A stretch of DNA of 64,000 bases from a beta proteobacterium CB (GTDB lineage: Bacteria > Pseudomonadota > Gammaproteobacteria > Burkholderiales > Burkholderiaceae), in assembly GCA_000342265.1 (NCBI GenBank), contig CP004348.1, positions 434,001 to 498,000 of the forward strand. The letters run 5' to 3'. Numbering within the stretch: the first letter of the stretch is position 1; every line of letters starts with the position of its first letter. Under the pieces are notes generated by a model, which was given only the letters and a program-made list of their open reading frames with translations, was not told the origin of the DNA and made no database searches. The translations under genes and the position numbers were made by a program. Of the stretch, positions 1 to 64,000 are shown piece by piece.

Positions 1-3811
<3,811 letters not shown>

Positions 3812-3841
3812 ATTAGCAGTATCCAAACTACTGAGAGTGCT

Positions 3842-4999
3842 TTATTTATTTGTAGTCGCTTGAAGCGCTGCAATCACTTGATTTGGCTCTAAGAGATCCA
3901 AGCATTCGCTATTGCTACTCGCGCGGTCTTCGCAGCCTGCTTTGCGGCAGGGAACGCATTCACCAGGCCCTTGTAGGATGGTGACGTTGCCAACTGTTTG
4001 CGAGCGAGCCCTTAATTGGTAAGGTTGCATGCCAATAAAGCCATTAGGCCATGGACCAAAGTTGCTAGGTGGTGTTGGACCAAACAAGGCAATGGTGGGT
4101 GTATTGCATGCCGCTGCTAGATGGGTAATGGAGGTATCTACTCCAACATAGGCTATCGCCCCACGAATCAGAGTACCCGCTTGCGGAATGGAGAGTAAGC
4201 CTGCGGTATCAATAACGTGGCTCCGCGTCTTTTCATCAAGCAGGGAAATAATGTCTTTGTTGAGTTGTAGATCTTGCTTGGCGGGGGATGCACTCAGCAC
4301 AACTTGCCAACCTTGTTCTGCAATCCATGTCAGTAAGGATTGCCAATATGCTAGCGGCCATCGTTTGTAGGCTGTCAATGGCCCAGGATGAATCACAATA
4401 TAGGGTGAGTGAAGTTGGCCTGCAATAGTCGGGGTGATGGGATCACCAGCTGGCGCTGTCACTGAGATTGGCTTGCTAAATAACTCTTGAGGTTTCTGAT
4501 AAAAAATTTCAAGTAGGCGAAGCTTTTCTGTAATCACATGTTGTGCAAAATAATCTACATCAACTGTATGCAGACAAATAGCCTTCTTCCAAGCATTTTG
4601 CTTATCACTTTTGCTTTGCTTAGCTTTATCTTGCTCTGTGAGACCTTGGGGGTGACCGCCTAATACCCCAACTCGCCGATGGGCTGCAACTAAGCCATAG
4701 AAATAGGCGCGATCACTGGGTTGCGTCACTACTGCTAAGTCGTAACGTTGAAAGAGTCTAAAGAATAAGGAGAGATATTCTTTGAGTTTAGGGCGGTCTG
4801 AAGTTTCGATTGTTTGGGCAATATCAGGATTACCTTTGAGCATATCGAGCTTATCGCGGTAGCCCAAAAAGTGAAACTCAGCATTGGGCCACAGTTGACG
4901 CGCTTGTGAAATGAGAGGCGTTGTGACAAGGACATCCCCAATTTGGCGAGTCGCAATAAATAAAACTTTTTTAGGCTTTAGTGCTGAGAATGCAGTCAT
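3842..4999 (-). CDS. Glycosyltransferase family 9 (lipopolysaccharide heptosyltransferase type)
   Basis: 385 aa with the GT9 (ADP-heptose:LPS heptosyltransferase) layout: an N-terminal Rossmann half starting KVLFIATRQIGDVLVTTPL and a C-terminal half with YVGVDTSITHLAAACNTP and ALFGPTPP, the nucleotide-sugar site. Near the C-terminus is a Cys-rich stretch (CVPCRKAGCED) common in this subfamily. The role is probably transfer of heptose or a related sugar to the inner LPS core at the cytoplasmic face. ATG at 4999 is preferred over an in-frame TTG at 5017 because it abuts the conserved domain. It is the last gene of a three-gene minus-strand LPS run, 20 bases after the preceding gene. The exact acceptor cannot be told from sequence. 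Confidence 0.9.
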   Translation of the reverse strand: MTAFSALKPKKVLFIATRQIGDVLVTTPLISQARQLWPNAEFHFLGYRDKLDMLKGNPDIAQTIETSDRPKLKEYLSLFFRLFQRYDLAVVTQPSDRAYFYGLVAAHRRVGVLGGHPQGLTEQDKAKQSKSDKQNAWKKAICLHTVDVDYFAQHVITEKLRLLEIFYQKPQELFSKPISVTAPAGDPITPTIAGQLHSPYIVIHPGPLTAYKRWPLAYWQSLLTWIAEQGWQVVLSASPAKQDLQLNKDIISLLDEKTRSHVIDTAGLLSIPQAGTLIRGAIAYVGVDTSITHLAAACNTPTIALFGPTPPSNFGPWPNGFIGMQPYQLRARSQTVGNVTILQGPGECVPCRKAGCEDRASSNSECLDLLEPNQVIAALQATTNK

Positions 5000-5019
5000 G
5001 GGGCTAATGTAACTCAATC

Positions 5020-5799
5020 CTACTGAGCTTTAGCCAGAATTTTTTCACGGACGCGCCGCGCATTTTCTGCTGCATTGGATTGATCATGAATACGGTGGTA
5101 GAGGTGTAGCACTTCAGTCGCCCAGGATCCAGATTTACGAATCAAACCCCTGTTTTGTAATCTGAAAACAAAATCAGCATCTTCATGTCCCCAACCAGTC
5201 ATGCTCTCATCAAAGCCGCCAATGGCTAGGGCATCAGCTTTCCAGCAGGCCATATTGCAGCCTTTTATACGGCGCCACACAAATTTCTTGTAGTTGCGCC
5301 AGGCGCCATCGCCTAATTTGATTTTGAGAGGCCAGTACTTATTGATGCCGCCGGATAGTCGATAGCTCAATAAGTTGTTGCTGAATTTCTTAAAGTCCCA
5401 ATGAGACCAAGAGAGAAGTTGCTTGCTGAGCTCGTCGTTCAGTAAGATGCGGCTACCTGTTACCAAGTGCTTTGCCTGAGATAAGGCTCGATGCTGAGCG
5501 ATAAAGTCTGGCTGTACAAGACAGTCGCCATCTAAAAATACAAGATAGTCACCACGCGCTGCCTCGATTGCTTGATTGAGAATGCTGGTCTTACGAAAGC
5601 CCCGATCCTCTTGCCAAAGATGTGTCATTGTTATCGGCAAATGCTTCCGTGATGCTTCAATAAGTTCTTTGGTATCCGAGGTAGAGCCGTCATCAGCAAT
5701 AATGATTTCAAAATCTAAATCAGTTTGAGTGCTGAGTGACTCAAGACATAGTTTGAGGGCTTGCGGCCAGTTGTAGGTCGCTAGAAGTACTGAGATCAT
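5020..5799 (-). CDS. Glycosyltransferase family 2
   Basis: 259 aa GT-A fold transferase. The N-terminus MISVLLATYNWPQALKLCL and the IIIADDGSTSD segment form the nucleotide-sugar site, YLVFLDGDCLV gives the DxD-type metal motif, and a galactosyltransferase-like C-terminal patch follows (GCNMACWKADALAIGGFDE, then GWGHEDADF). ATG at 5799 is chosen because it sits exactly where the family fold begins and overlaps the TGA of the upstream glycosyltransferase, which suggests translational coupling. It most likely adds a sugar to the LPS core or a surface polysaccharide; donor and acceptor are unknown. Confidence 0.88.
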   Translation of the reverse strand: MISVLLATYNWPQALKLCLESLSTQTDLDFEIIIADDGSTSDTKELIEASRKHLPITMTHLWQEDRGFRKTSILNQAIEAARGDYLVFLDGDCLVQPDFIAQHRALSQAKHLVTGSRILLNDELSKQLLSWSHWDFKKFSNNLLSYRLSGGINKYWPLKIKLGDGAWRNYKKFVWRRIKGCNMACWKADALAIGGFDESMTGWGHEDADFVFRLQNRGLIRKSGSWATEVLHLYHRIHDQSNAAENARRVREKILAKAQ

Positions 5800-6575
5800 G
5801 TACTGTGATATTGGTGATGTGCAGCTTCTTGATGCAATTGCCACAGCTTCATATAGCGATAGTAGGTTCCTTGTCCATTGGAGATGGCTAAGGCAAAGCC
5901 CTGAGGACCATCTAAAAAACCAAGGCGTATAAAGTAGGTTCGAGTAAAGGCCCAGACGCCATGAAGTACCGCTTTTAATGGGCTACTTTTCTTTCCATTT
6001 GAAAATGCCTGCTCTGCTGATGCAGTTGAGTAGCGATCTAACTTTTGCAACACTTGTGAGTAGTTCATGAAGCTGTAGTGCAACATGGGATTTTCCAACT
6101 TCGCTACTTGCCCATTCGGAATCAGTCGTTCATGAACTAGATCGTCTGAGAAGCGAGCAGTTCCCCGCTTAAATAGCCGATCAACATAATCGGGGCTCCA
6201 GCCAGAATGGCGAATAAAGCGCCCGCAGTACCAAGATAGACGTGGAATTGCAAAGCAGTCAACATGGGCTGCATGATGGATGGCCGTCAGAATTTCACTT
6301 CTGAGGGCGGGGGTCAGTCGCTCATCCGCATCCAAGGAGAGCACCCAGTCACCAGTGGCTAGCTCTAAGGCACGGTTCTTTTGAGGCCCAAATCCAGGCC
6401 AATCGGCTGGTTGGCTAATGATGGCCCCATGATTTTTGGCGATCTCTAGAGTGTTATCGGTGCTATTGGTGTCAACCACCACGATTTGCTGGGCAATCCC
6501 CTCTAGGGAGGCCAAACAATCGGCCAAATTGGCCTCTTCATTGCGAGTGATGAGTATGACGGATAAGGTGGGCAT
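5796..6575 (-). CDS. WaaE/KdtX-like LPS core glycosyltransferase
   Basis: 259 aa GT2 family protein beginning MPTLSVILITRNEEANLADC, with VVVDTNSTDNT and WVLSLDADERL motifs. The combination RNEEANL, DADERLTP and a later PRLSWYCGRFIRHSGW is typical of the WaaE/KdtX group, which adds glucose to the inner-core heptose of LPS. Its position with a GT9 heptosyltransferase and msbA supports LPS assembly at the cytoplasmic face of the inner membrane. Its stop overlaps the start of the next GT2 gene. Its start lies 10 bases from that of the divergent msbA, so the two promoters must overlap the coding regions. Confidence 0.88.
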   Translation of the reverse strand: MPTLSVILITRNEEANLADCLASLEGIAQQIVVVDTNSTDNTLEIAKNHGAIISQPADWPGFGPQKNRALELATGDWVLSLDADERLTPALRSEILTAIHHAAHVDCFAIPRLSWYCGRFIRHSGWSPDYVDRLFKRGTARFSDDLVHERLIPNGQVAKLENPMLHYSFMNYSQVLQKLDRYSTASAEQAFSNGKKSSPLKAVLHGVWAFTRTYFIRLGFLDGPQGFALAISNGQGTYYRYMKLWQLHQEAAHHQYHST

Positions 6576-6585
6576 AATTCATTAT

Positions 6586-8349
6586 ATGAATGCTCAAGAC
6601 CGTACCGCCCTAAATCGCTTAATTCAGTATCTCAAGCCCCATATCGGCTTGATTATTGGCTCTTTATTGGCCATGGCGCTGGTCGCTGGCGCCGAAACTT
6701 CCATTCCCGCCCTAATGAAGCCTTTGCTAGACCGTGGTTTCACTGGTCAGATGGATAACAAGCTCTGGCAGGTGCCAGTTTTCTTGGTCGGATTGGCCCT
6801 TGTCCGTAGCTTAGCCCAGTTCCTTTCAAATTATTTGCTGACTCGCGTTATTAATTCTGTCTTACTTAAATTGCGTCAGCAGATGTTCCAAACACTCCTT
6901 AATGCATCCACTACTTTTTTTCAGAAAAACTCGGCATCTAATTTAATTAATGCAGTTGTTTTTGAGGTGAATAACGTTCTCTCCATCATGGGTGGCATGT
7001 TAATCAGCTTGGTGCGTGATTCGCTTACTGTAGTTGGCTTAATTGGTTACCTCATTTATTTGAATTGGCAACTGACATTAGTGGTCTTGATTATTTTCCC
7101 GATTATTGCTTTCATCATGAGCAAGATTAATAAACGCTTGCGAGCTTTAAATCGCGAGCAGCAGACTCTCACTAGTGAGTTGGCTTACATTGTTGAAGAA
7201 TCTGCCGCTGGGTACAAGATCGTGAAGGTGCATGGTGCTGAAGAATATGAGATGCGCCGCTTTATGGAAAAAGCCGATCGTCTTCGTCAATTTGCCTTGA
7301 AGTCGGCGGTAGCTGGAGGCTTGAATCAGCCGATCACTCAGTTGATTGCTTCCATGGCACTATCGATTGTCTTGGTAATTGCTTTAATGCAGTCATCTTC
7401 TGAAGGCACTACAGTCGGTGGCTTTGCCTCTTTCATTACTGCAATGATGTTGGTGATTTCGCCGATTAAGCATTTGGCCGATATTAATCAACCCTTGCAG
7501 CGCGGCTTAACTGCAGCAGAAATGATTTTCTCACTCATGGATCAGCCCTTTGAAGAGGATGAGTCCCGCAAGGAAAATATGAAGTCCTTGGTGAAAGCTA
7601 AGGGTGGAATCCGATTTGAGGATGTTGGCTTCTCTTATCAGCAAGAGGCGGGGCGTAAAGATGCTCTCACTGGCGTGAATTTGAATATTAAACCCGGAGA
7701 AGTGGTCGCCTTCGTTGGCCCGTCTGGCGGCGGTAAATCTACGCTGGTCAATTTATTGCCACGTTTCTTTAAGCCTACCAGTGGACAAATTTTCTTGGAT
7801 GACATTCCACTTGAAGACATTGTGCTTGCGGATGTGCGTAAACAAATTGCCTTTGTGAGTCAGGATGTCATTTTATTTAATGACAGCATTGCAGCAAACG
7901 TTGCATATGGTGCTGTAGGTCTAGAGGGTATTGACCGTGGGCGCGTAATAGAGGCACTTGAGGCTGCAAATTTATCTGGGCTTATAAAAGAAATGCCTGA
8001 AGGAATTGATACTCAAATTGGCGATAATGGTAACCGTCTATCTGGTGGTCAGCGTCAGCGTTTAGCCATCGCGAGAGCCATCTACAAAGATGCGCCTATT
8101 CTGATTTTGGATGAGGCAACCTCGGCACTCGATTCTGAATCCGAGCGTCAAGTGCAAGATGCTTTAGAGCGACTAATGGCGGGTAGAACTACTCTGGTTA
8201 TCGCGCATCGCTTATCAACGATTGAGCATGCTGATCGGATTGTGGTGCTGGAGCACGGTCACGTTATTGAGAATGGCTCACACGAAGAGTTGATTGCTAA
8301 AGATGGCATGTATGCCAACCTCCATCGCATCCAGTTTTCAAATGCTTAA
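6586..8349 (+). CDS. msbA: Lipid A export ATP-binding/permease MsbA
   Basis: 587 aa half-transporter of the ABC exporter type that flips lipid A-core across the inner membrane. A six-helix transmembrane domain occupies about residues 20-320. The nucleotide-binding domain has Walker A GPSGGGKST, signature LSGGQRQRLAIARAI, Walker B ILILDEATSALD and a switch His in VIAHRLST. An upstream in-frame extension is rejected because it would run into the divergent glycosyltransferase; ATG at 6586 gives the usual MsbA N-terminus. Its stop codon shares bases with that of the convergent rng (sequence TTAA). Confidence 0.96.
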   Translation: MNAQDRTALNRLIQYLKPHIGLIIGSLLAMALVAGAETSIPALMKPLLDRGFTGQMDNKLWQVPVFLVGLALVRSLAQFLSNYLLTRVINSVLLKLRQQMFQTLLNASTTFFQKNSASNLINAVVFEVNNVLSIMGGMLISLVRDSLTVVGLIGYLIYLNWQLTLVVLIIFPIIAFIMSKINKRLRALNREQQTLTSELAYIVEESAAGYKIVKVHGAEEYEMRRFMEKADRLRQFALKSAVAGGLNQPITQLIASMALSIVLVIALMQSSSEGTTVGGFASFITAMMLVISPIKHLADINQPLQRGLTAAEMIFSLMDQPFEEDESRKENMKSLVKAKGGIRFEDVGFSYQQEAGRKDALTGVNLNIKPGEVVAFVGPSGGGKSTLVNLLPRFFKPTSGQIFLDDIPLEDIVLADVRKQIAFVSQDVILFNDSIAANVAYGAVGLEGIDRGRVIEALEAANLSGLIKEMPEGIDTQIGDNGNRLSGGQRQRLAIARAIYKDAPILILDEATSALDSESERQVQDALERLMAGRTTLVIAHRLSTIEHADRIVVLEHGHVIENGSHEELIAKDGMYANLHRIQFSNA

Positions 8350-9809
8350 CTGAGAACGATATCGTATTGCTCTTGGCGAAAGCTACCTTCAGCCTGAAGT
8401 TTGATCGGCTTACTAATAAAGTCACCTAACTGCGCCAAGAACTGATTTTCTTCTTCAAGAAAAAGATCAATTACATCGGGCGCGGCAACGATCCTAAATT
8501 CCCGGGGATTAAATTGGCGATGCTCCCGCACAATCTCCCGCAAAATCTCATAGCAAATCGTTTGCGCTGTTTTGACTTCGCCTTTTCCTTGGCAGGTAGC
8601 GCAAGGCTCACAAGTGATGTGGGCTAAGGATTCCCGAGTTCGTTTGCGTGTCATCTCTACCAGACCTAGCGAGGAAAAGTCGCTCACCGAAGTGCGAGCA
8701 TGATCACGCTCTAAGTTCCGATTGAGTTCATGCAAAACTGACTCTTGATGATCTTTGCTCAGCATGTCAATAAAGTCGATGATGATGATGCCGCCGAGAT
8801 TGCGTAAGCGCAGTTGACGGGCAATCGCCTGAGCGGCTTCGAGATTGGTTTTAAAGACGGTGTCATCTAGATTGCGTGCACCTACATAACTTCCGGTGTT
8901 AACGTCAATCGTAGTCATTGACTCAGTTTGGTCGATCATCAGGTAGCCACCTGATTTAAGATCTACTCTTCTACCAAGTGCTTTGTTGATTTCAGCATCT
9001 ACATCAAACAAGTCGAAGAGGGCGCGCTCACCGCGATGCAGTGTGAGTTTATCTAAGAGGTTTGGCATATAGAGCATGGCGAAGCTCTTGAGCTTTTCAA
9101 AGTTTTCTGCTGAGTCAACTCGAATTTTTGTAGTTTCTTCACCAGCAACGTCACGCAATACGCGTTCAGCCAAGCTGAGATCTTGGTATAGCAGGCTGGG
9201 GGCAGCTTTATGGTTAACAGCTTCGCGGATCTTCTCCCAGGTAGTACGCAGATAATGCATATCGTGCTCAAGCTCAGTATCACTGGCATCTTGTGCGCTG
9301 GTGCGCACAATGATTCCACCTTTTTCATCGGCAGGCATTAATCCTGCAAGGCGTGCCTTGATAGCATCGCGTTCCTCAGGCTGATCAATTCTTTGGGATA
9401 CGCCAATATATTTTTCCGTGGCTGCATCTGTTCCTGCTGGGGGCAGATAAACCAAGTTACGACCAGCAATACTCAATTGAGTGGTGAGGCGCGCACCTTT
9501 AGTTCCTAAAGGATCCTTAAGAACTTGGACTAAAACATTTTGCCCTTCAAAGAGCAGCTTTTCAATTTGAGCTTGAGGATTGTTTTGCGTGATATCGGCG
9601 ACATGCATAAATGCAGTGCGCTCTAAGCCAATCTCAATAAAAGCAGATTGCATACCGGGTAGCACGCGTACGACTTTAGCTAAATAGATATTACCAACGA
9701 TGCCGCGTTGACGCGTACGCTCAATTTGGAGCTCTTGAACCGCGCCTTGCTGAATTAAGGCCACTCGCGTTTCTTGGGGGGTAATGTTGATTAGAATTTC
9801 TTCATTCAT
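8346..9809 (-). CDS. rng: Ribonuclease G
   Basis: 487 aa, the length expected for RNase G rather than RNase E. It starts MNEEILINITPQETRVALIQ, followed by an S1 RNA-binding domain (GNIYLAKVVRVLPGMQSAFI), a 5'-sensor region, and the DNase I-like catalytic part with DVNTGSYVG and IIIIDFIDM, where acidic residues bind Mg. The zinc-link appears as CEPCATCQGKG near residue 400. It processes 16S rRNA 5' ends and other RNAs in the cytoplasm. It is the last gene of the minus-strand operon; its start overlaps the maf stop by four bases. Confidence 0.96.
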   Translation of the reverse strand: MNEEILINITPQETRVALIQQGAVQELQIERTRQRGIVGNIYLAKVVRVLPGMQSAFIEIGLERTAFMHVADITQNNPQAQIEKLLFEGQNVLVQVLKDPLGTKGARLTTQLSIAGRNLVYLPPAGTDAATEKYIGVSQRIDQPEERDAIKARLAGLMPADEKGGIIVRTSAQDASDTELEHDMHYLRTTWEKIREAVNHKAAPSLLYQDLSLAERVLRDVAGEETTKIRVDSAENFEKLKSFAMLYMPNLLDKLTLHRGERALFDLFDVDAEINKALGRRVDLKSGGYLMIDQTESMTTIDVNTGSYVGARNLDDTVFKTNLEAAQAIARQLRLRNLGGIIIIDFIDMLSKDHQESVLHELNRNLERDHARTSVSDFSSLGLVEMTRKRTRESLAHITCEPCATCQGKGEVKTAQTICYEILREIVREHRQFNPREFRIVAAPDVIDLFLEEENQFLAQLGDFISKPIKLQAEGSFRQEQYDIVLS

Positions 9810-10429
9810 ATGCGGGCAACTTTAGCGAAATCTAATAATTGGTTAACTTCGAAGATAGGTAATCCCATGATACCGCTATAGCTACCTTTAATTGAGGGGA
9901 TAAAAGCCCCTCCAAGGCCTTGAATGCCATACGCACCAGCTTTTCCAAAGGGTTCACCGCTCTGAATGTAGCGATCAATTTGCGCTTCAGTCAAGTGGGT
10001 AAATTCCACTTCGGACACTTGCACCAAACAAAGGGGGTTGACTTGGGGATCGATTGTGAGAACAACTGCTGTAAGTACTTCATGCACTTTGCCACTCAGC
10101 ATTTCTAGAATACGTGCAGCATCAGCGGCATCAGTAGGTTTTCCGAGGATTTCGCCGGCTGGGCTATTGGGGAGGCTCACGGTAGTGTCTGCGCACAAAA
10201 TCGGTGCCCAAGGTTTACCGCTGCTTTGCCATCTTGCTAATGCAATGGCACTTTTCGCAAAGGTGACGCGCTCAACATATTGACGGGCTTTTTCATTGGG
10301 AAGGGGCTCTTCAAGAATTTCTGTATCTTCACCTGGTCCCGCAATCAACATCTCAAATTGGACGCCAATCTGTTTTAGTAGCTCCTGGCGTCGTGGACTT
10401 TGTGAGGCAAGGTAAATATAGGGAAACAT
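9806..10429 (-). CDS. maf: Maf family nucleoside triphosphate pyrophosphatase
   Basis: 207 aa house-cleaning pyrophosphatase of the Maf/YhdE/YceF family. It opens IYLASQSPRRQELLKQIG, the family signature SxSPRR, and contains ADTTVSL and GKPTDAADAARILEMLSG, then GEPFGKAGAYGIQGLGGAFI. These residues form the NTP pocket. Family members hydrolyse dTTP/UTP or modified nucleotides; the exact preference is not clear from sequence. ATG at 10429 is preferred over an in-frame start at 10495, which would overlap rlmH. The end overlaps rng by four bases, and the start lies 7 bases after the rlmH stop. Confidence 0.93.
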   Translation of the reverse strand: MFPYIYLASQSPRRQELLKQIGVQFEMLIAGPGEDTEILEEPLPNEKARQYVERVTFAKSAIALARWQSSGKPWAPILCADTTVSLPNSPAGEILGKPTDAADAARILEMLSGKVHEVLTAVVLTIDPQVNPLCLVQVSEVEFTHLTEAQIDRYIQSGEPFGKAGAYGIQGLGGAFIPSIKGSYSGIMGLPIFEVNQLLDFAKVARI

Positions 10430-10436
10430 GAATGAC

Positions 10437-10880
10437 TTACTCGCGGTGATAAGGGTGGCCTTGCAAAATAGTCCAAGCTCGGTAAAGTTGCTCAACCAGC
10501 AAGACTCTTGCCATGGCGTGGGGTAGTGTTAGGCTTGAGAGGCGCCACATCGCTTGAGCACCTTCTTTAAGACTGGGATCGAGTCCATCGGCACCACCAA
10601 TCAAGAAGGTGATATCAAAACCCTCCTGTCGCCAGCTTGCTAACTGGGTGGCTAGATTTTGAGTGGTTTGATCTTTGCCACGCTCATCAAGCGCAATGAC
10701 ACGAGAGCCTTTCGGAATGGCTGCTGCAATTTTTATAGCTTCTTTGGCTGGGCTAAGATCAGGTTTGATCTCTTTTATTTCAATGCTGCAATCTGCGGGC
10801 ATGCGCTTAATGTAATCATGGGTTGCAGTTGCAACCCATTCTGGCATTTTGTGACCAACGGAAACAATCGTTAAGCGCAT
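10437..10880 (-). CDS. rlmH: 23S rRNA (pseudouridine(1915)-N3)-methyltransferase RlmH
   Basis: 147 aa SPOUT-class methyltransferase that methylates pseudouridine 1915 in helix 69 of 23S rRNA, acting on assembled 70S ribosomes. It begins [16 protein letters not shown] and ends in [15 protein letters not shown], both hallmark segments; [10 protein letters not shown] and FLIGGADGL form the knotted SAM site. It is placed between rsfS (10 bases upstream) and maf, the usual arrangement beside another ribosome factor. Confidence 0.97.
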
Positions 10881-10890
10881 TGTTAAAGCA

Positions 10891-11280
10891 TTAATCTTCG
10901 TCGTCGGGTTCGCTTGCCTTCACCAGCCCTTTGTCAGCCGCTAATTTGACGCGAACAGGCTTAGCACCCCACATTCCTTCTAATTGGTAGTAAGCACGCA
11001 AAGCAGGTTGCAGGATGTGAACTACGATATCGCCACAATCAACAAGAACCCATTCACCAGTCTCCAAACCCTCAACAGAAATGACTTCGCCACCTTTGGC
11101 GTTGACTGCTTCTTTGACGGACATTGCTAAAGATCTTGTTTGGCGATTCGAAGTGCCGGTAGCGATGATCACGCGATCAAATAGCTCGCTGAGTTTGGTC
11201 GTATCATAAACACGAATATCTTGAGCTTTGACATCTTCAAGGGCATCGATCACGACGCGTTGTAATTTAGTTAAGTCCAT
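10891..11280 (-). CDS. rsfS: Ribosome silencing factor RsfS
   Basis: 129 aa member of the Iojap/RsfS family, which binds L14 on the 50S subunit and blocks subunit joining when nutrients are scarce. The core motifs [26 protein letters not shown] and [15 protein letters not shown] are all present. The C-terminus carries a short acidic tail (EPDDED). It lies 54 bases after nadD in the same direction and 10 bases before rlmH, matching the widespread nadD-rsfS-rlmH order. Confidence 0.96.
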
Positions 11281-11334
11281 AGTTTCTTTAGTATTTTTCT
11301 CAGATTTTTGTATATAGGGGTGATCTTAGCCTGA

Positions 11335-12039
11335 TTATTTGTATAGACCTAGATTTGTAATAATTTCTAAAGCGTGAGACGGAATGTGCTCGGAAGCAAT
11401 ATCGCTACGAGAGGGGCTTTTAAGTTGTTTTCGAAGCGCAGTGGATGAAAGGTCTACTGAAAGACTGTTATCTAGGTAGATGCGGCCAAAAGGGCTTTTT
11501 TCAAGGGTATCCGCATCAATAGATTGATGCTTTTCTAATAAGGCTTTGATTTCTGTACCCATTTGCCCAGAAAGATCATGGTGAGGTCTGTTGGCGACTG
11601 CGAAATTCACAAAGCCAAGCAATTGATCCCAGGAGTTCCAGGTAGGGAGGTTCAGAAAGGAGTCGGCCCCCATTAACCAAGTCAGGCTGACATCAGGCCC
11701 AAAACGCTCTCTTAAGGCTTTTGCGGTATCGATGGCATAGCTAGGGCCCGCTCGATCAATTTCGATGCGATCAACGCCAATTTGAGTTGGTATTTTTAGG
11801 TACAGAAATGCACGGGCCAGATCTATTCCAGCTGCTTCAGTAAGTTGTAGACGGATCTCTGCAGGGGTTATGTCAGAGTCTTTCTGCCAAGGCTCGCCGC
11901 TTGGGATGAGCAGTAGGGCGTCGAGATGCAAGAATTTTGCAAAATGGGTAGCTAGCTTGAGATGGCCAAGATGTGGCGGGTCAAACGTACCACCTAGAAT
12001 GCCAATTTTTTTTGGAGTATCCAAATGTGCTGAGATCAA
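11335..12039 (-). CDS. nadD: Nicotinate-nucleotide adenylyltransferase NadD
   Basis: 234 aa enzyme joining nicotinate mononucleotide and ATP to give deamido-NAD. The nucleotidyltransferase signature is GILGGTFDPPHLGHLKLA, with the HxGH pair for ATP binding, and a SSTALRK segment near the C-terminus corresponds to the ISxTxxR motif. No ATG is available before the domain: the start is TTG at 12039, one base after the hemF stop, so translation is probably coupled to hemF. A second TTG at 12024 is an alternative. Confidence 0.94.
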   Translation of the reverse strand: MISAHLDTPKKIGILGGTFDPPHLGHLKLATHFAKFLHLDALLLIPSGEPWQKDSDITPAEIRLQLTEAAGIDLARAFLYLKIPTQIGVDRIEIDRAGPSYAIDTAKALRERFGPDVSLTWLMGADSFLNLPTWNSWDQLLGFVNFAVANRPHHDLSGQMGTEIKALLEKHQSIDADTLEKSPFGRIYLDNSLSVDLSSTALRKQLKSPSRSDIASEHIPSHALEIITNLGLYK

Positions 12040-12040
12040 G

Positions 12041-12976
12041 TTAGGCTAGCCAGTCGCGCGGCTTGAGGTAGTGGTCGTAAAGCTTCGCTTCAGGAGTGCC
12101 TGGCTTTGGCTGCCAGTTGTACCACCACTGTACTACTGGTGGCATGGACATCAAAATAGACTCCGTCCGTCCACCAGAGTGCAGGCCAAAAATCGTGCCG
12201 CGGTCGAATATCAAGTTGTACTCCACATAGCGACCACGACGGTATTCTTGAAATGCTTTTTCTTCAGGGCTAAAGCTATCTTTATAGCGACGCGCCACAA
12301 TCGGCAGGTAAGCATCAATAAAAGCATCACCAACAGCACGTGTCATGGCAAAGCTCTTCTCAAAACCAAGCTCATTAAAGTCATCAAAGAAGACGCCACC
12401 GATACCGCGAGGCTCTTCACGATGCTTAAGGTAAAAATACTCATCACACCATTTTTTAAAACGCGGATACAGTTCATCGCCAAATGGATCCAAAGCATCT
12501 TTGGCTGCTTGATGAAAGTGTTTGCAATCCTCGTCAACACCGTAATAGGGCGTCAAATCAAAGCCCCCGCCAAACCACCAGACCGGCTCTTTATCCGGAG
12601 CTTGTGCAATAAAACAGCGCACATTCATATGGGTGGTAGGTACCTTGGGATTGTTTGGATGAAAGACTAGTGACACACCCATAGCTTCGAAGCTGCGCCC
12701 AGCAATCTCCGGGCGGTGGTGGGAAGCGGATGGAGGCATTTGATCACCACGAACATGTGAGAAGCCCACACCACCTTTTTCTAGAATATTGCCGTTATCT
12801 AAAATGCAGGTGCGCCCGCAACCTTTTAACTTGCTATCCTCTGGCTTTTCCCAAGCGTCCACCATAAAGGCTTTGCCATCAAGTGCACTCATTGCAGTCG
12901 TAATGCGATCTTGCAGACCTAAAAAGTAATTTTTTAATTCTGCAATGTTGATTTGAGTATATTCAGCTGATGACAA
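12041..12976 (-). CDS. hemF: Oxygen-dependent coproporphyrinogen III oxidase
   Basis: 311 aa HemF, which decarboxylates coproporphyrinogen III to protoporphyrinogen IX using oxygen in aerobic heme synthesis. Recognisable segments are [53 protein letters not shown] and the C-terminal [20 protein letters not shown]. No ATG or GTG exists between the upstream in-frame TGA and the conserved domain, so the start is TTG at 12976 (or the ATT just before it). It lies between purD and nadD on the same strand. The other heme genes seen here, hemC and hemD, are 38 kb away. Confidence 0.96.
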
Positions 12977-13017
12977 AATTCAAAGGTCTTTGTGTTAAGT
13001 GGGATAAATAAGTTAAA

Positions 13018-14295
13018 TTATTTAACTGCTCGATAGCCGATATCTTTTCGATATTGCATGCCATCAAACTGGATTTTAGAAATAGCTTCGTACGCTTTTT
13101 GCTGGGCGCCACGAACAGTATCCGACAAACCTACTACGCACATGACGCGACCACCTGAGGTGAGTAGCTTTCCATCTTGCAACTTGGTACCAGCATGAAA
13201 GGTCAATTGATCTTCAGTGTTAGCAGGAATGCCAGTAATGACATCACCGTTGCGCGGAGTATCTGGATAATTATGTGCTGCAAGCACTACGCCTAATGCA
13301 GTTCGACGATCCCAATCCAATTCCACTTCATTTAAGGTGCCGTCAATCGCATGATCTAGTGCATTAACTAAATCACTGCGTAGGCGCGCCATGATGGGTT
13401 GCGTTTCTGGATCACCCATGCGGCAATTAAATTCTAAAGTCTTGATCTTGCCGTCAGGAGAAATCATGAGACCCGCATAGAGAAAGCCTGTGTAAGGAAT
13501 CCCATCAGCCTCCATACCTTTGACTGTAGGCATGATGACTTCACGCAAAGCACGCGCATGAATTTCTGGGGTGACAACTGGAGCAGGAGAGTACGCACCC
13601 ATGCCGCCAGTATTGGGGCCTTGATCAGCATCGAGTAGACGTTTGTGATCTTGACTGGTGGCTAAGGCTAAAACATGTTTGCCATCTACGAGGACGATGA
13701 AGCTTGCTTCCTCACCTGTTAGAAATTCCTCAATCACTACACGTGCGCCTGCATTACCTAGCTTGTTGTCAGCGAGCATCATGTCGACAGCTGCATGAGC
13801 TTCTGCTAAATCCATTGCTACAACTACACCCTTGCCTGCAGCTAGGCCATCCGCCTTGATAACGATCGGCGCGCCTTTTGCATCAATATAGGCATGTGCC
13901 TCTAATGCATTTGAAAAGGTCTGGTATTCAGCCGTTGGAATGCCGTGGCGTTTCATGAAAGCTTTGGAGAAATCTTTTGATGACTCTAATTGAGCTGCTA
14001 GTTGGGTTGGTCCAAATATGCGCAATCCGTTATTGCGAAACACGTCTACGATGCCGGCAGCCAATGGAGCCTCTGGACCAACTACGGTTAGATGAATTTT
14101 TTCGCGCTTGGCAAAGTCTGCTAATTCTTGAAGGTCGGAAATGGGAAGGTTTTGAATGCCCGCAGCAGCTTGCTTTGCAGTGGCAGTGCCACCGTTGCCT
14201 GGCGCTACATAGACGGTTTGCACCTGCGGGGATTGGGCTAGTTTCCATGCCAATGCGTGTTCGCGACCACCGGATCCAATTAAAAGAATTTTCAT
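13018..14295 (-). CDS. purD: Phosphoribosylamine-glycine ligase
   Basis: 425 aa GAR synthetase, second step of de novo purine synthesis, an ATP-grasp enzyme. It opens MKILLIGSGGREHALAWKLA with VYVAPGNGGT, has the ATP-grasp loop IVIKADGLAAGKGVVVA, and the signature NCRMGDPETQP near residue 290. Length is standard. It is followed 41 bases later by hemF in the same direction and preceded by yebC with a gap of about 46 bases, so it probably sits early in the housekeeping operon. Confidence 0.97.
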   Translation of the reverse strand: MKILLIGSGGREHALAWKLAQSPQVQTVYVAPGNGGTATAKQAAAGIQNLPISDLQELADFAKREKIHLTVVGPEAPLAAGIVDVFRNNGLRIFGPTQLAAQLESSKDFSKAFMKRHGIPTAEYQTFSNALEAHAYIDAKGAPIVIKADGLAAGKGVVVAMDLAEAHAAVDMMLADNKLGNAGARVVIEEFLTGEEASFIVLVDGKHVLALATSQDHKRLLDADQGPNTGGMGAYSPAPVVTPEIHARALREVIMPTVKGMEADGIPYTGFLYAGLMISPDGKIKTLEFNCRMGDPETQPIMARLRSDLVNALDHAIDGTLNEVELDWDRRTALGVVLAAHNYPDTPRNGDVITGIPANTEDQLTFHAGTKLQDGKLLTSGGRVMCVVGLSDTVRGAQQKAYEAISKIQFDGMQYRKDIGYRAVK

Positions 14296-14341
14296 AAAGA
14301 ACTAAAAGAGAGATTGATAAAAAGATTTAGGGTTTGATCGA

Positions 14342-15061
14342 TTACAAAGAGGCATTCGTAAATACTTCTTGTACATCATCTAAGTTCTCCAGCGCATCCA
14401 ATAGTTTTTGCATGCTTTCAGCTTGCTCGCCCTCGAACTCAGTTTCCGTTTCAGGGCGCATCGTCACGGTAGCAATTTCAGCTTTTAACCCTGCCTGAAT
14501 GAGCACATCCTGCACTCTTGGAAAATCGGGAACTGGGGTAAGAACCTCCAGCGAACCATCCTCATGCGTAATCACATCTTCTGCGCCAGCATCTAGCGCA
14601 ATTTCCATGAGTTGATCTTCATTGGTACCTGGGGCAAATATCATTTGGCCACAATGCTTAAACATAAAAGCAACGGAACCCTCGGCGCCCATATTTCCAC
14701 CATTTTTTGCAAATGCATGGCGTACTTCAGCAACAGTCCGAGTACGGTTATCGGTCAGGCAGTCAACGATGATGGCAGCTCCATTGAGGCCGTAACCTTC
14801 GTAACGAATTTCTTCATAGTTAACGCCCTCGAGCGAGCCTGTACCGCGTTGAATTGCCCGTTGCACATTGTCATTAGGCATATTGGCATCTTTGGCCTTA
14901 TCAATTGCCAGGCGCAAACGGGGGTTCGTAGCGATATCTCCGCCACCCAATTTCGCTGCAACCGTGATTTCTTTGATGAGTTTGGTCCAAATCTTGCCGC
15001 GCTTTTCGTCTTGACGACCTTTGCGGTGCTGAATATTGGCCCATTTCGAATGGCCGGCCAT
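14342..15061 (-). CDS. yebC: YebC/PmpR family protein
   Basis: 239 aa, starting with the invariant [20 protein letters not shown] and containing [30 protein letters not shown] and [15 protein letters not shown]. Family members were long called transcriptional regulators; some recent work connects them with relief of ribosome stalling. Length and all three domains are intact. It is the first gene of the minus-strand run leading into purD; the tRNA-Leu gene lies 141 bases away on the other strand. Confidence 0.96.
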
Positions 15062-15177
15062 ACGGGTAAGTCCTTTTGAGTAATGTGGCTTGAAGTCGTC
15101 ATTTTAAGGGCTTCTTAGGCTAAGAATGGGGGTGACACAACTTTTTTGTTACACTCTCACCTCTTAGTTAGTTTCAA

Positions 15178-15195
15178 TGCAGTTTTTCCACTGCA
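15178..15195 (+). repeat. Inverted repeat in the pre-tRNA leader
   Basis: TGCAGT (15178-15183) and ACTGCA (15190-15195) can form a perfect six-base-pair hairpin with a TTTTCC loop, ending 7 bases before the mature tRNA-Leu 5' end. It may act as a leader structure for tRNA processing or be accidental. Confidence 0.4.
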
Positions 15196-15202
15196 AACAC
15201 CT

Positions 15203-15287
15203 GCCCCGGTGATGGAATTGGTAGACGTGCCGGACTCAAAATCCGGTGCCGCAAGGCGTGGCGGTTCAAGTCCGCCCCGGGGCACCA
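15203..15287 (+). tRNA. tRNA-Leu (anticodon CAA)
   Basis: 85 bases with a full cloverleaf. The acceptor stem GCCCCGG pairs with CCGGGGC, followed by discriminator A and an encoded CCA. The D-loop has TGGAATTGGTAGAC, the anticodon arm CCGGA-CTCAAAA-TCCGG reads CAA (Leu, UUG codons), a class II variable arm TGCCGCAAGGCGT is present, and the T-arm holds GGTTCAAGTCC. It is the only tRNA gene seen in the window. No integrase or direct repeat adjoins it, so there is no sign of island insertion here. Confidence 0.97.
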
Positions 15288-15328
15288 TCTCAAATGGTTG
15301 TTATTTACGCCTCGAGATGCTCGAAACC

Positions 15329-16270
15329 TTAAATCTCGTAAGTTTCTGACTCGCTATTCATGGCTTGCTCAACAATTTTCTTGGTTAATGTTGGCGAGAA
15401 CAGTTCGATGAAGGTATACACAAAAGAGCGTAAATAAGCTCCTTGCTTTACGCCTAAATGGGTCACGTTATTTCCAAACAAATGCCCAACTGGAATCACT
15501 CGAAGATTGCGATCTCGATCAGCGTCATAGGCTAACCCCGCGACAATTCCCACACCCATGCCAGTTTCAACATATGTCTTGATCACGTCGGCATCAATTG
15601 CTTCCAAAATAATATCGGGGCTCAGATTGCGTTGTGCAAATGCAGCATCAATCTTGCTGCGACCTGCGAATGCTTTGTCGTACGTTATTAATGGGTACTT
15701 TGCTATTTCTTCTAAGGTGATAGTTGACTGATTCAAAAGGGGGTGACTCAGCGGCACCATGATGACGTGTTGCCATTGGTAGCCCGGGAGTGCCAACACG
15801 CCAGGGGTATTGGCAATGCCTTCGGTTGCTATTGCGATATCAGCCCGATCATGAATGAGCAACTCCGCAATTTGACCTGGGCTTCCTTGCTGAATGCTGA
15901 CTCGCACCTTCGGAAAGCGCTTTGTAAATTCAGTAAGCACTTTAGGTAAGGCGTAACGGGCTTGGGTATGGGTTGTGGCAATGACAAAGTTACCCTGATC
16001 TTGGCTTGCAAAGTCTTTACCTACTCTTCGCAAGGTTTCCACCTCATCCAGAATGCGCTCAATCGAGGCAAGGATGCGCTTACCTGGCTCAGTCAAGGAG
16101 CGGATGCGCTTGCCATGGCGACGAAATATCTCCACACCCAGTTCATCCTCAAGTTCAATAATGGCTTTGGAGACTCCGGGCTGAGAGGTGAAGAGTGCCT
16201 TCGCTGCCGAAGTCAGATTGAAATTCTGTCGTACAGCTTCGCGAACAAATCGAAATTGGTGCAAATTCAT
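15329..16270 (-). CDS. cysB: CysB-type LysR family transcriptional regulator
   Basis: 313 aa LysR regulator of the CysB/Cbl type. The N-terminal winged helix-turn-helix runs MNLHQFRFVREAVRQNFNLT through AAKALFTSQPGVSKAIIELE; the effector domain includes IATTHTQARYALP and the ETGMGVGIVAG motif typical of CysB, which binds O-acetylserine or related signals to control sulfate assimilation. No sulfate assimilation gene adjoins it. Its upstream region (16271-16332) is AT-rich with a TATATC-6-GATATA dyad that could be an autoregulatory site. CysB and Cbl are hard to separate by eye. Confidence 0.85.
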   Translation of the reverse strand: MNLHQFRFVREAVRQNFNLTSAAKALFTSQPGVSKAIIELEDELGVEIFRRHGKRIRSLTEPGKRILASIERILDEVETLRRVGKDFASQDQGNFVIATTHTQARYALPKVLTEFTKRFPKVRVSIQQGSPGQIAELLIHDRADIAIATEGIANTPGVLALPGYQWQHVIMVPLSHPLLNQSTITLEEIAKYPLITYDKAFAGRSKIDAAFAQRNLSPDIILEAIDADVIKTYVETGMGVGIVAGLAYDADRDRNLRVIPVGHLFGNNVTHLGVKQGAYLRSFVYTFIELFSPTLTKKIVEQAMNSESETYEI

Positions 16271-16332
16271 ATGGATTCCATTCTTTATATCAACTGCGAT
16301 ATAGGAATCAAATTCTATATGATTTTGAGGTA

Positions 16333-17487
16333 TTAAGCTCTAGATACCCAACGTAAACCCACAATCGCCAAAATGAAATACAGCAATGGGGGTGTGAGGG
16401 CGGTAAGCAAGGCAGGCCAAGAGCCCAGAAGCCCCACATTTGAGAAGAGTGAGTTAAAAAGTTGAAAACTCATGCCCAGCATGATGCCGCCAAAGACCTT
16501 AATGCCAACGCTGCCTGCCCGAACTTTTAGGTAGGCGAATGGAAGGGCCAGTGCCAGCATGACAAAGATAGTGAATGGATAGATAACTTTTTTCCAGAAC
16601 GCAATGGAGTGCCGCTGCGCATCTTGTTTGTTGTCTCTTAAATGAGAAATAAAGCGACCCAAACTAAAGATCGACATTTTTTCTGGGCTGACCAAAAGTA
16701 CGCTCAAAATTTGTGGCGTGACTTCAGAATCTAAGCTGACGATTGGGTGCGAGAAAGTTTGTGCTGAATAGACTGGGTTCAATGGATCAGCCTGCTTGGC
16801 TTCTTTGAAGCGAGTTTCTGTGACGTCATCCAGAATCCAAGTTCCGGTTTGATCAAAGCGTCCAGATACGGCACTCCGAATGGAGAGTAGGCGATACGCA
16901 TCATCAAACTCATACATCCGAATATTTTTGATTTCGTTGTCTTGTTCAATTTTGCCCACGTTGACATAACGAACCCCTGGCCTAATGGGCCCACTGCCAT
17001 CCTCATCACGCAAGCGATCTTTTACCCACACTCCAGTTTTGAATTGAGAGCTATAGGATGAGCCTAAAGCCTTCATACGAATCTGATCAGATAAATTTTC
17101 GGTATACGGGCCCAGCCATTCGCTCATCACGAGCGTAACAATCACCAGTGGTAATGAAATCTTGGCTAGAGTAGTTAAGCCTCTGCGCATATCCAATCCA
17201 GCAATACGCAAAATCGTGAACTCGGACTGGCTAGCTAGCATCGCAAATACATAAATGCTCCCAATCAAACCGGCGATTGGAATGATCTCGGAAATACGAC
17301 TAGGTGCCTTTAATAAAACGTGTAGCAATGCTAAGGGGAGGGTATATTGCCCTTTAACCGATCCAAGCTCGCTCAGGATGTCAAAAAATAAAAATAGCGC
17401 TACCAAAGCAAACAGGATGAAGCCAAAAGCGGCATAAATCTGCTTCGCTAAGTAGCGTTCAAATATGTAGGGGAATAGATATTTCAT
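16333..17487 (-). CDS. lptG: LPS export permease LptG
   Basis: 384 aa YjgP/YjgQ family permease. It has three N-terminal membrane helices (IFERYLAKQIYAAFGFILFA onward), a periplasmic beta-jellyroll domain at about residues 130-280, and three C-terminal helices (FTIFVMLALALPFAYLKV near residue 300). Together with LptF and the LptB ATPase it extracts LPS from the inner membrane and feeds the LptC-A-D bridge. The start overlaps the lptF stop by four bases (ATGA). It is separated by about 60 bases from the cysB-like gene downstream. Confidence 0.94.
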   Translation of the reverse strand: MKYLFPYIFERYLAKQIYAAFGFILFALVALFLFFDILSELGSVKGQYTLPLALLHVLLKAPSRISEIIPIAGLIGSIYVFAMLASQSEFTILRIAGLDMRRGLTTLAKISLPLVIVTLVMSEWLGPYTENLSDQIRMKALGSSYSSQFKTGVWVKDRLRDEDGSGPIRPGVRYVNVGKIEQDNEIKNIRMYEFDDAYRLLSIRSAVSGRFDQTGTWILDDVTETRFKEAKQADPLNPVYSAQTFSHPIVSLDSEVTPQILSVLLVSPEKMSIFSLGRFISHLRDNKQDAQRHSIAFWKKVIYPFTIFVMLALALPFAYLKVRAGSVGIKVFGGIMLGMSFQLFNSLFSNVGLLGSWPALLTALTPPLLYFILAIVGLRWVSRA

Positions 17488-18599
17488 CTATTGGCCAAGA
17501 ACGAGGGTAGCTGACGGCGCCACCATTTCAACGATGGGTTGATACGGTTGCGAATGAGTAAAAAGGCAATGCCAAAGGCCAGGGCATGTATGGGCCAAGC
17601 CGCTACAAAAACATTCACCTTGCCTTGAGATACTAGGTTTTGAGTGAGGTTTAGGAGATTGCTATAGATGAGATAAATCAGAACGGCATAAAACATCGCA
17701 GTGTAGTTACCTAGCCTTGGATTGACATAGGCAAGCGGGATGGCAATGAGTACCAAACCTAATGCCATAAACGGCAAGCCAATACGCCAGAGTAGCTCAG
17801 CGTAATTTGGATTTATCACAGCCGGATTGGAATCATTCACAAGTTCCGAGACTGTTTTCTCTCGATCACGTGGCGCTGGATCGAGCGCACTTTTACTTTG
17901 AATGTGCGTACTGTACTCAGTAAATTCTAAAATTCTGAAATCCGGTTGCGTAGGGAGTCCTTCATAACGACGACCATTATTTAGCACGATTGATTTTCCG
18001 CTTCCCTCCGCATTCTCAATAAATCCAGTGGAGGCAACAGCAACACTTAATCGCCCATTTTTGGTTTCTGCGGCAAAGATATTTTTTACTTCACTTTTAT
18101 CAACATCCAACTCTTCGATAAAAAATACACGCTCTGCTTTGGCCGATTCTCTAAACTGGCCTGCAGCAACCATAGAGACATCACTACGTTGTTGAAAGCG
18201 TTGGCTAATAATGGTCGATTCGCGATTAGCCCAAGGCCAAACAAAAAGGGCCAGCAGGGCAATAATGACGATGAGGGGTGCTGCAAAGCGTAGGATTGGT
18301 CTAATGAGGCTGGCGATACTCAGGCCGCTGGCAAACCAAACAATCATTTCAGAATCTTTGTACCATCGCACCAGTACTATTAAGACGGCTACAAACAGGG
18401 ATACCGTCAAAAGAACGGCCATATAGCCAAGCGTGGCTAGCGCAATTAGAACGAGAGCATCCTCTGGATTAACGGCTCCATTCGCTGCGAAGCCCAAAAT
18501 TCGAATGACTAGGGTGGTAATCATGATGGTGACCAAGACCAAAAAAACGCCACCAGTCGTAAAACTGAGTTCGCGGCGAAGGGCTTGGTGAAAAATCAT
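17484..18599 (-). CDS. lptF: LPS export permease LptF
   Basis: 371 aa, with the LptF start MIFHQALRRELSFTTGGVFL. Six predicted membrane helices frame a periplasmic domain containing VSMVAAGQFRESAKAERVFF, and the C-terminal helices carry PFMALGLVLIAIPLAYVNPR. It partners LptG in the LptB2FG transporter. It is divergent from pepA with a gap of 118 bases and starts the lptF-lptG operon. Confidence 0.94.
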   Translation of the reverse strand: MIFHQALRRELSFTTGGVFLVLVTIMITTLVIRILGFAANGAVNPEDALVLIALATLGYMAVLLTVSLFVAVLIVLVRWYKDSEMIVWFASGLSIASLIRPILRFAAPLIVIIALLALFVWPWANRESTIISQRFQQRSDVSMVAAGQFRESAKAERVFFIEELDVDKSEVKNIFAAETKNGRLSVAVASTGFIENAEGSGKSIVLNNGRRYEGLPTQPDFRILEFTEYSTHIQSKSALDPAPRDREKTVSELVNDSNPAVINPNYAELLWRIGLPFMALGLVLIAIPLAYVNPRLGNYTAMFYAVLIYLIYSNLLNLTQNLVSQGKVNVFVAAWPIHALAFGIAFLLIRNRINPSLKWWRRQLPSFLANR

Positions 18600-18717
18600 G
18601 AATAGATAGTGGCTTGGCTGTTATTGGCTCACTCAAGATGTGAACCTGCATCTCGGAGGATAATGGATAAACACCCATTTTTTCCCTTGAATTGACTTAA
18701 AAATACCTCAAGACATC

Positions 18718-20319
18718 ATGACTATTCAATTTAGCATCAAGAATTTTGCACAAGCCGACCTGAGTAACCCTAAGCAGCTAAAGGCCAGCCTCATCACTTT
18801 ATTAGGGCAGAGCTCCGATTGCTTGGTTTTGGCCTACTCCAAGGCAGATTTAGATGCTTTGGCAGCAGCCAAATCGAAGTTTGGACTATTAGTTGAGTTA
18901 GATCGCTTGCTTGGCGGCTCTGTCACTCATGCCAATCTGGTTGGTGACCTTGATGCACAGCAAGCATCTGTCTGTGTGCTTCGTGCTGAAAAATCCTGGG
19001 CTACTTCTGGCGTGAAGGTAAAACGCATTCTCTTGGTATCTTTGGGTGACCTTGCTCCTGCTAGCGCACGCAGCCTGACTTCCTATTCAAAAATAGCGCG
19101 TGCTGCTTTGAAGCAGTTGAGCGGCGGTTCTATCCAAAATGCTTTGTGGTTTATTCCGAGCTTCGCCTTGGGTCACCGCGCTGATTTCATGGCCGAAGAA
19201 GTGCGTTTGACGATTCAATATGCAGGCGATCAAGCTTATCGCTTTGGTGTTCGTCAGCCCGCTATGAAGTTCAAGGCCAAAGATAAGGCCGACACCTTTA
19301 CTCACTTAATCTTTGCGGGTAATGACACTTGCGCTAAAGAGCTCAAGGCTGCAGTACCAGAGGGTGCTGCCATGGTTGAGGGTATGAATTTGGCAAAAGA
19401 CCTCGGTAATTTGCCTCCCAATATTTGTACGCCAACTTATTTAGGTAAGGCGGCACAGGGCTTAAGTAAGAAGACCGGCCTTAAGGTGGAAGTCTTGGGA
19501 CGTAAGCAAATTGAAGCCTTGGGAATGGGTTCTTTTTTATCAGTAGCTCAAGGTTCGGATACGCCGCCACAATTTATTGTGATGCGTCATCAAGGCGGTA
19601 AGGCGGGAGAGGCGCCGATTGTATTGGTAGGCAAAGGTATTACTTTCGATACCGGCGGTATTTCTCTAAAGCCTGGTGAGGCTATGGATGAGATGAAGTA
19701 CGACATGTGCGGCGCTGCCTCAGTCATTGGCACAATGTATGCCGCAGCTTTAATGAAGCTGAAAAAAAATGTAATCGGCGTGGTTCCGACTTGTGAAAAT
19801 ATGCCTTCCGGTAATGCCACTCGCCCCGGCGATATTGTGAAGAGTATGTCGGGACAAACAATTGAGATTCTCAATACCGATGCAGAAGGTCGCTTGATTT
19901 TGTGTGATGCCTTAACTTATGTTGAGCGCTTTAAACCTAAGGCTGTAATTGATGTGGCCACCTTAACTGGCGCCTGCATCATTGCATTGGGCCATGTGCA
20001 TAGCGGCGTGTTCTCCGATGATGAGGGTTTAGTTACCGCCCTCACTAAAGCCGGTCATGCCTCTTTGGACACCGTATGGCGCTTGCCTTTAGATCCGGCT
20101 TATCACGAGCAGCTCAAATCCAATTTTGCAGATGTGGCTAACATTGGTGGGCGCCCAGCAGGTAGCGTTACCGCAGCCTGCTTCTTGTCACGCTTTACCG
20201 AAAAATATAAATGGGCTCACTTAGATATTGCTGGAACCGCTTGGAAGAGTGGTGCTGCCAAGGGTTCAACCGGACGTCCAGTACCTTTGCTTGTGAATTA
20301 CTTGTTAGATCAAAAGTAA
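18718..20319 (+). CDS. pepA: Leucyl aminopeptidase (M17)
   Basis: 533 aa cytosolic aminopeptidase with two metal ions per active site. The catalytic C-terminal half has GKGITFDTGGISLKPGE, MKYDMCGAASVIGTM and the M17 signature NTDAEGRLILCDALTY; the N-terminal regulatory domain is present but divergent. In other bacteria PepA also binds DNA, which cannot be judged here. holC follows 16 bases later, the usual neighbour of pepA in Gram-negative bacteria. Confidence 0.96.
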   Translation: MTIQFSIKNFAQADLSNPKQLKASLITLLGQSSDCLVLAYSKADLDALAAAKSKFGLLVELDRLLGGSVTHANLVGDLDAQQASVCVLRAEKSWATSGVKVKRILLVSLGDLAPASARSLTSYSKIARAALKQLSGGSIQNALWFIPSFALGHRADFMAEEVRLTIQYAGDQAYRFGVRQPAMKFKAKDKADTFTHLIFAGNDTCAKELKAAVPEGAAMVEGMNLAKDLGNLPPNICTPTYLGKAAQGLSKKTGLKVEVLGRKQIEALGMGSFLSVAQGSDTPPQFIVMRHQGGKAGEAPIVLVGKGITFDTGGISLKPGEAMDEMKYDMCGAASVIGTMYAAALMKLKKNVIGVVPTCENMPSGNATRPGDIVKSMSGQTIEILNTDAEGRLILCDALTYVERFKPKAVIDVATLTGACIIALGHVHSGVFSDDEGLVTALTKAGHASLDTVWRLPLDPAYHEQLKSNFADVANIGGRPAGSVTAACFLSRFTEKYKWAHLDIAGTAWKSGAAKGSTGRPVPLLVNYLLDQK

Positions 20320-20335
20320 GCGCAGAAAGTAATTC

Positions 20336-20800
20336 ATGGCCCGTATTGATTTTCATAGCAACGTTAGCGATAAGCTGGAATACGCTTGCCGCTTAACGCG
20401 TAAGATCTGGAGCGCTACACCTGCTGGCGAGCCTGTGCGTAATGTTGTGATGGTGGGTGAGAGAGCGGATCTCAAAAAGTTAGATGAGCTTCTGTGGGCA
20501 TTTAGTGCAACCGATTTCTTGCCCCATTGTTTTATTGAGGATGAGACTGCAATTGATACGCCCATATTGCTAACAGAGCACTTTCTGTCATCTGCTTTGT
20601 CTCAGTTGCCGCATGCGGATGTATTGATTCACCTGGGCATGAAAATGCCATCCGATGTTCCAGCCTTGCTCGCTCGTTTTCCTCGAGTAGTTGAGGTTGT
20701 CACCATCAATGAAGCCGAGCGCCTTGCAGGTCGTGAGCGATATAAGGCTTATCGTGACTTGGGTCATGAGCTGCATAATTTTGATCAATCTAAAGCGTGA
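20336..20800 (+). CDS. holC: DNA polymerase III subunit chi
   Basis: 154 aa HolC, the clamp-loader accessory subunit that links the clamp loader (through psi) to single-stranded DNA-binding protein. Family features include the N-terminal ARIDFHSNVSDKLEYACRLT, a HolC-like LPHCFIEDE segment, and the C-terminal RVVEVVTINEAERLAGRERY. Location between pepA and lgt, 16 bases after pepA, supports the call. Sequence conservation of chi is low in general. Confidence 0.9.
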   Translation: MARIDFHSNVSDKLEYACRLTRKIWSATPAGEPVRNVVMVGERADLKKLDELLWAFSATDFLPHCFIEDETAIDTPILLTEHFLSSALSQLPHADVLIHLGMKMPSDVPALLARFPRVVEVVTINEAERLAGRERYKAYRDLGHELHNFDQSKA

Positions 20801-20818
20801 TTACTGATTACTCCAGGC

Positions 20819-21616
20819 ATGTTGATTCATCCAGAATTTGATCCTGCTGCAATTCGGATTGGCTCATTTGCCATTCACTGGTATGGCTTGATGTATCTCC
20901 TGGCCTTCACCCAATTTTTATTGTTGGGTCGTCTGCGCATCCGTGCTCCGCGATATCAGTCTTTGGGTTGGTCATACAAGGATCTTGAGGATCTTCTATT
21001 TGCTGGTGTTTTAGGTGTAGTGCTCGGCGGACGCTTGGGTTACACCTTGTTTTATATGCCAGGCTACTATCTCGCAAATCCTTTGAGTGTCTTCAAGATA
21101 TGGGAAGGTGGCATGTCTTTTCACGGCGGCCTTCTAGGCGTCTTATTGGCTTTGCTCTGGTTTGCCCATCGTCGCAAGGTTTCATTCTTTGTTGTGAGTG
21201 ATTTAGTTGCGCCGCTTGTTCCATTTGGTTTGGCATTTGGCCGCCTGGGTAATTTCATTAATGGCGAGTTATGGGGAAGGCCAACAGACCTACCTTGGGC
21301 CATGGTATTTCCAATGGTGGATTCCATTCCACGCCACCCCTCCCAGATTTACCAATTCTTAGGTGAGGGAATTTGCCTGGGAGTCATTCTCTGGATTTAT
21401 TCCAGCAAGCCGCGCAGGGTGGGTCAAATATCAGGTCTATTTTTGCTTGGTTATGGCCTGTGCCGCTTCTTGGCGGAGTTTGCTCGTGAGCCAGATGCCT
21501 TCTTAGGTCTCTTGGGCCTCGGTCTATCCATGGGGCAGTGGCTTTCTTTACCCATGATTATTTTTGGAATTTACCTTATAGTTAGAGTAAATACGAAAAA
21601 AGGCGCTTATCAGTAG
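20819..21616 (+). CDS. lgt: Prolipoprotein diacylglyceryl transferase
   Basis: 265 aa inner-membrane enzyme that moves diacylglycerol from phosphatidylglycerol to the lipobox cysteine of prolipoproteins. Key motifs are [38 protein letters not shown] and the Lgt signature [16 protein letters not shown]. About seven membrane helices are evident. It is close behind holC (18 bases) and probably cotranscribed with it. Confidence 0.96.
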
Positions 21617-21644
21617 TTAAAAATCAGGTTTTCTAGGTCTTTTG

Positions 21645-21668
21645 TAGTCAATTCCCTGAATTTGACTA
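21645..21668. promoter_or_regulatory. Dyad upstream of malonyl-CoA decarboxylase, possible operator
   Basis: TAGTCAA (21645-21651) and TTGACTA (21662-21668) are perfect inverted repeats with a ten-base spacer that itself contains TTC/GAA. It lies in the 129-base gap between lgt and the malonyl-CoA decarboxylase gene and shares AGTCAAT with a second dyad at 23125-23140. An operator for a malonate regulator is an inference; no regulator gene is adjacent. Confidence 0.4.
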
Positions 21669-21745
21669 AGTTACCCAGTAAAACATTGGTTTTTAACTGA
21701 AATTGCCTAATTTTTGAGTATTTTTACTTAAACTGAAAGAAATTC

Positions 21746-23050
21746 ATGCTGGAAAAGTTAACAAAAGCTCGAAATTTGTCCAAGGCAAATAACGCGATTA
21801 AGCGTTTGATATCCGAGCGAGGCGAATCTAATGCGCTCAGCATGGCAGATGATGTGGTCAACAACTACCGCAAGCTAGCAAAAGATCAGTACGTTTCCTT
21901 TTTTAACTTTTTGTTTGAGAAGCTGAATCCTCAGGCAGATGCGGTGCTCAAAGCGGCGCAAAATTTTGTTGCGGACTCCAGTGCGCGCAATTACATCCAG
22001 TTACAAAAGGTTTCTGAATCTCCTCGTCAGGAATTTTTTCGTCGCTTAAATCGTGCCAGCAATGGTACTGCCGCGGTAGTTCAGATGCGACGAGATCTGT
22101 TGCAGTTGCTGGATAAAAAACCAGAGTTAGCTGCGGTGGATTTTGATATGCGCCATCTGCTGTCCTCTTGGTTTAACCCAGGCTTTTTGAAAATGCATCA
22201 GGTCGACTGGAAGTCTCCAGCAGAGGTGCTTGAGAAGTTAATTAAACATGAAGCGGTTCATGCTATTGATGGCTGGGATGACTTACGTCGTCGCCTGCAG
22301 CCAGATCGTCGTTGCTTTGCTTTCTTTCACCCGCAGCTACCAAGTGAGCCCTTGATCTTCGTGGAGGTTGCACTCCTCCCTGAAATTCCAACGGTGATCA
22401 CACCATTGGTTGATAAAAAAGCAGAAACGGTAGACCAGCCCTCTCAATATAAGGTTGCCGTCTTTTATTCCATCAGCAACTGTGAGCCTGGTCTTCGCGG
22501 CGTATCTATGGGCAACTTCTTGATTAAGCGGGTAGCAGAACAATTGCATGCTGAATTCCCTGGAATCAAAACCTTTGTCACTTTATCGCCCATTCCAGGG
22601 TTTATGGATTGGGTTGCGGCTGGCGCTAATTTAGGTGAAGGCGTACCTGCGGAGCGCTTGAAGCCGAATCTGAAGGCGGTACGTGATGCTGCTTTGGCGC
22701 TTTTAAAGCTCGATAGTCAGTCTTGGAGTGAGCGATTGGCTGGTGGTTGGCATCCTGATCTAGCCCCCGAAAAGGAAAAAGAGGCCCTGCTTTCATTGGC
22801 GAGCATGTATTTGGGACTTGCCTCAACTGGGCGCGATGGCAATCCTGTAGCGAAGTTTCACCTCGGCAATGGGGCAAAGTTACATCTTATTAACTGGGCA
22901 GGGGATTTATCGCGTAAAGGTTTGCGCCAATCTGCCGGTCTGATGGTGAACTATTTATATGACTTGGGAAGCGTAGAGGACAATCATGAGCGTTTTGCCA
23001 ATGGAGAAATCGTCTACTCTAGAGCGGTAGGTCGCCTGATGGCGCCCTAG
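21746..23050 (+). CDS. Malonyl-CoA decarboxylase
   Basis: 434 aa, converting malonyl-CoA to acetyl-CoA and CO2. The protein has the MCD layout: an N-terminal helical domain and a C-terminal GNAT-like catalytic domain. Clear family stretches are KLIKHEAVHAIDGWDDLRRR, CFAFFHPQLPSEPLIFVEVA, FYSISNCEPGLRGVSMGNFL and the catalytic-site segment FVTLSPIPGFMDW. No organelle targeting sequence is expected or seen. The two following genes complete a malonate route: synthetase makes malonyl-CoA, this enzyme decarboxylates it. The rhizobial counterpart is called MatA. Confidence 0.93.
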   Translation: MLEKLTKARNLSKANNAIKRLISERGESNALSMADDVVNNYRKLAKDQYVSFFNFLFEKLNPQADAVLKAAQNFVADSSARNYIQLQKVSESPRQEFFRRLNRASNGTAAVVQMRRDLLQLLDKKPELAAVDFDMRHLLSSWFNPGFLKMHQVDWKSPAEVLEKLIKHEAVHAIDGWDDLRRRLQPDRRCFAFFHPQLPSEPLIFVEVALLPEIPTVITPLVDKKAETVDQPSQYKVAVFYSISNCEPGLRGVSMGNFLIKRVAEQLHAEFPGIKTFVTLSPIPGFMDWVAAGANLGEGVPAERLKPNLKAVRDAALALLKLDSQSWSERLAGGWHPDLAPEKEKEALLSLASMYLGLASTGRDGNPVAKFHLGNGAKLHLINWAGDLSRKGLRQSAGLMVNYLYDLGSVEDNHERFANGEIVYSRAVGRLMAP

Positions 23051-23086
23051 TGTTTTCCCTTGTATCGACTTTTGCAGTAAGTGTTA

Positions 23087-23107
23087 AGTGCCCTTAGAAT
23101 GGGCGCT
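23087..23107 (+). terminator. Hairpin between malonyl-CoA decarboxylase and Bug genes
   Basis: AGTGCCC and GGGCGCT pair over seven positions (one G-U) around TTAGAAT. The downstream stretch GTATTTAT is only weakly T-rich, so this could be a leaky terminator or an mRNA-stabilising hairpin that lets the binding protein be expressed separately. Confidence 0.35.
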
Positions 23108-23124
23108 GTATTTATAAAACGAAG

Positions 23125-23140
23125 TCAATCATTAGATTGA
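23125..23140. promoter_or_regulatory. Dyad TCAATC-ATTA-GATTGA before the Bug gene
   Basis: A perfect six-base inverted repeat with a four-base spacer, ending five bases before the AAGGAG ribosome binding site of the Bug gene. It could be a protein-binding site or an mRNA hairpin affecting initiation. It shares AGTCAAT with the dyad before the decarboxylase gene. Confidence 0.4.
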
Positions 23141-23157
23141 TAAAAAAGGAGACAAAG

Positions 23158-24156
23158 ATGTTTAAGCAAAAAAACAGAGCATCGCTTTTTTCTGTCAGCA
23201 CCTTAAAGAAATCACTATTTCTTCTTTGTGCGGCACCGCTGGCTGTGATGGCACAAGAATGGCCGGTAAAAACAATTACCTTTCTAAATCCATTTCCTGC
23301 TGGCGGCGGTACAGATGCCTTCGCTAGGTCACTAGCTGCTCAACTAACAGAGCAGATGGGCAAGCAAGTCATTATCGATAACCGTGGTGGAGCAGGCGGT
23401 ACTGTCGGTGCTTCAGTTGCGGCGAAGGCAGCTCCTGATGGGTATACCTGGTTTATCGGCGCAACACATCATACGATTGCGCCCTCAATGTACAAAAATT
23501 TAGATTACGACATTGAGAAAAGTTTTATTCCAGTTGCAATGATTGCCAACGTTCCACAGGTTTTGGTAGTTAATCCACAGCGCGTGAGTGCACGCAATGC
23601 TAAAGAGTTCATCGAGCTCATGAAGAAAAACCCTGGCAAATATAACTTTGCGAGCGCGGGTAGCGGCACCGTCCATCACTTGGCTGGCGAACTATTTAAG
23701 ATTCAAACAGGCACCTTTATTACCCACATTCCTTACCGTGGTGCTGGCCCAGCAATGAATGATTTGTTGGCAGGTCAAATTGATTTGGAGTTTGATGGGC
23801 TTGCCACATCTGCACCACAAATTAACGCCGGTAAATTAGTGGCCATCGCTGTAGCTTCAAGCAAACGTTCAACTGCGATTCCAAATGTGCCGACTTTTAA
23901 GGAAGCTGGTTTGCCAGACTACGAAGTATCTACTTGGTACTCCATGTTTGCTCCAGTTGGCACTCCAAAGCCAATCGTTGACAAGATGATTGCTGAGGTG
24001 CAGAAAGCTATGAACACCCCTAAATTGAAGGCTATTTGGGAGAAGAATGGCTCTGAAACGCCGAATCTTTATGGTGAGGCTTTTGGTAAGCAGGTTCGTG
24101 CTGACGTAGCCCGTTGGTCTGCGGTGGTTAAGAAATCTGGCGCTTCGCTAGATTAA
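23158..24156 (+). CDS. Bug/TctC-type periplasmic solute-binding protein
   Basis: 332 aa. A signal peptide is visible (Lys-rich start, then SLFLLCAAPLAVMAQE), followed by the Bug family pattern: EWPVKTITFLNPFPAGGGTD, VIIDNRGGAGGTVGASVAAK and PYRGAGPAMNDLLAGQIDL. Such proteins bind organic acids for tripartite tricarboxylate transporters. ATG at 23158 is chosen over an in-frame start seven codons earlier because of the strong AAGGAG at 23146-23151. No TctA or TctB membrane gene lies nearby. Location between malonyl-CoA decarboxylase and synthetase suggests malonate as ligand, which is inference. Confidence 0.92.
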   Translation: MFKQKNRASLFSVSTLKKSLFLLCAAPLAVMAQEWPVKTITFLNPFPAGGGTDAFARSLAAQLTEQMGKQVIIDNRGGAGGTVGASVAAKAAPDGYTWFIGATHHTIAPSMYKNLDYDIEKSFIPVAMIANVPQVLVVNPQRVSARNAKEFIELMKKNPGKYNFASAGSGTVHHLAGELFKIQTGTFITHIPYRGAGPAMNDLLAGQIDLEFDGLATSAPQINAGKLVAIAVASSKRSTAIPNVPTFKEAGLPDYEVSTWYSMFAPVGTPKPIVDKMIAEVQKAMNTPKLKAIWEKNGSETPNLYGEAFGKQVRADVARWSAVVKKSGASLD

Positions 24157-24194
24157 TTGGTAATCGTTTTATTTGATTGGTTTTTGGGGCTCTA

Positions 24195-25718
24195 ATGAAT
24201 TTATATTCGCTCTTGGAAAAAGGATTTCCAAAAGATAAACAAGCATGCGCATTAGAAACACATGATGGTCTGTACTACTCATGGAGTGATCTAGAGCGTG
24301 CCAGCGCCAAGATGGCGAATTTTCTAAAGAGCCTCAAATTACCGGCGGGATCAAGGGTAGCGGTACAGGTTGAGAAATCTCCCGAAGCCCTTTTTCTCTA
24401 TTTGGCAACGGTAAGAGCGGGCTATGTATATCTGCCCCTTAACACCGCTTACCAAGCTGCAGAAATTCAGTACTTTGTAGAAAATGCAGAACCTGCTGTT
24501 GTAGTGTGCAGTAGTAAAAACTTCTCTTGGGTATCTAAAGTTGCCTTTAAGGCTGGCACTAAACATGTGTTCACCTTGGATGAAGATCGCAAGGGTACTT
24601 TATTGGATCGCTCTGCAAATCAAAGCGACAAGTTCAAAACCGTTGCAGTCAAGGATGACGATTTAGCGGCAATCTTGTATACGTCCGGTACAACTGGTCG
24701 TAGCAAGGGCGCAATGTTGACCCATAAAAATTTGGGCAGCAATGCGCAAGTGCTTCAGAAGTTCTGGGGTTGGAAAAAAGGTGATGTTTTATTACATGCC
24801 TTGCCAATCTTCCATGTCCATGGTTTATTTGTAGCTGCTCATGGCGCCTTAATTAACGGCAGCAAAATGATTTGGTTGCCACGCCTTGATACTGCGCAAT
24901 TGATTCACCATATGCCAAATTCTACGGTCATGATGGGTGTGCCCACGTTCTACGTTCGCCTACTTGCGGATAAAGGTTTCAATAAAAACGTCGCTCGCAA
25001 TATGCGTTTATTTGTTTCTGGTTCTGCGCCATTGTTAACCGAAACATTCAATGCCTTTAAGGAGTTGATTGGCCAGCCTATTCTTGAGCGCTACGGTATG
25101 AGCGAAACCGTCATGTTGGTTTCTAATCCCTATAAAGGTAATCGCGTAGGCGGATCAGTTGGCTTGCCTTTGCCAGGCGTGAAGGTTCGCGTAGTCAATG
25201 AAGATAACAAGCCATGCAAGGTTGATGAGATTGGCAGTATTCAGGTTAAAGGCCCGAATATATTTAAGGGCTACTGGCGCATGCCGGAGAAAACCGCCGA
25301 GGAATTTACTAAAGACGGTTGGTTTAAGACTGGTGACGTTGGTCGTTGGGGTGGTGATGCAAATGGTGGTAAAGCGCCTAAGGATTACCTCTGCATTGTT
25401 GGTCGCAGCAAGGATTTAATTATTTCTGGTGGCTACAACGTCTATCCAAAAGAAATCGAAAGTTTTATTGATGACATGGAAGGCGTAGATGAAAGCGCTG
25501 TGATTGGTATTCCACATCCTGATTTTGGTGAAGCTGTGATGGCGGTAGTTGTGCCGAAGGCGGGAGTCAAATTGGATGCGCAGGCCATGATTGCCACACT
25601 AAAAACCCAGATTGCGAATTTCAAGATTCCTAAGCGTTTGGAGATTGTGTCTGACTTACCTCGCAATGCAATGGGTAAAGTTCAGAAGAATATTCTGCGC
25701 CAGCAATACACCAACTAA
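24195..25718 (+). CDS. matB: Malonyl-CoA synthetase (acyl-CoA synthetase family)
   Basis: 507 aa ANL-superfamily enzyme. The AMP-binding signature is ILYTSGTTGRSKGAMLTHKN, followed by ERYGMSETVM, FKTGDVG and IISGGYNVYPKEIE, and the C-terminal Lys in RNAMGKVQKN. Overall layout and the neighbouring malonyl-CoA decarboxylase point to MatB, which makes malonyl-CoA from malonate, ATP and CoA. A related acyl-CoA ligase cannot be excluded by motifs alone. ATG at 24195 begins the family N-terminus; an in-frame start six codons upstream is less likely. Confidence 0.87.
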   Translation: MNLYSLLEKGFPKDKQACALETHDGLYYSWSDLERASAKMANFLKSLKLPAGSRVAVQVEKSPEALFLYLATVRAGYVYLPLNTAYQAAEIQYFVENAEPAVVVCSSKNFSWVSKVAFKAGTKHVFTLDEDRKGTLLDRSANQSDKFKTVAVKDDDLAAILYTSGTTGRSKGAMLTHKNLGSNAQVLQKFWGWKKGDVLLHALPIFHVHGLFVAAHGALINGSKMIWLPRLDTAQLIHHMPNSTVMMGVPTFYVRLLADKGFNKNVARNMRLFVSGSAPLLTETFNAFKELIGQPILERYGMSETVMLVSNPYKGNRVGGSVGLPLPGVKVRVVNEDNKPCKVDEIGSIQVKGPNIFKGYWRMPEKTAEEFTKDGWFKTGDVGRWGGDANGGKAPKDYLCIVGRSKDLIISGGYNVYPKEIESFIDDMEGVDESAVIGIPHPDFGEAVMAVVVPKAGVKLDAQAMIATLKTQIANFKIPKRLEIVSDLPRNAMGKVQKNILRQQYTN

Positions 25719-25736
25719 GACCAGTCAGGCGGGCTC

Positions 25737-26555
25737 TTAAAAACCAAATGCCTTGCGGCTTTCATTAAACATGAAGGCTGCAAGCATAAACAACATCACA
25801 CCAAAAATGCGTTTGAGTTGAGTCACATTAAGTTTCCTAGCCATTTTTGCGCCGAGTGGGGCGGTGAATATGCTAACTGCCACAATGCAAAGCACTGCAG
25901 GCACATAAACAAATCCTAAAGATCCTGCTGGAAGATTGGGATTGCCCCAACTGCCATACATATAGCCGATCGTTGCTGCAGCAGCAATCGGAAATCCTAA
26001 GCCGGAAGAGCTTGCCATTGCAGTATGCGGTTTTACATTGCACCAAAGCATAAATGGCACCGTAATAAAGGCTCCACCTGCACCAACTAGGCTTGCAATC
26101 ACGCCTGTAAATGCTCCGAATGAAAAAAGACCAATAGAGCCCGGCAGCTCTCGCCCGGCTGTAGGCTTTTTATTAATGATCATTTGGATCGAGGTGTGCA
26201 CAATAAAAATGGCAAAGAATAGAGATAGCCAAGAGGTGTCAATGGCTTCAAAGATTTCACTGCCACCAACAAGGCTGCCAATAATTAGCCCGGGGCTGAG
26301 TGCAGCCACTAGCTTCCAGTCGATGGAATTGTGTTTGTGGTGCGCCCAAATAGCCGAGGTGGTTGTAAAAAGAATAGTTGCCATCCCAGTGGCAATAGCC
26401 ATATGCACGATGACATTTTGACCGAATCCTAAATGATTGAAGACCACGATCATGAAGGGAACCAAAATCATCCCACCACCAATACCAAGCAGTCCAGCAA
26501 GAAAGCCGGATATGCTCCCGCACAACATCAACATGAGAATATCGGCTATTGACAT
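25737..26555 (-). CDS. TauE/SafE family membrane permease
   Basis: 272 aa, about eight hydrophobic helices, with the repeated DUF81 motif: GFLAGLLGIGGGMILVPFM near the N-terminus and GVIASLVGAGGAFITVPFML in the second half. The family includes exporters of sulfite, sulfoacetate and other organosulfonates, but members have varied substrates and none can be assigned here. It lies just downstream of 6S RNA where many proteobacteria carry the fau (ygfA) gene. Confidence 0.9.
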   Translation of the reverse strand: MSIADILMLMLCGSISGFLAGLLGIGGGMILVPFMIVVFNHLGFGQNVIVHMAIATGMATILFTTTSAIWAHHKHNSIDWKLVAALSPGLIIGSLVGGSEIFEAIDTSWLSLFFAIFIVHTSIQMIINKKPTAGRELPGSIGLFSFGAFTGVIASLVGAGGAFITVPFMLWCNVKPHTAMASSSGLGFPIAAAATIGYMYGSWGNPNLPAGSLGFVYVPAVLCIVAVSIFTAPLGAKMARKLNVTQLKRIFGVMLFMLAAFMFNESRKAFGF

Positions 26556-26560
26556 GAATT

Positions 26561-26770
26561 CCCCGCCTTAGCCGCTAGGCCGTCATCCTGAACCCTAAGG
26601 TTCAAGGTGGAACGGCTACTCTGTTTCGGGTGCATTAAGAACTCCAGGGAGTGAACAGCGCGAAGCTGCCACTGTGAAGATTCGAAACGCTCACGCCCAC
26701 AGTGTAAAGATCGTTCCTGATGCTTGCGCATCGGTTCAAGGAACTATTGGCCTTGGCGAACCAGGCAGGG
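26561..26770 (-). ncRNA. ssrS: 6S RNA
   Basis: The minus strand downstream of zapA contains the conserved 3' arm of 6S RNA: CACCTTGAACC, then AGGGTTCA, ACGGCCT and GCGGC, closely following the E. coli pattern from memory. The 3' end (GGCCTAGCGGCTAAGGCGGGG) can pair with CCCTGCCTGGTTCGCCAAGGCC, which lies inside the last codons of zapA, so the closing stem implies that the RNA overlaps the zapA 3' end by about 35 bases. The RNA binds the housekeeping RNA polymerase and imitates an open promoter. Ends are estimated from the stem and may be off by ten bases or so; about 210 bases is somewhat longer than in E. coli. Confidence 0.82.
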
Positions 26771-27101
26771 AAAGGGTTTGCATCAGAGCATCTACTTGAT
26801 CTTCCAGAGAGTGAATTTCTTTCTGGAGGCGAGCAATTTCTTCTGGGTCAGAGTTTGACGCAGTGCTTTGCACAGATGCTTGAGGTGTAGTTTGCAATTT
26901 GATGAGATCACCTGCGATCTTGAGTGCAGCCATCATGCTGGCGCGTTCAATACTGCGGTTACCACCATTGATTGCTAATTGAATTTGCTCATCTACTAAG
27001 GCGCAGGCCGCACGAAGTAAGGGCTCATGTTCAGCACTCGTAGCTAAGGTAATTTTTTGACCGGCGAGGGTTACTTCAATGCGTTGTTGGCTCATTGTCA
27101 T
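26736..27101 (-). CDS. zapA: Cell division protein ZapA
   Basis: 121 aa. The N-terminal part RIEVTLAGQKITLATSAEHE and RAACALVDEQI matches ZapA, which bundles FtsZ filaments at midcell; the C-terminal half is a coiled coil (RLQKEIHSLEDQVDALMQTL). It overlaps the upstream zapB-like gene by 26 bases and is followed directly by 6S RNA, the classic zapA-ssrS arrangement. Two ATGs two codons apart could start it (27101 or 27095). Confidence 0.93.
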   Translation of the reverse strand: MTMSQQRIEVTLAGQKITLATSAEHEPLLRAACALVDEQIQLAINGGNRSIERASMMAALKIAGDLIKLQTTPQASVQSTASNSDPEEIARLQKEIHSLEDQVDALMQTLSLPGSPRPIVP

Positions 27102-27360
27102 CCTCTGGGTTGGGTGGTGTCACGGGCTCGCCAAGTAGGTTCATTTGGCGCCCATCAGTCTGTTCTGGTAAGCGACTCAAAATGTGCTGAATTCGCTTTT
27201 GTGCATCTTCAATCTTGGTCTCAAGCTGACTACGATCTTGGTGCAACGCTTTGACAGCGTCTGAAATCAGTTGAATTTTGTGGGATAGCCTCTGCAATGA
27301 TTCGGCTATCGGATCAGATTCAGTTGAGTCACTTTGGACATGAGGGGTGTACTCGGTCAT
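27076..27360 (-). CDS. Small coiled-coil protein, ZapB-like
   Basis: 94 aa with a predicted coiled coil over about residues 15-65 (SLQRLSHKIQLISDAVKALH, then SQLETKIEDAQKRI) and a Pro/Asp-rich tail. Short coiled-coil proteins encoded directly before zapA are a recurring feature in betaproteobacteria and are often annotated as cell division ZapB-like (TIGR02449 type). The 26-base overlap with zapA supports translational coupling and a linked divisome role. True orthology with ZapB is not established. Confidence 0.75.
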   Translation of the reverse strand: MTEYTPHVQSDSTESDPIAESLQRLSHKIQLISDAVKALHQDRSQLETKIEDAQKRIQHILSRLPEQTDGRQMNLLGEPVTPPNPEDDNEPTTH

Positions 27361-27414
27361 ATGGGCATTGTAGCCTTAGCAAAACGCTTTGTGAAACACT
27401 CTATTTATGGGGTG

Positions 27415-28176
27415 CTAGCGGGGCAGCGCCACCCAATCGCTCCCCAGTTTCTCCAAACGAATGCGCCCATCAAATAGTTCAATCAGGGCTTGGTGCGTAC
27501 TGGTATCTCTGCATGATCCTTGAAAGTGCAGTTTGCCCTTATTGAGCATGACAAGATGGTCTGCTCTTAGAGCTAGGTGGATTTCATGTAGCACGGTGAC
27601 TAGGGTCTTTCCCTCGGAAAGCAAGCCCTGTTGCCACTTCAGAAAATCCGCCTGGTGAGGAGGATCTAAATTTGCCAGCGGCTCGTCCATGAGTAGGATT
27701 TCAGAATCTACCGCCAAAATTCTAGCCAATAAAACTCGCTGACGTTCTCCGCCCGAAAGTTGTTGCAATTGACGTGTGCGCAAGTGCCATGCATCAGTTT
27801 GCTTTAATGTCGCTTCAACTCTCGAGTGGTCTGATAGCGAGGGTAGGTGTAGCCACCCTTGGTGAGGTAATCGTCCCAGCATAACGGTGTCATAAACACT
27901 CAATCCATTGGTCAGATCATTTAATCCCATCGAGCCTTGGTCCAGCCAAGCAATTTTCCTGGCCAACTCTTTGCGAGACAGTTTGCTTGTCTCAACCCCA
28001 CCAATGGTGATGGACCCAGTAAACTTGAGCAAGCCAACCATGGATTGCAAGAGGGAGGACTTGCCAGCCCCGTTAGGCCCAACAATGCTTGTCCACTGAC
28101 CTTCGGGAATATCGATATCTAAATCACTGAGGATAGGAGATGTACCTCGATAGATAGTTAGCTGCCGAGTTTTCAT
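27415..28176 (-). CDS. btuD: Cobalamin ABC transporter ATP-binding protein
   Basis: 253 aa ABC ATPase of the FecE/BtuD class: Walker A VGPNGAGKSSLLQ, signature QLSGGERQRVLLARI, Walker B EILLMDEPLANLD, and the switch His in VTVLHEIHLAL. Its start overlaps the permease stop (ATGA). Because it is the last gene of a riboswitch-led operon with a B12 receptor, binding protein and permease, B12 rather than siderophore uptake is the likely role. Confidence 0.92.
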   Translation of the reverse strand: MKTRQLTIYRGTSPILSDLDIDIPEGQWTSIVGPNGAGKSSLLQSMVGLLKFTGSITIGGVETSKLSRKELARKIAWLDQGSMGLNDLTNGLSVYDTVMLGRLPHQGWLHLPSLSDHSRVEATLKQTDAWHLRTRQLQQLSGGERQRVLLARILAVDSEILLMDEPLANLDPPHQADFLKWQQGLLSEGKTLVTVLHEIHLALRADHLVMLNKGKLHFQGSCRDTSTHQALIELFDGRIRLEKLGSDWVALPR

Positions 28177-29150
28177 GAATGCCCACCCATGGGAGATTTT
28201 CTGAGCAGGATCAAGAGATAGATGCCCCCGAGCACTGCCGTCACAATACCAACCGGTATTTCAATTGGGGCAAAGAGAGTGCGAGCAATGAGATCGGAGC
28301 CGAGCAGCAAGATGCCGCCACCTATGCAAGAGAATACAAGTTGAGAGCGCTGGTACCCACCTGAGAATTTTCTAACTAAATGGGGTGCAGCTAAACCTAC
28401 AAAAGCGATTAATCCGGTTTGTGCTACGGCACAACCCGTTGCGAGCGCAAGAATGCCAATGAATAGAAGGCGAAGTTGATCAAGCGGCAAGCCTAAAGTG
28501 CGTGCCGTATTTTCTCCTAGGGATAGTGCGTCAAGCACAGGACTGATTGAGAGCGTAAGCGCTAAACAAATGGCTAGGGTGATACCCATGACATTTACCC
28601 CTGACCAACTCAGTAGGGTCGTGTTGCCGAGCATGAAGGATTGAATACTTTGAAAAAGATCAGGGCGAATAAAGGTAAATAAAGAATTTGCAGCACCAAG
28701 AATCACGCTAATCACCACACCAGATAGCAGGAGACGAAGCGTGTTCTGATACCCGCCCGCTAGGACGAGAGACGCTACTACCCCAATTAGCGCGCCAATA
28801 AATGCACCGCCATTTAGCCCAATGATTTCTAGCCAAGAGTTTCCTAAGTATGCAAAACACAACATGCTAGCAACGCCTAGTAACGCTCCTGATGCGCTGC
28901 CTAATAAATACGGATCGGCTAAAGGATTGCGAAAGAGGCTTTGAGCAATTCCGCCTGCAAGCCCCAATAGGGCTCCAGCAAAAAATGCGCCTAATGAGCG
29001 TGGTAGTCGAATATCAAACACGATTGCTCGATCGAGTCCAAATAAATCCCAATGAATACCAGTGCTGCCAAGAATGGTCCCCAGCAAGATTAGCAAAAGG
29101 CTCAGGGTGATTAGGCCAATAAACTTAACTAGAAAATGATTGCTGTTCAT
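28173..29150 (-). CDS. btuC: Cobalamin ABC transporter permease (FecCD family)
   Basis: 325 aa with roughly ten membrane helices and the FecCD motifs DIRLPRSLGAFFAGALLGLA, GIAQSLFRNPLADPYLLG, LIAFVGLAAPHLVRKFSG and GSDLIARTLFAPIEIPVGIV. It forms the inner-membrane channel for B12. ATG at 29150 is preferred over an in-frame start at 29183, because it overlaps the last base of the btuF stop and begins the hydrophobic N-terminus. The context is btuB-btuF-btuC-btuD. Confidence 0.93.
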   Translation of the reverse strand: MNSNHFLVKFIGLITLSLLLILLGTILGSTGIHWDLFGLDRAIVFDIRLPRSLGAFFAGALLGLAGGIAQSLFRNPLADPYLLGSASGALLGVASMLCFAYLGNSWLEIIGLNGGAFIGALIGVVASLVLAGGYQNTLRLLLSGVVISVILGAANSLFTFIRPDLFQSIQSFMLGNTTLLSWSGVNVMGITLAICLALTLSISPVLDALSLGENTARTLGLPLDQLRLLFIGILALATGCAVAQTGLIAFVGLAAPHLVRKFSGGYQRSQLVFSCIGGGILLLGSDLIARTLFAPIEIPVGIVTAVLGGIYLLILLRKSPMGGHS

Positions 29151-30043
29151 TACCGAGATAATGACATCTTCTCTTGGATGCACTCAGAAATAATCAGCGC
29201 TGCTTCCCCCATGCGAGGTCCTGGACGCACCAAAATATCATTTTGATCAGCTGTAAAGGTGCAGATACGCTTCTTGGCTAGCGCTGGAATCGATTTCCAT
29301 CCTGGACGATTCTGGATATCTCGTACTGTAGATTCGGTTAGCAGAATGACTTCCGGCTTTGATTGGACAACAAACTCTGGATTAATCTTGGGAAAAGGCC
29401 CTAAAGAGTCGGGAATGATATTGACTAAGCCTAAGCGCGTCAGAATTTCTCCAATGAATGAATTTTTTCCTGCTGCAAAAGGCGCTGGATTTACTTCAAA
29501 GTACACGCTAATTTTTTTTTCTGGTGATGGGAGTTGCTTGCTAGCACGCATGATCTCTTGTTGAATCTGATTCCAGACTCGAGTGCTCTCAGAGCTGCCT
29601 AAAACAACATCAAGCTTCTGAAGAGCGCGCTCCTCATCTCTCATTGATTTAATGTCAAGGGCAAAAGTACTGATGCCCAATCCATTTAATCGTGCAATCA
29701 CAGGAGAGGCGTTCTCAAGCAAAACAACATCCGGCTTGAGCTGAACAATACGCTCAATATTGATATCTCCCATACCACCCAGTTTAGGTAAGTTTTGAAT
29801 GGATTTCGGCCAATTGGAAAAGGAATCAATGCCTACCAAGGTGGAGCACTTGCCAAGAGCGCAAACAGATTCCGTGAGTGATGGCAGGAGACTGATTACA
29901 CGCTGAGGTGGTTTGTTGAATGTAACAATAATCCCTCTATCATCGATAGCTGAAATGGGGGTGGCAAGAATCGCCAGGGAGAAGCCCAGTAAAAACAAAG
30001 CAACCCCGATCGCTAAATAGCGGGAGCGATTCGAAGGTTGCAT
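29150..30043 (-). CDS. btuF: Cobalamin-binding periplasmic protein
   Basis: 297 aa. ATG at 30043 gives a good signal sequence (short basic start, then YLAIGVALFLLGFSLAILA). The mature part has the helical-backbone metal/cofactor receptor pattern: PPQRVISLLPSLTESVCALG, VGIDSFSNWP, LGGMGDINIERIVQLKPDVV and LTESTVRDIQNRPGWKSIPA. Class III binding protein delivering B12 to BtuCD. A longer version starting at 30202 would overlap btuB and is rejected. Confidence 0.92.
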   Translation of the reverse strand: MQPSNRSRYLAIGVALFLLGFSLAILATPISAIDDRGIIVTFNKPPQRVISLLPSLTESVCALGKCSTLVGIDSFSNWPKSIQNLPKLGGMGDINIERIVQLKPDVVLLENASPVIARLNGLGISTFALDIKSMRDEERALQKLDVVLGSSESTRVWNQIQQEIMRASKQLPSPEKKISVYFEVNPAPFAAGKNSFIGEILTRLGLVNIIPDSLGPFPKINPEFVVQSKPEVILLTESTVRDIQNRPGWKSIPALAKKRICTFTADQNDILVRPGPRMGEAALIISECIQEKMSLSR

Positions 30044-30068
30044 GTCGTTAAATTCTTTCTTTGAGAGT

Positions 30069-32171
30069 TTAGAAGTTATATTTTGCGCTAACAAAATATG
30101 AGCGCCTATCACTTGGGTAGTAAAAATAATTTGGTGCCATGCCGCCGTTAGCCTTTGTAATCCATGCATAGCCCCCAGTTGTTCCATACAGGGAGTTGCC
30201 AATATTTTTGATTGTGAATTTAGCTTCGAACTTATTTAGAGAATAGTTGAGGTATGCGTCTGCAACTGCATACGAAGGCATTACGTTTAGTGAGTTGTAG
30301 TCGCTTAGGGCGGCATCATAATGCTGGTTGCCAACATAATTAACTACACCACCTATCGACCACTCTCGATTGACTAGATAGTTGGCTCTGGCGTTCAGCA
30401 GTAAGTCCGGGGAGAGTGCTACGGAAGTCCCAGCATACGGGCCACTTGCATACAGCGACTTTTGGAATTTACCACCTGCTGAAACTGTCAGTTTGTTTGT
30501 GATATTTGATGATCCATCGAGTACGATACCTCTCCTATTGATATTAAACTCTGAATTAATGTTAAGCCCGCTATCTAGGTCATAGCGGATCTCATTTTGA
30601 GTGATTGATGAGAACATCGATCCATTTATATTGACGATGCTTGACAACCAGTTGCCACCAATCTCATAACTTTGTGTAGTTTGTGGTTTAAGTATTCCGT
30701 TAAAAGATCTTTTATATGTAATTGGGTCCCATCCCCAAAACTCATCAATATTCGGGAATCGATAGGATTGATTCCATTTGATGTAGAGCTTTTGATTATT
30801 GAGGTAGCTGTAATTAAGTGCTAAGTCCCCAGCATTTGCTGAATAGGTTTGACTGCCAGTTAGTGCACCATTATTTGAGGTGAGACTATTATCGTTAGCA
30901 GTAGCACTCTGTGTTTGGCGCCTAAATCCACCGCTAAAGTCAATGTTATTTAGTAGCCCTAATTTTGCAATTCCATAAATCGATTGATTTAATAGATTTG
31001 CTGATTGCAGGCTTTGATAAAGCCCATTCGGATTTGTAATTTTCCCTGCAGCATTCATGGCTGAGTAGGTGGTAGGGGAGTATGCGTTGTATCCACCTTG
31101 ACTTGATTGATTAAATTCATAACCAAAAATAGTGCTACTGGATTTGCCAAATGTTGATTTCAGGCGTGGACTAAGATTCATGGTCCAGCCATTCAAGTTG
31201 CCATTACCCGATCCATAGTTCCCAACAGAAATTGCGCTAGAACTGTCGTAATAAGGGGTGTTGAAAAAAACAGATTTATTTGAGTAGTATCCATCTACTT
31301 CGGCAATGTTACCGCCTTGAAAATCTTTGGTTCCTCCGAAACGGATGCCCGAGTTGCTTGTTGATGAATTTGATCCAACATTATTAAATTTCGCTGCTTG
31401 AGGATCGCCTGAGCCAACTTGCCCAACTGTGGCCCCAGGATTTTGTGCATTTGTATATGCATAGAAAAAATCTGTATAGATTTTGTCCAGTCCGCCAAAT
31501 GACTGTGTAACTTTTGCATCCATTGCATAGGCATTCGCAGCAGAGTTTTGCCTCCACCCTTGAGTATTCGAGGTGTTTGCAGTTACTTGGTATGTTGTCT
31601 GACCAATGCTATCTCTGACAATCGCATTTGCAATTGCAGTTCCAAAGCTTCCATAAGTCAAGCTAGCCTGGTTAAGTTTGCTGCGATTGCCATTAGTAAT
31701 AATATTGATTACACCTCCAACGGCGCCATTTCCATATTGAACGCTGGCGCCACCTTGAAGGATTTCAATCCTCTCGATGGAGTCTATGGGGATAGACTCC
31801 CAATTCACCCCTGAAGAGTCAATTGGATTAATTCGTTGACCATCAACCAAAACCAGCGTGTTGCTATTGGCTGTCGGGCCGAAACCGCCAATATCTACAG
31901 TAGCGTCTAGATTTAATTGGCCGCCATTGGTGCTCCTGACATTCAATCCGCCAATTTGCGATAGAACATCTGGAATATTGTTTGAGCTTGAGTTGGAAAT
32001 TTCTTCTCGTGTAATCACTTTGACGTTTGCCGGAACCTCATTGAGGTTTTCTTCAAAGCGAGATCCCGAAACAATTACTGTTGATTGTGAGTTTTGGGCT
32101 AGGACGTTAAAGGTTAATGCTGCACCGCAAAATAGGGTGACGAGTGTTTTGCTGCTGAACTGCTGTTTCAT
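30069..32171 (-). CDS. btuB: TonB-dependent vitamin B12 receptor BtuB
   Basis: 700 aa outer-membrane receptor. A signal peptide (TLVTLFCGAALTFNVLAQ) precedes a TonB-box region (STVIVSGSRFEENLNEVP), a plug domain (IPDVLSQIGGLNVRS, then RIEILQGGASVQYGNGAVGG) and a 22-strand barrel ending in the aromatic YFVSAKYNF typical of outer-membrane proteins. The cobalamin riboswitch in its leader marks the substrate as cobalamin. It starts the btuB-F-C-D operon; btuF begins 25 bases after its stop. Confidence 0.93.
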   Translation of the reverse strand: MKQQFSSKTLVTLFCGAALTFNVLAQNSQSTVIVSGSRFEENLNEVPANVKVITREEISNSSSNNIPDVLSQIGGLNVRSTNGGQLNLDATVDIGGFGPTANSNTLVLVDGQRINPIDSSGVNWESIPIDSIERIEILQGGASVQYGNGAVGGVINIITNGNRSKLNQASLTYGSFGTAIANAIVRDSIGQTTYQVTANTSNTQGWRQNSAANAYAMDAKVTQSFGGLDKIYTDFFYAYTNAQNPGATVGQVGSGDPQAAKFNNVGSNSSTSNSGIRFGGTKDFQGGNIAEVDGYYSNKSVFFNTPYYDSSSAISVGNYGSGNGNLNGWTMNLSPRLKSTFGKSSSTIFGYEFNQSSQGGYNAYSPTTYSAMNAAGKITNPNGLYQSLQSANLLNQSIYGIAKLGLLNNIDFSGGFRRQTQSATANDNSLTSNNGALTGSQTYSANAGDLALNYSYLNNQKLYIKWNQSYRFPNIDEFWGWDPITYKRSFNGILKPQTTQSYEIGGNWLSSIVNINGSMFSSITQNEIRYDLDSGLNINSEFNINRRGIVLDGSSNITNKLTVSAGGKFQKSLYASGPYAGTSVALSPDLLLNARANYLVNREWSIGGVVNYVGNQHYDAALSDYNSLNVMPSYAVADAYLNYSLNKFEAKFTIKNIGNSLYGTTGGYAWITKANGGMAPNYFYYPSDRRSYFVSAKYNF

Positions 32172-32194
32172 GATGAACTTTCTGCCTTCGAATC

Positions 32195-32222
32195 ACCCAG
32201 CTAACTTCCCCGTAAGCTGGGT
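32195..32222 (-). promoter_or_regulatory. Hairpin in the btuB leader, possible expression platform
   Basis: ACCCAGCT and AGCTGGGT form a perfect eight-base-pair stem around a 12-base loop, 24-51 bases before the btuB start. Lying between the riboswitch core and the start codon, it could take part in the on/off structure. Its loop (TACGGGGAAGTT) contains GGGGAAG. There is no T-run, so a translational mechanism is more likely than termination. Confidence 0.45.
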
Positions 32223-32336
32223 CGAACAGAATTTCACTTTTTGAGAGTTCAGGCGTCAATTGGGCATCATCGCCAAAGTGGCGGGGGTGCTTCATCGGCG
32301 CGCGAAGATCCCCGTCCGCAAAATTCCACCTGTCTT

Positions 32337-32520
32337 GGCCGGTATCCGGGCTAGTAAATCTCAGAATCTGGCCTTCCCATGCAATTGACGCGCACAGTGG
32401 CTTATTCAGACTCCTGACACCTTCACTGAAAAGTTAGGGTGCATTTACTTACCGTTGCGGGGGCAGCACACGTTTAGTGTTTCCCGTTTAACTTTATTGC
32501 ATTGCAATAAAGCACCACGA
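32337..32520 (-). promoter_or_regulatory. Cobalamin riboswitch upstream of btuB
   Basis: On the minus strand the conserved adenosylcobalamin aptamer elements appear in order: GGTGC, ACGGGAAACACT, TGCTGCCCCCGCAACGGTAA, GCCACTG (32395-32401), ATGGGAAGGCC and the B12 box AGCCCGGATACCGGCC (32337-32352). Binding of cobalamin should repress btuB and the downstream transport genes. The core starts one base after the start point expected from the -10 element at 32528-32533. Confidence 0.95.
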
Positions 32521-32527
32521 CCCCGCA

Positions 32528-32533
32528 ATTCTA
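32528..32533 (-). promoter_or_regulatory. Predicted -10 element for the btuB riboswitch transcript
   Basis: TAGAAT on the minus strand; a start point seven bases downstream (about 32521) would begin exactly at the riboswitch 5' side. No good -35 hexamer is seen at the right distance. The region is shared with the divergent crp-like promoter. Confidence 0.4.
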
Positions 32534-32577
32534 TCTCATGGATAGGGGCTTAGGCCGCTTTAAATACCAAAAAAGCC

Positions 32578-32583
32578 TACAAT
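32578..32583 (+). promoter_or_regulatory. Predicted -10 element for the Crp/Fnr-type gene
   Basis: TACAAT 24 bases before the ATG matches the sigma-70 -10 consensus at five of six positions; a -35 match at 17 bases is poor. The start point would be near 32590. Confidence 0.4.
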
Positions 32584-32606
32584 ATCGTTTCTGAGATTGA
32601 GAATTC

Positions 32607-33224
32607 ATGACCGTATTAGATAAACACCCCGAAAAAAACCTGATCCGTTTGCAGCTTAGCCAAAATTCAGTGCTAAAAAGCTTGGATGCTGCTGCAATGG
32701 CTGATTTAGAGCGCCATTTGGAGATCTCAGACCTCAAAAAATCAGAAATCTTGCTCCATCAAGGCGATCACCAGATGGAGCAGTATTTTGTATTGGATGG
32801 CATTCTCAAGCGAATTGTCTCAAGTGCTGATGCAAAAGAGATGATCTTGCGCTTTGCAATTGAAAAAGATATTGAGACTAGCTATGCGGCTTGGCGACTC
32901 AAGACGGCTGCTCCCTACAGTATTGCCTCGGTTACTAAGGCGCGCGTTGCCCGTATGCCCCTTAAAAAGTGGGCTGAGTTTTTAGATGCTCACAAGCCTC
33001 TCAAGGAAAGCTTTGAGTTTGAGGTCATGCGCCTGATGAGCGAAATCATGGCTCACACCATTACCTTGCATATGCTTGATGCGCCAGGCCGTGTAGAGCG
33101 GTTTTTGCGTAAATACGAAGACTTATTTGAACTTCTTCCTAAAAAAGAGCTGGCTGCTTACCTCAATCTCTCCCCAGAGACTTTAAGTCGCCTCAAAACG
33201 AAGCATAAAGAACTCTTTGTTTAG
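32607..33224 (+). CDS. Crp/Fnr family transcriptional regulator
   Basis: 205 aa. A cyclic-nucleotide-binding-like beta-roll (EILLHQGDHQMEQYFVLDGI) is followed by a long dimer helix and a C-terminal helix-turn-helix ELAAYLNLSPETLSRLKTK. The recognition helix carries E-x-x-S-R, the triad FNR uses to read TTGA half-sites. The protein contains no cysteine at all, so it cannot hold an FNR-type iron-sulfur cluster. It directly precedes oxc in the same direction, and a perfect TTGAC-N4-GTCAA palindrome lies 36 bases after its stop, so it probably controls the oxalate genes. The ligand is unknown. Confidence 0.92.
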   Translation: MTVLDKHPEKNLIRLQLSQNSVLKSLDAAAMADLERHLEISDLKKSEILLHQGDHQMEQYFVLDGILKRIVSSADAKEMILRFAIEKDIETSYAAWRLKTAAPYSIASVTKARVARMPLKKWAEFLDAHKPLKESFEFEVMRLMSEIMAHTITLHMLDAPGRVERFLRKYEDLFELLPKKELAAYLNLSPETLSRLKTKHKELFV

Positions 33225-33260
33225 CTGGAAATCCTAATTGTTTCTAGATTTCAGGGGAAA

Positions 33261-33274
33261 TTGACCGAAGTCAA
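33261..33274. promoter_or_regulatory. FNR-type operator TTGACCGAAGTCAA
   Basis: Perfect palindrome TTGAC-CGAA-GTCAA, the architecture of Crp/Fnr-family sites that use TTGA/TCAA contacts. Its centre (33267.5) is exactly 41.5 bases upstream of the start point predicted from TAAGAT at 33297-33302, the spacing of a class II activated promoter. The adjacent upstream gene encodes a regulator with the matching E-x-x-S-R recognition helix. Confidence 0.75.
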
Positions 33275-33296
33275 TGATGAACCTTATCCCCGAGCC

Positions 33297-33302
33297 TAAG
33301 AT
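33297..33302 (+). promoter_or_regulatory. Predicted -10 element of the oxc promoter
   Basis: TAAGAT agrees with TATAAT at four of six positions, and no -35 hexamer is present; the FNR-type site occupies that position. The inferred start point is about 33309, giving a 127-base untranslated leader. Confidence 0.5.
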
Positions 33303-33308
33303 TCATCT

Positions 33309-33435
33309 CAGCCTCAACGGGAACGCTTTTGCTAACCCGTGGCACTACTAATAACTTAATTGGAGACAGTTAGCGAAAGCTAAATTGCGCTAATCGGGCC
33401 TTACGTCCGGGTGGTGTAATTAACTATAAATTTCT
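33309..33435 (+). promoter_or_regulatory. Structured 5' leader of oxc
   Basis: No reading frame of note. Several hairpins are possible: ACGGG (33317-33321) with CCCGT (33336-33340); TTAGC-GAAA-GCTAA (33370-33383); and, as a rival to the latter, TTAGCG (33370-33375) with CGCTAA (33388-33393). GCTAA also occurs at 33331-33335, and ACCCG (33335-33339) could instead pair with CGGGT (33408-33412). No Shine-Dalgarno sequence precedes the oxc ATG closely. I do not recognise a known riboswitch class here. Confidence 0.5.
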
Positions 33436-35145
33436 ATGACAACAGATAATCAAAATACCCAAGTCACTGATGGCTTTCATCTCGTCATTGATGCTTTAAA
33501 AGCAAATGACCTAGACACTATTTTTGGTCTCGTTGGTATTCCAATTACCGACTTGTGCCGTTTAGCTCAGGCAGAAGGATTGCGCTTCATTGGTTTCCGT
33601 CACGAGCAGCACGCTGGTAATGCTGCTGCGATTGCAGGTTACATGACCCAAAAGCCTGGCATCTGCATGACTGTGTCAGCACCTGGTTTCTTGAATGGTT
33701 TGACAGCGCTGGCAAATGCGACTGTGAACTGTTTCCCAATGATTTTGATTTCTGGCTCAAGCGAGCGTGAAATCGTTGACTTGCAACAGGGTGATTACGA
33801 AGAGATGGATCAGCTCAATGCTGCTAAGCCATATTGCAAAGCTGCATACCGTATCAACCACATTGAAGATATCGGCATTGGCTTTGCACGTGCTATTCGT
33901 GCAGCTGTTTCTGGTCGTCCAGGCGGCGTGTATCTGGATTTGCCTGCGCAGTTGTTAGCTCAAACAATGCCTGTTGAAGAAGCTAAGAAATCTATCTTCA
34001 AAGTAATCGATCCAATTCCACGCCAAATTCCTGCTGCTGATGCAGTGGAGCGTGCATTGAATGTGTTGAAGGGTGCTAAGCGTCCATTGATCCTATTGGG
34101 TAAAGGTGCCGCTTACGCTCAAGCAGATGCTGATATCCGTGCATTGATTGAGAAGTCTGGTATTCCTTACTTGCCAATGTCTATGGCTAAAGGTTTGTTG
34201 CCAGACAATCACCCACAATCTGCTTCTGCAGCCCGCTCATTTGTATTGGCTGAAGCTGATGCAGTGATGTTGGTTGGTGCTCGCTTGAACTGGTTGCTTG
34301 CGCACGGTAAAGGCAAGACATGGGGTAAAGATCCTAAGAAATTTATTCAAATTGATATTCAGGCAAATGAAGTTGACAGCAACGTACAAATTGATGCGCC
34401 ATTGATTGGCGATATTGGCTCATGCGTTGGCGAGCTCTTGAAGGGTATCGCTGCTGTTCCGAAGCCAAGCGCTGAATGGATTGGCGCAATCAATGAGAAG
34501 AAAGATAAGAACTTGGCGAAGATGGCTGAGACTCTTGCTAAAGAAGCTTCACCAATGAACTTCCATGGTGCATTGCGTGCGATCCGCGATGTGATCAAGA
34601 AAAACCCAGATGTGAACTTGGTCAACGAAGGTGCAAATACTCTCGACTATTGCCGTGCGATCGTTGATATGTACAAGCCACGTAAGCGTTTTGACTCTGG
34701 AACATGGGGCATTATGGGCATTGGTATGGGTTATGCCATCGGTGCGGCTGTAACGAGTGGCTTGCCTACAGTTGCAGTTGAGGGTGATAGTGCATTTGGT
34801 TTTAGCGGCATGGAATTAGAAACAATTTGCCGTTACAACTTGCCAATCACTACAGTTGTTTTCAATAACAACGGTGTTTACCGTGGTACTGATGTGAATC
34901 CAACTGGCGGTGAAGATGTTGCTCCAACAGTGTTCGTTAAAGATGCGCGTTACGACAGGATGATTGAGGCATTTGGTGGTGTTGGTTACTACGTAACTAC
35001 TCCAGCTGAATTAGAGGCAGCTTTGACTAAGGCGATTGCTGAAGGCAAGCCAGCTTTGATTAATGCGGTGATTGACGAGACGGCTGGTACAGAGAGTGGG
35101 CGTTTAACTAACTTGAACCCATCAACTGCTGCTGGTAAGAAGTAA
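33436..35145 (+). CDS. oxc: Oxalyl-CoA decarboxylase
   Basis: 569 aa thiamine-diphosphate enzyme that converts oxalyl-CoA to formyl-CoA and CO2. The ThDP-activating Glu is in [16 protein letters not shown] (Glu57, compare Glu56 in Oxalobacter); the Mg/ThDP motif is [10 protein letters not shown] through [11 protein letters not shown]. Segments [20 protein letters not shown] and [18 protein letters not shown] are typical of OXC. Arg is almost always CGT or CGC (one AGG), suggesting high expression. frc follows 73 bases later with a strong AAGGAG site. Control by the upstream Crp/Fnr-type regulator is likely. Confidence 0.97.
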
Positions 35146-35218
35146 AGCCTAGGAAATACCTAATTTTTTTAAGAACGAATTTAGTAGCAAATAAGAAATA
35201 CTTTAAGGAGAATCAAAC

Positions 35219-36469
35219 ATGACTAAACCATTAGACGGTATTCGTATCATTGACTTCACACACGTACAGGCAGGTCCTGCATGTACTCAGTTACTGGGCT
35301 TTTATGGCGCAGACGTGATCAAAGTTGAGCGTCCAGGATCTGGTGACGTAACTCGTAGCCAGTTGCGCGATATCCCAGGTGCAGATGCTTTGTATTTCAC
35401 TATGCTGAACGGTAATAAGCGTTCATTGACATTGGATACTAAGACACAAGAAGGTAAGGAAGTTTTAGAGAAGATGATCAAGACATCTGACGTCATGGTT
35501 GAGAACTTCGGCCCAGGCGCTTTGGATCGTATGGGTTTTAGCTGGGCGCGTATCCAGGAATTGAATCCAAAAATGATTCTTGCTTCTGTAAAAGGCTTTA
35601 GCGATGGTCACTCATACGAAGACTTAAAGGTATATGAGAACGTTGCTCAGTGTGCTGGCGGTGCCGCATCTACAACCGGTTTCTGGGATGGTCCTCCAAC
35701 AGTTTCTGCTGCTGCTTTGGGCGATAGCAACACTGGTATGCATTTGGCTATTGGTATTTTGACTGCATTGATGCAGCGTCAAAAAACTGGTAAAGGTCAA
35801 AAAGTATCTTGCTCAATGCAAGACGCTGTATTGAACTTGTGCCGCGTTAAATTGCGTGACCAACAGCGTTTGGACAAAATTGGTTACCTCGAAGAGTACC
35901 CACAGTACCCACACGGTACATTCTCTGACGTAGTTCCACGTGGCGGTAACGCTGGTGGTGGCGGTCAGCCAGGATGGGTGTTGAAGTGTAAGGGTTGGGA
36001 AACAGATCCAAACGCATACATCTACTTCACCATTCAAGGTCATGCTTGGGAGCCAATTACTAAAGCTTTGGGCAAGCCAGAGTGGGCAACTGATCCAGCT
36101 TACATGACTGCTGAAGCGCGTCAAGACAAGATCTTTGACATCTTCGCAACGATTGAAGATTGGCTCAAAGACAAGACCAAGTACGAAGCTGTGGATATCC
36201 TCCGTAAGTTTGATATTCCATGTGCACCAGTCCTCTCAATGAAAGAGTTGGCTGCGTCACCAGACTTGCGTAAGAGTGGTTCAATTGTTGAAGTTGACCA
36301 TAAAGTACGTGGCAAGTATTTGACAATCGGTAGCCCAATTAAGTTCTCTGATCTAGAGATCGAAGTGAAGCCATCACCAGTTTTGGGTGAGCACACTGAT
36401 GAAGTATTGTCAGACCTTGGCTATAACGCTGATGATATTGCTAAGTTGCATGCAGCAAAAGCGGTTTAA
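35219..36469 (+). CDS. frc: Formyl-CoA:oxalate CoA-transferase
   Basis: 416 aa class III (CaiB/BaiF) CoA-transferase that moves CoA from formyl-CoA to oxalate, releasing formate. The catalytic Asp169 sits in [11 protein letters not shown] at exactly the residue number of the Oxalobacter enzyme, Gln17 is in [12 protein letters not shown], and the mobile glycine loop is [10 protein letters not shown] (near 245-252). Position 48 is Gln rather than the Trp of Oxalobacter FRC. Its SD, TAAGGAG, is strong. The gene is followed by a clear intrinsic terminator, so oxc-frc form one unit. Confidence 0.96.
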
Positions 36470-36498
36470 TAAGAATAAGTATTTTTTGTTGTGATCTT

Positions 36499-36527
36499 AA
36501 AGGCGCTCTAAGGAGCGCCTTTTTTTA
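36499..36527 (+). terminator. Rho-independent terminator after frc
   Basis: AAGGCGCTC-TAAG-GAGCGCCTT, a nine-base-pair stem, is followed by a run of T residues. It ends the oxc-frc transcript 30 bases after the frc stop. Confidence 0.92.
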
Positions 36528-36564
36528 TTCACCTGGATAGAACAAAAGTCTTTAGACTAATAAC

Positions 36565-36987
36565 ATGAAAACTACTGTAGATTTATCGCAATTAATCGAC
36601 TGTATCGGTGATGCTGTGATTGTTGCTGATGCCCATGAAAAGATTGTTCTTTGGAATGCAGCAGCCACTAGAATTTTTGGCTACTCAGAAGAGGAGGCGC
36701 TTGGCAATACTTTGGATCTGATTGTTCCTGAGCGTCAACGCCAAAAGCACAATGAAGGCTATAGTAAATCCATGAAAACAGGTACTACACGTTATGGCAC
36801 TTCATTATTAAAAGTGCCAGCTAGGCATAAGGATGGACGCACTTTATCCATAGCCTTTACTGTAGGCATGCTCTTTGATGAAAAAAACCAAGCGAGTGGC
36901 GTAGCGGCAGTGATTCGGGATGAGACGGAGCGCTTTGCTGAAGAAAGGGCGCTTAAAAAGCGACTTTTTGACCTCGAAAATCAATAA
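36565..36987 (+). CDS. Stand-alone PAS domain protein, FixL-like sensor fold
   Basis: 140 aa, essentially one PAS domain (residues about 5-125) plus a short C-terminal helix; there is no kinase, cyclase or DNA-binding output. The stretch VLWNAAATRIFGYSEEEALG and then PERQRQKHNEGYSKSMKTG align without gaps with the heme-PAS of FixL as I recall it, placing His62 on the FixL proximal heme ligand. The two FixL distal-side Args appear as Lys and Leu. The same His also occurs in non-heme PAS domains, so heme binding is only a possibility. The gene sits between the frc terminator and a second CoA-transferase gene. Confidence 0.85.
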   Translation: MKTTVDLSQLIDCIGDAVIVADAHEKIVLWNAAATRIFGYSEEEALGNTLDLIVPERQRQKHNEGYSKSMKTGTTRYGTSLLKVPARHKDGRTLSIAFTVGMLFDEKNQASGVAAVIRDETERFAEERALKKRLFDLENQ

Positions 36988-37122
36988 ATTTGTACCCAAA
37001 TAGTTAATATTAGGCATCCCTTGCGGGATGTGCCCAATAAGTAGGCATGCCATATTGCAGCGCAATCCGTCGCTGGTAAAATTGGCTTAATTCAAAATTT
37101 CAATCTTATTAGGACTTTAATC

Positions 37123-38370
37123 ATGGCAAAAGCATTAGAAGGAGTCAAAATCCTTGACTTCACGCACGTTCAATCTGGCCCAACCTGTACTCAATTGCTC
37201 GCTTGGTTCGGAGCTGATGTAATCAAAGTAGAAAAATCAGGTGAGGGTGATGCCACTCGTGGTCAGCTACGTGATATCCCAGATGCGGATAGTTTGTATT
37301 TCACAATGTTGAATCACAACAAGCGTTCAATCACTGTAAATACTAAAACTCCAAAGGGCAAAGAAATTTTGGAGCGCTTGATTAAAGAGTGCGATGTTCT
37401 TGTTGAGAACTTTGCTCCTGGCGCATTAGATCGCATGGGTTTTTCTTGGGAACGCATTCAAGAGCTCAATCCCATGATGATTATGGCTTCAGTTAAAGGT
37501 TTTGGTCCTGGCCCTTATGAAGACTGTAAGGTTTACGAAAACGTAGCGCAGTGTGCTGGTGGTTCAGCTTCCACTACAGGTTTTGATGATGGCCCTCCGA
37601 TGGTGACTGGTGCCCAGATTGGTGATAGCGGCACCGGTTTGCATTTGGCGTTAGGAATTGTGACTGCACTGTATCAGCGCACGCACTCTGGTCGCGGTCA
37701 AAAAGTGTTGGCAGCAATGCAAGATGCGGTATTAAATTTATGTCGTGTGAAGTTGCGTGATCAACAGCGCTTAGAGCGAGTTGGTCTGATGCAAGAATAT
37801 CCACAGTTTCCGAATGGTGAGTTTGGTGATTCTGTACCCCGTGCTGGTAATGCCTCCGGCGGTGGTCAGCCAGGCTGGATTGTGAAATGTAAGGGCTGGG
37901 AAACAGATCCCAATTCTTACATGTACGTCATCGTACAAGCCCCCGTCTGGGAGGCGATTTGCAAGGTAATTGATCGCGAAGATTGGATTACGGATGTGCG
38001 TTTTGCATCGCCGATGGCTCGCTTGCCACACCTGATGGAAATTTTCGGTGAAATTGAAAAGTGGACAATGACCAAGACAAAGTTCGAAGTCATGGATATC
38101 CTGAATAAATACGACATCCCTTGCGGCCCAATTTTGTCGATGAAGGAAATTGCAGAAGAGCCAGCATTGCGTGCTACTGGAACTGTTGTTGAGGTGGATC
38201 ACCCAATTCGTGGCAAATACCTCACTGTTGGTAATCCGATCAAAATGTCTGATAGCCCAACAGATGTAACTCGTTCACCATTGCTAGGTGAGCATACTGA
38301 TGAGATCCTAAGTGAACTAGGCTACTCAACTGATGAGTTGATCAGTCTTCGTCACGATAAGGTGATCTAA
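37123..38370 (+). CDS. Second formyl-CoA transferase-like CaiB/BaiF CoA-transferase
   Basis: 415 aa, closely similar along its length to the frc product at 35219 ([35 protein letters not shown]). Catalytic Asp168 is in [11 protein letters not shown] and the glycine loop reads [10 protein letters not shown], with Ser replacing one Gly. Position 48 is Gln as in the paralog. It probably acts on oxalate with a formyl or other acyl donor. It has its own upstream region (135 bases after the PAS gene) and is followed one base later by the formyltransferase gene, implying a joint role. Confidence 0.9.
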
Positions 38371-38371
38371 G

Positions 38372-39304
38372 ATGCGGGTTGCGCTGATCGGGAGTGCGGA
38401 TTTTGGTAAGGCGGCATTAGAGGCTTTTTTAGATCGCGGCGATGAAGTCGTAGCTGTGTTTTGTCCGCCAGACAATCCAAAGTCAACGAAGCCTGAGGTG
38501 TTTAAAGAGGCGGTCATTGCAAGAGGTTTAACTCCCTTGCAATTTCCCTCTCTCAAGAGCCCAGAAGCAGCGCAAGCAATGATTGATAGTAAGGCTGATA
38601 TCTGTGTCATGGCCTATGTGCTTCAGTTCGTACCGCAAGAGCTTTGCAAGATACCCAAGCATGGCACGATTCAATACCACCCTTCTTTATTACCCAAGTA
38701 CCGTGGCCCTAGCGCCATTAATTGGGCGATCGCTTTGGGCGAAGAAAAAACAGGCTTGACCATCTTCCGCCCATCGGATGGCCTGGATGAAGGCGAAGTG
38801 ATCTTACAAAAAGAGCTTGCTATTGGCCCTGATGACACCCTGGGTAAGATTTATTTCGACCATCTTTTTCCCGTCGGCGTGAAGGCGCTTCTAGAGGCTG
38901 CTGATCTTGTAGTTGCCAACAAGCATCAAGAAGTTGTTCAAGATGAATCAAAAGCGAATTACGAAGGCTGGTTTGGTGTTGACGCTGCTCAAATTCATTG
39001 GGCTACTCATATTACTCAGATCTATAACTTGATTCGTGCATGTAACCCTGCCCCTGGTGCCTGGACTAAGTTCGGTGAGCAAAAAGTACAGATCTACGAT
39101 TGCCATAAGCACATAGCGGCTACTTTTGGTTCAGTAAAAGGTAAGCCTGGTGAAATCACACAAATTACTTTGGATTCATTCTTCGTTACTTGCCATGGCG
39201 GGCAAATTGAAGTCCTGAAAGCGAAGGGCCCCGCAGGCAAAGTAACAGGCGCTGAATTGGCTAAAGAGTTGAACCTAGAAGTAGGTCAGTTCTTTGCGCT
39301 GTAA
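38372..39304 (+). CDS. Formyltransferase/10-formyl-THF hydrolase-like protein
   Basis: 310 aa. An N-terminal formyl transferase domain (about 1-180) and a C-terminal Fmt-like domain (about 200-305) resemble the hydrolase domain of 10-formyltetrahydrofolate dehydrogenase more than ordinary Fmt: YHPSLLPKYRGPSAINWAI, DGLDEGEVILQKE and PGAWTKFGEQKVQIYD. The catalytic pair His103 and Asp139 is present. The third position, Asn in GART and Fmt and Ile in the dehydrogenase domain, is Gln101 here. It lies one base after the second CoA-transferase gene, so transfer of a formyl group between formyl-CoA or formate metabolism and folate is plausible but unproven. A separate fmt gene is expected elsewhere. 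Confidence 0.85.
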   Translation: MRVALIGSADFGKAALEAFLDRGDEVVAVFCPPDNPKSTKPEVFKEAVIARGLTPLQFPSLKSPEAAQAMIDSKADICVMAYVLQFVPQELCKIPKHGTIQYHPSLLPKYRGPSAINWAIALGEEKTGLTIFRPSDGLDEGEVILQKELAIGPDDTLGKIYFDHLFPVGVKALLEAADLVVANKHQEVVQDESKANYEGWFGVDAAQIHWATHITQIYNLIRACNPAPGAWTKFGEQKVQIYDCHKHIAATFGSVKGKPGEITQITLDSFFVTCHGGQIEVLKAKGPAGKVTGAELAKELNLEVGQFFAL

Positions 39305-39320
39305 ACCGCAAATCTAGAAA

Positions 39321-41030
<1,710 letters not shown>

Positions 41031-41038
<8 letters not shown>

Positions 41039-41219
41039 TCGAGTACACGTAAGCGCGCTGCTTTAATTTAGCTTCTTTGGCGCGACGTTGATCTTCGGTG
41101 GTCAAAGGCTCTTTATCCCAAAGGAGTGCGCGACCAGCTTGCTGACCTGCTTCGAGATGTGGTTTCTCGGATTTGAGCTCATTTAAGAACTGGGTGAATT
41201 CGGATGTATATCTAGCCAT
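41031..41219 (-). CDS. DUF3460 family protein
   Basis: 62 aa from the second of two adjacent ATGs (41219), chosen because it leaves better spacing from the upstream AGGA; 41222 is the alternative. The sequence (ARYTSEFTQFLNELKSEKPH, then GRALLWDKEPLT) matches a short conserved betaproteobacterial family of unknown function that recurs upstream of scpA and panC. It is highly charged with no signal or membrane segment. Confidence 0.85.
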
Positions 41220-41369
41220 CATATTTCCTAAAATTCTCAATTAATTCAATAACTTATAAAAATAACTACACAGCAACAAGCTGTCTAGCTCGTTATTATT
41301 AACGATTTTTCCTGCAAGCCTGCCTACTTTTTGGCTAATTCCTGGAAATTCACCCTTTTGACCTTGTTT

Positions 41370-43040
41370 TTAGAGGTTTGCAGCTAATAAAGCCTCGATT
41401 TGAGGCGCTTCAACTCGCGTCATGAGGTGCTTATAGGGTTTGATCGGATTTTTGCTAGAGAGAGGCGTTTTAACGTCATTCCAGGTCATGGTTGGAATCG
41501 AGAGGAAGTCCTCAACCCCAGCCGTGACTTGTGGCAATACCGGTTTGAGATAAAGGCTTAATAAACGGAATGCTTCTAAAGTGATACTGCAAACCCGTTG
41601 TAAGTCGGCCTCACGCTCTGGAGCCTTGGCGATTTCCCAGGGCTTGTTTTCATCAACAAAGGCATTGACCTTGTCAGCCAACTCCATGATCGTGCGCAAT
41701 GCCTTGGCATATTCACGAGCTTCATACAGCTCGGCAATTTTTTCATTAGCAGATGCAATATCAGCAAGTAGTGGATTATTCATCGCTGCATCAGAAACCA
41801 CTCCGCCAAAACGCTTCACCAAGAAGCCAGCGCTACGACTAGCGATGTTGATGTACTTGCCCAATAAATCGCTGTTGACTCGAGCAACAAAGTCTTGAAG
41901 ATTTAAATCTAAATCTTCCATGCTGTCATTGAGTTTAGTTGCAAAGTAATAGCGGAACCATTCAGGATTAAAACCAGATTCAATCACGCTATGCGCAGAA
42001 ATTAAAGTACCGCGTGACTTACTCATCTTCTCGCCATCAACAGTGAGGAAGCCGTGAGCAAACACATTAGTCGGTGTGCGATAACCCGCAAAGTGAAGAG
42101 TTGCCGGCCAAAAGAGGGTGTGGAAATACAGAATGTCTTTACCGATAAAGTGATACTGCTCGGTAGTTGTATCGGGCTTGACCCATTCCTCAAAGTTCAA
42201 GCCTTTGCTCTGGCAGTAGTTGAGGAAGCTGGCGTAATAGCCAATTGGCGCATCAAGCCAGACATAGAAATACTTGCCTGGCGCATCAGGGATTTCAAAG
42301 CCAAAGTAGGGGGCATCACGAGAGATATCCCAGTCCCCAAGCTTACTATCTCCAGGCTGTCCGACCCATTCCTTCATCTTATTGCGAGCTTCAGGCTGAA
42401 GCGGAGTTTTTACCTGAGTCCATTCACGTAAGAAGGTTTCACAACGTGGATCGGATAACTTGAAGAAGTAATGATCGGAAACTTTTTTAATGGGTGTTGC
42501 GCCGCTTACTACTGAGAACGGGTTTTTCAGATCAGTTGGGGAGTAGGTTGCACCACACTTTTCGCAAGAGTCACCGTATTGATCTTTAGCGCCACACTTA
42601 GGGCACTCTCCCTTAATAAAGCGATCAGGCAAGAACATCTCTTTAACGGGATCGTATGCTTGCTCAATAGAGCGCATTTCGATTAAGCCTGCATCGCGAA
42701 GTTTGAGATAGATGCTTTGAGAAAGTTTTTCGTTCTCAGGGCTATCTGTGGTGTAGTAGTTATCAAACGAGATTAAGAAATCATCAAAGTCACGCTTATG
42801 CTCTTTCCAAACATTGGCAATGAGCTCTTTGGGAGTCAGCCCCTCTTTTTCGGCACGCAACATAATCGGGGTGCCGTGGGTGTCATCAGCGCCAACATAA
42901 TGTACTTCGTGACCACGCATTCTCTGGAAGCGCACCCAAATATCAGTCTGGACATACTCCACTAAATGCCCAATATGAATCTGGCCATTGGCGTAAGGCA
43001 GGGCGGAGGTAACTAGCAGGCGACGTTTGGGGCTACTCAT
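41370..43040 (-). CDS. metG: Methionine-tRNA ligase, short form
   Basis: 556 aa class I synthetase. It has the HIGH-like motif [19 protein letters not shown], a connective peptide with zinc-knuckle cysteines ([18 protein letters not shown]), the KMSKS motif in [12 protein letters not shown] and an anticodon-binding helical domain. The C-terminal EMAP-II-like tRNA-binding/dimerisation domain of the 677-residue E. coli enzyme is absent, so the protein ends about 120 residues earlier. No frameshift or separate domain gene is visible nearby; the next 130 bases downstream to DUF3460 hold nothing recognisable. Confidence 0.96.
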
Positions 43041-43168
43041 GCGTACTTAAATAGAAAATATTCAACAAATGGGAATACAAGATTATGGGGCTTGAGCCTC
43101 CACTTCAGCAGTAATTTTAGTCTGCGGTTAAAGTTAATACCGATTTGAACCCATTTAAGAGGCGTTTT

Positions 43169-44017
43169 ATGGCTTTGCCCCACAACATTCAGATGTCTCA
43201 CGCTTCCGTGCCCTTGGTGCACGAGGTGCAGATCATGGATGAGGCGGGGCGTATTAAGACCACCCACATTCCTGGGGAGCGTCCTCTAACCATCTATTTA
43301 GATAAGCGGGAAGTCGTTACCTTAATGACCCTGGGTAGCGCCCCTGAGGCTTTGGTTCTGGGCTACTTACGCAATCAGCGTCTAGTGGAGTCACCAGACG
43401 ATATTGCCAGCATTCAGGTGGACTGGGAGACCGATTCAGCGGCAGTGAAGACCCATCGCAGCACAGTGGATATTGATGCTCTCACCAGTAAGCGTGTGGT
43501 GACCACGGGTTGTGGGCAAGGCACGATGTTTGGCGGCTTGATTGAGGAGATGGCGGAGATTCGCTTGCCAGACGGCCCTCAATTAACCCAAGAAGCGATT
43601 GTTGCTCTGATTGATAGCATTCGGGTGCACGACACCATCTATAAGAAATCTGGCTCCGTTCATGCCTGCGCTGTTTTTGAGCGAGAGGGTGCTGATAGCG
43701 TTCGGCTACTGCATTTTATTGAGGATGTTGGGCGTCATAACGCTGTTGACTCTATTTCTGGTCTGATGTGGCTTGCTGATAAGCCGGGTAAAGATCTGAT
43801 CTTCTTTACTACAGGGCGTCTTACCTCGGAAATGGTTATTAAAGGTGCGCAGATGGGCATTCCCTTCTTAATGACCCGTTCTGGCATGACCCTGATGGGT
43901 CTGGAGCTTGCCCGCAAGACCAATCTCACCTTGTTATCTCGTTGCTCTGGGAAGCATTTTGAGATCTTCAATGCCCCTGAGCGGGTGATTTTTACCTCTC
44001 CGCCTGGTGCCTCGTAA
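43169..44017 (+). CDS. fdhD: Formate dehydrogenase accessory sulfurtransferase FdhD
   Basis: 282 aa. FdhD passes sulfur to the molybdenum cofactor of formate dehydrogenases. Recognisable segments: [60 protein letters not shown] and [13 protein letters not shown]. The cysteine motif reads [10 protein letters not shown], with one Cys where E. coli has CxxC. ATG at 43169 follows AAGAGG with good spacing; a TTG at 43145 is a less likely start. No formate dehydrogenase subunit is in the window. Formate released by the nearby oxalate genes is one possible substrate for its client. Confidence 0.93.
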
Positions 44018-44058
44018 ATTCGTGGGCATATGGCCTGCGATGGTTTTACAATTCGGCC

Positions 44059-44625
44059 ATGACTATTAAATCTGACCACTGGATCCGCCGCATGGGCGAG
44101 CAAGGCATGATCAGCCCATTTGAACCTGGGCAGGTCCGCCAAGATGCTGCCGGACAAAAAATTGTGAGCTATGGCACTTCAAGCTATGGCTACGACATTC
44201 GTTGTGCTGATGAGTTCAAGATTTTTACGAACATCAATAGCACTATCGTTGATCCTAAGAATTTCGATGAGCAATCATTTGTTGATTTCAAGGGCCCAGT
44301 TTGCATCATCCCTCCGAACTCTTTTGCTTTGGCAAGAACTGTTGAGTACTTCAAGATCCCACGCAGCGTCTTAACTGTGTGCGTTGGTAAGAGTACGTAT
44401 GCGCGTTGCGGAATTATTGTGAACGTCACTCCATTTGAGCCTGAGTGGGAAGGTTATGTCACGCTCGAGTTTTCTAATACCACTCCTTTGCCTGCAAAGA
44501 TTTATGCCGGTGAGGGATGCGCACAAGTTCTGTTCTTTGAAAGCGATGAAGTATGCGGTACATCGTATAAAGATCGTGGCGGTAAGTATCAAGGCCAAGT
44601 CGGCGTAACTCTGCCGAAGACTTAA
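44059..44625 (+). CDS. dcd: dCTP deaminase
   Basis: 188 aa trimeric enzyme converting dCTP to dUTP. The family opening [20 protein letters not shown] and the segments [36 protein letters not shown] (with catalytic Glu in [16 protein letters not shown]) and the C-terminal [19 protein letters not shown] are all clear. It lies 41 bases after fdhD and 39 bases before the decarboxylase gene. Confidence 0.97.
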
Positions 44626-44664
44626 TCTGTTTAATCGCCGTATTGGCGACTTTAAAGGGTACTC

Positions 44665-46932
44665 ATGAAATTTCGTTTTCCAATCATCATTATTGATGAG
44701 GACTTTCGCTCTGAAAATATTTCAGGTTCGGGTATTCGCGACTTAGCAGAAGCGATTGAAAACGAGGGCATGGAGGTTATTGGCTTAACTAGCTATGGTG
44801 ACCTGACATCCTTTGCGCAACAGGCCTCCCGCGCCTCCAGCTTTATTGTGTCGATCGATGATGAAGAGTTTGTGTCTGACTCTGAAGACCATGATTTACC
44901 GGCATTAAATAATCTACGCGCCTTTATTACTGAAGTGCGCAAGCGTAATGAAGATATTCCGATCTTCTTGTATGGTGAAACACGCACCTCACGCCATATG
45001 CCAAATGACATCTTGCGCGAGTTGCATGGCTTCATTCACATGAATGAAGATACGCCCGAGTTTGTGGCGCGTCATATTATTCGTGAGGCGAAGGTTTATC
45101 TTGATTCATTGGCGCCCCCATTCTTCCGCGCCTTAACAAATTACGCCTCTGAAGGTTCTTACTCCTGGCATTGCCCTGGACATTCTGGTGGTGTGGCTTT
45201 CTTAAAGAGTCCAGTGGGTCGGATGTTCCATCAATTCTTTGGTGAGAATATGCTTCGTGCTGACGTATGCAATGCCGTGGAAGAGTTGGGTCAGTTGTTG
45301 GACCACACTGGTCCAGTATTGCAAAGTGAGCGCAATGCTGCCCGCATTTTTAATGCCGATCATTTGTTCTTTGTAACCAATGGCACATCCACATCAAATA
45401 AGATTGTTTGGCATTCCACGGTCGCACCTGGCGACGTTGTGCTGGTAGACCGCAACTGTCATAAGTCGGTGATTCATTCGATCACCATGATGGGCGCGAT
45501 TCCAATTTTCCTAATGCCAACGCGTAACCACCTTGGCATTATTGGTCCGATTCCAAAAGAAGAGTTTGAGTGGAAAAACATCAAGAAGAAAATTGATGCC
45601 AATCCGTTCATTAAAGACAAGAATGTGGTGCCGCGTGTCATGACGCTCACACAAAGCACTTATGACGGTATCGTTTACAACGTCGAGATGATTAAAGAAA
45701 TGCTCGATGGCAAAGTAGATTCATTGCATTTTGATGAAGCTTGGTTGCCGCATGCTGCATTCCATCCTTTTTATAAGGATATGCACGCCATCGGCTCCGA
45801 TCGCAAGCGTACCAAGAAGAGTCTGATGTTTGCTACTCAATCGACTCACAAGCTATTGGCTGGCCTCTCACAAGCTTCGCAAGTATTGGTGCAGGATGCG
45901 GAAGAACACAAGCTCGATCGTGACTGCTTTAATGAAGCCTATTTAATGCACACCTCCACTAGCCCGCAGTACGCTATCATCGCTTCTTGCGATGTGTCTG
46001 CTGCCATGATGGAGGCTCCAGGCGGCACTACGCTGGTTGAGGAATCTATCGCTGAAGCGATGGACTTCCGTCGTGCGATGCGTGAAGTCGATGATAAGTT
46101 TGGCGCAGACTGGTGGTTTAAGGTTTGGGGTCCCGATCATTTAACTGAAGAAGGTATTGGCGAGCGCTCTGACTGGATACTTGAGCCTAATGCCAGTTGG
46201 CATGACTTTGGCAAAGTGGCTAAAGACTTCAATATGCTCGACCCCATCAAGGCGACTGTAGTAACACCTGGCTTGGATATCGAGGGTAATTTTGGCTCGA
46301 TGGGTATTCCAGCGAGCATTGTTACCAAGTACTTGGCTGAGCACGGCGTGATCGTAGAGAAGTGCGGCCTGTATTCTTTCTTCATCATGTTCACTATTGG
46401 TATTACCAAAGGTCGTTGGAATACTTTGGTGACTGAGCTGCAGCAATTTAAAGATCACTTTGACAAGAATGCTCCGCTGTGGAAGGTATTGCCAGAGTTC
46501 GTTGCAAAACATCCTCGTTATGAGCGTGTTGGCCTTAAGGATATCTGCCAGCAGATTCATGAGTTCTACAAGAGTCGTAACGTAGCCCGCATGACTACGG
46601 AGATGTATACCTCAGACATGGTGCCAGCGATGATGCCTTCGGAGGCTTGGGCCAAGATGGCACACAAGAAAGTGGATCGCGTTCCCTTGGATCAACTTGA
46701 AGATCGCATTACTGCGATGCTAGTCACCCCTTACCCTCCAGGTATTCCATTACTAATCCCTGGCGAGCGCTTCAATAAACGCATCATTGACTATCTCTAT
46801 TTTGCACGTGATTTCAATGAACAATTCCCTGGATTTGAAACGGATATCCATGGCTTAGTCAAAGCGGATATCGATGGACGTAGTGAGTACTATGTTGATT
46901 GCGTAAGGCAAGAGCCAGATATCACCCTGTGA
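44665..46932 (+). CDS. Arginine/lysine/ornithine decarboxylase (fold type I PLP)
   Basis: 755 aa, the length of the large biodegradative basic amino acid decarboxylases. An N-terminal CheY-like wing domain (about 1-130) precedes the PLP domain with the WHCPGHSGGVAFLKSP motif, HFDEAWLPHAAFHP and the Schiff-base lysine in QSTHKLLAGLSQAS (Lys396), and a C-terminal domain with PYPPGIPLLIPGE. Which amino acid it uses cannot be told from these motifs; lysine or arginine is usual. Products would be polyamines or cadaverine, with a possible acid-tolerance role. It has no antiporter gene next to it. Confidence 0.9.
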   Translation: MKFRFPIIIIDEDFRSENISGSGIRDLAEAIENEGMEVIGLTSYGDLTSFAQQASRASSFIVSIDDEEFVSDSEDHDLPALNNLRAFITEVRKRNEDIPIFLYGETRTSRHMPNDILRELHGFIHMNEDTPEFVARHIIREAKVYLDSLAPPFFRALTNYASEGSYSWHCPGHSGGVAFLKSPVGRMFHQFFGENMLRADVCNAVEELGQLLDHTGPVLQSERNAARIFNADHLFFVTNGTSTSNKIVWHSTVAPGDVVLVDRNCHKSVIHSITMMGAIPIFLMPTRNHLGIIGPIPKEEFEWKNIKKKIDANPFIKDKNVVPRVMTLTQSTYDGIVYNVEMIKEMLDGKVDSLHFDEAWLPHAAFHPFYKDMHAIGSDRKRTKKSLMFATQSTHKLLAGLSQASQVLVQDAEEHKLDRDCFNEAYLMHTSTSPQYAIIASCDVSAAMMEAPGGTTLVEESIAEAMDFRRAMREVDDKFGADWWFKVWGPDHLTEEGIGERSDWILEPNASWHDFGKVAKDFNMLDPIKATVVTPGLDIEGNFGSMGIPASIVTKYLAEHGVIVEKCGLYSFFIMFTIGITKGRWNTLVTELQQFKDHFDKNAPLWKVLPEFVAKHPRYERVGLKDICQQIHEFYKSRNVARMTTEMYTSDMVPAMMPSEAWAKMAHKKVDRVPLDQLEDRITAMLVTPYPPGIPLLIPGERFNKRIIDYLYFARDFNEQFPGFETDIHGLVKADIDGRSEYYVDCVRQEPDITL

Positions 46933-46947
46933 TTAACGACTGCTTAA

Positions 46948-46975
46948 TAAAAAACCACCTATGGGTGGTTTTTTA
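46948..46975. terminator. Bidirectional intrinsic terminator
   Basis: AAAAAACCACC-TAT-GGGTGGTTTTTTA: the stem is flanked by A and T runs, so it can stop the decarboxylase transcript and also the convergent dctQM transcript, whose stop codon lies at its edge. Confidence 0.9.
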
Positions 46976-48505
46976 TTTACCTGGTTTATCTAGTTGAAAG
47001 ACTACCGGTGCATCTTCATCTGCTTTGCTTGAAGGTGTCTCCGATTTAGCCTCATCAACCCCGGTGAAATTAAAGTCCTGGCTCTGAATTACTGCCGCAG
47101 GCTTATCTAGGAAGGTAGTCACTAGCGCTGGAAATGCCGCCACAAGAACAACCATAATGAGTTGCAGGACAACCCAAGGTAATGCGCCCCAGTAAATATC
47201 GCTACTTTTGACCTCTTTAGGAGCTACTCCGCGTAGATAGAACAGCGCAAATCCAAACGGTGGATGCATAAACGAGGTTTGCATATTCACGCAGAGCATC
47301 ACGCCGAACCATACTAGTGCAGCACTGGCTGCGGCTTGAGGATTGCCATTCATAGAGGCAAGTAAGACCGGTGAAAGTAGCTTAACTGCGACTGGTGCCA
47401 ACATCGGCACGACGATGAAAGCAATTTCAAAGAAGTCTAGGAAGAATGCCAAGAAAAAAACAAATAGATTTACGACCACCAAGAATCCAACCCATCCACC
47501 AGGAAGATTGGAGAAGAGTTCTTCAACCCAGTGACCACCATCAACACCTTGGAAGACAACCGAAAAGCAAGTGGAACCAATCAAGATGAATACCACCATT
47601 GCAGTAATGCGCATCGTATTTTGATAAGCCTCTTGTATCAATCCCTTTAGGTTCGGAATGCTTGCCCTACGTATCCACGCCAAGAGTAATGCACCCATCG
47701 CACCCATCGCACCAGACTCGGTTGGGGTTGCGATGCCAGTCATGATTGTTCCCAATACCAAGAAGATCAGTACTGCCGAAGGAATAATCCCTAGGAGACA
47801 TTTTCTCCAGAGTGCCCAGCCCTTAAGAGTGAGCTCATTTTCTGGAGCGGCGGGCAAGTAGTCGGGTCTCAAGCGAGAAAGGAAAAAAGTGTAGAGGGCA
47901 AAAAGACCAATTTGTAGGAGTGATGGCACCCAAGCACCCAGGTACATGCTGCCCACATCGGCGCTGCCACTTTGGGTTTTCAGCTGGTCAGCCAGCACAA
48001 TTAGGACCAGGGAGGGCGGCACTAACTGGGTAATGGTCCCAGAGGCCGCTAAAACGCCCGTAGCGTAGCGCATGTTGTAGCCGTAACGCATCATTACCGG
48101 CAGGGAGATCATCGCCATAGCAATCACCTGAGCGGCTACTGTGCCGGTAATTGCCCCCAGAATAAATCCCACAATAATGACTGAGTAGCCTAAGCCACCC
48201 CGAATGCGTCCAAAGAGTTGACCCATCGAGTCCAGCATTTCTTCTGCAAGACCACAGCGCTCAAGAATCGCGCCCATGAAAGTAAAGAAGGGGATTGCTA
48301 GCAGGAGGTCATTAGCAAGAACGCTACCAAAGATGCGTTGAGGGATAGCTTGTAAAAACGGCATACCAAAGAAATTTTCAGCAATTGCAATGCCAGCAAA
48401 AAATAATCCCGCAGCCATTAAAGAAAAGGCTACCGGAAAGCCGATCAACATAAATACAATGAGTCCGCCAAACATCAGCGGTGGCATCCATTCAAGCGGA
48501 ATCAT
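46973..48505 (-). CDS. TRAP transporter large permease (DctM family)
   Basis: 510 aa with about 12 membrane helices and the DctM pattern (GFPVAFSLMAAGLFFAG, LLLAIPFFTFMGAILERCGL, GTVAAQVIAMAMISLPVMM, TPTESGAMGAMGAL). The hydrophilic C-terminal tail of about 45 residues is unusual in length and rich in Asp, Ser and Lys. It overlaps dctQ by four bases. No periplasmic DctP subunit is adjacent, so the substrate, probably a carboxylate, is not known. Confidence 0.92.
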   Translation of the reverse strand: MIPLEWMPPLMFGGLIVFMLIGFPVAFSLMAAGLFFAGIAIAENFFGMPFLQAIPQRIFGSVLANDLLLAIPFFTFMGAILERCGLAEEMLDSMGQLFGRIRGGLGYSVIIVGFILGAITGTVAAQVIAMAMISLPVMMRYGYNMRYATGVLAASGTITQLVPPSLVLIVLADQLKTQSGSADVGSMYLGAWVPSLLQIGLFALYTFFLSRLRPDYLPAAPENELTLKGWALWRKCLLGIIPSAVLIFLVLGTIMTGIATPTESGAMGAMGALLLAWIRRASIPNLKGLIQEAYQNTMRITAMVVFILIGSTCFSVVFQGVDGGHWVEELFSNLPGGWVGFLVVVNLFVFFLAFFLDFFEIAFIVVPMLAPVAVKLLSPVLLASMNGNPQAAASAALVWFGVMLCVNMQTSFMHPPFGFALFYLRGVAPKEVKSSDIYWGALPWVVLQLIMVVLVAAFPALVTTFLDKPAAVIQSQDFNFTGVDEAKSETPSSKADEDAPVVFQLDKPGK

Positions 48506-49053
48506 TGCATGGGCTTTTCATAATGGAGATCGGCGGCGGGCAATGTTTCTCTGCCTTTAATGGCGCCAATGCGTTTAATGATTTCTGAAAGTCCTTGAAG
48601 GCCCAGCATGAAAAAGCCAAAGGGCACAATCAATTTAATGGGGTAGCGTGACAAACCGCCTGCATTGAGTGAATGCTCAGAGACTAGCCAGGAGGGATAA
48701 AACAAAGTAGTCCAAGATAGCCAGGTAAATAAGATGCAGGCTGGCATTAAAAAGACAATTAAGCCAAAGAGATCCACGTAGAGGCGTCCGCGATCAGAAA
48801 GTTGTGAGTAAATTAAATCTACTCGTACATGTTCATTGCGCTTCAGGGTGTATGCAGCACCCAACATCACGGCAGCAGCAAAGAGATACCACTGCAATTC
48901 CAGTGGCCAGTTATTGCTTATGTCTAGGCTGTAGCGGAGAACAGCATTGGCGGCAGATACTATGCAAGAGAGCAAGATCATGATGCCGGCTATCTTGCCT
49001 AGGAATTGATTTAGTCGATCAATTCCTGTTGAGAGTGTTCCCCAAAAGCCCAT
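48502..49053 (-). CDS. TRAP transporter small permease (DctQ family)
   Basis: 183 aa with four predicted membrane helices and the DctQ stretch LELQWYLFAAAVMLGAAYTL followed by NEHVRVDLIYSQLSDRGRLY. It forms the membrane complex with the DctM-type protein encoded immediately downstream. It starts just 5 bases after the argH stop on the same strand, so readthrough from argH is possible. Confidence 0.9.
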   Translation of the reverse strand: MGFWGTLSTGIDRLNQFLGKIAGIMILLSCIVSAANAVLRYSLDISNNWPLELQWYLFAAAVMLGAAYTLKRNEHVRVDLIYSQLSDRGRLYVDLFGLIVFLMPACILFTWLSWTTLFYPSWLVSEHSLNAGGLSRYPIKLIVPFGFFMLGLQGLSEIIKRIGAIKGRETLPAADLHYEKPMQ

Positions 49054-49058
49054 GCAGT

Positions 49059-50477
49059 TTAGAGATCTTCGCGACCCCGTTTAATCGCAGCAAGCACTTG
49101 TGCTGGAGCAGTGCCACCAGCATGTTGGCGAGAATTGACGGAGCCATCCACAGTTAGTAGGGCAAAGACGTCATCACCCATCAATTCTGGGCGATTATCC
49201 AGGCCACAAGCAAAGCGCAACTCAGGCAGAGTGAGATCCGTGAGCATGCAGTTACGGCCAACACAGGCTTTCACTGCGTGAGCTACTGCTTCATGGGCAT
49301 CACGGAAGGCTAAACCTTTTTTAACTAAGTAATCAGCCAAGTCGGTTGCGGTTGCGAAGCCCTCTTCAGCAGCTGCTTTCATCACGTCTGCTTTAACCTG
49401 AATATGCGGCACCATATCAGCAAAGATTCGCAAGGTATCTTGAACGGTATCCACCGCATCAAACAAAGGCTCCTTGTCTTCCTGGTTATCTTTGTTATAT
49501 GCCAATGGCTGACTCTTCATCAAGGTTAATAAGGAGATTAAGTCGCCATACACACGGCCAGTTTTACCGCGCGCTAATTCAGGAACGTCTGGATTCTTTT
49601 TCTGCGGCATGATCGAGCTGCCAGTACAGAAGCGATCCGGCAAATCAATAAAGCCAAAGCGTGGGCTAAGCCAAAGCACTAGCTCTTCAGATAGGCGGGA
49701 AATATGCATCATCAGGATTGATGCAAAGGCGCAGAATTCAATTGCAAAGTCACGATCAGATACGGCATCAAGTGAGTTGTTGCAGATACCATCAAAACCT
49801 AGAGTCTTGGCTACTTGCTCGCGATCGATTGGGTAAGTTGTTCCGGCTAATGCAGCTGCGCCAAGGGGTAAGCGATTAAAGCGGGCGCGTAAATCAGCTA
49901 AGCGACTTGCATCGCGGCTAAACATTTCGTAATAGGCCATCAAGTGATGACCAAAGGTAATTGGTTGTGCCACTTGTAAGTGAGTATGACCGGGCATGAT
50001 TGTGGCGGAGTGTGTCTCTGCAAGATCGAGTAAGGCAATGCGTAAGGTTTTGAGGGTAGTCGCGATTTGATCGACACTCCCGCGCAACCACAGACGTAAA
50101 TCAGTGGCTACCTGGTCATTACGTGAGCGACCTGTATGAAGACGTTTGCCAGCATCGCCAACCAATTCAGTGAGACGGGCTTCAATATTGAGGTGGACAT
50201 CCTCTAAGGCGAGTTGCCAGTTGAATTCACCAGCCTCAATTTCACCTTTAATTTGTGCCATCCCCTTCTGAATATCCGCTAAATCTTGAGCGCTAATAAT
50301 CTTTTGGGTGGCCAGCATCTCGGCGTGGGCCAAGGATCCGGCGATATCAACTAAGGCAAAGCGTTGATCAAAGCCAATAGAGGCGGTATAACGCTGGACT
50401 AGTTCGTCAACGGGTTCGTTAAAACGGGCCGACCAAGCTTGGGCTTTGTTGGCAAGGGAATTTTTTGATGAGCTCAT
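49059..50477 (-). CDS. argH: Argininosuccinate lyase
   Basis: 472 aa enzyme splitting argininosuccinate to arginine and fumarate. Fumarase/aspartase superfamily signature [20 protein letters not shown] is present, with [20 protein letters not shown] and [22 protein letters not shown] at 50477 is the natural start; an in-frame extension to 50567 would overlap the divergent hemC. There are 43 bases between the argH and hemC start codons. Confidence 0.97.
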
Positions 50478-50520
50478 AAACGCAGTATATTGGTGTAGGT
50501 CTTTGATTATTTTAAATGTT

Positions 50521-51501
50521 ATGTCCCAAACCCCCATTTCTAGCTCTATATCCCCTACCTCTGCCACTCCTCAACGCCTGGTAATTGCCTCCCGTGAGAG
50601 CCGACTCGCTATGTGGCAGGCAGAACACGTACGAGATTGCCTCAAAAAGCTCTATCCAGCCTGCGACGTACAGATCTTGGGGATGACTACCCGGGGTGAT
50701 CAAATACTGGATAAAGCCCTCTCTAAAGTGGGTGGTAAGGGTTTATTTGTTAAGGAGCTCGAAACTGCCTTGGAGGACGGTCGGGCTGATTTGGCTGTGC
50801 ACTCCCTGAAGGATGTGCCGATGGTCATGCCCGAGGGTTTTGATTTGTCCTGCGTAATGGCGCGGGAAGATGCGCATGATGCCTTTGTCTCCAATGACTA
50901 TGCCAGTCTAGATGATTTACCAAAAGGTGCGGTGGTAGGTACTTCGAGTTTGCGGCGTGAATCGGTTCTGAGATCAAAATTCCCACATTTAGTGATTCAG
51001 CCATTGCGCGGCAATTTAGATACCCGTATGGGTAAACTCGATCGCGGTGAATATCAAGCCATCATTTTGGCTGCTGCTGGTCTCAAGCGGTTGGGTCTAG
51101 CAAGTCGTATTCGTGCGCTACTACCAATTGATCCGTACACGCCAGCCGCTGGACAGGGTGCGCTCGGCATCGAAACTTTGAGTAAGCATCCCAATATTAA
51201 AGAGTGGCTTGCGCCACTCAACGATCTGCCAACTCTGTATGCAGTTACTGCTGAGCGTATGGTGTCACGCCAATTGGGTGGTTCTTGTGAGGTACCCTTA
51301 GCGGCTTATGCCACTTGGGATCAAGATCATATGAACATCCGCTCTTTTGTTGCTAGTGTAGATGGCACTGCAAGTTGCTTGGCTAGTGCTCAAGGCGCAG
51401 TAAAGAGTTTGGAAGATGCAGAGGCTTTGGGTCTCTCAGTTGCACGTGATCTGATTTCTCAAGGCGCTGAGCGTTTATTGCCTAACGGTTTGCCTAAGTA
51501 A
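50521..51501 (+). CDS. hemC: Hydroxymethylbilane synthase
   Basis: 326 aa porphobilinogen deaminase of tetrapyrrole synthesis. The family pattern includes [62 protein letters not shown] and the cofactor-binding cysteine in [18 protein letters not shown] at 50521 is chosen, since the in-frame extension to 50446 lies inside argH. hemD follows 6 bases later. Confidence 0.97.
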
Positions 51502-51507
51502 GAATTA

Positions 51508-52317
51508 ATGAGTAATAAGACTATTGTCATTACCCGCCCTAGTGGGCAAGCGCGTCAATTATCAGAAGCGCTTCAGGCAAATTTACTCAACAGCGGCTTC
51601 ACTCCAGAAGCCTCCCCCCAGATTATTTCCTTACCTCTTCTAACGATTGCTCCGAAGGGCGATGATGTTTTGGCGGGGCAGATAAGGAAAGCGCTGAAGA
51701 CGGCAGACTTAGCAATCTTCGTTAGCCCGAATGCCATTGAATGCACGATGCGTTTACTCGAACAATCTTGGCAAGGTTTATCTGACAAGTCTGTGCCTAT
51801 TGGGGTTATGGGAGGCAGCAGTATGGCCGCCCTCAAAAATCACGGTATTGGTATTGAGGGCAGTCCTACAAAAGTTATTCTTCCTCAAAACAATACGCAA
51901 TGGGATTCTGAGGGTCTATGGCTTGAATTACAGACACTGAACTGGGATTGGTCTAGCAAGAGGGTGATCATTTTCAAGGGCGAAGGTGGCCGCGATTGGC
52001 TGGCTGAAACTTTAAAGAATGCTGGTGTTCATGTTGAAGCATTCTCAGTGTATGCCCGCGTACCTTTAGATTTAAGCAGCCCTGCCTGGAACGCAATTCA
52101 TGAGATGGATTTTGCACAATCTCTTTGGCTTCTCACATCATCTGAGGCCGTACGCTACTTGGGGCAAGCAAAATTGCCACTCGAACTAGCTGCAGCCATT
52201 TGTCCGCATCACAATATTGCCGATGCTGCTAAGCAAATTGGTTTTGGTGCGGTGTTGACTTGTGAGCCTGGAGATGAAGCTCTCATAGCCGCATCGCAAG
52301 CTTGGCTATCTATTTAA
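51508..52317 (+). CDS. hemD: Uroporphyrinogen-III synthase
   Basis: 269 aa. HemD sequences are poorly conserved, but the N-terminus TIVITRPSGQARQLSEAL, the segment AIFVSPNAIECTMRLLEQSW, VIIFKGEGGRDWLAETLKNA and the later SLWLLTSSEAVRYL fit the two-domain HemD fold. Placement 6 bases after hemC makes the identification firm. It closes the ring of hydroxymethylbilane to uroporphyrinogen III. Its stop codon shares bases with that of the convergent ubiC. Confidence 0.92.
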   Translation: MSNKTIVITRPSGQARQLSEALQANLLNSGFTPEASPQIISLPLLTIAPKGDDVLAGQIRKALKTADLAIFVSPNAIECTMRLLEQSWQGLSDKSVPIGVMGGSSMAALKNHGIGIEGSPTKVILPQNNTQWDSEGLWLELQTLNWDWSSKRVIIFKGEGGRDWLAETLKNAGVHVEAFSVYARVPLDLSSPAWNAIHEMDFAQSLWLLTSSEAVRYLGQAKLPLELAAAICPHHNIADAAKQIGFGAVLTCEPGDEALIAASQAWLSI

Positions 52318-52886
52318 TTGCTGGGATAGTTGAGTAGGGCTGGCAGAAATACTTCGCTCACCAAAAGTGGTCTCCCCTTAAGTTGGTATAGCGTACGTCT
52401 TGCCCAGCTGACTGATGGCAGCTCTGGATATCGTTGAAAACATTTTTTCCATAGTGCACTTTGTTTATCTAGGCGAGCAATTTCACGCAGCGGTTTCTTG
52501 TTGGAGTGCATGCGCGTTTTAGCAAAAAGCACGGCACCTAATGGTTTCTTGCCTAAGCGCAGAATCTCATGGTTACTGCCACTCGAGCTGCTGGTAGGAA
52601 TGATGCTGTGAGCCATGACTAGCGGAACGCCATTAGCGCAAAGCAATACCTCTCGGATGCGACAACGTTTAGTCTTGAAATGAAAATAGCGACTCTCGTC
52701 GCTATTTAGGTCTTGCCGGCAATCTCGCAGAACTAGTACTTCTAGTTTTTGTCCGATTGCACGTTCAATTTTTTGGGTTAAAGAACCAGTATCGCTGAGC
52801 CAAGGCTGCCACTTGCGAGGCGCTTGATGCAGTTCACCGGAATCGACTCGATTCCATGCAGAACGGAGACGACGACGGTGAAGCAT
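52314..52886 (-). CDS. ubiC: Chorismate-pyruvate lyase
   Basis: 190 aa enzyme making 4-hydroxybenzoate from chorismate, first committed step of ubiquinone synthesis. The pattern REVLLCANGVPLVMAHSIIP, LRLGKKPLGAVLF and a C-terminal WARRTLYQLKGRPLLVSEVF is typical for UbiC, with the conserved Arg and terminal Glu for pyruvate binding. It lies two bases after rhlE on the same strand. Confidence 0.92.
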   Translation of the reverse strand: MLHRRRLRSAWNRVDSGELHQAPRKWQPWLSDTGSLTQKIERAIGQKLEVLVLRDCRQDLNSDESRYFHFKTKRCRIREVLLCANGVPLVMAHSIIPTSSSSGSNHEILRLGKKPLGAVLFAKTRMHSNKKPLREIARLDKQSALWKKCFQRYPELPSVSWARRTLYQLKGRPLLVSEVFLPALLNYPSN

Positions 52887-52888
52887 TT

Positions 52889-54433
52889 TTAGTTGCCGCT
52901 AAAGCTTCTACGTTGACCGCCAGTTTTGGGTTTAGCAAAACGTGGACCAGCGGACGGACGTGAATCTCCAGAGCGTGCTGGACGTGAGTCAGCAGAACGT
53001 GCAGGGCGTGAATCAGCAAAACGGTTAGCACCAGCAGGGCGTGAGTCACCAGATGGACGGGAATCGCTTGAGCGAGATTCGAAATGGTTGCCAGAGCGAT
53101 TACCACCGCCTCCGCCACCAGAGCGAGACTCTGAGCGAGCGCCAGAACCATAACGACCACCGCCACCACCAGAGCGATTGCCGCCGCCAAAGCCACCACC
53201 AGAGCGACCGCCACCTGGGCGACCACCGCCACCACCAAAGCTGGGCTTGGCTTGTGGCTCTAAACCAGCGATCACTGAAGCAACGATGTCTTGCTGTGTA
53301 AAGCGTTCGATGTTGCGAATCTTGGCACGATCACGATGTTCAACCAAAGTAATAGCAACACCATTGCGACCGGCGCGACCAGTACGACCAATGCGGTGCG
53401 TATAGTCTTCAGGTTTCATTGGTAAACCAAAGTTAATCACGTGACTGATGCGTGGCACGTCAATACCGCGAGCTGCTACGTCAGTTGCAACCAAAATCTT
53501 GGTGTGGCCCTTACGTAAGGACTCGAGACGACGCATACGAACGGCTTGTGGCATTGCACCGTGTAAGGCGCTAGCTTCGTAACCATTGGCACGTAAGGTG
53601 TCAGCAATTTTTTCACTTTCAACTTGGGTGCTTGCAAACACAACCGCTTGATCCAAAGAGGCATCAGCCAAGATGTGCTCAAGCAACTTATGTTTGTGTG
53701 ACATGCTGTCAGCCCAATGCAACTTCTGTTCAATGTTTGCGTGCTTTTCGCCAGCATGAGCAAGCTCAATACGTTTGGCGTTAGTGGTCAACTCATTTGC
53801 TAAAGACATAATCTTTGGTGCAAAAGTTGCAGAGAACATCAAAGTTTGGGTGCGAGCAGCGCAACGCTTATCAATTGCCTCGAGGTCATCAGCAAATCCC
53901 ATGTCGAGCATGCGATCAGCTTCGTCGATAACGAGTTGCTTAACGTCATCTAAGCGGATTGCTTTGCTATCAGTCAGATCGAGTAAACGACCAGGAGTTG
54001 CGACAACTAACAATGCGCCTTTAAGAGCTTGGATTTGCTTGCCGTAAGGCATGCCACCCATGACGGTTGCAATACGGATACCTTTCATGCCGCGAACCAA
54101 GTTCACTGCATCTGCGGCAACCTGTTGAGCCAATTCACGAGTGGGGCAGAGCACTAACACTTTAGGTTGTGCGCGGCCTGGTACTGGTGAGCCGTTTGGG
54201 TTGTCTTCGATGAGTTGATTAATCAAAGGCAATAAAAAGGCTGCGGTTTTACCGCTACCGGTTTGGCTGCTGACTAATAAGTCGCCACCAGCAAGAGCAG
54301 CAGGAATAACCTGAGCCTGTACTGAAGTAGCTTGGGTGTAACCCAGTTCAGCAACGTTTTTAAGGAGTGATGCCGCGAGGGCGAAATTCTGGAACTCGGT
54401 TCCAGAAGGATTGGTTTCTTTAGAAAAAGTCAT
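52889..54433 (-). CDS. rhlE: DEAD-box RNA helicase, RhlE type
   Basis: 514 aa. The helicase core covers about residues 10-375: Q motif region FALAASLLKNVAELGYTQAT, motif I SQTGSGKTAAF, motif II VIDEADRMLDMGF, motif III MFSATF, and motif VI HRIGRTGRAGRNG. The C-terminal 130 residues are low complexity: glycine/arginine repeats, then repeats of the type DSRPA(R)SA, a probable RNA-binding and condensate-prone tail. ATG at 54433 is used; an in-frame ATG at 54445 falls in a leader hairpin. A role in ribosome assembly or cold response is usual for the family. Confidence 0.94.
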   Translation of the reverse strand: MTFSKETNPSGTEFQNFALAASLLKNVAELGYTQATSVQAQVIPAALAGGDLLVSSQTGSGKTAAFLLPLINQLIEDNPNGSPVPGRAQPKVLVLCPTRELAQQVAADAVNLVRGMKGIRIATVMGGMPYGKQIQALKGALLVVATPGRLLDLTDSKAIRLDDVKQLVIDEADRMLDMGFADDLEAIDKRCAARTQTLMFSATFAPKIMSLANELTTNAKRIELAHAGEKHANIEQKLHWADSMSHKHKLLEHILADASLDQAVVFASTQVESEKIADTLRANGYEASALHGAMPQAVRMRRLESLRKGHTKILVATDVAARGIDVPRISHVINFGLPMKPEDYTHRIGRTGRAGRNGVAITLVEHRDRAKIRNIERFTQQDIVASVIAGLEPQAKPSFGGGGGRPGGGRSGGGFGGGNRSGGGGGRYGSGARSESRSGGGGGGNRSGNHFESRSSDSRPSGDSRPAGANRFADSRPARSADSRPARSGDSRPSAGPRFAKPKTGGQRRSFSGN

Positions 54434-54687
54434 GCTATTACACATCCCGCTTAAAGGGATGTCTCCGTGTATACACTCTCTGTTTTTTATTGAGTGTGAT
54501 GGTCAAAGGCATCGACCATCAGACAGGCGGCAGCGCGTTTTTTAAACTTCGATGTTTATGACTTCTAAACGGTACGCTGAAATATAGCTGGGGGGCGATG
54601 AATCAAATTGCTTTAAAAAGCCTCTCATTATGACATTCTAAGAAGCTAATTACAAGGGTTTTCCCGAATTAATTGCAAGTCATCGCT
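54434..54687 (-). promoter_or_regulatory. Hairpin-rich 5' leader region of rhlE
   Basis: The 254 bases between rhlE and the aldehyde dehydrogenase gene carry no gene. Three inverted repeats follow each other toward the rhlE start: TGATGGTC/GACCATCA (54497-54521), ACACTC/GAGTGT (54473-54497) and ACATCCC/GGGATGT (54442-54462). The last hairpin includes the first possible ATG. Such a long folded leader recalls autoregulated or cold-responsive helicase mRNAs. Confidence 0.5.
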
Positions 54688-56091
54688 TTAGCGTAGCCAG
54701 CGTATCAGGCGCTCAACACCATTGCCATAGGGCGGCCTTGCCAATTTAGTGCCGCGTAAGAAGTTAAGACCAAAGAAACCTCGAACCTCTAAAACAGATT
54801 TCCGATGGCTAAATGCCTCAAAACCGGCTTTGCCATGATAAGCGCCCATACCGCTTGCACCAACACCACCAAATGGCAGGTCTTCAACAGCAGCATGTAA
54901 AAGGGTGTCATTAATAGTTACGCCACCCGAGCGAGTCTCATTGAGAATGCGTTGCATTGCCTCTTTGCTCTTGCCAAACCAATACAAGGCTAAAGGCATC
55001 GGGCGCTCATTGACATAGCGGATTATTGAATCGATATCGTTGATTGCCACTATTGGGAGTATGGGTCCGAATACTTCTTCTTGCATGATGAGTGCATCTT
55101 CAGAAATATTTAAGAGCGCTACTGGAGTGAATGGTAGTGCGATATTGTGATGAGATGAGATGAGTGGAATAGCTTGTGCACCGCGATCTACAGCATCTTG
55201 AACTAGCTGATGCCAGCGCGCTAGCTGATGTTCATCAATAGCACCAGTTAACTCCTCTGGATTAGAGAATTGTTTCTGGGCTGCATTTTGCAACTCTTGG
55301 ACAAATGCTTCGCAATCGCTCGCATGAACTAATACATAGTCGGGCGCAATACAAGTTTGACCACCATTTACCAGCTTGCCATAAATAATGCTGGCAGCAG
55401 CATCTTTAAGTTTGGCTGATGCGTCAACAATTGCTGGTGATTTGCCGCCTAATTCAAGGGTAATTGGTGTCAGGTGATCTGCTGCTGCGCGCATAACCTT
55501 TTTGCCAATATCCTCTGAGCCAGTAAAAAAAAGATGGTCAAACGGGAGCGCTGCAAAAGATTCTGCAACTTCAGTGTCGCCAACGCTGACACAAAATTCG
55601 CTTGGATGAAAATACTCTTGAATCAATGTTGCTAAGAAGCCAGATGTACGCGAACTTCTTTCTGAGGGCTTGAGCCAAACGCGGTTACCTGCTGCAAAAG
55701 CAGCGATGGCTGGGACTAGTGCCAGCTGAACTGGATAATTCCAGGGGCTGATGATGCCTGCAACACCCATGGATTGCATTTGGGTCCAGGCATGAGATGA
55801 ACCCAAGAATCCTGGCGTTGCAACTAGCTGCGGCTTCATCCACTCCTTGAGGTGCTTGCGAACATGTTTGCAAGCCTGATAAATCATCTGAAATTCAAGA
55901 AGTCGACTCTCAATTGAGTGACGGATACCGAAGTCTGCAGCTAAGACTTTGCAGATTTTTTCTTCATTAGCAGCAATCATTTGCTCAATACGCCCAATCC
56001 GCTCAAGACGAACCTCTAATGTAGGGTTTGGTTCTGCGGCATATGCTGCCTTGATTTCATCTAATTGGAGTGTGAAGCGATTTATGGACAT
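54688..56091 (-). CDS. Aldehyde dehydrogenase, coniferyl aldehyde dehydrogenase type
   Basis: 467 aa NAD(P)-dependent aldehyde dehydrogenase of the class-3/coniferyl aldehyde group. Motifs: GVAGIISPWNYPVQLALVPA, FTGSEDIGKKVM, catalytic Glu in LELGGKSPAIVD, catalytic Cys in NGGQTCIAPDYVLVH, and MQEEVFGPILPIV. The C-terminus contains a hydrophobic-basic stretch like that of membrane-associated fatty aldehyde dehydrogenases. ATG at 56091 fits the family start; 56112 is an alternative. The true substrate is unknown. It is divergent from msrA with about 50 bases between. Confidence 0.88.
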   Translation of the reverse strand: MSINRFTLQLDEIKAAYAAEPNPTLEVRLERIGRIEQMIAANEEKICKVLAADFGIRHSIESRLLEFQMIYQACKHVRKHLKEWMKPQLVATPGFLGSSHAWTQMQSMGVAGIISPWNYPVQLALVPAIAAFAAGNRVWLKPSERSSRTSGFLATLIQEYFHPSEFCVSVGDTEVAESFAALPFDHLFFTGSEDIGKKVMRAAADHLTPITLELGGKSPAIVDASAKLKDAAASIIYGKLVNGGQTCIAPDYVLVHASDCEAFVQELQNAAQKQFSNPEELTGAIDEHQLARWHQLVQDAVDRGAQAIPLISSHHNIALPFTPVALLNISEDALIMQEEVFGPILPIVAINDIDSIIRYVNERPMPLALYWFGKSKEAMQRILNETRSGGVTINDTLLHAAVEDLPFGGVGASGMGAYHGKAGFEAFSHRKSVLEVRGFFGLNFLRGTKLARPPYGNGVERLIRWLR

Positions 56092-56141
56092 GGGTTTATG
56101 TATGGCAAGCAAACGATTGAATAAGGTATTAGGATAAAGGC

Positions 56142-56714
56142 ATGAACGAAACTATTCTTAAAAATCAAGCAACTCTTGAGCGTGCCACCTTGGGCGGCGG
56201 CTGTTTCTGGTGTCTAGAAGCGGTTTATCAGCAAATTTCTGGCGTGAGCGCGGTGGTTTCGGGTTACGCGGGAGGGGCAATGCCAAACCCTGACTATGAC
56301 TCTGTTTGCTCTGGACAAACGGGCCATGCAGAAATTGTCGATGTCTATTTTGATCCCACAGTAGTGTCGTATCGTGATTTATTGGAAGTCTTTTTTGTCA
56401 TTCATGATCCAACTACCTTGAACTACCAAGGCAATGATCACGGCACTCAATATCGCTCGGTGATTTTTACGCATACCGAAAGACAAAGCGTAATCGCTCA
56501 TGAGGTAATCAAGGAATTAGAAGGTGCGAAGATCTATTCCAATTCAGTAGTGACTCAAATTGATGTGGCGCCAGTTATCTATCCAGCCGAGGATTACCAC
56601 CAGAATTACTTTCGTCAGCATCCAGGGCAGGGCTACTGCATGGCAGTAGTTGCGCCTAAGTTAGCGAAATTTAGAGCAAAATTCCAGTCACTTATTACGC
56701 CAGAATTTCAATAA
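56142..56714 (+). CDS. msrA: Peptide-methionine (S)-S-oxide reductase
   Basis: 190 aa repair enzyme reducing methionine-S-sulfoxide. The catalytic motif is GGGCFWCLEAVYQQ, followed by GYAGGAMPNPDYDSVCSGQT, GHAEIVDVYFDP, FFVIHDPTTLN and NDHGTQYRSVIF. The C-terminal extension lacks additional resolving cysteines except one near PGQGYC. It stops two bases before the convergent pdxH stop. Confidence 0.96.
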   Translation: MNETILKNQATLERATLGGGCFWCLEAVYQQISGVSAVVSGYAGGAMPNPDYDSVCSGQTGHAEIVDVYFDPTVVSYRDLLEVFFVIHDPTTLNYQGNDHGTQYRSVIFTHTERQSVIAHEVIKELEGAKIYSNSVVTQIDVAPVIYPAEDYHQNYFRQHPGQGYCMAVVAPKLAKFRAKFQSLITPEFQ

Positions 56715-56716
56715 GC

Positions 56717-57352
56717 CTAGGGCGCTAGACGCACAATTCGCCAACTTGATCCTTCTAGCTGATAGTGAATGCGGTCATGCAGGCGTGATGGACGGCCTTG
56801 CCAGAATTCAATTTCAGTAGGGTGCAGACGATATCCACCCCAATGCTCTGGTCTTGGCGGCTTATCTCCAAAATCGGTTGTGAAGCGCTTCTCAGCTTCT
56901 TCAAGGAATTCGCGATTTGGAATCTCAGCACTTTGCGGTGAAGCCCATGCCCCAATTCGGGAGGATGCTGGGCGCGAGTGAAAGTATTCATCGCTTTCGG
57001 CAGGGCTAACTCGCTCAACGATGCCTTTGATGCGAACTTGACGCTCAAGCTCGTGCCAATGAAATAACAGAGCGGCATGCGGGCGAGCGGCCAATTCTTG
57101 ACCTTTTTGACTTTCGTAATTGGTAAAGAAGGTAAAGCCAGCGTTATCCGCACCTTTTAGTAAGACAATACGGGCTGATGGATTGCCTGACGCATCCGCA
57201 GTTGCCAAAGTCATCGAGTTTGGCTCAGGGCACTCAGCTTTGACAGCCTGATCAAACCAAACTTGAAACAGGTTTAGTGGATTGAGAGGAACTTCAGTCT
57301 CTGAAAGCTGGCCAAAGGTATAGTTTTTTCGGAGTTGAGCGATGGAATCCAT
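56717..57352 (-). CDS. pdxH: Pyridoxamine 5'-phosphate oxidase
   Basis: 211 aa FMN enzyme producing pyridoxal 5'-phosphate. Conserved pieces are [74 protein letters not shown], and the C-terminal signature [17 protein letters not shown] at 57352 is the family start; the open frame extends further upstream but overlaps the divergent tcdA. The two start codons are only 22 bases apart. Confidence 0.96.
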
Positions 57353-57374
57353 TTTTTCAGTATAAAGAGAAGCT

Positions 57375-58124
57375 ATGGCAGAAGACAAGATAGAAGATAG
57401 CGTAGGAGATCGTCGTTTTGGGGGTGTGGCTCGGCTATACGGCCCAGAGCTGCGTGAGCGTTTCCGTAATGCGATCGTAGTGGTGGCTGGATTAGGTGGC
57501 GTGGGCTCTTGGGCTGCCGAAGCCTTGGCTCGCACCGCCATTGGGCATCTTGTTTTAATTGATTTTGACCATATCGCTGAAAGCAATACCAATCGTCAAC
57601 TGCATGCTTTAGAGGGTGAGTATGGCAAGGCAAAAGTACAAGCGATGACTGATCGTATTCGCCAAATCAATCCAGAGATCATGCTCACTACCCATGATGC
57701 GTTTTTGGAGCCAGAAAATCTGGATACATTGATTCCAGAAAATGCGATTGTTTTAGATGCTACGGATTCAGTGCAAACCAAAATTGCGTTAGCAGTTTGG
57801 GCAAATAAAAATCAGCGCGCTTTAGTAATGTGTGGTGCAGCTGGCGGAAAATCAGACCCGACCTCTGTTCGTTGTGATGATCTTTCTAGAACTGAGCAAG
57901 ATGCTTTATTGGCAAAGGTACGTCAGGGCCTCAGACAAGATCACGGCTTTTCTAGAAATCTGAAGAGAAAAATCGGTATTCGCGCGATCTATTCTCACGA
58001 GCCTCGCGCAGGTGTTGCCAGTGGTGGCCTTGCTTGTTCTGGTTACGGGTCAACAGTGATGGTGACTGCAGCCTGTGGTTTAGCTGCTGCTGCTGAAGTT
58101 TTAAGTCTGATTGCTACTCAGTAA
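57375..58124 (+). CDS. tcdA: tRNA threonylcarbamoyladenosine dehydratase
   Basis: 249 aa E1-like protein (CsdL/YgdL). It starts with [12 protein letters not shown], has the nucleotide-binding [36 protein letters not shown] and [14 protein letters not shown], and ends with [15 protein letters not shown]. It cyclises t6A37 in tRNA to ct6A using ATP, working with a CsdA/CsdE-type sulfur system elsewhere. The 248 bases after it hold the leader of the permease gene. Confidence 0.92.
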
Positions 58125-58313
58125 GTAATTCTTTCAAATCCATCCATAAATCCTTAAGGGGAATCCCTGTAGGAAATTACGGATTCTGTTGTCATCCAAA
58201 ATTTAATAATTACCCTCTCAGCCTGTGCTTACGTAGATGCATCTTGTATTGCAGATCACATTTTTTTGTTTAAGCACTTTGCGCATTTTTATCCCCTAGT
58301 GTAGAAGCGCAGT

Positions 58314-58369
58314 CCTCCCTAGACTTTGCCTCGTTGGTGATTTACCAACGACAAATCGAAAGGAGGTCT
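58314..58369 (+). promoter_or_regulatory. Leader able to mask the permease ribosome binding site
   Basis: CCTCC at 58314-58318 is complementary to GGAGG of the Shine-Dalgarno sequence at 58362-58366; two further outer pairs (AG with CT) are possible. Between them is a perfect hairpin, TCGTTGGT-GATTT-ACCAACGA (58331-58351). The whole would fold as a closed stem with an inner hairpin and hide the ribosome binding site. Upstream bases 58125-58313 contain no gene; GAATCC and GGATTC can pair there too. Confidence 0.5.
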
Positions 58370-58372
58370 CTT

Positions 58373-59755
58373 TTGCAGACTGAACAAACTGGTTTACAGC
58401 GCCACCTCAAGGTGCGGCACATTCGCCTCATGGCCTTAGGTTCCACTATCGGCGTCGGATTATTTCTGGGCTCGGCAAGCGCGATTCAAATCGCAGGACC
58501 CTCAATCCTATTGGGGTACCTCCTGGCGGGTATCGTTGCCTTCATCGTTCTTCGCACCCTGGGTGAGATGGCGGTGCATGAGCCTGTCGCTGGTTCTTTT
58601 GCTGCATATGCCAATACCTATGTAGGACCGCTTGCGGGCTATATGGTTGGATGGGGCTACTGGACGTACTGGATCGTCGTCGGAATAGCTGAAGTGACTG
58701 CTGTTGGTATTTATATGGGTATTTGGTTCCCTGAGACGCCGCAGTGGATCTGGGCTTTATCTTCCATCTTGATGATGGGTCTGATTAATCTGATTGCCGT
58801 CAAAGTATTTGGTGAGTTTGAGTTTTGGTTTGCCCTGATCAAAGTGGTTGCTATTGTTGCCATGATTGCCTTGGGTGGCTCAGTTATTTTCTTTGGCTTT
58901 ACCAATGACTGGAATCCGATTGGCTTAAGTAACTTATGGCAGCACGGTGGATTCTTCCCCAACGGTATTAGTGGCATGTTGCTGTCCTTGCAGATGGTCT
59001 TATTTGCTTACGTCGGTATTGAGATGATTGGCTTATCTGCTGGTGAAGCAGAGAACCCGCGAAAAACCATTCCAATGGCGATTGATTCCTTGGCATGGCG
59101 CATCTTGATTTTTTACATGGGCGCAATCCTTGTCATTTTGGCAATCTTCCCTTGGAATGAAGTTGGTCAGCAAGGCAGCCCATTCGTGGTGATGTTTGAG
59201 CGAATTGGTTTACGTGAAGCTGCTGGAATCATTAACTTCGTAGTGATTACTGCCGCCTTGTCATCCTGCAATGCAGGCATCTTTAGTGGTGGACGACTCT
59301 TGTATGCGCTCTCAGTCAACGGCTATGCACCATCCCCATTTGCCAAACTATCAAAGTATGGCGTTCCGCACCGCGCAGTGATGGCAACGGTAGGGGTTTG
59401 CATGACTGGGGTAGTGCTCAATTATTTCGTTCCCGATAAAGCATTTCAATACATCATGGCCGCAGTTACCTTCGTTGGTTTGATGGTATGGATTGCTATT
59501 TTGATTACGCAAATTCAGTTTCGTCGCTCACTTACAAAAGTCCAGGTTGCTGAGTTGGCATACCGCACACCCTGGTGGCCCTATTCCTCGTGGTTCGCAT
59601 TGGCATTTATCGCCTTAGTCGTGGTGTTAATGGGTTTTCATGAGGATGCGCGGATTGCTTTGATCTTAGGTCCGTGTTTATTAGGTGTGTATCTCGCCAT
59701 GTTCTACATCGTTGGCTTGAATCGCAAAACAAAACTGAGTCGTGAATTCAAATAA
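58373..59755 (+). CDS. Amino acid permease (APC superfamily, AAT family)
   Basis: 460 aa, 12 predicted helices. The N-terminus HLKVRHIRLMALGSTIGVGL and then FVVLRTLGEMAVHEP-type sequence (IVLRTLGEMAVHEPVAGSFA) are signatures of AAT-family proton symporters such as CycA, GabP and ProY. TTG at 58373 is taken as the start because a near-perfect AAAGGAGG lies six bases before it; an in-frame TTG at 58334 falls inside a hairpin. With alanine dehydrogenase 10 bases downstream, alanine or glycine is the most likely substrate. Confidence 0.9.
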   Translation: MQTEQTGLQRHLKVRHIRLMALGSTIGVGLFLGSASAIQIAGPSILLGYLLAGIVAFIVLRTLGEMAVHEPVAGSFAAYANTYVGPLAGYMVGWGYWTYWIVVGIAEVTAVGIYMGIWFPETPQWIWALSSILMMGLINLIAVKVFGEFEFWFALIKVVAIVAMIALGGSVIFFGFTNDWNPIGLSNLWQHGGFFPNGISGMLLSLQMVLFAYVGIEMIGLSAGEAENPRKTIPMAIDSLAWRILIFYMGAILVILAIFPWNEVGQQGSPFVVMFERIGLREAAGIINFVVITAALSSCNAGIFSGGRLLYALSVNGYAPSPFAKLSKYGVPHRAVMATVGVCMTGVVLNYFVPDKAFQYIMAAVTFVGLMVWIAILITQIQFRRSLTKVQVAELAYRTPWWPYSSWFALAFIALVVVLMGFHEDARIALILGPCLLGVYLAMFYIVGLNRKTKLSREFK

Positions 59756-59765
59756 GGAGACATAA

Positions 59766-60884
59766 ATGATTGTTGGCGTACCTCAAGAAGTAAAAAATAA
59801 TGAATTTCGTGTTGGCTTAACCCCAGGAAATGTGAGGGGCTTGTGTAAACAAGGGCATTCTGTTTTAGTACAGCGTGGAGCAGGCGAGCAAATTGGCTTG
59901 AGCGATGAATCCTATCGTTTATCAGGCGCTACTTTAATCAATAGCGCTGCCGAAGTTTTTGCTAAAGCCGAAATGGTAGTGAAGGTGAAGGAGCCTCAGC
60001 CGCAAGAATGTGCGATGTTGCGTGAAGATCAAATTCTTTTTACCTATTTACATCTCGCGCCAGATCCGCAGCAAACCAAAGCCTTGCTCGCTTCAGGCGC
60101 AAGTTGCATAGCCTATGAGACAGTGACTTCGTGTAACGGCGCTCTGCCCCTCTTGGCTCCAATGAGTGAGGTTGCAGGCAGAATGTCTATTCAAGCTGCG
60201 GCTAGTCATCTAGAGAAAACGAACGGGGGTTTGGGAATACTGATGGCGGGTGTCCCGGGTGTAGCTCCTGCAAAGGTAGTCATCTTGGGCGCTGGAGTTG
60301 TAGGACGCAATGCCTTGCAAATGGCGGTAGGAATGGGTGCAGATGTTTGTATCTTCGATCGCAATATCGATTGCTTAAGGCAAATTGATATGCTCTACGG
60401 CAATCGCGTAAGAACTTTTTATGCCGACCCTCTCTTGGTAGAGCTAGAGGTTTGTGAGGCGGATGTGGTCATTGGCGCTGTGTTATTGCCTGGTGCTGCA
60501 GCGCCAAAATTGGTGACTCGTGAGATGGTGCGAAAAATGAAGGCGGGTTCAGTAGTCGTGGATGTGGCAATTGATCAAGGCGGTTGTTTTGAGACATCTA
60601 AGCCCACAACTCATACCGATCCCACCTTTATCGTGGATGGCGTGTTGCATTACTGCGTAGCAAATATGCCTGGTGCAGTCGCCAGAACTTCCACCTTTGC
60701 GTTGACTAATGCAACTTACCCGTTTATTGAAGCGCTGGCAAATAGAGGCATGGCTAAGGCTCTCGCCTACGATCATCATCTACGCAACGGATTGAGCGTT
60801 CATCGAGGCAATCTCACGTCTGAGCCAGTTGCTAAAGCGCAGAAAGTGGACTTTGTTCCGGTAGAAGAGTTGTTAGTGGCCTAG
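59766..60884 (+). CDS. ald: Alanine dehydrogenase
   Basis: 372 aa NAD-dependent enzyme interconverting alanine with pyruvate and ammonia. Motifs: MIVGVPQEVKNNEFRVGLTP, the active-site Lys in MVVKVKEPQPQE, His in YLHLAPDP, the Rossmann loop VVILGAGVVGRNALQMA and DVAIDQGGCFETSKPTTH. A good AAGGAG lies before its ATG. Placement right after an amino acid permease indicates an uptake-and-deamination unit for alanine as carbon and nitrogen source. Confidence 0.96.
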   Translation: MIVGVPQEVKNNEFRVGLTPGNVRGLCKQGHSVLVQRGAGEQIGLSDESYRLSGATLINSAAEVFAKAEMVVKVKEPQPQECAMLREDQILFTYLHLAPDPQQTKALLASGASCIAYETVTSCNGALPLLAPMSEVAGRMSIQAAASHLEKTNGGLGILMAGVPGVAPAKVVILGAGVVGRNALQMAVGMGADVCIFDRNIDCLRQIDMLYGNRVRTFYADPLLVELEVCEADVVIGAVLLPGAAAPKLVTREMVRKMKAGSVVVDVAIDQGGCFETSKPTTHTDPTFIVDGVLHYCVANMPGAVARTSTFALTNATYPFIEALANRGMAKALAYDHHLRNGLSVHRGNLTSEPVAKAQKVDFVPVEELLVA

Positions 60885-60914
60885 TGGTTTCAGTGCAGCC
60901 CTAGGGATTGAATG

Positions 60915-60938
60915 TCTCGGGAGTCTAGGCTCCCGAGA
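60915..60938 (+). terminator. Hairpin after ald
   Basis: TCTCGGGAG and CTCCCGAGA form a perfect nine-base-pair stem with a six-base loop, followed by TTTCCTCT. The T tract is short, so it may be a weak terminator or attenuator between ald and the GDT1-type gene. Confidence 0.55.
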
Positions 60939-60958
60939 TTTCCTCTATCATTCTATAA

Positions 60959-61534
60959 ATGGACTTATCTGCACTAGCACTTTCTACTGGCGTAGTTGCA
61001 TTAGCTGAGATGGGGGATAAAACCCAATTACTCTCCTTGATGTTGGCTGCGCGTTATCCAAAACAGGCGCTCGCTATTATTGGCGGCATATTGATTGCGA
61101 CAATTGCCAATCACGCCTGTGCAGCTCTACTGGGGCATTGGCTCACCACATTTATGAGTCCAGATCTTCTCAAGTGGATTTTAGGTTTGAGCTTTTTGGG
61201 AATTGGACTTTGGCTTTTGGTGCCTGACCACATTGATGATGCATCCGGTTCAAAAGTGGCTGATAAGGCCTTCCAAGTATTTATGCTGACGGTTGGACTC
61301 TTTTTCTTGGCTGAGATGGGGGATAAGACCCAGATCGCTACGATCGCCCTAGGCGCAAAATATTCCGATGTCTTTTCTGTAACAGTTGGCACCACTTTGG
61401 GGATGATGTTGGCTAATGCCCCGGCCGTTTGGATTGGTCAGAAATTCACTAAACGTATGCCCATTAAGTGGGTACATGCGGTAGCCGCTGTGACCTTCAT
61501 CGCCATTGGTATTGCTACCCTTATTTGGGGCTAG
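60959..61534 (+). CDS. GDT1/TMEM165 (UPF0016) family cation exporter
   Basis: 191 aa with six predicted helices in two repeats, each carrying the family motif EMGDKTQ (VVALAEMGDKTQLLSLMLA and LFFLAEMGDKTQIATIALG). Bacterial relatives such as MneA export Mn2+; eukaryotic ones carry Ca2+ or Mn2+ into the Golgi. Mn2+ export is therefore the best guess. I saw no yybP-ykoY riboswitch in the 74-base gap upstream, only a terminator-like hairpin. Confidence 0.9.
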   Translation: MDLSALALSTGVVALAEMGDKTQLLSLMLAARYPKQALAIIGGILIATIANHACAALLGHWLTTFMSPDLLKWILGLSFLGIGLWLLVPDHIDDASGSKVADKAFQVFMLTVGLFFLAEMGDKTQIATIALGAKYSDVFSVTVGTTLGMMLANAPAVWIGQKFTKRMPIKWVHAVAAVTFIAIGIATLIWG

Positions 61535-61567
61535 GCTGAATTTTTCCATGGGGCTTAAAATTGCCCT

Positions 61568-64000
61568 ATGAAAACTGATCTGCCACAGAGCTTTCGTAGG
61601 CTCGAATACCGTGCCCCTAATTACACCTTTTCACAGGTTGAGCTAGATATTGCCTTAGATCCCGCTAGGACGATTGTGAAGAGTCGCCTAGAGGTTTTGC
61701 CTGGCGCTGGTCATGAGGCTGGTGCGCCTTTAGTGTTGCAGGGCCATGAACTTGAGTTTGTGAGTTTGCGTATTAATGGTGAAGCCCATCGCCAGTTTGA
61801 ACTCACACCAGAAGCCCTCACTATTCATGCATTACCGCATGAAGGTAAGCAAACATTTATCGTTGAAATCATTTGCGTTTGTGTGCCCGAGAAAAATACT
61901 TCGCTCATGGGCTTGTATGTTTCCAATGGCAATTTCTTTACGCAGTGTGAAGCTGAAGGATTCAGAAAGATTACTTACTTCCTTGATAGGCCGGACGTCA
62001 TGGCGCGTTATCGCGTGACCCTCCGCGCCCGAGAGGCAGAGTACCCAGTATTGTTGTCAAACGGTAATCTGATTGGTACTGAAAAATTACCGAATGGTTG
62101 GCATAGTGCCGTCTGGGAAGATCCATTTCCAAAGCCGTCTTACTTGTTTGCCTTGGTTGCTGGCAAGCTGGAGTGCATTGAAGAGAATATCACCACCAGT
62201 AGTGGTGCAAAAAAGCTATTGCAGATTTGGGTTGAACCGCATGACTTGAAAAAGACTCGTCATGCAATGGATTCTTTAATTGCATCAATTCATTGGGATG
62301 AAAAGCGCTACGGTCTTGAGCTCGATCTCGAGCGCTTCATGATTGTGGCGGTAGGTGATTTCAATATGGGTGCAATGGAGAACAAGGGCCTTAATGTTTT
62401 CAATACCAAGTATGTCCTTGCTCAACCAGAAACCGCAACAGATGCTGACTTTGCCAATATTGAAAGCGTTGTAGCGCATGAGTACTTCCACAACTGGACT
62501 GGTAATCGGGTTACCTGCAGGGATTGGTTTCAGCTTTCTCTTAAGGAGGGGTTGACCGTATTCCGTGATCAAGAGTTTTCTGCAGATCAGATGGGAAGTG
62601 ATTCTGGCAGGGCAGTCAAGCGTATCGAGGACGTGCGTCTATTGCGTCAACTGCAGTTCCCTGAAGATGCTGGTCCGATGGCGCATCCAATTCGCCCAGA
62701 TAAGTACCAAGAGATTAATAACTTTTACACGGTGACAGTGTATGAGAAGGGTGCTGAAGTTGTCCGTATGTATCAAACCCTATTGGGTGTTGAGGGTTTC
62801 CGCAAGGGCATGGATCTTTACTTCAAGCGTCATGATGGTCAAGCGGTTACTTGCGATGATTTCTTGGCGGCGATGGCTGATGCTAATGACCGCGATCTTT
62901 CTCAATTTAAGAATTGGTATAGCCAAGCAGGCACGCCTAAGGTCAAAGTAGAAGAATTCTACGATGCAGATAAAAAACAATATCGAATTACCTTGACGCA
63001 AACCCCTTCAGCTAATACCGCACAAAACGATAGCAAGCCTTTTCATATTCCATTGAAGATGCGCCTGCTTACTCCTGAAAATGATCAGGCGGAGACTTTA
63101 TTAGAGTTAATTCAAGATCAACAAACTTGGACTTTCAATCAAGTAGCAAGTCGTCCAGTGTTATCGATCAATCGCAATTTCTCAGCACCGATTAATTTAG
63201 ATTTTGATCAAAGTGAGACAGATTTACTCACCATGTTCTCGAGCGATGACGATGCCTTCAATCGCTGGGAAGCGGGTCAAAAGCTGGCAATGCAAATGAT
63301 TCTGGGTAATCGCCTGCCTGATAAAGATTTGATTGAGGCCTACCGCACCCTCTTGACTGATCCGGATTTAGATCCTGCATTCAAAGAACTGTCACTAACT
63401 TTACCTGCCGAAACATATCTGTATGAGCAGTGCGCCAGTGTTGACCCTCAGAAAATTTATGCTGCCCGTCGCGCCTTCCGCCATGCTATTGCGAGTGAGT
63501 TGCGTATCGAATGGGCTGCTCTTTATCAGCAGATGCAAACACCAGGACCATTTAACCCTGATGCAGTAAGTGCTGGCAAGCGCTCCCTAAAGAATCTCGC
63601 ACTTAGCATGTTGCTCGAAGCAGATCCGCTGATTTGGGCGCCAATGGCGGTCAATCAATATCAAAATGCTGACAATATGACCGACCGATACGCTGCCCTG
63701 GCTGGTTTGGTGATTCATGGATCCAAATCCGCTGTAGCTTGTCTGGAAGATTTCCATACTCGATTTGCTGATGATGCTTTAGTGATTGATAAGTGGTTTG
63801 CATTGCAATCAAGCAGACCGCCAGTTGCCAACGCTGAATCCACCTTAATTGAAGTAAAGCGTTTGCGTGAGCACGAAGCTTTCAAAATGAATAACCCAAA
63901 CCGGGTTCGTAGCGTGATTCATGCTTTTTGTATGAATAACCCCGCTAGCTTTCATCAAGTGGATGGCAGTGGTTATGCATTTTGGGCCGAATCCGTTCTT
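61568..64000 (+). CDS. pepN: Aminopeptidase N, 3' end beyond window
   Basis: 811 codons are visible; the stop lies past the right edge (E. coli PepN has 870 residues). The N-terminal beta domain is followed by the M1 exopeptidase motif GAMEN, the zinc site HEYFHNWTGNRVTCRDWFQL with Glu further on in LKEGLTVFRD, and the C-terminal helical domain. The subtype matches bacterial PepN rather than eukaryotic-like M1 enzymes. Zinc-dependent removal of N-terminal residues in the cytoplasm. The start ATG is the first after the upstream stop and has no obvious Shine-Dalgarno sequence. Confidence 0.95.
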   Translation, partial: MKTDLPQSFRRLEYRAPNYTFSQVELDIALDPARTIVKSRLEVLPGAGHEAGAPLVLQGHELEFVSLRINGEAHRQFELTPEALTIHALPHEGKQTFIVEIICVCVPEKNTSLMGLYVSNGNFFTQCEAEGFRKITYFLDRPDVMARYRVTLRAREAEYPVLLSNGNLIGTEKLPNGWHSAVWEDPFPKPSYLFALVAGKLECIEENITTSSGAKKLLQIWVEPHDLKKTRHAMDSLIASIHWDEKRYGLELDLERFMIVAVGDFNMGAMENKGLNVFNTKYVLAQPETATDADFANIESVVAHEYFHNWTGNRVTCRDWFQLSLKEGLTVFRDQEFSADQMGSDSGRAVKRIEDVRLLRQLQFPEDAGPMAHPIRPDKYQEINNFYTVTVYEKGAEVVRMYQTLLGVEGFRKGMDLYFKRHDGQAVTCDDFLAAMADANDRDLSQFKNWYSQAGTPKVKVEEFYDADKKQYRITLTQTPSANTAQNDSKPFHIPLKMRLLTPENDQAETLLELIQDQQTWTFNQVASRPVLSINRNFSAPINLDFDQSETDLLTMFSSDDDAFNRWEAGQKLAMQMILGNRLPDKDLIEAYRTLLTDPDLDPAFKELSLTLPAETYLYEQCASVDPQKIYAARRAFRHAIASELRIEWAALYQQMQTPGPFNPDAVSAGKRSLKNLALSMLLEADPLIWAPMAVNQYQNADNMTDRYAALAGLVIHGSKSAVACLEDFHTRFADDALVIDKWFALQSSRPPVANAESTLIEVKRLREHEAFKMNNPNRVRSVIHAFCMNNPASFHQVDGSGYAFWAESVL

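Follow-up and report, generated by a model that had tools for sequence, protein, structure and literature searches.

The oxalate island of a Polynucleobacter-like bacterium includes a gene for a stand-alone formyltransferase-fold protein, designated fmtL (a name coined in this analysis), and in many related bacteria, this gene lies close to predicted formyl-CoA-producing enzymes. Judging from family scores, conserved neighborhood, residues, and co-occurrence, the protein is probably an enzyme of one-carbon transfer between formyl-CoA and folate. We consider it rather probable, on these sequence-based grounds, that fmtL founds a new activity, a formyl-CoA:tetrahydrofolate (THF) N10-formyltransferase, working in either net direction and used where a TPP lyase makes formyl-CoA. 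The narrower reading, in which we infer the reaction, a net direction towards folate, and the physiological use of a stand-alone formyl-CoA/THF formyltransferase, has about an even chance of being correct.

Organization of the oxalate island

The island comprises six genes, all on the plus strand, at positions 32607–39304 of the window, which is the whole 64,000-nucleotide stretch of DNA analyzed (Table 1). The order given in the earlier note, from a crp-type regulator through oxc, frc, a PAS gene, and a frc paralog to a formyltransferase-like gene, was confirmed for all six genes, as was the single base between the last two: position 38370 is the last base of the frc2 stop codon, and the fmtL ATG begins at 38372. 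The described lack of an oxalate:formate antiporter in the island was also confirmed: tblastn searches of the window (one query each, E 1e-4) detected neither an antiporter-like MFS protein nor a TctA of the kind adjoining fmtL elsewhere.

Table 1. Genes and sequence elements of the oxalate island (window positions)
Feature	Positions	Strand	Evidence
Crp/Fnr-type transcription regulator, 205 aa	32607–33224	+	PF00027, 30.7 bits (cut-off 27.5)
FNR-type palindrome TTGAC-N4-GTCAA, upstream of oxc	33261–33274	.	Sole match in the window, 0.06 expected
oxc, oxalyl-CoA decarboxylase	33436–35145	+	TIGR03254, 984.6 bits (above cut-off 739.4)
frc1, formyl-CoA:oxalate CoA-transferase family	35219–36469	+	TIGR03253, 724.3 bits (above cut-off 504.2)
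Terminator-like hairpin, 10 pairs then T run, after frc1	36499–36522	+	Terminator scan
PAS-domain protein, small, stand-alone, 140 aa	36565–36987	+	PF00989, 55.8 bits
frc2, second formyl-CoA-transferase-family protein	37123–38370	+	TIGR03253, 734.3 bits (above cut-off 504.2)
fmtL, stand-alone formyltransferase-fold protein, 310 aa	38372–39304	+	PF00551 and PF02911

The two frc products are 64% identical. A possible priming role of frc2, as a transferase that draws on a different CoA donor, was considered; the two copies score alike on TIGR03253. A frc-type match was present near fmtL in 31 of 34 loci, and every one of them scored higher with frc2 than with frc1. Homologs of the Crp/Fnr-type regulator (53–98% identity) adjoin oxc or a gene for a 2-hydroxyacyl-CoA-lyase-like (HACL-like) enzyme in many related loci. 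For the PAS protein, no tblastn match was obtained in several relatives (e.g., loci L049, L050, and L068).

The palindrome upstream of oxc is likely, from its sequence, the site of a Crp/Fnr-type regulator. At 60 of 66 loci, the pattern TTGA-N6-TCAA occurred in the 300 bases upstream of the gene for oxc or the HACL-like enzyme, compared with 0.31 in simple shuffles. A search of the strain's own genome for FNR-type sites of a wider regulon yielded three places, and a reversed control pattern was equally frequent; therefore, no wider regulon is claimed. Among the terminator-like sites of the region (11 versus 7.0 in shuffles), the hairpin after frc1 has the longest stem, and a strict perfect-stem scan detected such a hairpin in 17 of 38 Polynucleobacter-type loci. 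Since the hairpin parts oxc-frc1 from PAS-frc2-fmtL, these may be two transcription units.

Co-occurrence of fmtL with predicted formyl-CoA-producing enzymes

Among 200 Burkholderiales genomes, fmtL was detected in 41 and oxc in 36; both genes were present in 34, fmtL without oxc in seven, oxc without fmtL in two, and neither in 157. The Fisher tests on this co-occurrence count related genomes as independent, and in the family-level table, the total of 51 families is taken from the highest label among the genomes listed. The association of the gene with oxc and frc in other genomes, on which the earlier note had made its reading depend, was thus observed, as 34 of the 36 oxc-containing genomes carry fmtL. 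The two others (G119 and G158) belong to the same family and have sizes of 6.8–7.0 Mb.

Six of the seven genomes with fmtL and without oxc carry a HACL-like TPP enzyme beside a frc-type gene, and in five of these six it adjoins a crp-type gene. Enzymes of the 2-hydroxyacyl-CoA lyase type are reported to release formyl-CoA (PMC7176365, in part). Because the HACL-like enzyme takes the place of oxc in these six genomes, formyl-CoA is the likely common factor of the fmtL-containing genomes. The enzyme of genome G092 (locus L152), the only one compared with the PDB, was closest to the 2-hydroxyacyl-CoA lyase 7pt3 (282.7 bits). The four proteins scanned reached 336–380 bits on the lyase model NF058623 (cut-off 600) and scored best on the acetolactate synthase model NF004516 (476–514 bits, cut-off 587), so that no curated NCBIfam cut-off was passed. 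Two genomes had the HACL-like lyase without fmtL.

The named loci are the best 80 of 589 confirmed stretches, about half of them of the Polynucleobacter type; their gene content was determined by tblastn matches and, for high-G+C loci, a codon-position score. Within this set, the loci with more than 20 kb of DNA had a frc match in 41 of 41 cases and oxc in 36 of 41. Exceptions were G042, with fmtL beside oxc and no frc within 12 kb; G465, with fmtL beside Fhs (formate-THF ligase) and neither oxc nor frc over the 14 kb covered; L074, with no partner of this sort; and four long Methylobacterium loci, with frc and no oxc within 10 kb. Glyoxylate carboligase, considered as a route of oxalate assimilation, was found at E 1e-150 in five of the 41 fmtL-containing genomes, including the strain's own, and in both genomes with oxc and without fmtL; one of the five, G132, had only two partial matches below the cut-off. 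This distribution suggests alternative routes, but the class with oxc and without fmtL consists of only two genomes.

Folate genes in the neighborhood of fmtL

Fhs was present in 35 of the 41 fmtL-containing genomes. Since it makes 10-formyl-THF from formate, fmtL is not needed there for the supply of one-carbon units. In 20 of these 35 genomes, the best Fhs match was no more than 15 kb away from fmtL; it was more distant on the same contig in four and on another contig in 11. In addition to the direct neighborhood in G465, a Paracoccaceae plasmid carries oxc, frc, fmtL, and fhs consecutively, followed 8–14 kb on by glyA, an aminotransferase, a 2-hydroxyacid dehydrogenase, and folD. Three Polynucleobacter genomes, those in the sample (the strain's own, G031, and G076), were covered for Fhs and PurU, and none gave an Fhs match; therefore, fmtL could be the sole route of formyl carbon into folate in these genomes.

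The earlier note had proposed that formyl-CoA carbon may pass directly into folate. The proposal gained partial support in that fmtL is tied to formyl-CoA metabolism beyond the genus, through oxc and, in six genomes, through the second lyase, and often lies near folate genes.

Family membership and conserved residues

The likeness to the hydrolase domain of 10-formyl-THF dehydrogenase (FDH) pointed out earlier is right as a resemblance: the best PDB matches of the fmtL protein were 1s3i and 2bw0 (164 bits), compared with 131 bits for the best methionyl-tRNA formyltransferase (FMT). Its score on the FMT model TIGR00460 was 153.7 bits, under the curated cut-off of 201.5. A separate FMT over the cut-off was found in 39 of the 41 fmtL-containing genomes and in 41 of 43 panel genomes (in the strain's own at G000:C1:2033573-2034511, 273 bits); the two panel genomes without it, G052 and G144, are both 84% complete. 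The role of the cell's FMT was therefore rejected for fmtL. The PurU deformylase model PRK06027 gave 24 bits (cut-off 223), and PurU-like recycling was rejected as the sole explanation because the strain already has a separate PurU (G000:C1:663778-664602). Only PF00551 and PF02911 were recognized in fmtL, and no carrier, aldehyde-dehydrogenase, or enoyl-CoA hydratase-like domain was found.

The residue comparison covered 35 fmtL and 30 FMT proteins out of 159 parsed (30 of them FMT), plus one FDH row. In the alignment, the FDH triad His106-Ser108-Asp142 corresponds to H103, S105, and D139, conserved in 35 of 35 fmtL proteins. The position of FDH Ile104, before the HxSLLP motif, is occupied at fmtL position 101 by Gln in 33 and Cys in two of the 35, never by Ile; when every parsed fmtL row was counted (129, with repeats), there were 125 Q and 4 C. 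Replacement of Ile104 with Asn, the residue of FMT, ArnA, and GART at this place, reportedly leaves less than 10% of the hydrolase activity (PMC4388273, in part). All 35 proteins retain the folate-site residues F86, R111, G137, L138, D139, and Y197. FDH shares 12 conserved fmtL residues that few or none of the 30 FMT possess, while eight fmtL-specific residues differ from both. Two pterin-side contacts of FDH are changed in fmtL (D138 to T/S/N and T143 to E), and T and E at these places were also seen in two PurU proteins.

Proposed function and alternative explanations

In the proposed scheme, Oxc, or elsewhere the HACL-like enzyme, would release formyl-CoA, which fmtL would then use to formylate THF at N10, with 10-formyl-THF and free CoA as products. 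The H103-S105-D139 triad would work as in the FDH hydrolase domain and much as in HypX. The net flow would most likely run towards folate and provide one-carbon units without ATP cost; Frc would recycle the remaining formyl-CoA on new oxalate, and the formate released would go to formate dehydrogenase. Gln or Cys in place of Ile at position 101 was counted as support, as was the precedent of formyl transfer by the N-terminal domain of HypX. Counted against the scheme were the Fhs present in 35 of the 41 fmtL-containing genomes, the eight fmtL-specific residues, the two altered pterin-side contacts, the exceptional loci, the lyase without fmtL, and the scores of the HACL-like enzyme under the curated cut-offs, as well as the fact that formyl-CoA spent on folate takes away the CoA donor required by Frc. 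A further point counted against it is that four Polynucleobacter species, P. sinensis among them, are described in print as not assimilating oxalate; P. sinensis strain MWH-HuW1 carries the whole island (locus L045).

It is unlikely that fmtL is instead a formyl-CoA hydrolase (EC 3.1.2.10), with or without THF as a carrier, turning surplus formyl-CoA into CoA and formate for formate dehydrogenase. This EC number is reported to have no associated gene (PMC10192776, in part), an identical triad performs hydrolysis in FDH (PMC4388273, in part), and at E 1e-150, 41 of the 43 panel genomes have a match to formate dehydrogenase alpha, with 39 passing the cut-off. However, the folate-site residues are invariant, the hydrolase Ile is mostly swapped for a transferase-like amide, and the Fhs, FolD, and GlyA neighbors would be left unexplained.

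A priming role is also unlikely. Here, fmtL would make formyl-CoA from 10-formyl-THF and CoA, which together with Fhs amounts to an ATP-driven synthesis from formate, and would start or refill the Frc/Oxc cycle after a loss of formyl-CoA, for instance through the reduction of oxalyl-CoA to glyoxylate. Fhs does cluster with fmtL, as its direct neighbor in G465 and on the Paracoccaceae plasmid, but is missing among the matches of the three Polynucleobacter genomes. Formyl-CoA is the higher-energy compound; therefore, free-standing catalysis should favor folate. The N-terminal domain of HypX runs in the priming direction, its transfer of formyl from 10-formyl-THF to CoA being reported as shown in a review (PMC12134894, in part) and the exchange having been proposed from the structure (PMC6802093, in part). 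A need for priming has been argued for E. coli, where the acetyl-CoA:oxalate CoA-transferase YfdE was proposed as the primer (PMC3720670, in part).

The possibility that fmtL is a stand-alone FDH hydrolase domain recycling THF from 10-formyl-THF, an alternative raised in the earlier note along with the FMT role, is very unlikely. FDH hydrolase domains are the closest solved structures and share the 12 residues; however, the strain already has PurU, Ile104 is replaced in 35 of 35 proteins, the link to formyl-CoA makers would be unexplained, and in Fhs-containing genomes we infer that a futile ATP-burning cycle would result. Both alternatives were thus weakened. An amine or other small-molecule N-formyltransferase of the ArnA/FMT kind, with no link to formyl-CoA and a different cause for the clustering, is highly improbable: the family has many amine formyltransferases, but the Asn of FMT, ArnA, and GART is Gln or Cys in fmtL, its scores miss the cut-offs of both the FMT and the ArnA model, and the conserved neighbors identified include none from amine metabolism.

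Comparison with known systems

The FDH hydrolase domain (ALDH1L1; PDB 1s3i and 4qpd) is the best structural relative of fmtL by sequence and has the same triad. In whole FDH, it hands the formyl group to a phosphopantetheine thiol (PMC6802093, in part), an acceptor chemically like CoA. Unlike FDH, fmtL stands alone without a carrier or aldehyde-dehydrogenase domain, has Gln or Cys for Ile104, and is found in oxalate and lyase clusters. The N-terminal domain of HypX (HoxX) was detected as a relative at E 9e-10. In contrast to HypX, fmtL has no enoyl-CoA-hydratase-like domain and keeps the triad Ser where HypX reportedly uses Asp80 (PMC6802093, in part), and CoA, tightly bound in HypX, would be free. 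FMT has both Pfam domains in common with fmtL, and public annotations label fmtL as FMT, whereas its score is below the model cut-off. As for the Oxc/Frc systems of oxalate degradation (e.g., E. coli yfdU/yfdW and C. necator frc-oxc), the island's oxc and frc pass the curated cut-offs, and the island adds a second frc, the PAS protein, and fmtL.

Significance

Both formyl-CoA and 10-formyl-THF carry formate in activated form, and the textbook oxalate pathway connects the two only via free formate and ATP. No description of a fmtL-type gene in oxalate clusters was met in the portions of the open-licence papers searched. If the proposed function is true, fmtL would supply a missing bridge between these pools. 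As a conserved gene that is misannotated, it would then account for the use or replenishment of formyl-CoA and be a candidate for a gene-less formyl-CoA-consuming step. Together with Fhs, it could convert formyl-CoA into ATP and formate, or formate and ATP into formyl-CoA, and synthetic one-carbon pathways based on formyl-CoA would gain ATP-free access to folate. On the Paracoccaceae plasmid, fmtL would supply a serine-cycle-like route by which oxalate is assimilated.

Genes and layout of the island

The six-gene order and the positions proposed in the earlier note were borne out by the searches, with all genes on the plus strand and the frc2 stop and fmtL start one base apart. Domain and family searches assigned the products to a Crp/Fnr-type regulator, oxalyl-CoA decarboxylase (Oxc), two proteins of the formyl-CoA:oxalate CoA-transferase (Frc) family, a PAS protein of 140 aa, and FmtL, a stand-alone formyltransferase-fold protein of 310 aa with domains PF00551 and PF02911. 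Oxc scored far above its curated cut-off, and both Frc1 and Frc2 exceeded that of the formyl-CoA-transferase family. The source genome is a single 2.05-Mb contig whose closest named relatives, among the best 80 of 589 fmtL loci and the protein matches, belong to Polynucleobacter. Because a hairpin with a T run follows frc1, oxc-frc1 and PAS-frc2-fmtL may be separate transcription units; a strict perfect-stem scan found the hairpin kept in 17 of 38 related loci.

Directly upstream of the island lies what resembles an uptake system for vitamin B12 or iron. A TauE/SafE-family transporter encoded in the window is about 50% identical to one directly upstream of fmtL in locus L080, an arrangement repeated in L082, L083, and L088, and is a possible transporter for the island.

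Features of the island and its surroundings (window coordinates)
Feature	Position	Strand	Remark
TauE/SafE-family transporter	25737-26555	-	
TonB receptor, periplasmic binding protein, FecCD permease, ABC ATPase	27415-32171	-	
FNR-type palindrome	33261-33274		TTGACCGAAGTCAA; between regulator gene and oxc
Hairpin with T run	36499-36522		3' of frc1
fmtL	38372-39304	+	

Co-occurrence of fmtL with oxc and frc

A sample of 200 genomes spanning the order Burkholderiales contained fmtL in 41 (matches at E 1e-50 or better) and oxc in 36 (scores over its cut-off). Absence of a genomic association of fmtL with oxc and frc had been set beforehand as grounds for refutation, and the data went the other way: 34 of the 41 fmtL-positive genomes also carried oxc, 7 had fmtL only, and 2 (G119 and G158) oxc only, with a Fisher p of 4e-29 when genomes are taken as independent despite their kinship. 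The corresponding table by family was 9/2/0/40 (p 2e-8). In a wider phylum sample, 7 of 299 genomes contained fmtL, four of them from the same genus and three others at 42–50% identity. Outside the genus, G245 and G292 had oxc, frc, and fmtL in a row; in G465, fmtL adjoined the formate-THF ligase gene (fhs), and no oxc or frc was present in the 14 kb read. A search of 72,556 plasmid records gave one relative at E 1e-50. The gene was detected in 121 of 151 Polynucleobacter genomes; partial matches in five (G595, G586, G584, G504, and G564), two with an internal stop, possibly reflect ongoing loss or assembly ends.

Among the best 80 of the 589 loci, frc was present in 74 (>45% identity) and oxc in 57 (>50%); frc lay upstream of fmtL on the same strand in 70, within 60 bases in 56 of these. 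L074 was a true exception, with no frc at >45% identity over 10 kb of upstream and 4 kb of downstream sequence. The other five loci counted as frc-less at this threshold were L085, L086, and L093, which stop short of the position at which frc is found in relatives (L080, for example), L102, which begins at fmtL, and L106, which had a frc fragment at 42%. All 41 named loci longer than 20 kb within this set of 80 had a frc match, and 36 had oxc. The five without oxc were L105, which has a 2-hydroxyacyl-CoA-lyase-like (HACL-like) TPP enzyme, and Methylobacterium loci L096, L100, L103, and L109, where frc, fmtL, and an antiporter-like MFS gene were found with no oxc within 10 kb. The association of fmtL is wider and more specific than could be known from the window's sequence.

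A second lyase in the place of oxc

In all seven genomes with fmtL and without oxc, a frc-family gene still adjoined fmtL, and in six of them another TPP enzyme occupied the oxc place, next to the crp-type gene in five. In the three loci compared (L152, L153, and L154), this HACL-like enzyme shared 26–27% identity with Oxc. The best PDB matches of the L152 protein were 2-hydroxyacyl-CoA lyases (7pt3, 282.7 bits), followed by 8vzk (280.5 bits), named oxalyl-CoA decarboxylase. Lyases of the 2-hydroxyacyl-CoA type are described as releasing formyl-CoA (PMC7176365). Against NCBIfam, four HACL-like proteins matched best the acetolactate synthase model (476–514 bits, below the cut-off of 587) and second the 2-hydroxyacyl-CoA lyase model (336–380 bits, below 600). 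HACL-like proteins were encoded in 8 of the 200 genomes, six with fmtL (G036, G048, G081, G092, G128, and G132) and two without (G007 and G170), and never together with oxc. Such sister clusters, which also contain a CoA-transferase gene, fmtL, and mostly genes for a crp-type regulator and for transporters, were observed in L152:6046-18525, L153:3862-8825, L161:5169-10142, L162, L164, L154, and L105.

One lyase or the other was thus present in 40 of the 41 fmtL-positive genomes; in the remaining one, G103, the contig (6.3 kb) ends before the lyase place. The common factor of the fmtL loci is therefore likely formyl-CoA rather than oxalate, given the presumed substrate of the HACL-like lyase.

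Putative shared control

The FNR-type palindrome has no second copy in the window, where 0.06 sites would be expected. In 60 of 66 loci, the 300 bases preceding oxc or the HACL-like gene contained the motif TTGA-N6-TCAA, whereas simple base shuffles gave an average of 0.31 such loci. All 31 Polynucleobacter-type loci had the motif, as did 29 of 35 other rows; two of these rows (L104 and L158) are apparently the same place. Five of the seven HACL-like rows had it. The same site upstream of both kinds of gene suggests that one regulator type may control both lyases. Genome-wide, a stricter FNR-type pattern was no commoner than its reversed control. A second FNR-type palindrome in the window's own genome (G000:C1:701801-701814, L168) lies, as judged by eye from the surrounding genes, between a divergent class III CoA-transferase-like gene and a TctC-like receptor gene.

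Folate-related genes near fmtL

Fhs was encoded in 35 of the 41 fmtL-positive genomes versus 48 of the 159 others; G048 was scored negative but carries part of fhs at the end of its contig. In the 35 genomes with both genes, fhs lay within 15 kb of fmtL in 20, farther on the same contig in 4, and on another contig in 11. In full clusters (L092, L112, L152, and L155), formate dehydrogenase adjoins fhs, which is followed in order by the genes for a TctC/TctA transporter, crp, the lyase gene, frc, and fmtL. Between TctA and the crp-type gene, a cytidylate-kinase-like protein that has a BON domain is repeatedly encoded (L080:14309-15139 and relatives). The Polynucleobacter genomes G000 (the window's own), G031, and G076 had no Fhs match and encode formyl-THF deformylase (PurU), found elsewhere in the panel of 43 genomes (41 fmtL-positive, G119, and G158) only in G119 and G158. 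PurU and Fhs were mutually exclusive in this panel, the five PurU-positive genomes being without an Fhs match.

The strongest single context was found on plasmid CP031587.1 (L171) of a Paracoccaceae bacterium, at about 59–90 kb. Its annotation lists formate dehydrogenase, ppc, sucCD, a regulator, oxc, frc, fmtL, and fhs, followed by TctBA, ketopantoate reductase, glyA2, "soluble hydrogenase subunit," hprA, and folD. The fmtL product (annotated fmt_2) was 39% identical to that of the window, and Oxc, Frc, and FolD were over their family cut-offs. The product named "hydrogenase subunit" proved to be an aminotransferase that falls just short of the cut-off for aspartate-glyoxylate aminotransferase (593 of 650), SucC was over the succinate-CoA ligase cut-off and under that for malate-CoA ligase, HprA was under all cut-offs, and no model matched the ketopantoate reductase at E 1e-20. 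We infer that this set is serine-cycle-like and oxalate assimilation-like.

Affiliation and residues of FmtL

Public annotations seen name the protein methionyl-tRNA formyltransferase (FMT). FmtL scored 153.7 bits against the FMT model (cut-off 201.5), and a separate FMT over the cut-off was found in 41 of the 43 panel genomes, including the window's own; the exceptions, G052 and G144, are both 84% complete. As a deformylase it matched only weakly (24 bits, cut-off 223), and its own genome encodes a separate PurU. In agreement with the resemblance claimed in the earlier note, the nearest solved structures were hydrolase domains of 10-formyl-THF dehydrogenase (FDH; 164 bits), followed by FMT (131 bits), with HypX at E 9e-10. 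FmtL is a distinct subfamily for which we found no characterization in the literature.

A comparison of 35 FmtL with 30 FMT and one FDH showed the triad H103/S105/D139 to be invariant. Of the residues conserved in FmtL, twelve that FMT lacks or rarely has (at most 1 of 30) agreed with FDH (G12, F86, P104, S114, W118, F132, Y161, P167, L179, E198, G199, and W231), and eight differed from both (K13, D24, M80, V83, P113, P134, E140, and F162). Two positions ahead of the catalytic His, FDH is reported to have Ile104, and FMT, ArnA, and GART to have Asn; replacing Ile104 with Asn reportedly lowered the hydrolase activity of FDH to <10% (PMC4388273). FmtL has Gln here in 33 of 35 sequences and Cys in two, which, with the reported loss, favors a predicted transferase rather than a hydrolase. 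At the FDH positions D138 and T143, whose side chains contact the pterin through water, most FmtL have T/S/N and 34 of 35 have E, respectively. These changes are not evidence against folate, since two PurU proteins carry T and E there (stretch DLDEGPII, register read by eye).

Proposed reaction and physiological role

FmtL is linked with lyases whose established or expected product is formyl-CoA, and in many cases with enzymes of folate metabolism. The sequence comparisons best support a predicted exchange of the formyl group between formyl-CoA and THF, in either direction. In the direction considered more likely, FmtL would pass the formyl group of formyl-CoA supplied by the TPP lyase to THF, in exchange with free CoA. 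Formyl-CoA is more energetic than 10-formyl-THF; net flow toward folate would therefore be favored. The N-domain of HypX (structure, PMC6802093) is reported in a review to move the formyl group of 10-formyl-THF to CoA (PMC12134894), and the FDH hydrolase domain to hand it to phosphopantetheine in the whole enzyme (PMC6802093); the exchange proposed for FmtL is the same as that of HypX, but with free CoA.

A serious rival is the reverse use, in which FmtL would prime the Frc/Oxc cycle: Frc requires formyl-CoA to start, and E. coli YfdE was proposed as a primer on the same ground (PMC3720670). The other main rival is a formyl-CoA hydrolase, an activity said in PMC10192776 to have no gene. Glyoxylate carboligase was present in the window's own genome but in only 5 of the 41 fmtL-positive genomes overall.

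According to the literature, P. asymbioticus, P. duraquae, P. yangtzensis, and P. sinensis do not assimilate oxalate (PMC5018217; for P. asymbioticus also PMC3308952). The complete island was present in P. sinensis strain MWH-HuW1 (L045), and a P. duraquae protein was 91% identical to FmtL. The island therefore gives no carbon source from oxalate in these tests; its role may lie in energy generation, detoxification, or the provision of one-carbon units.
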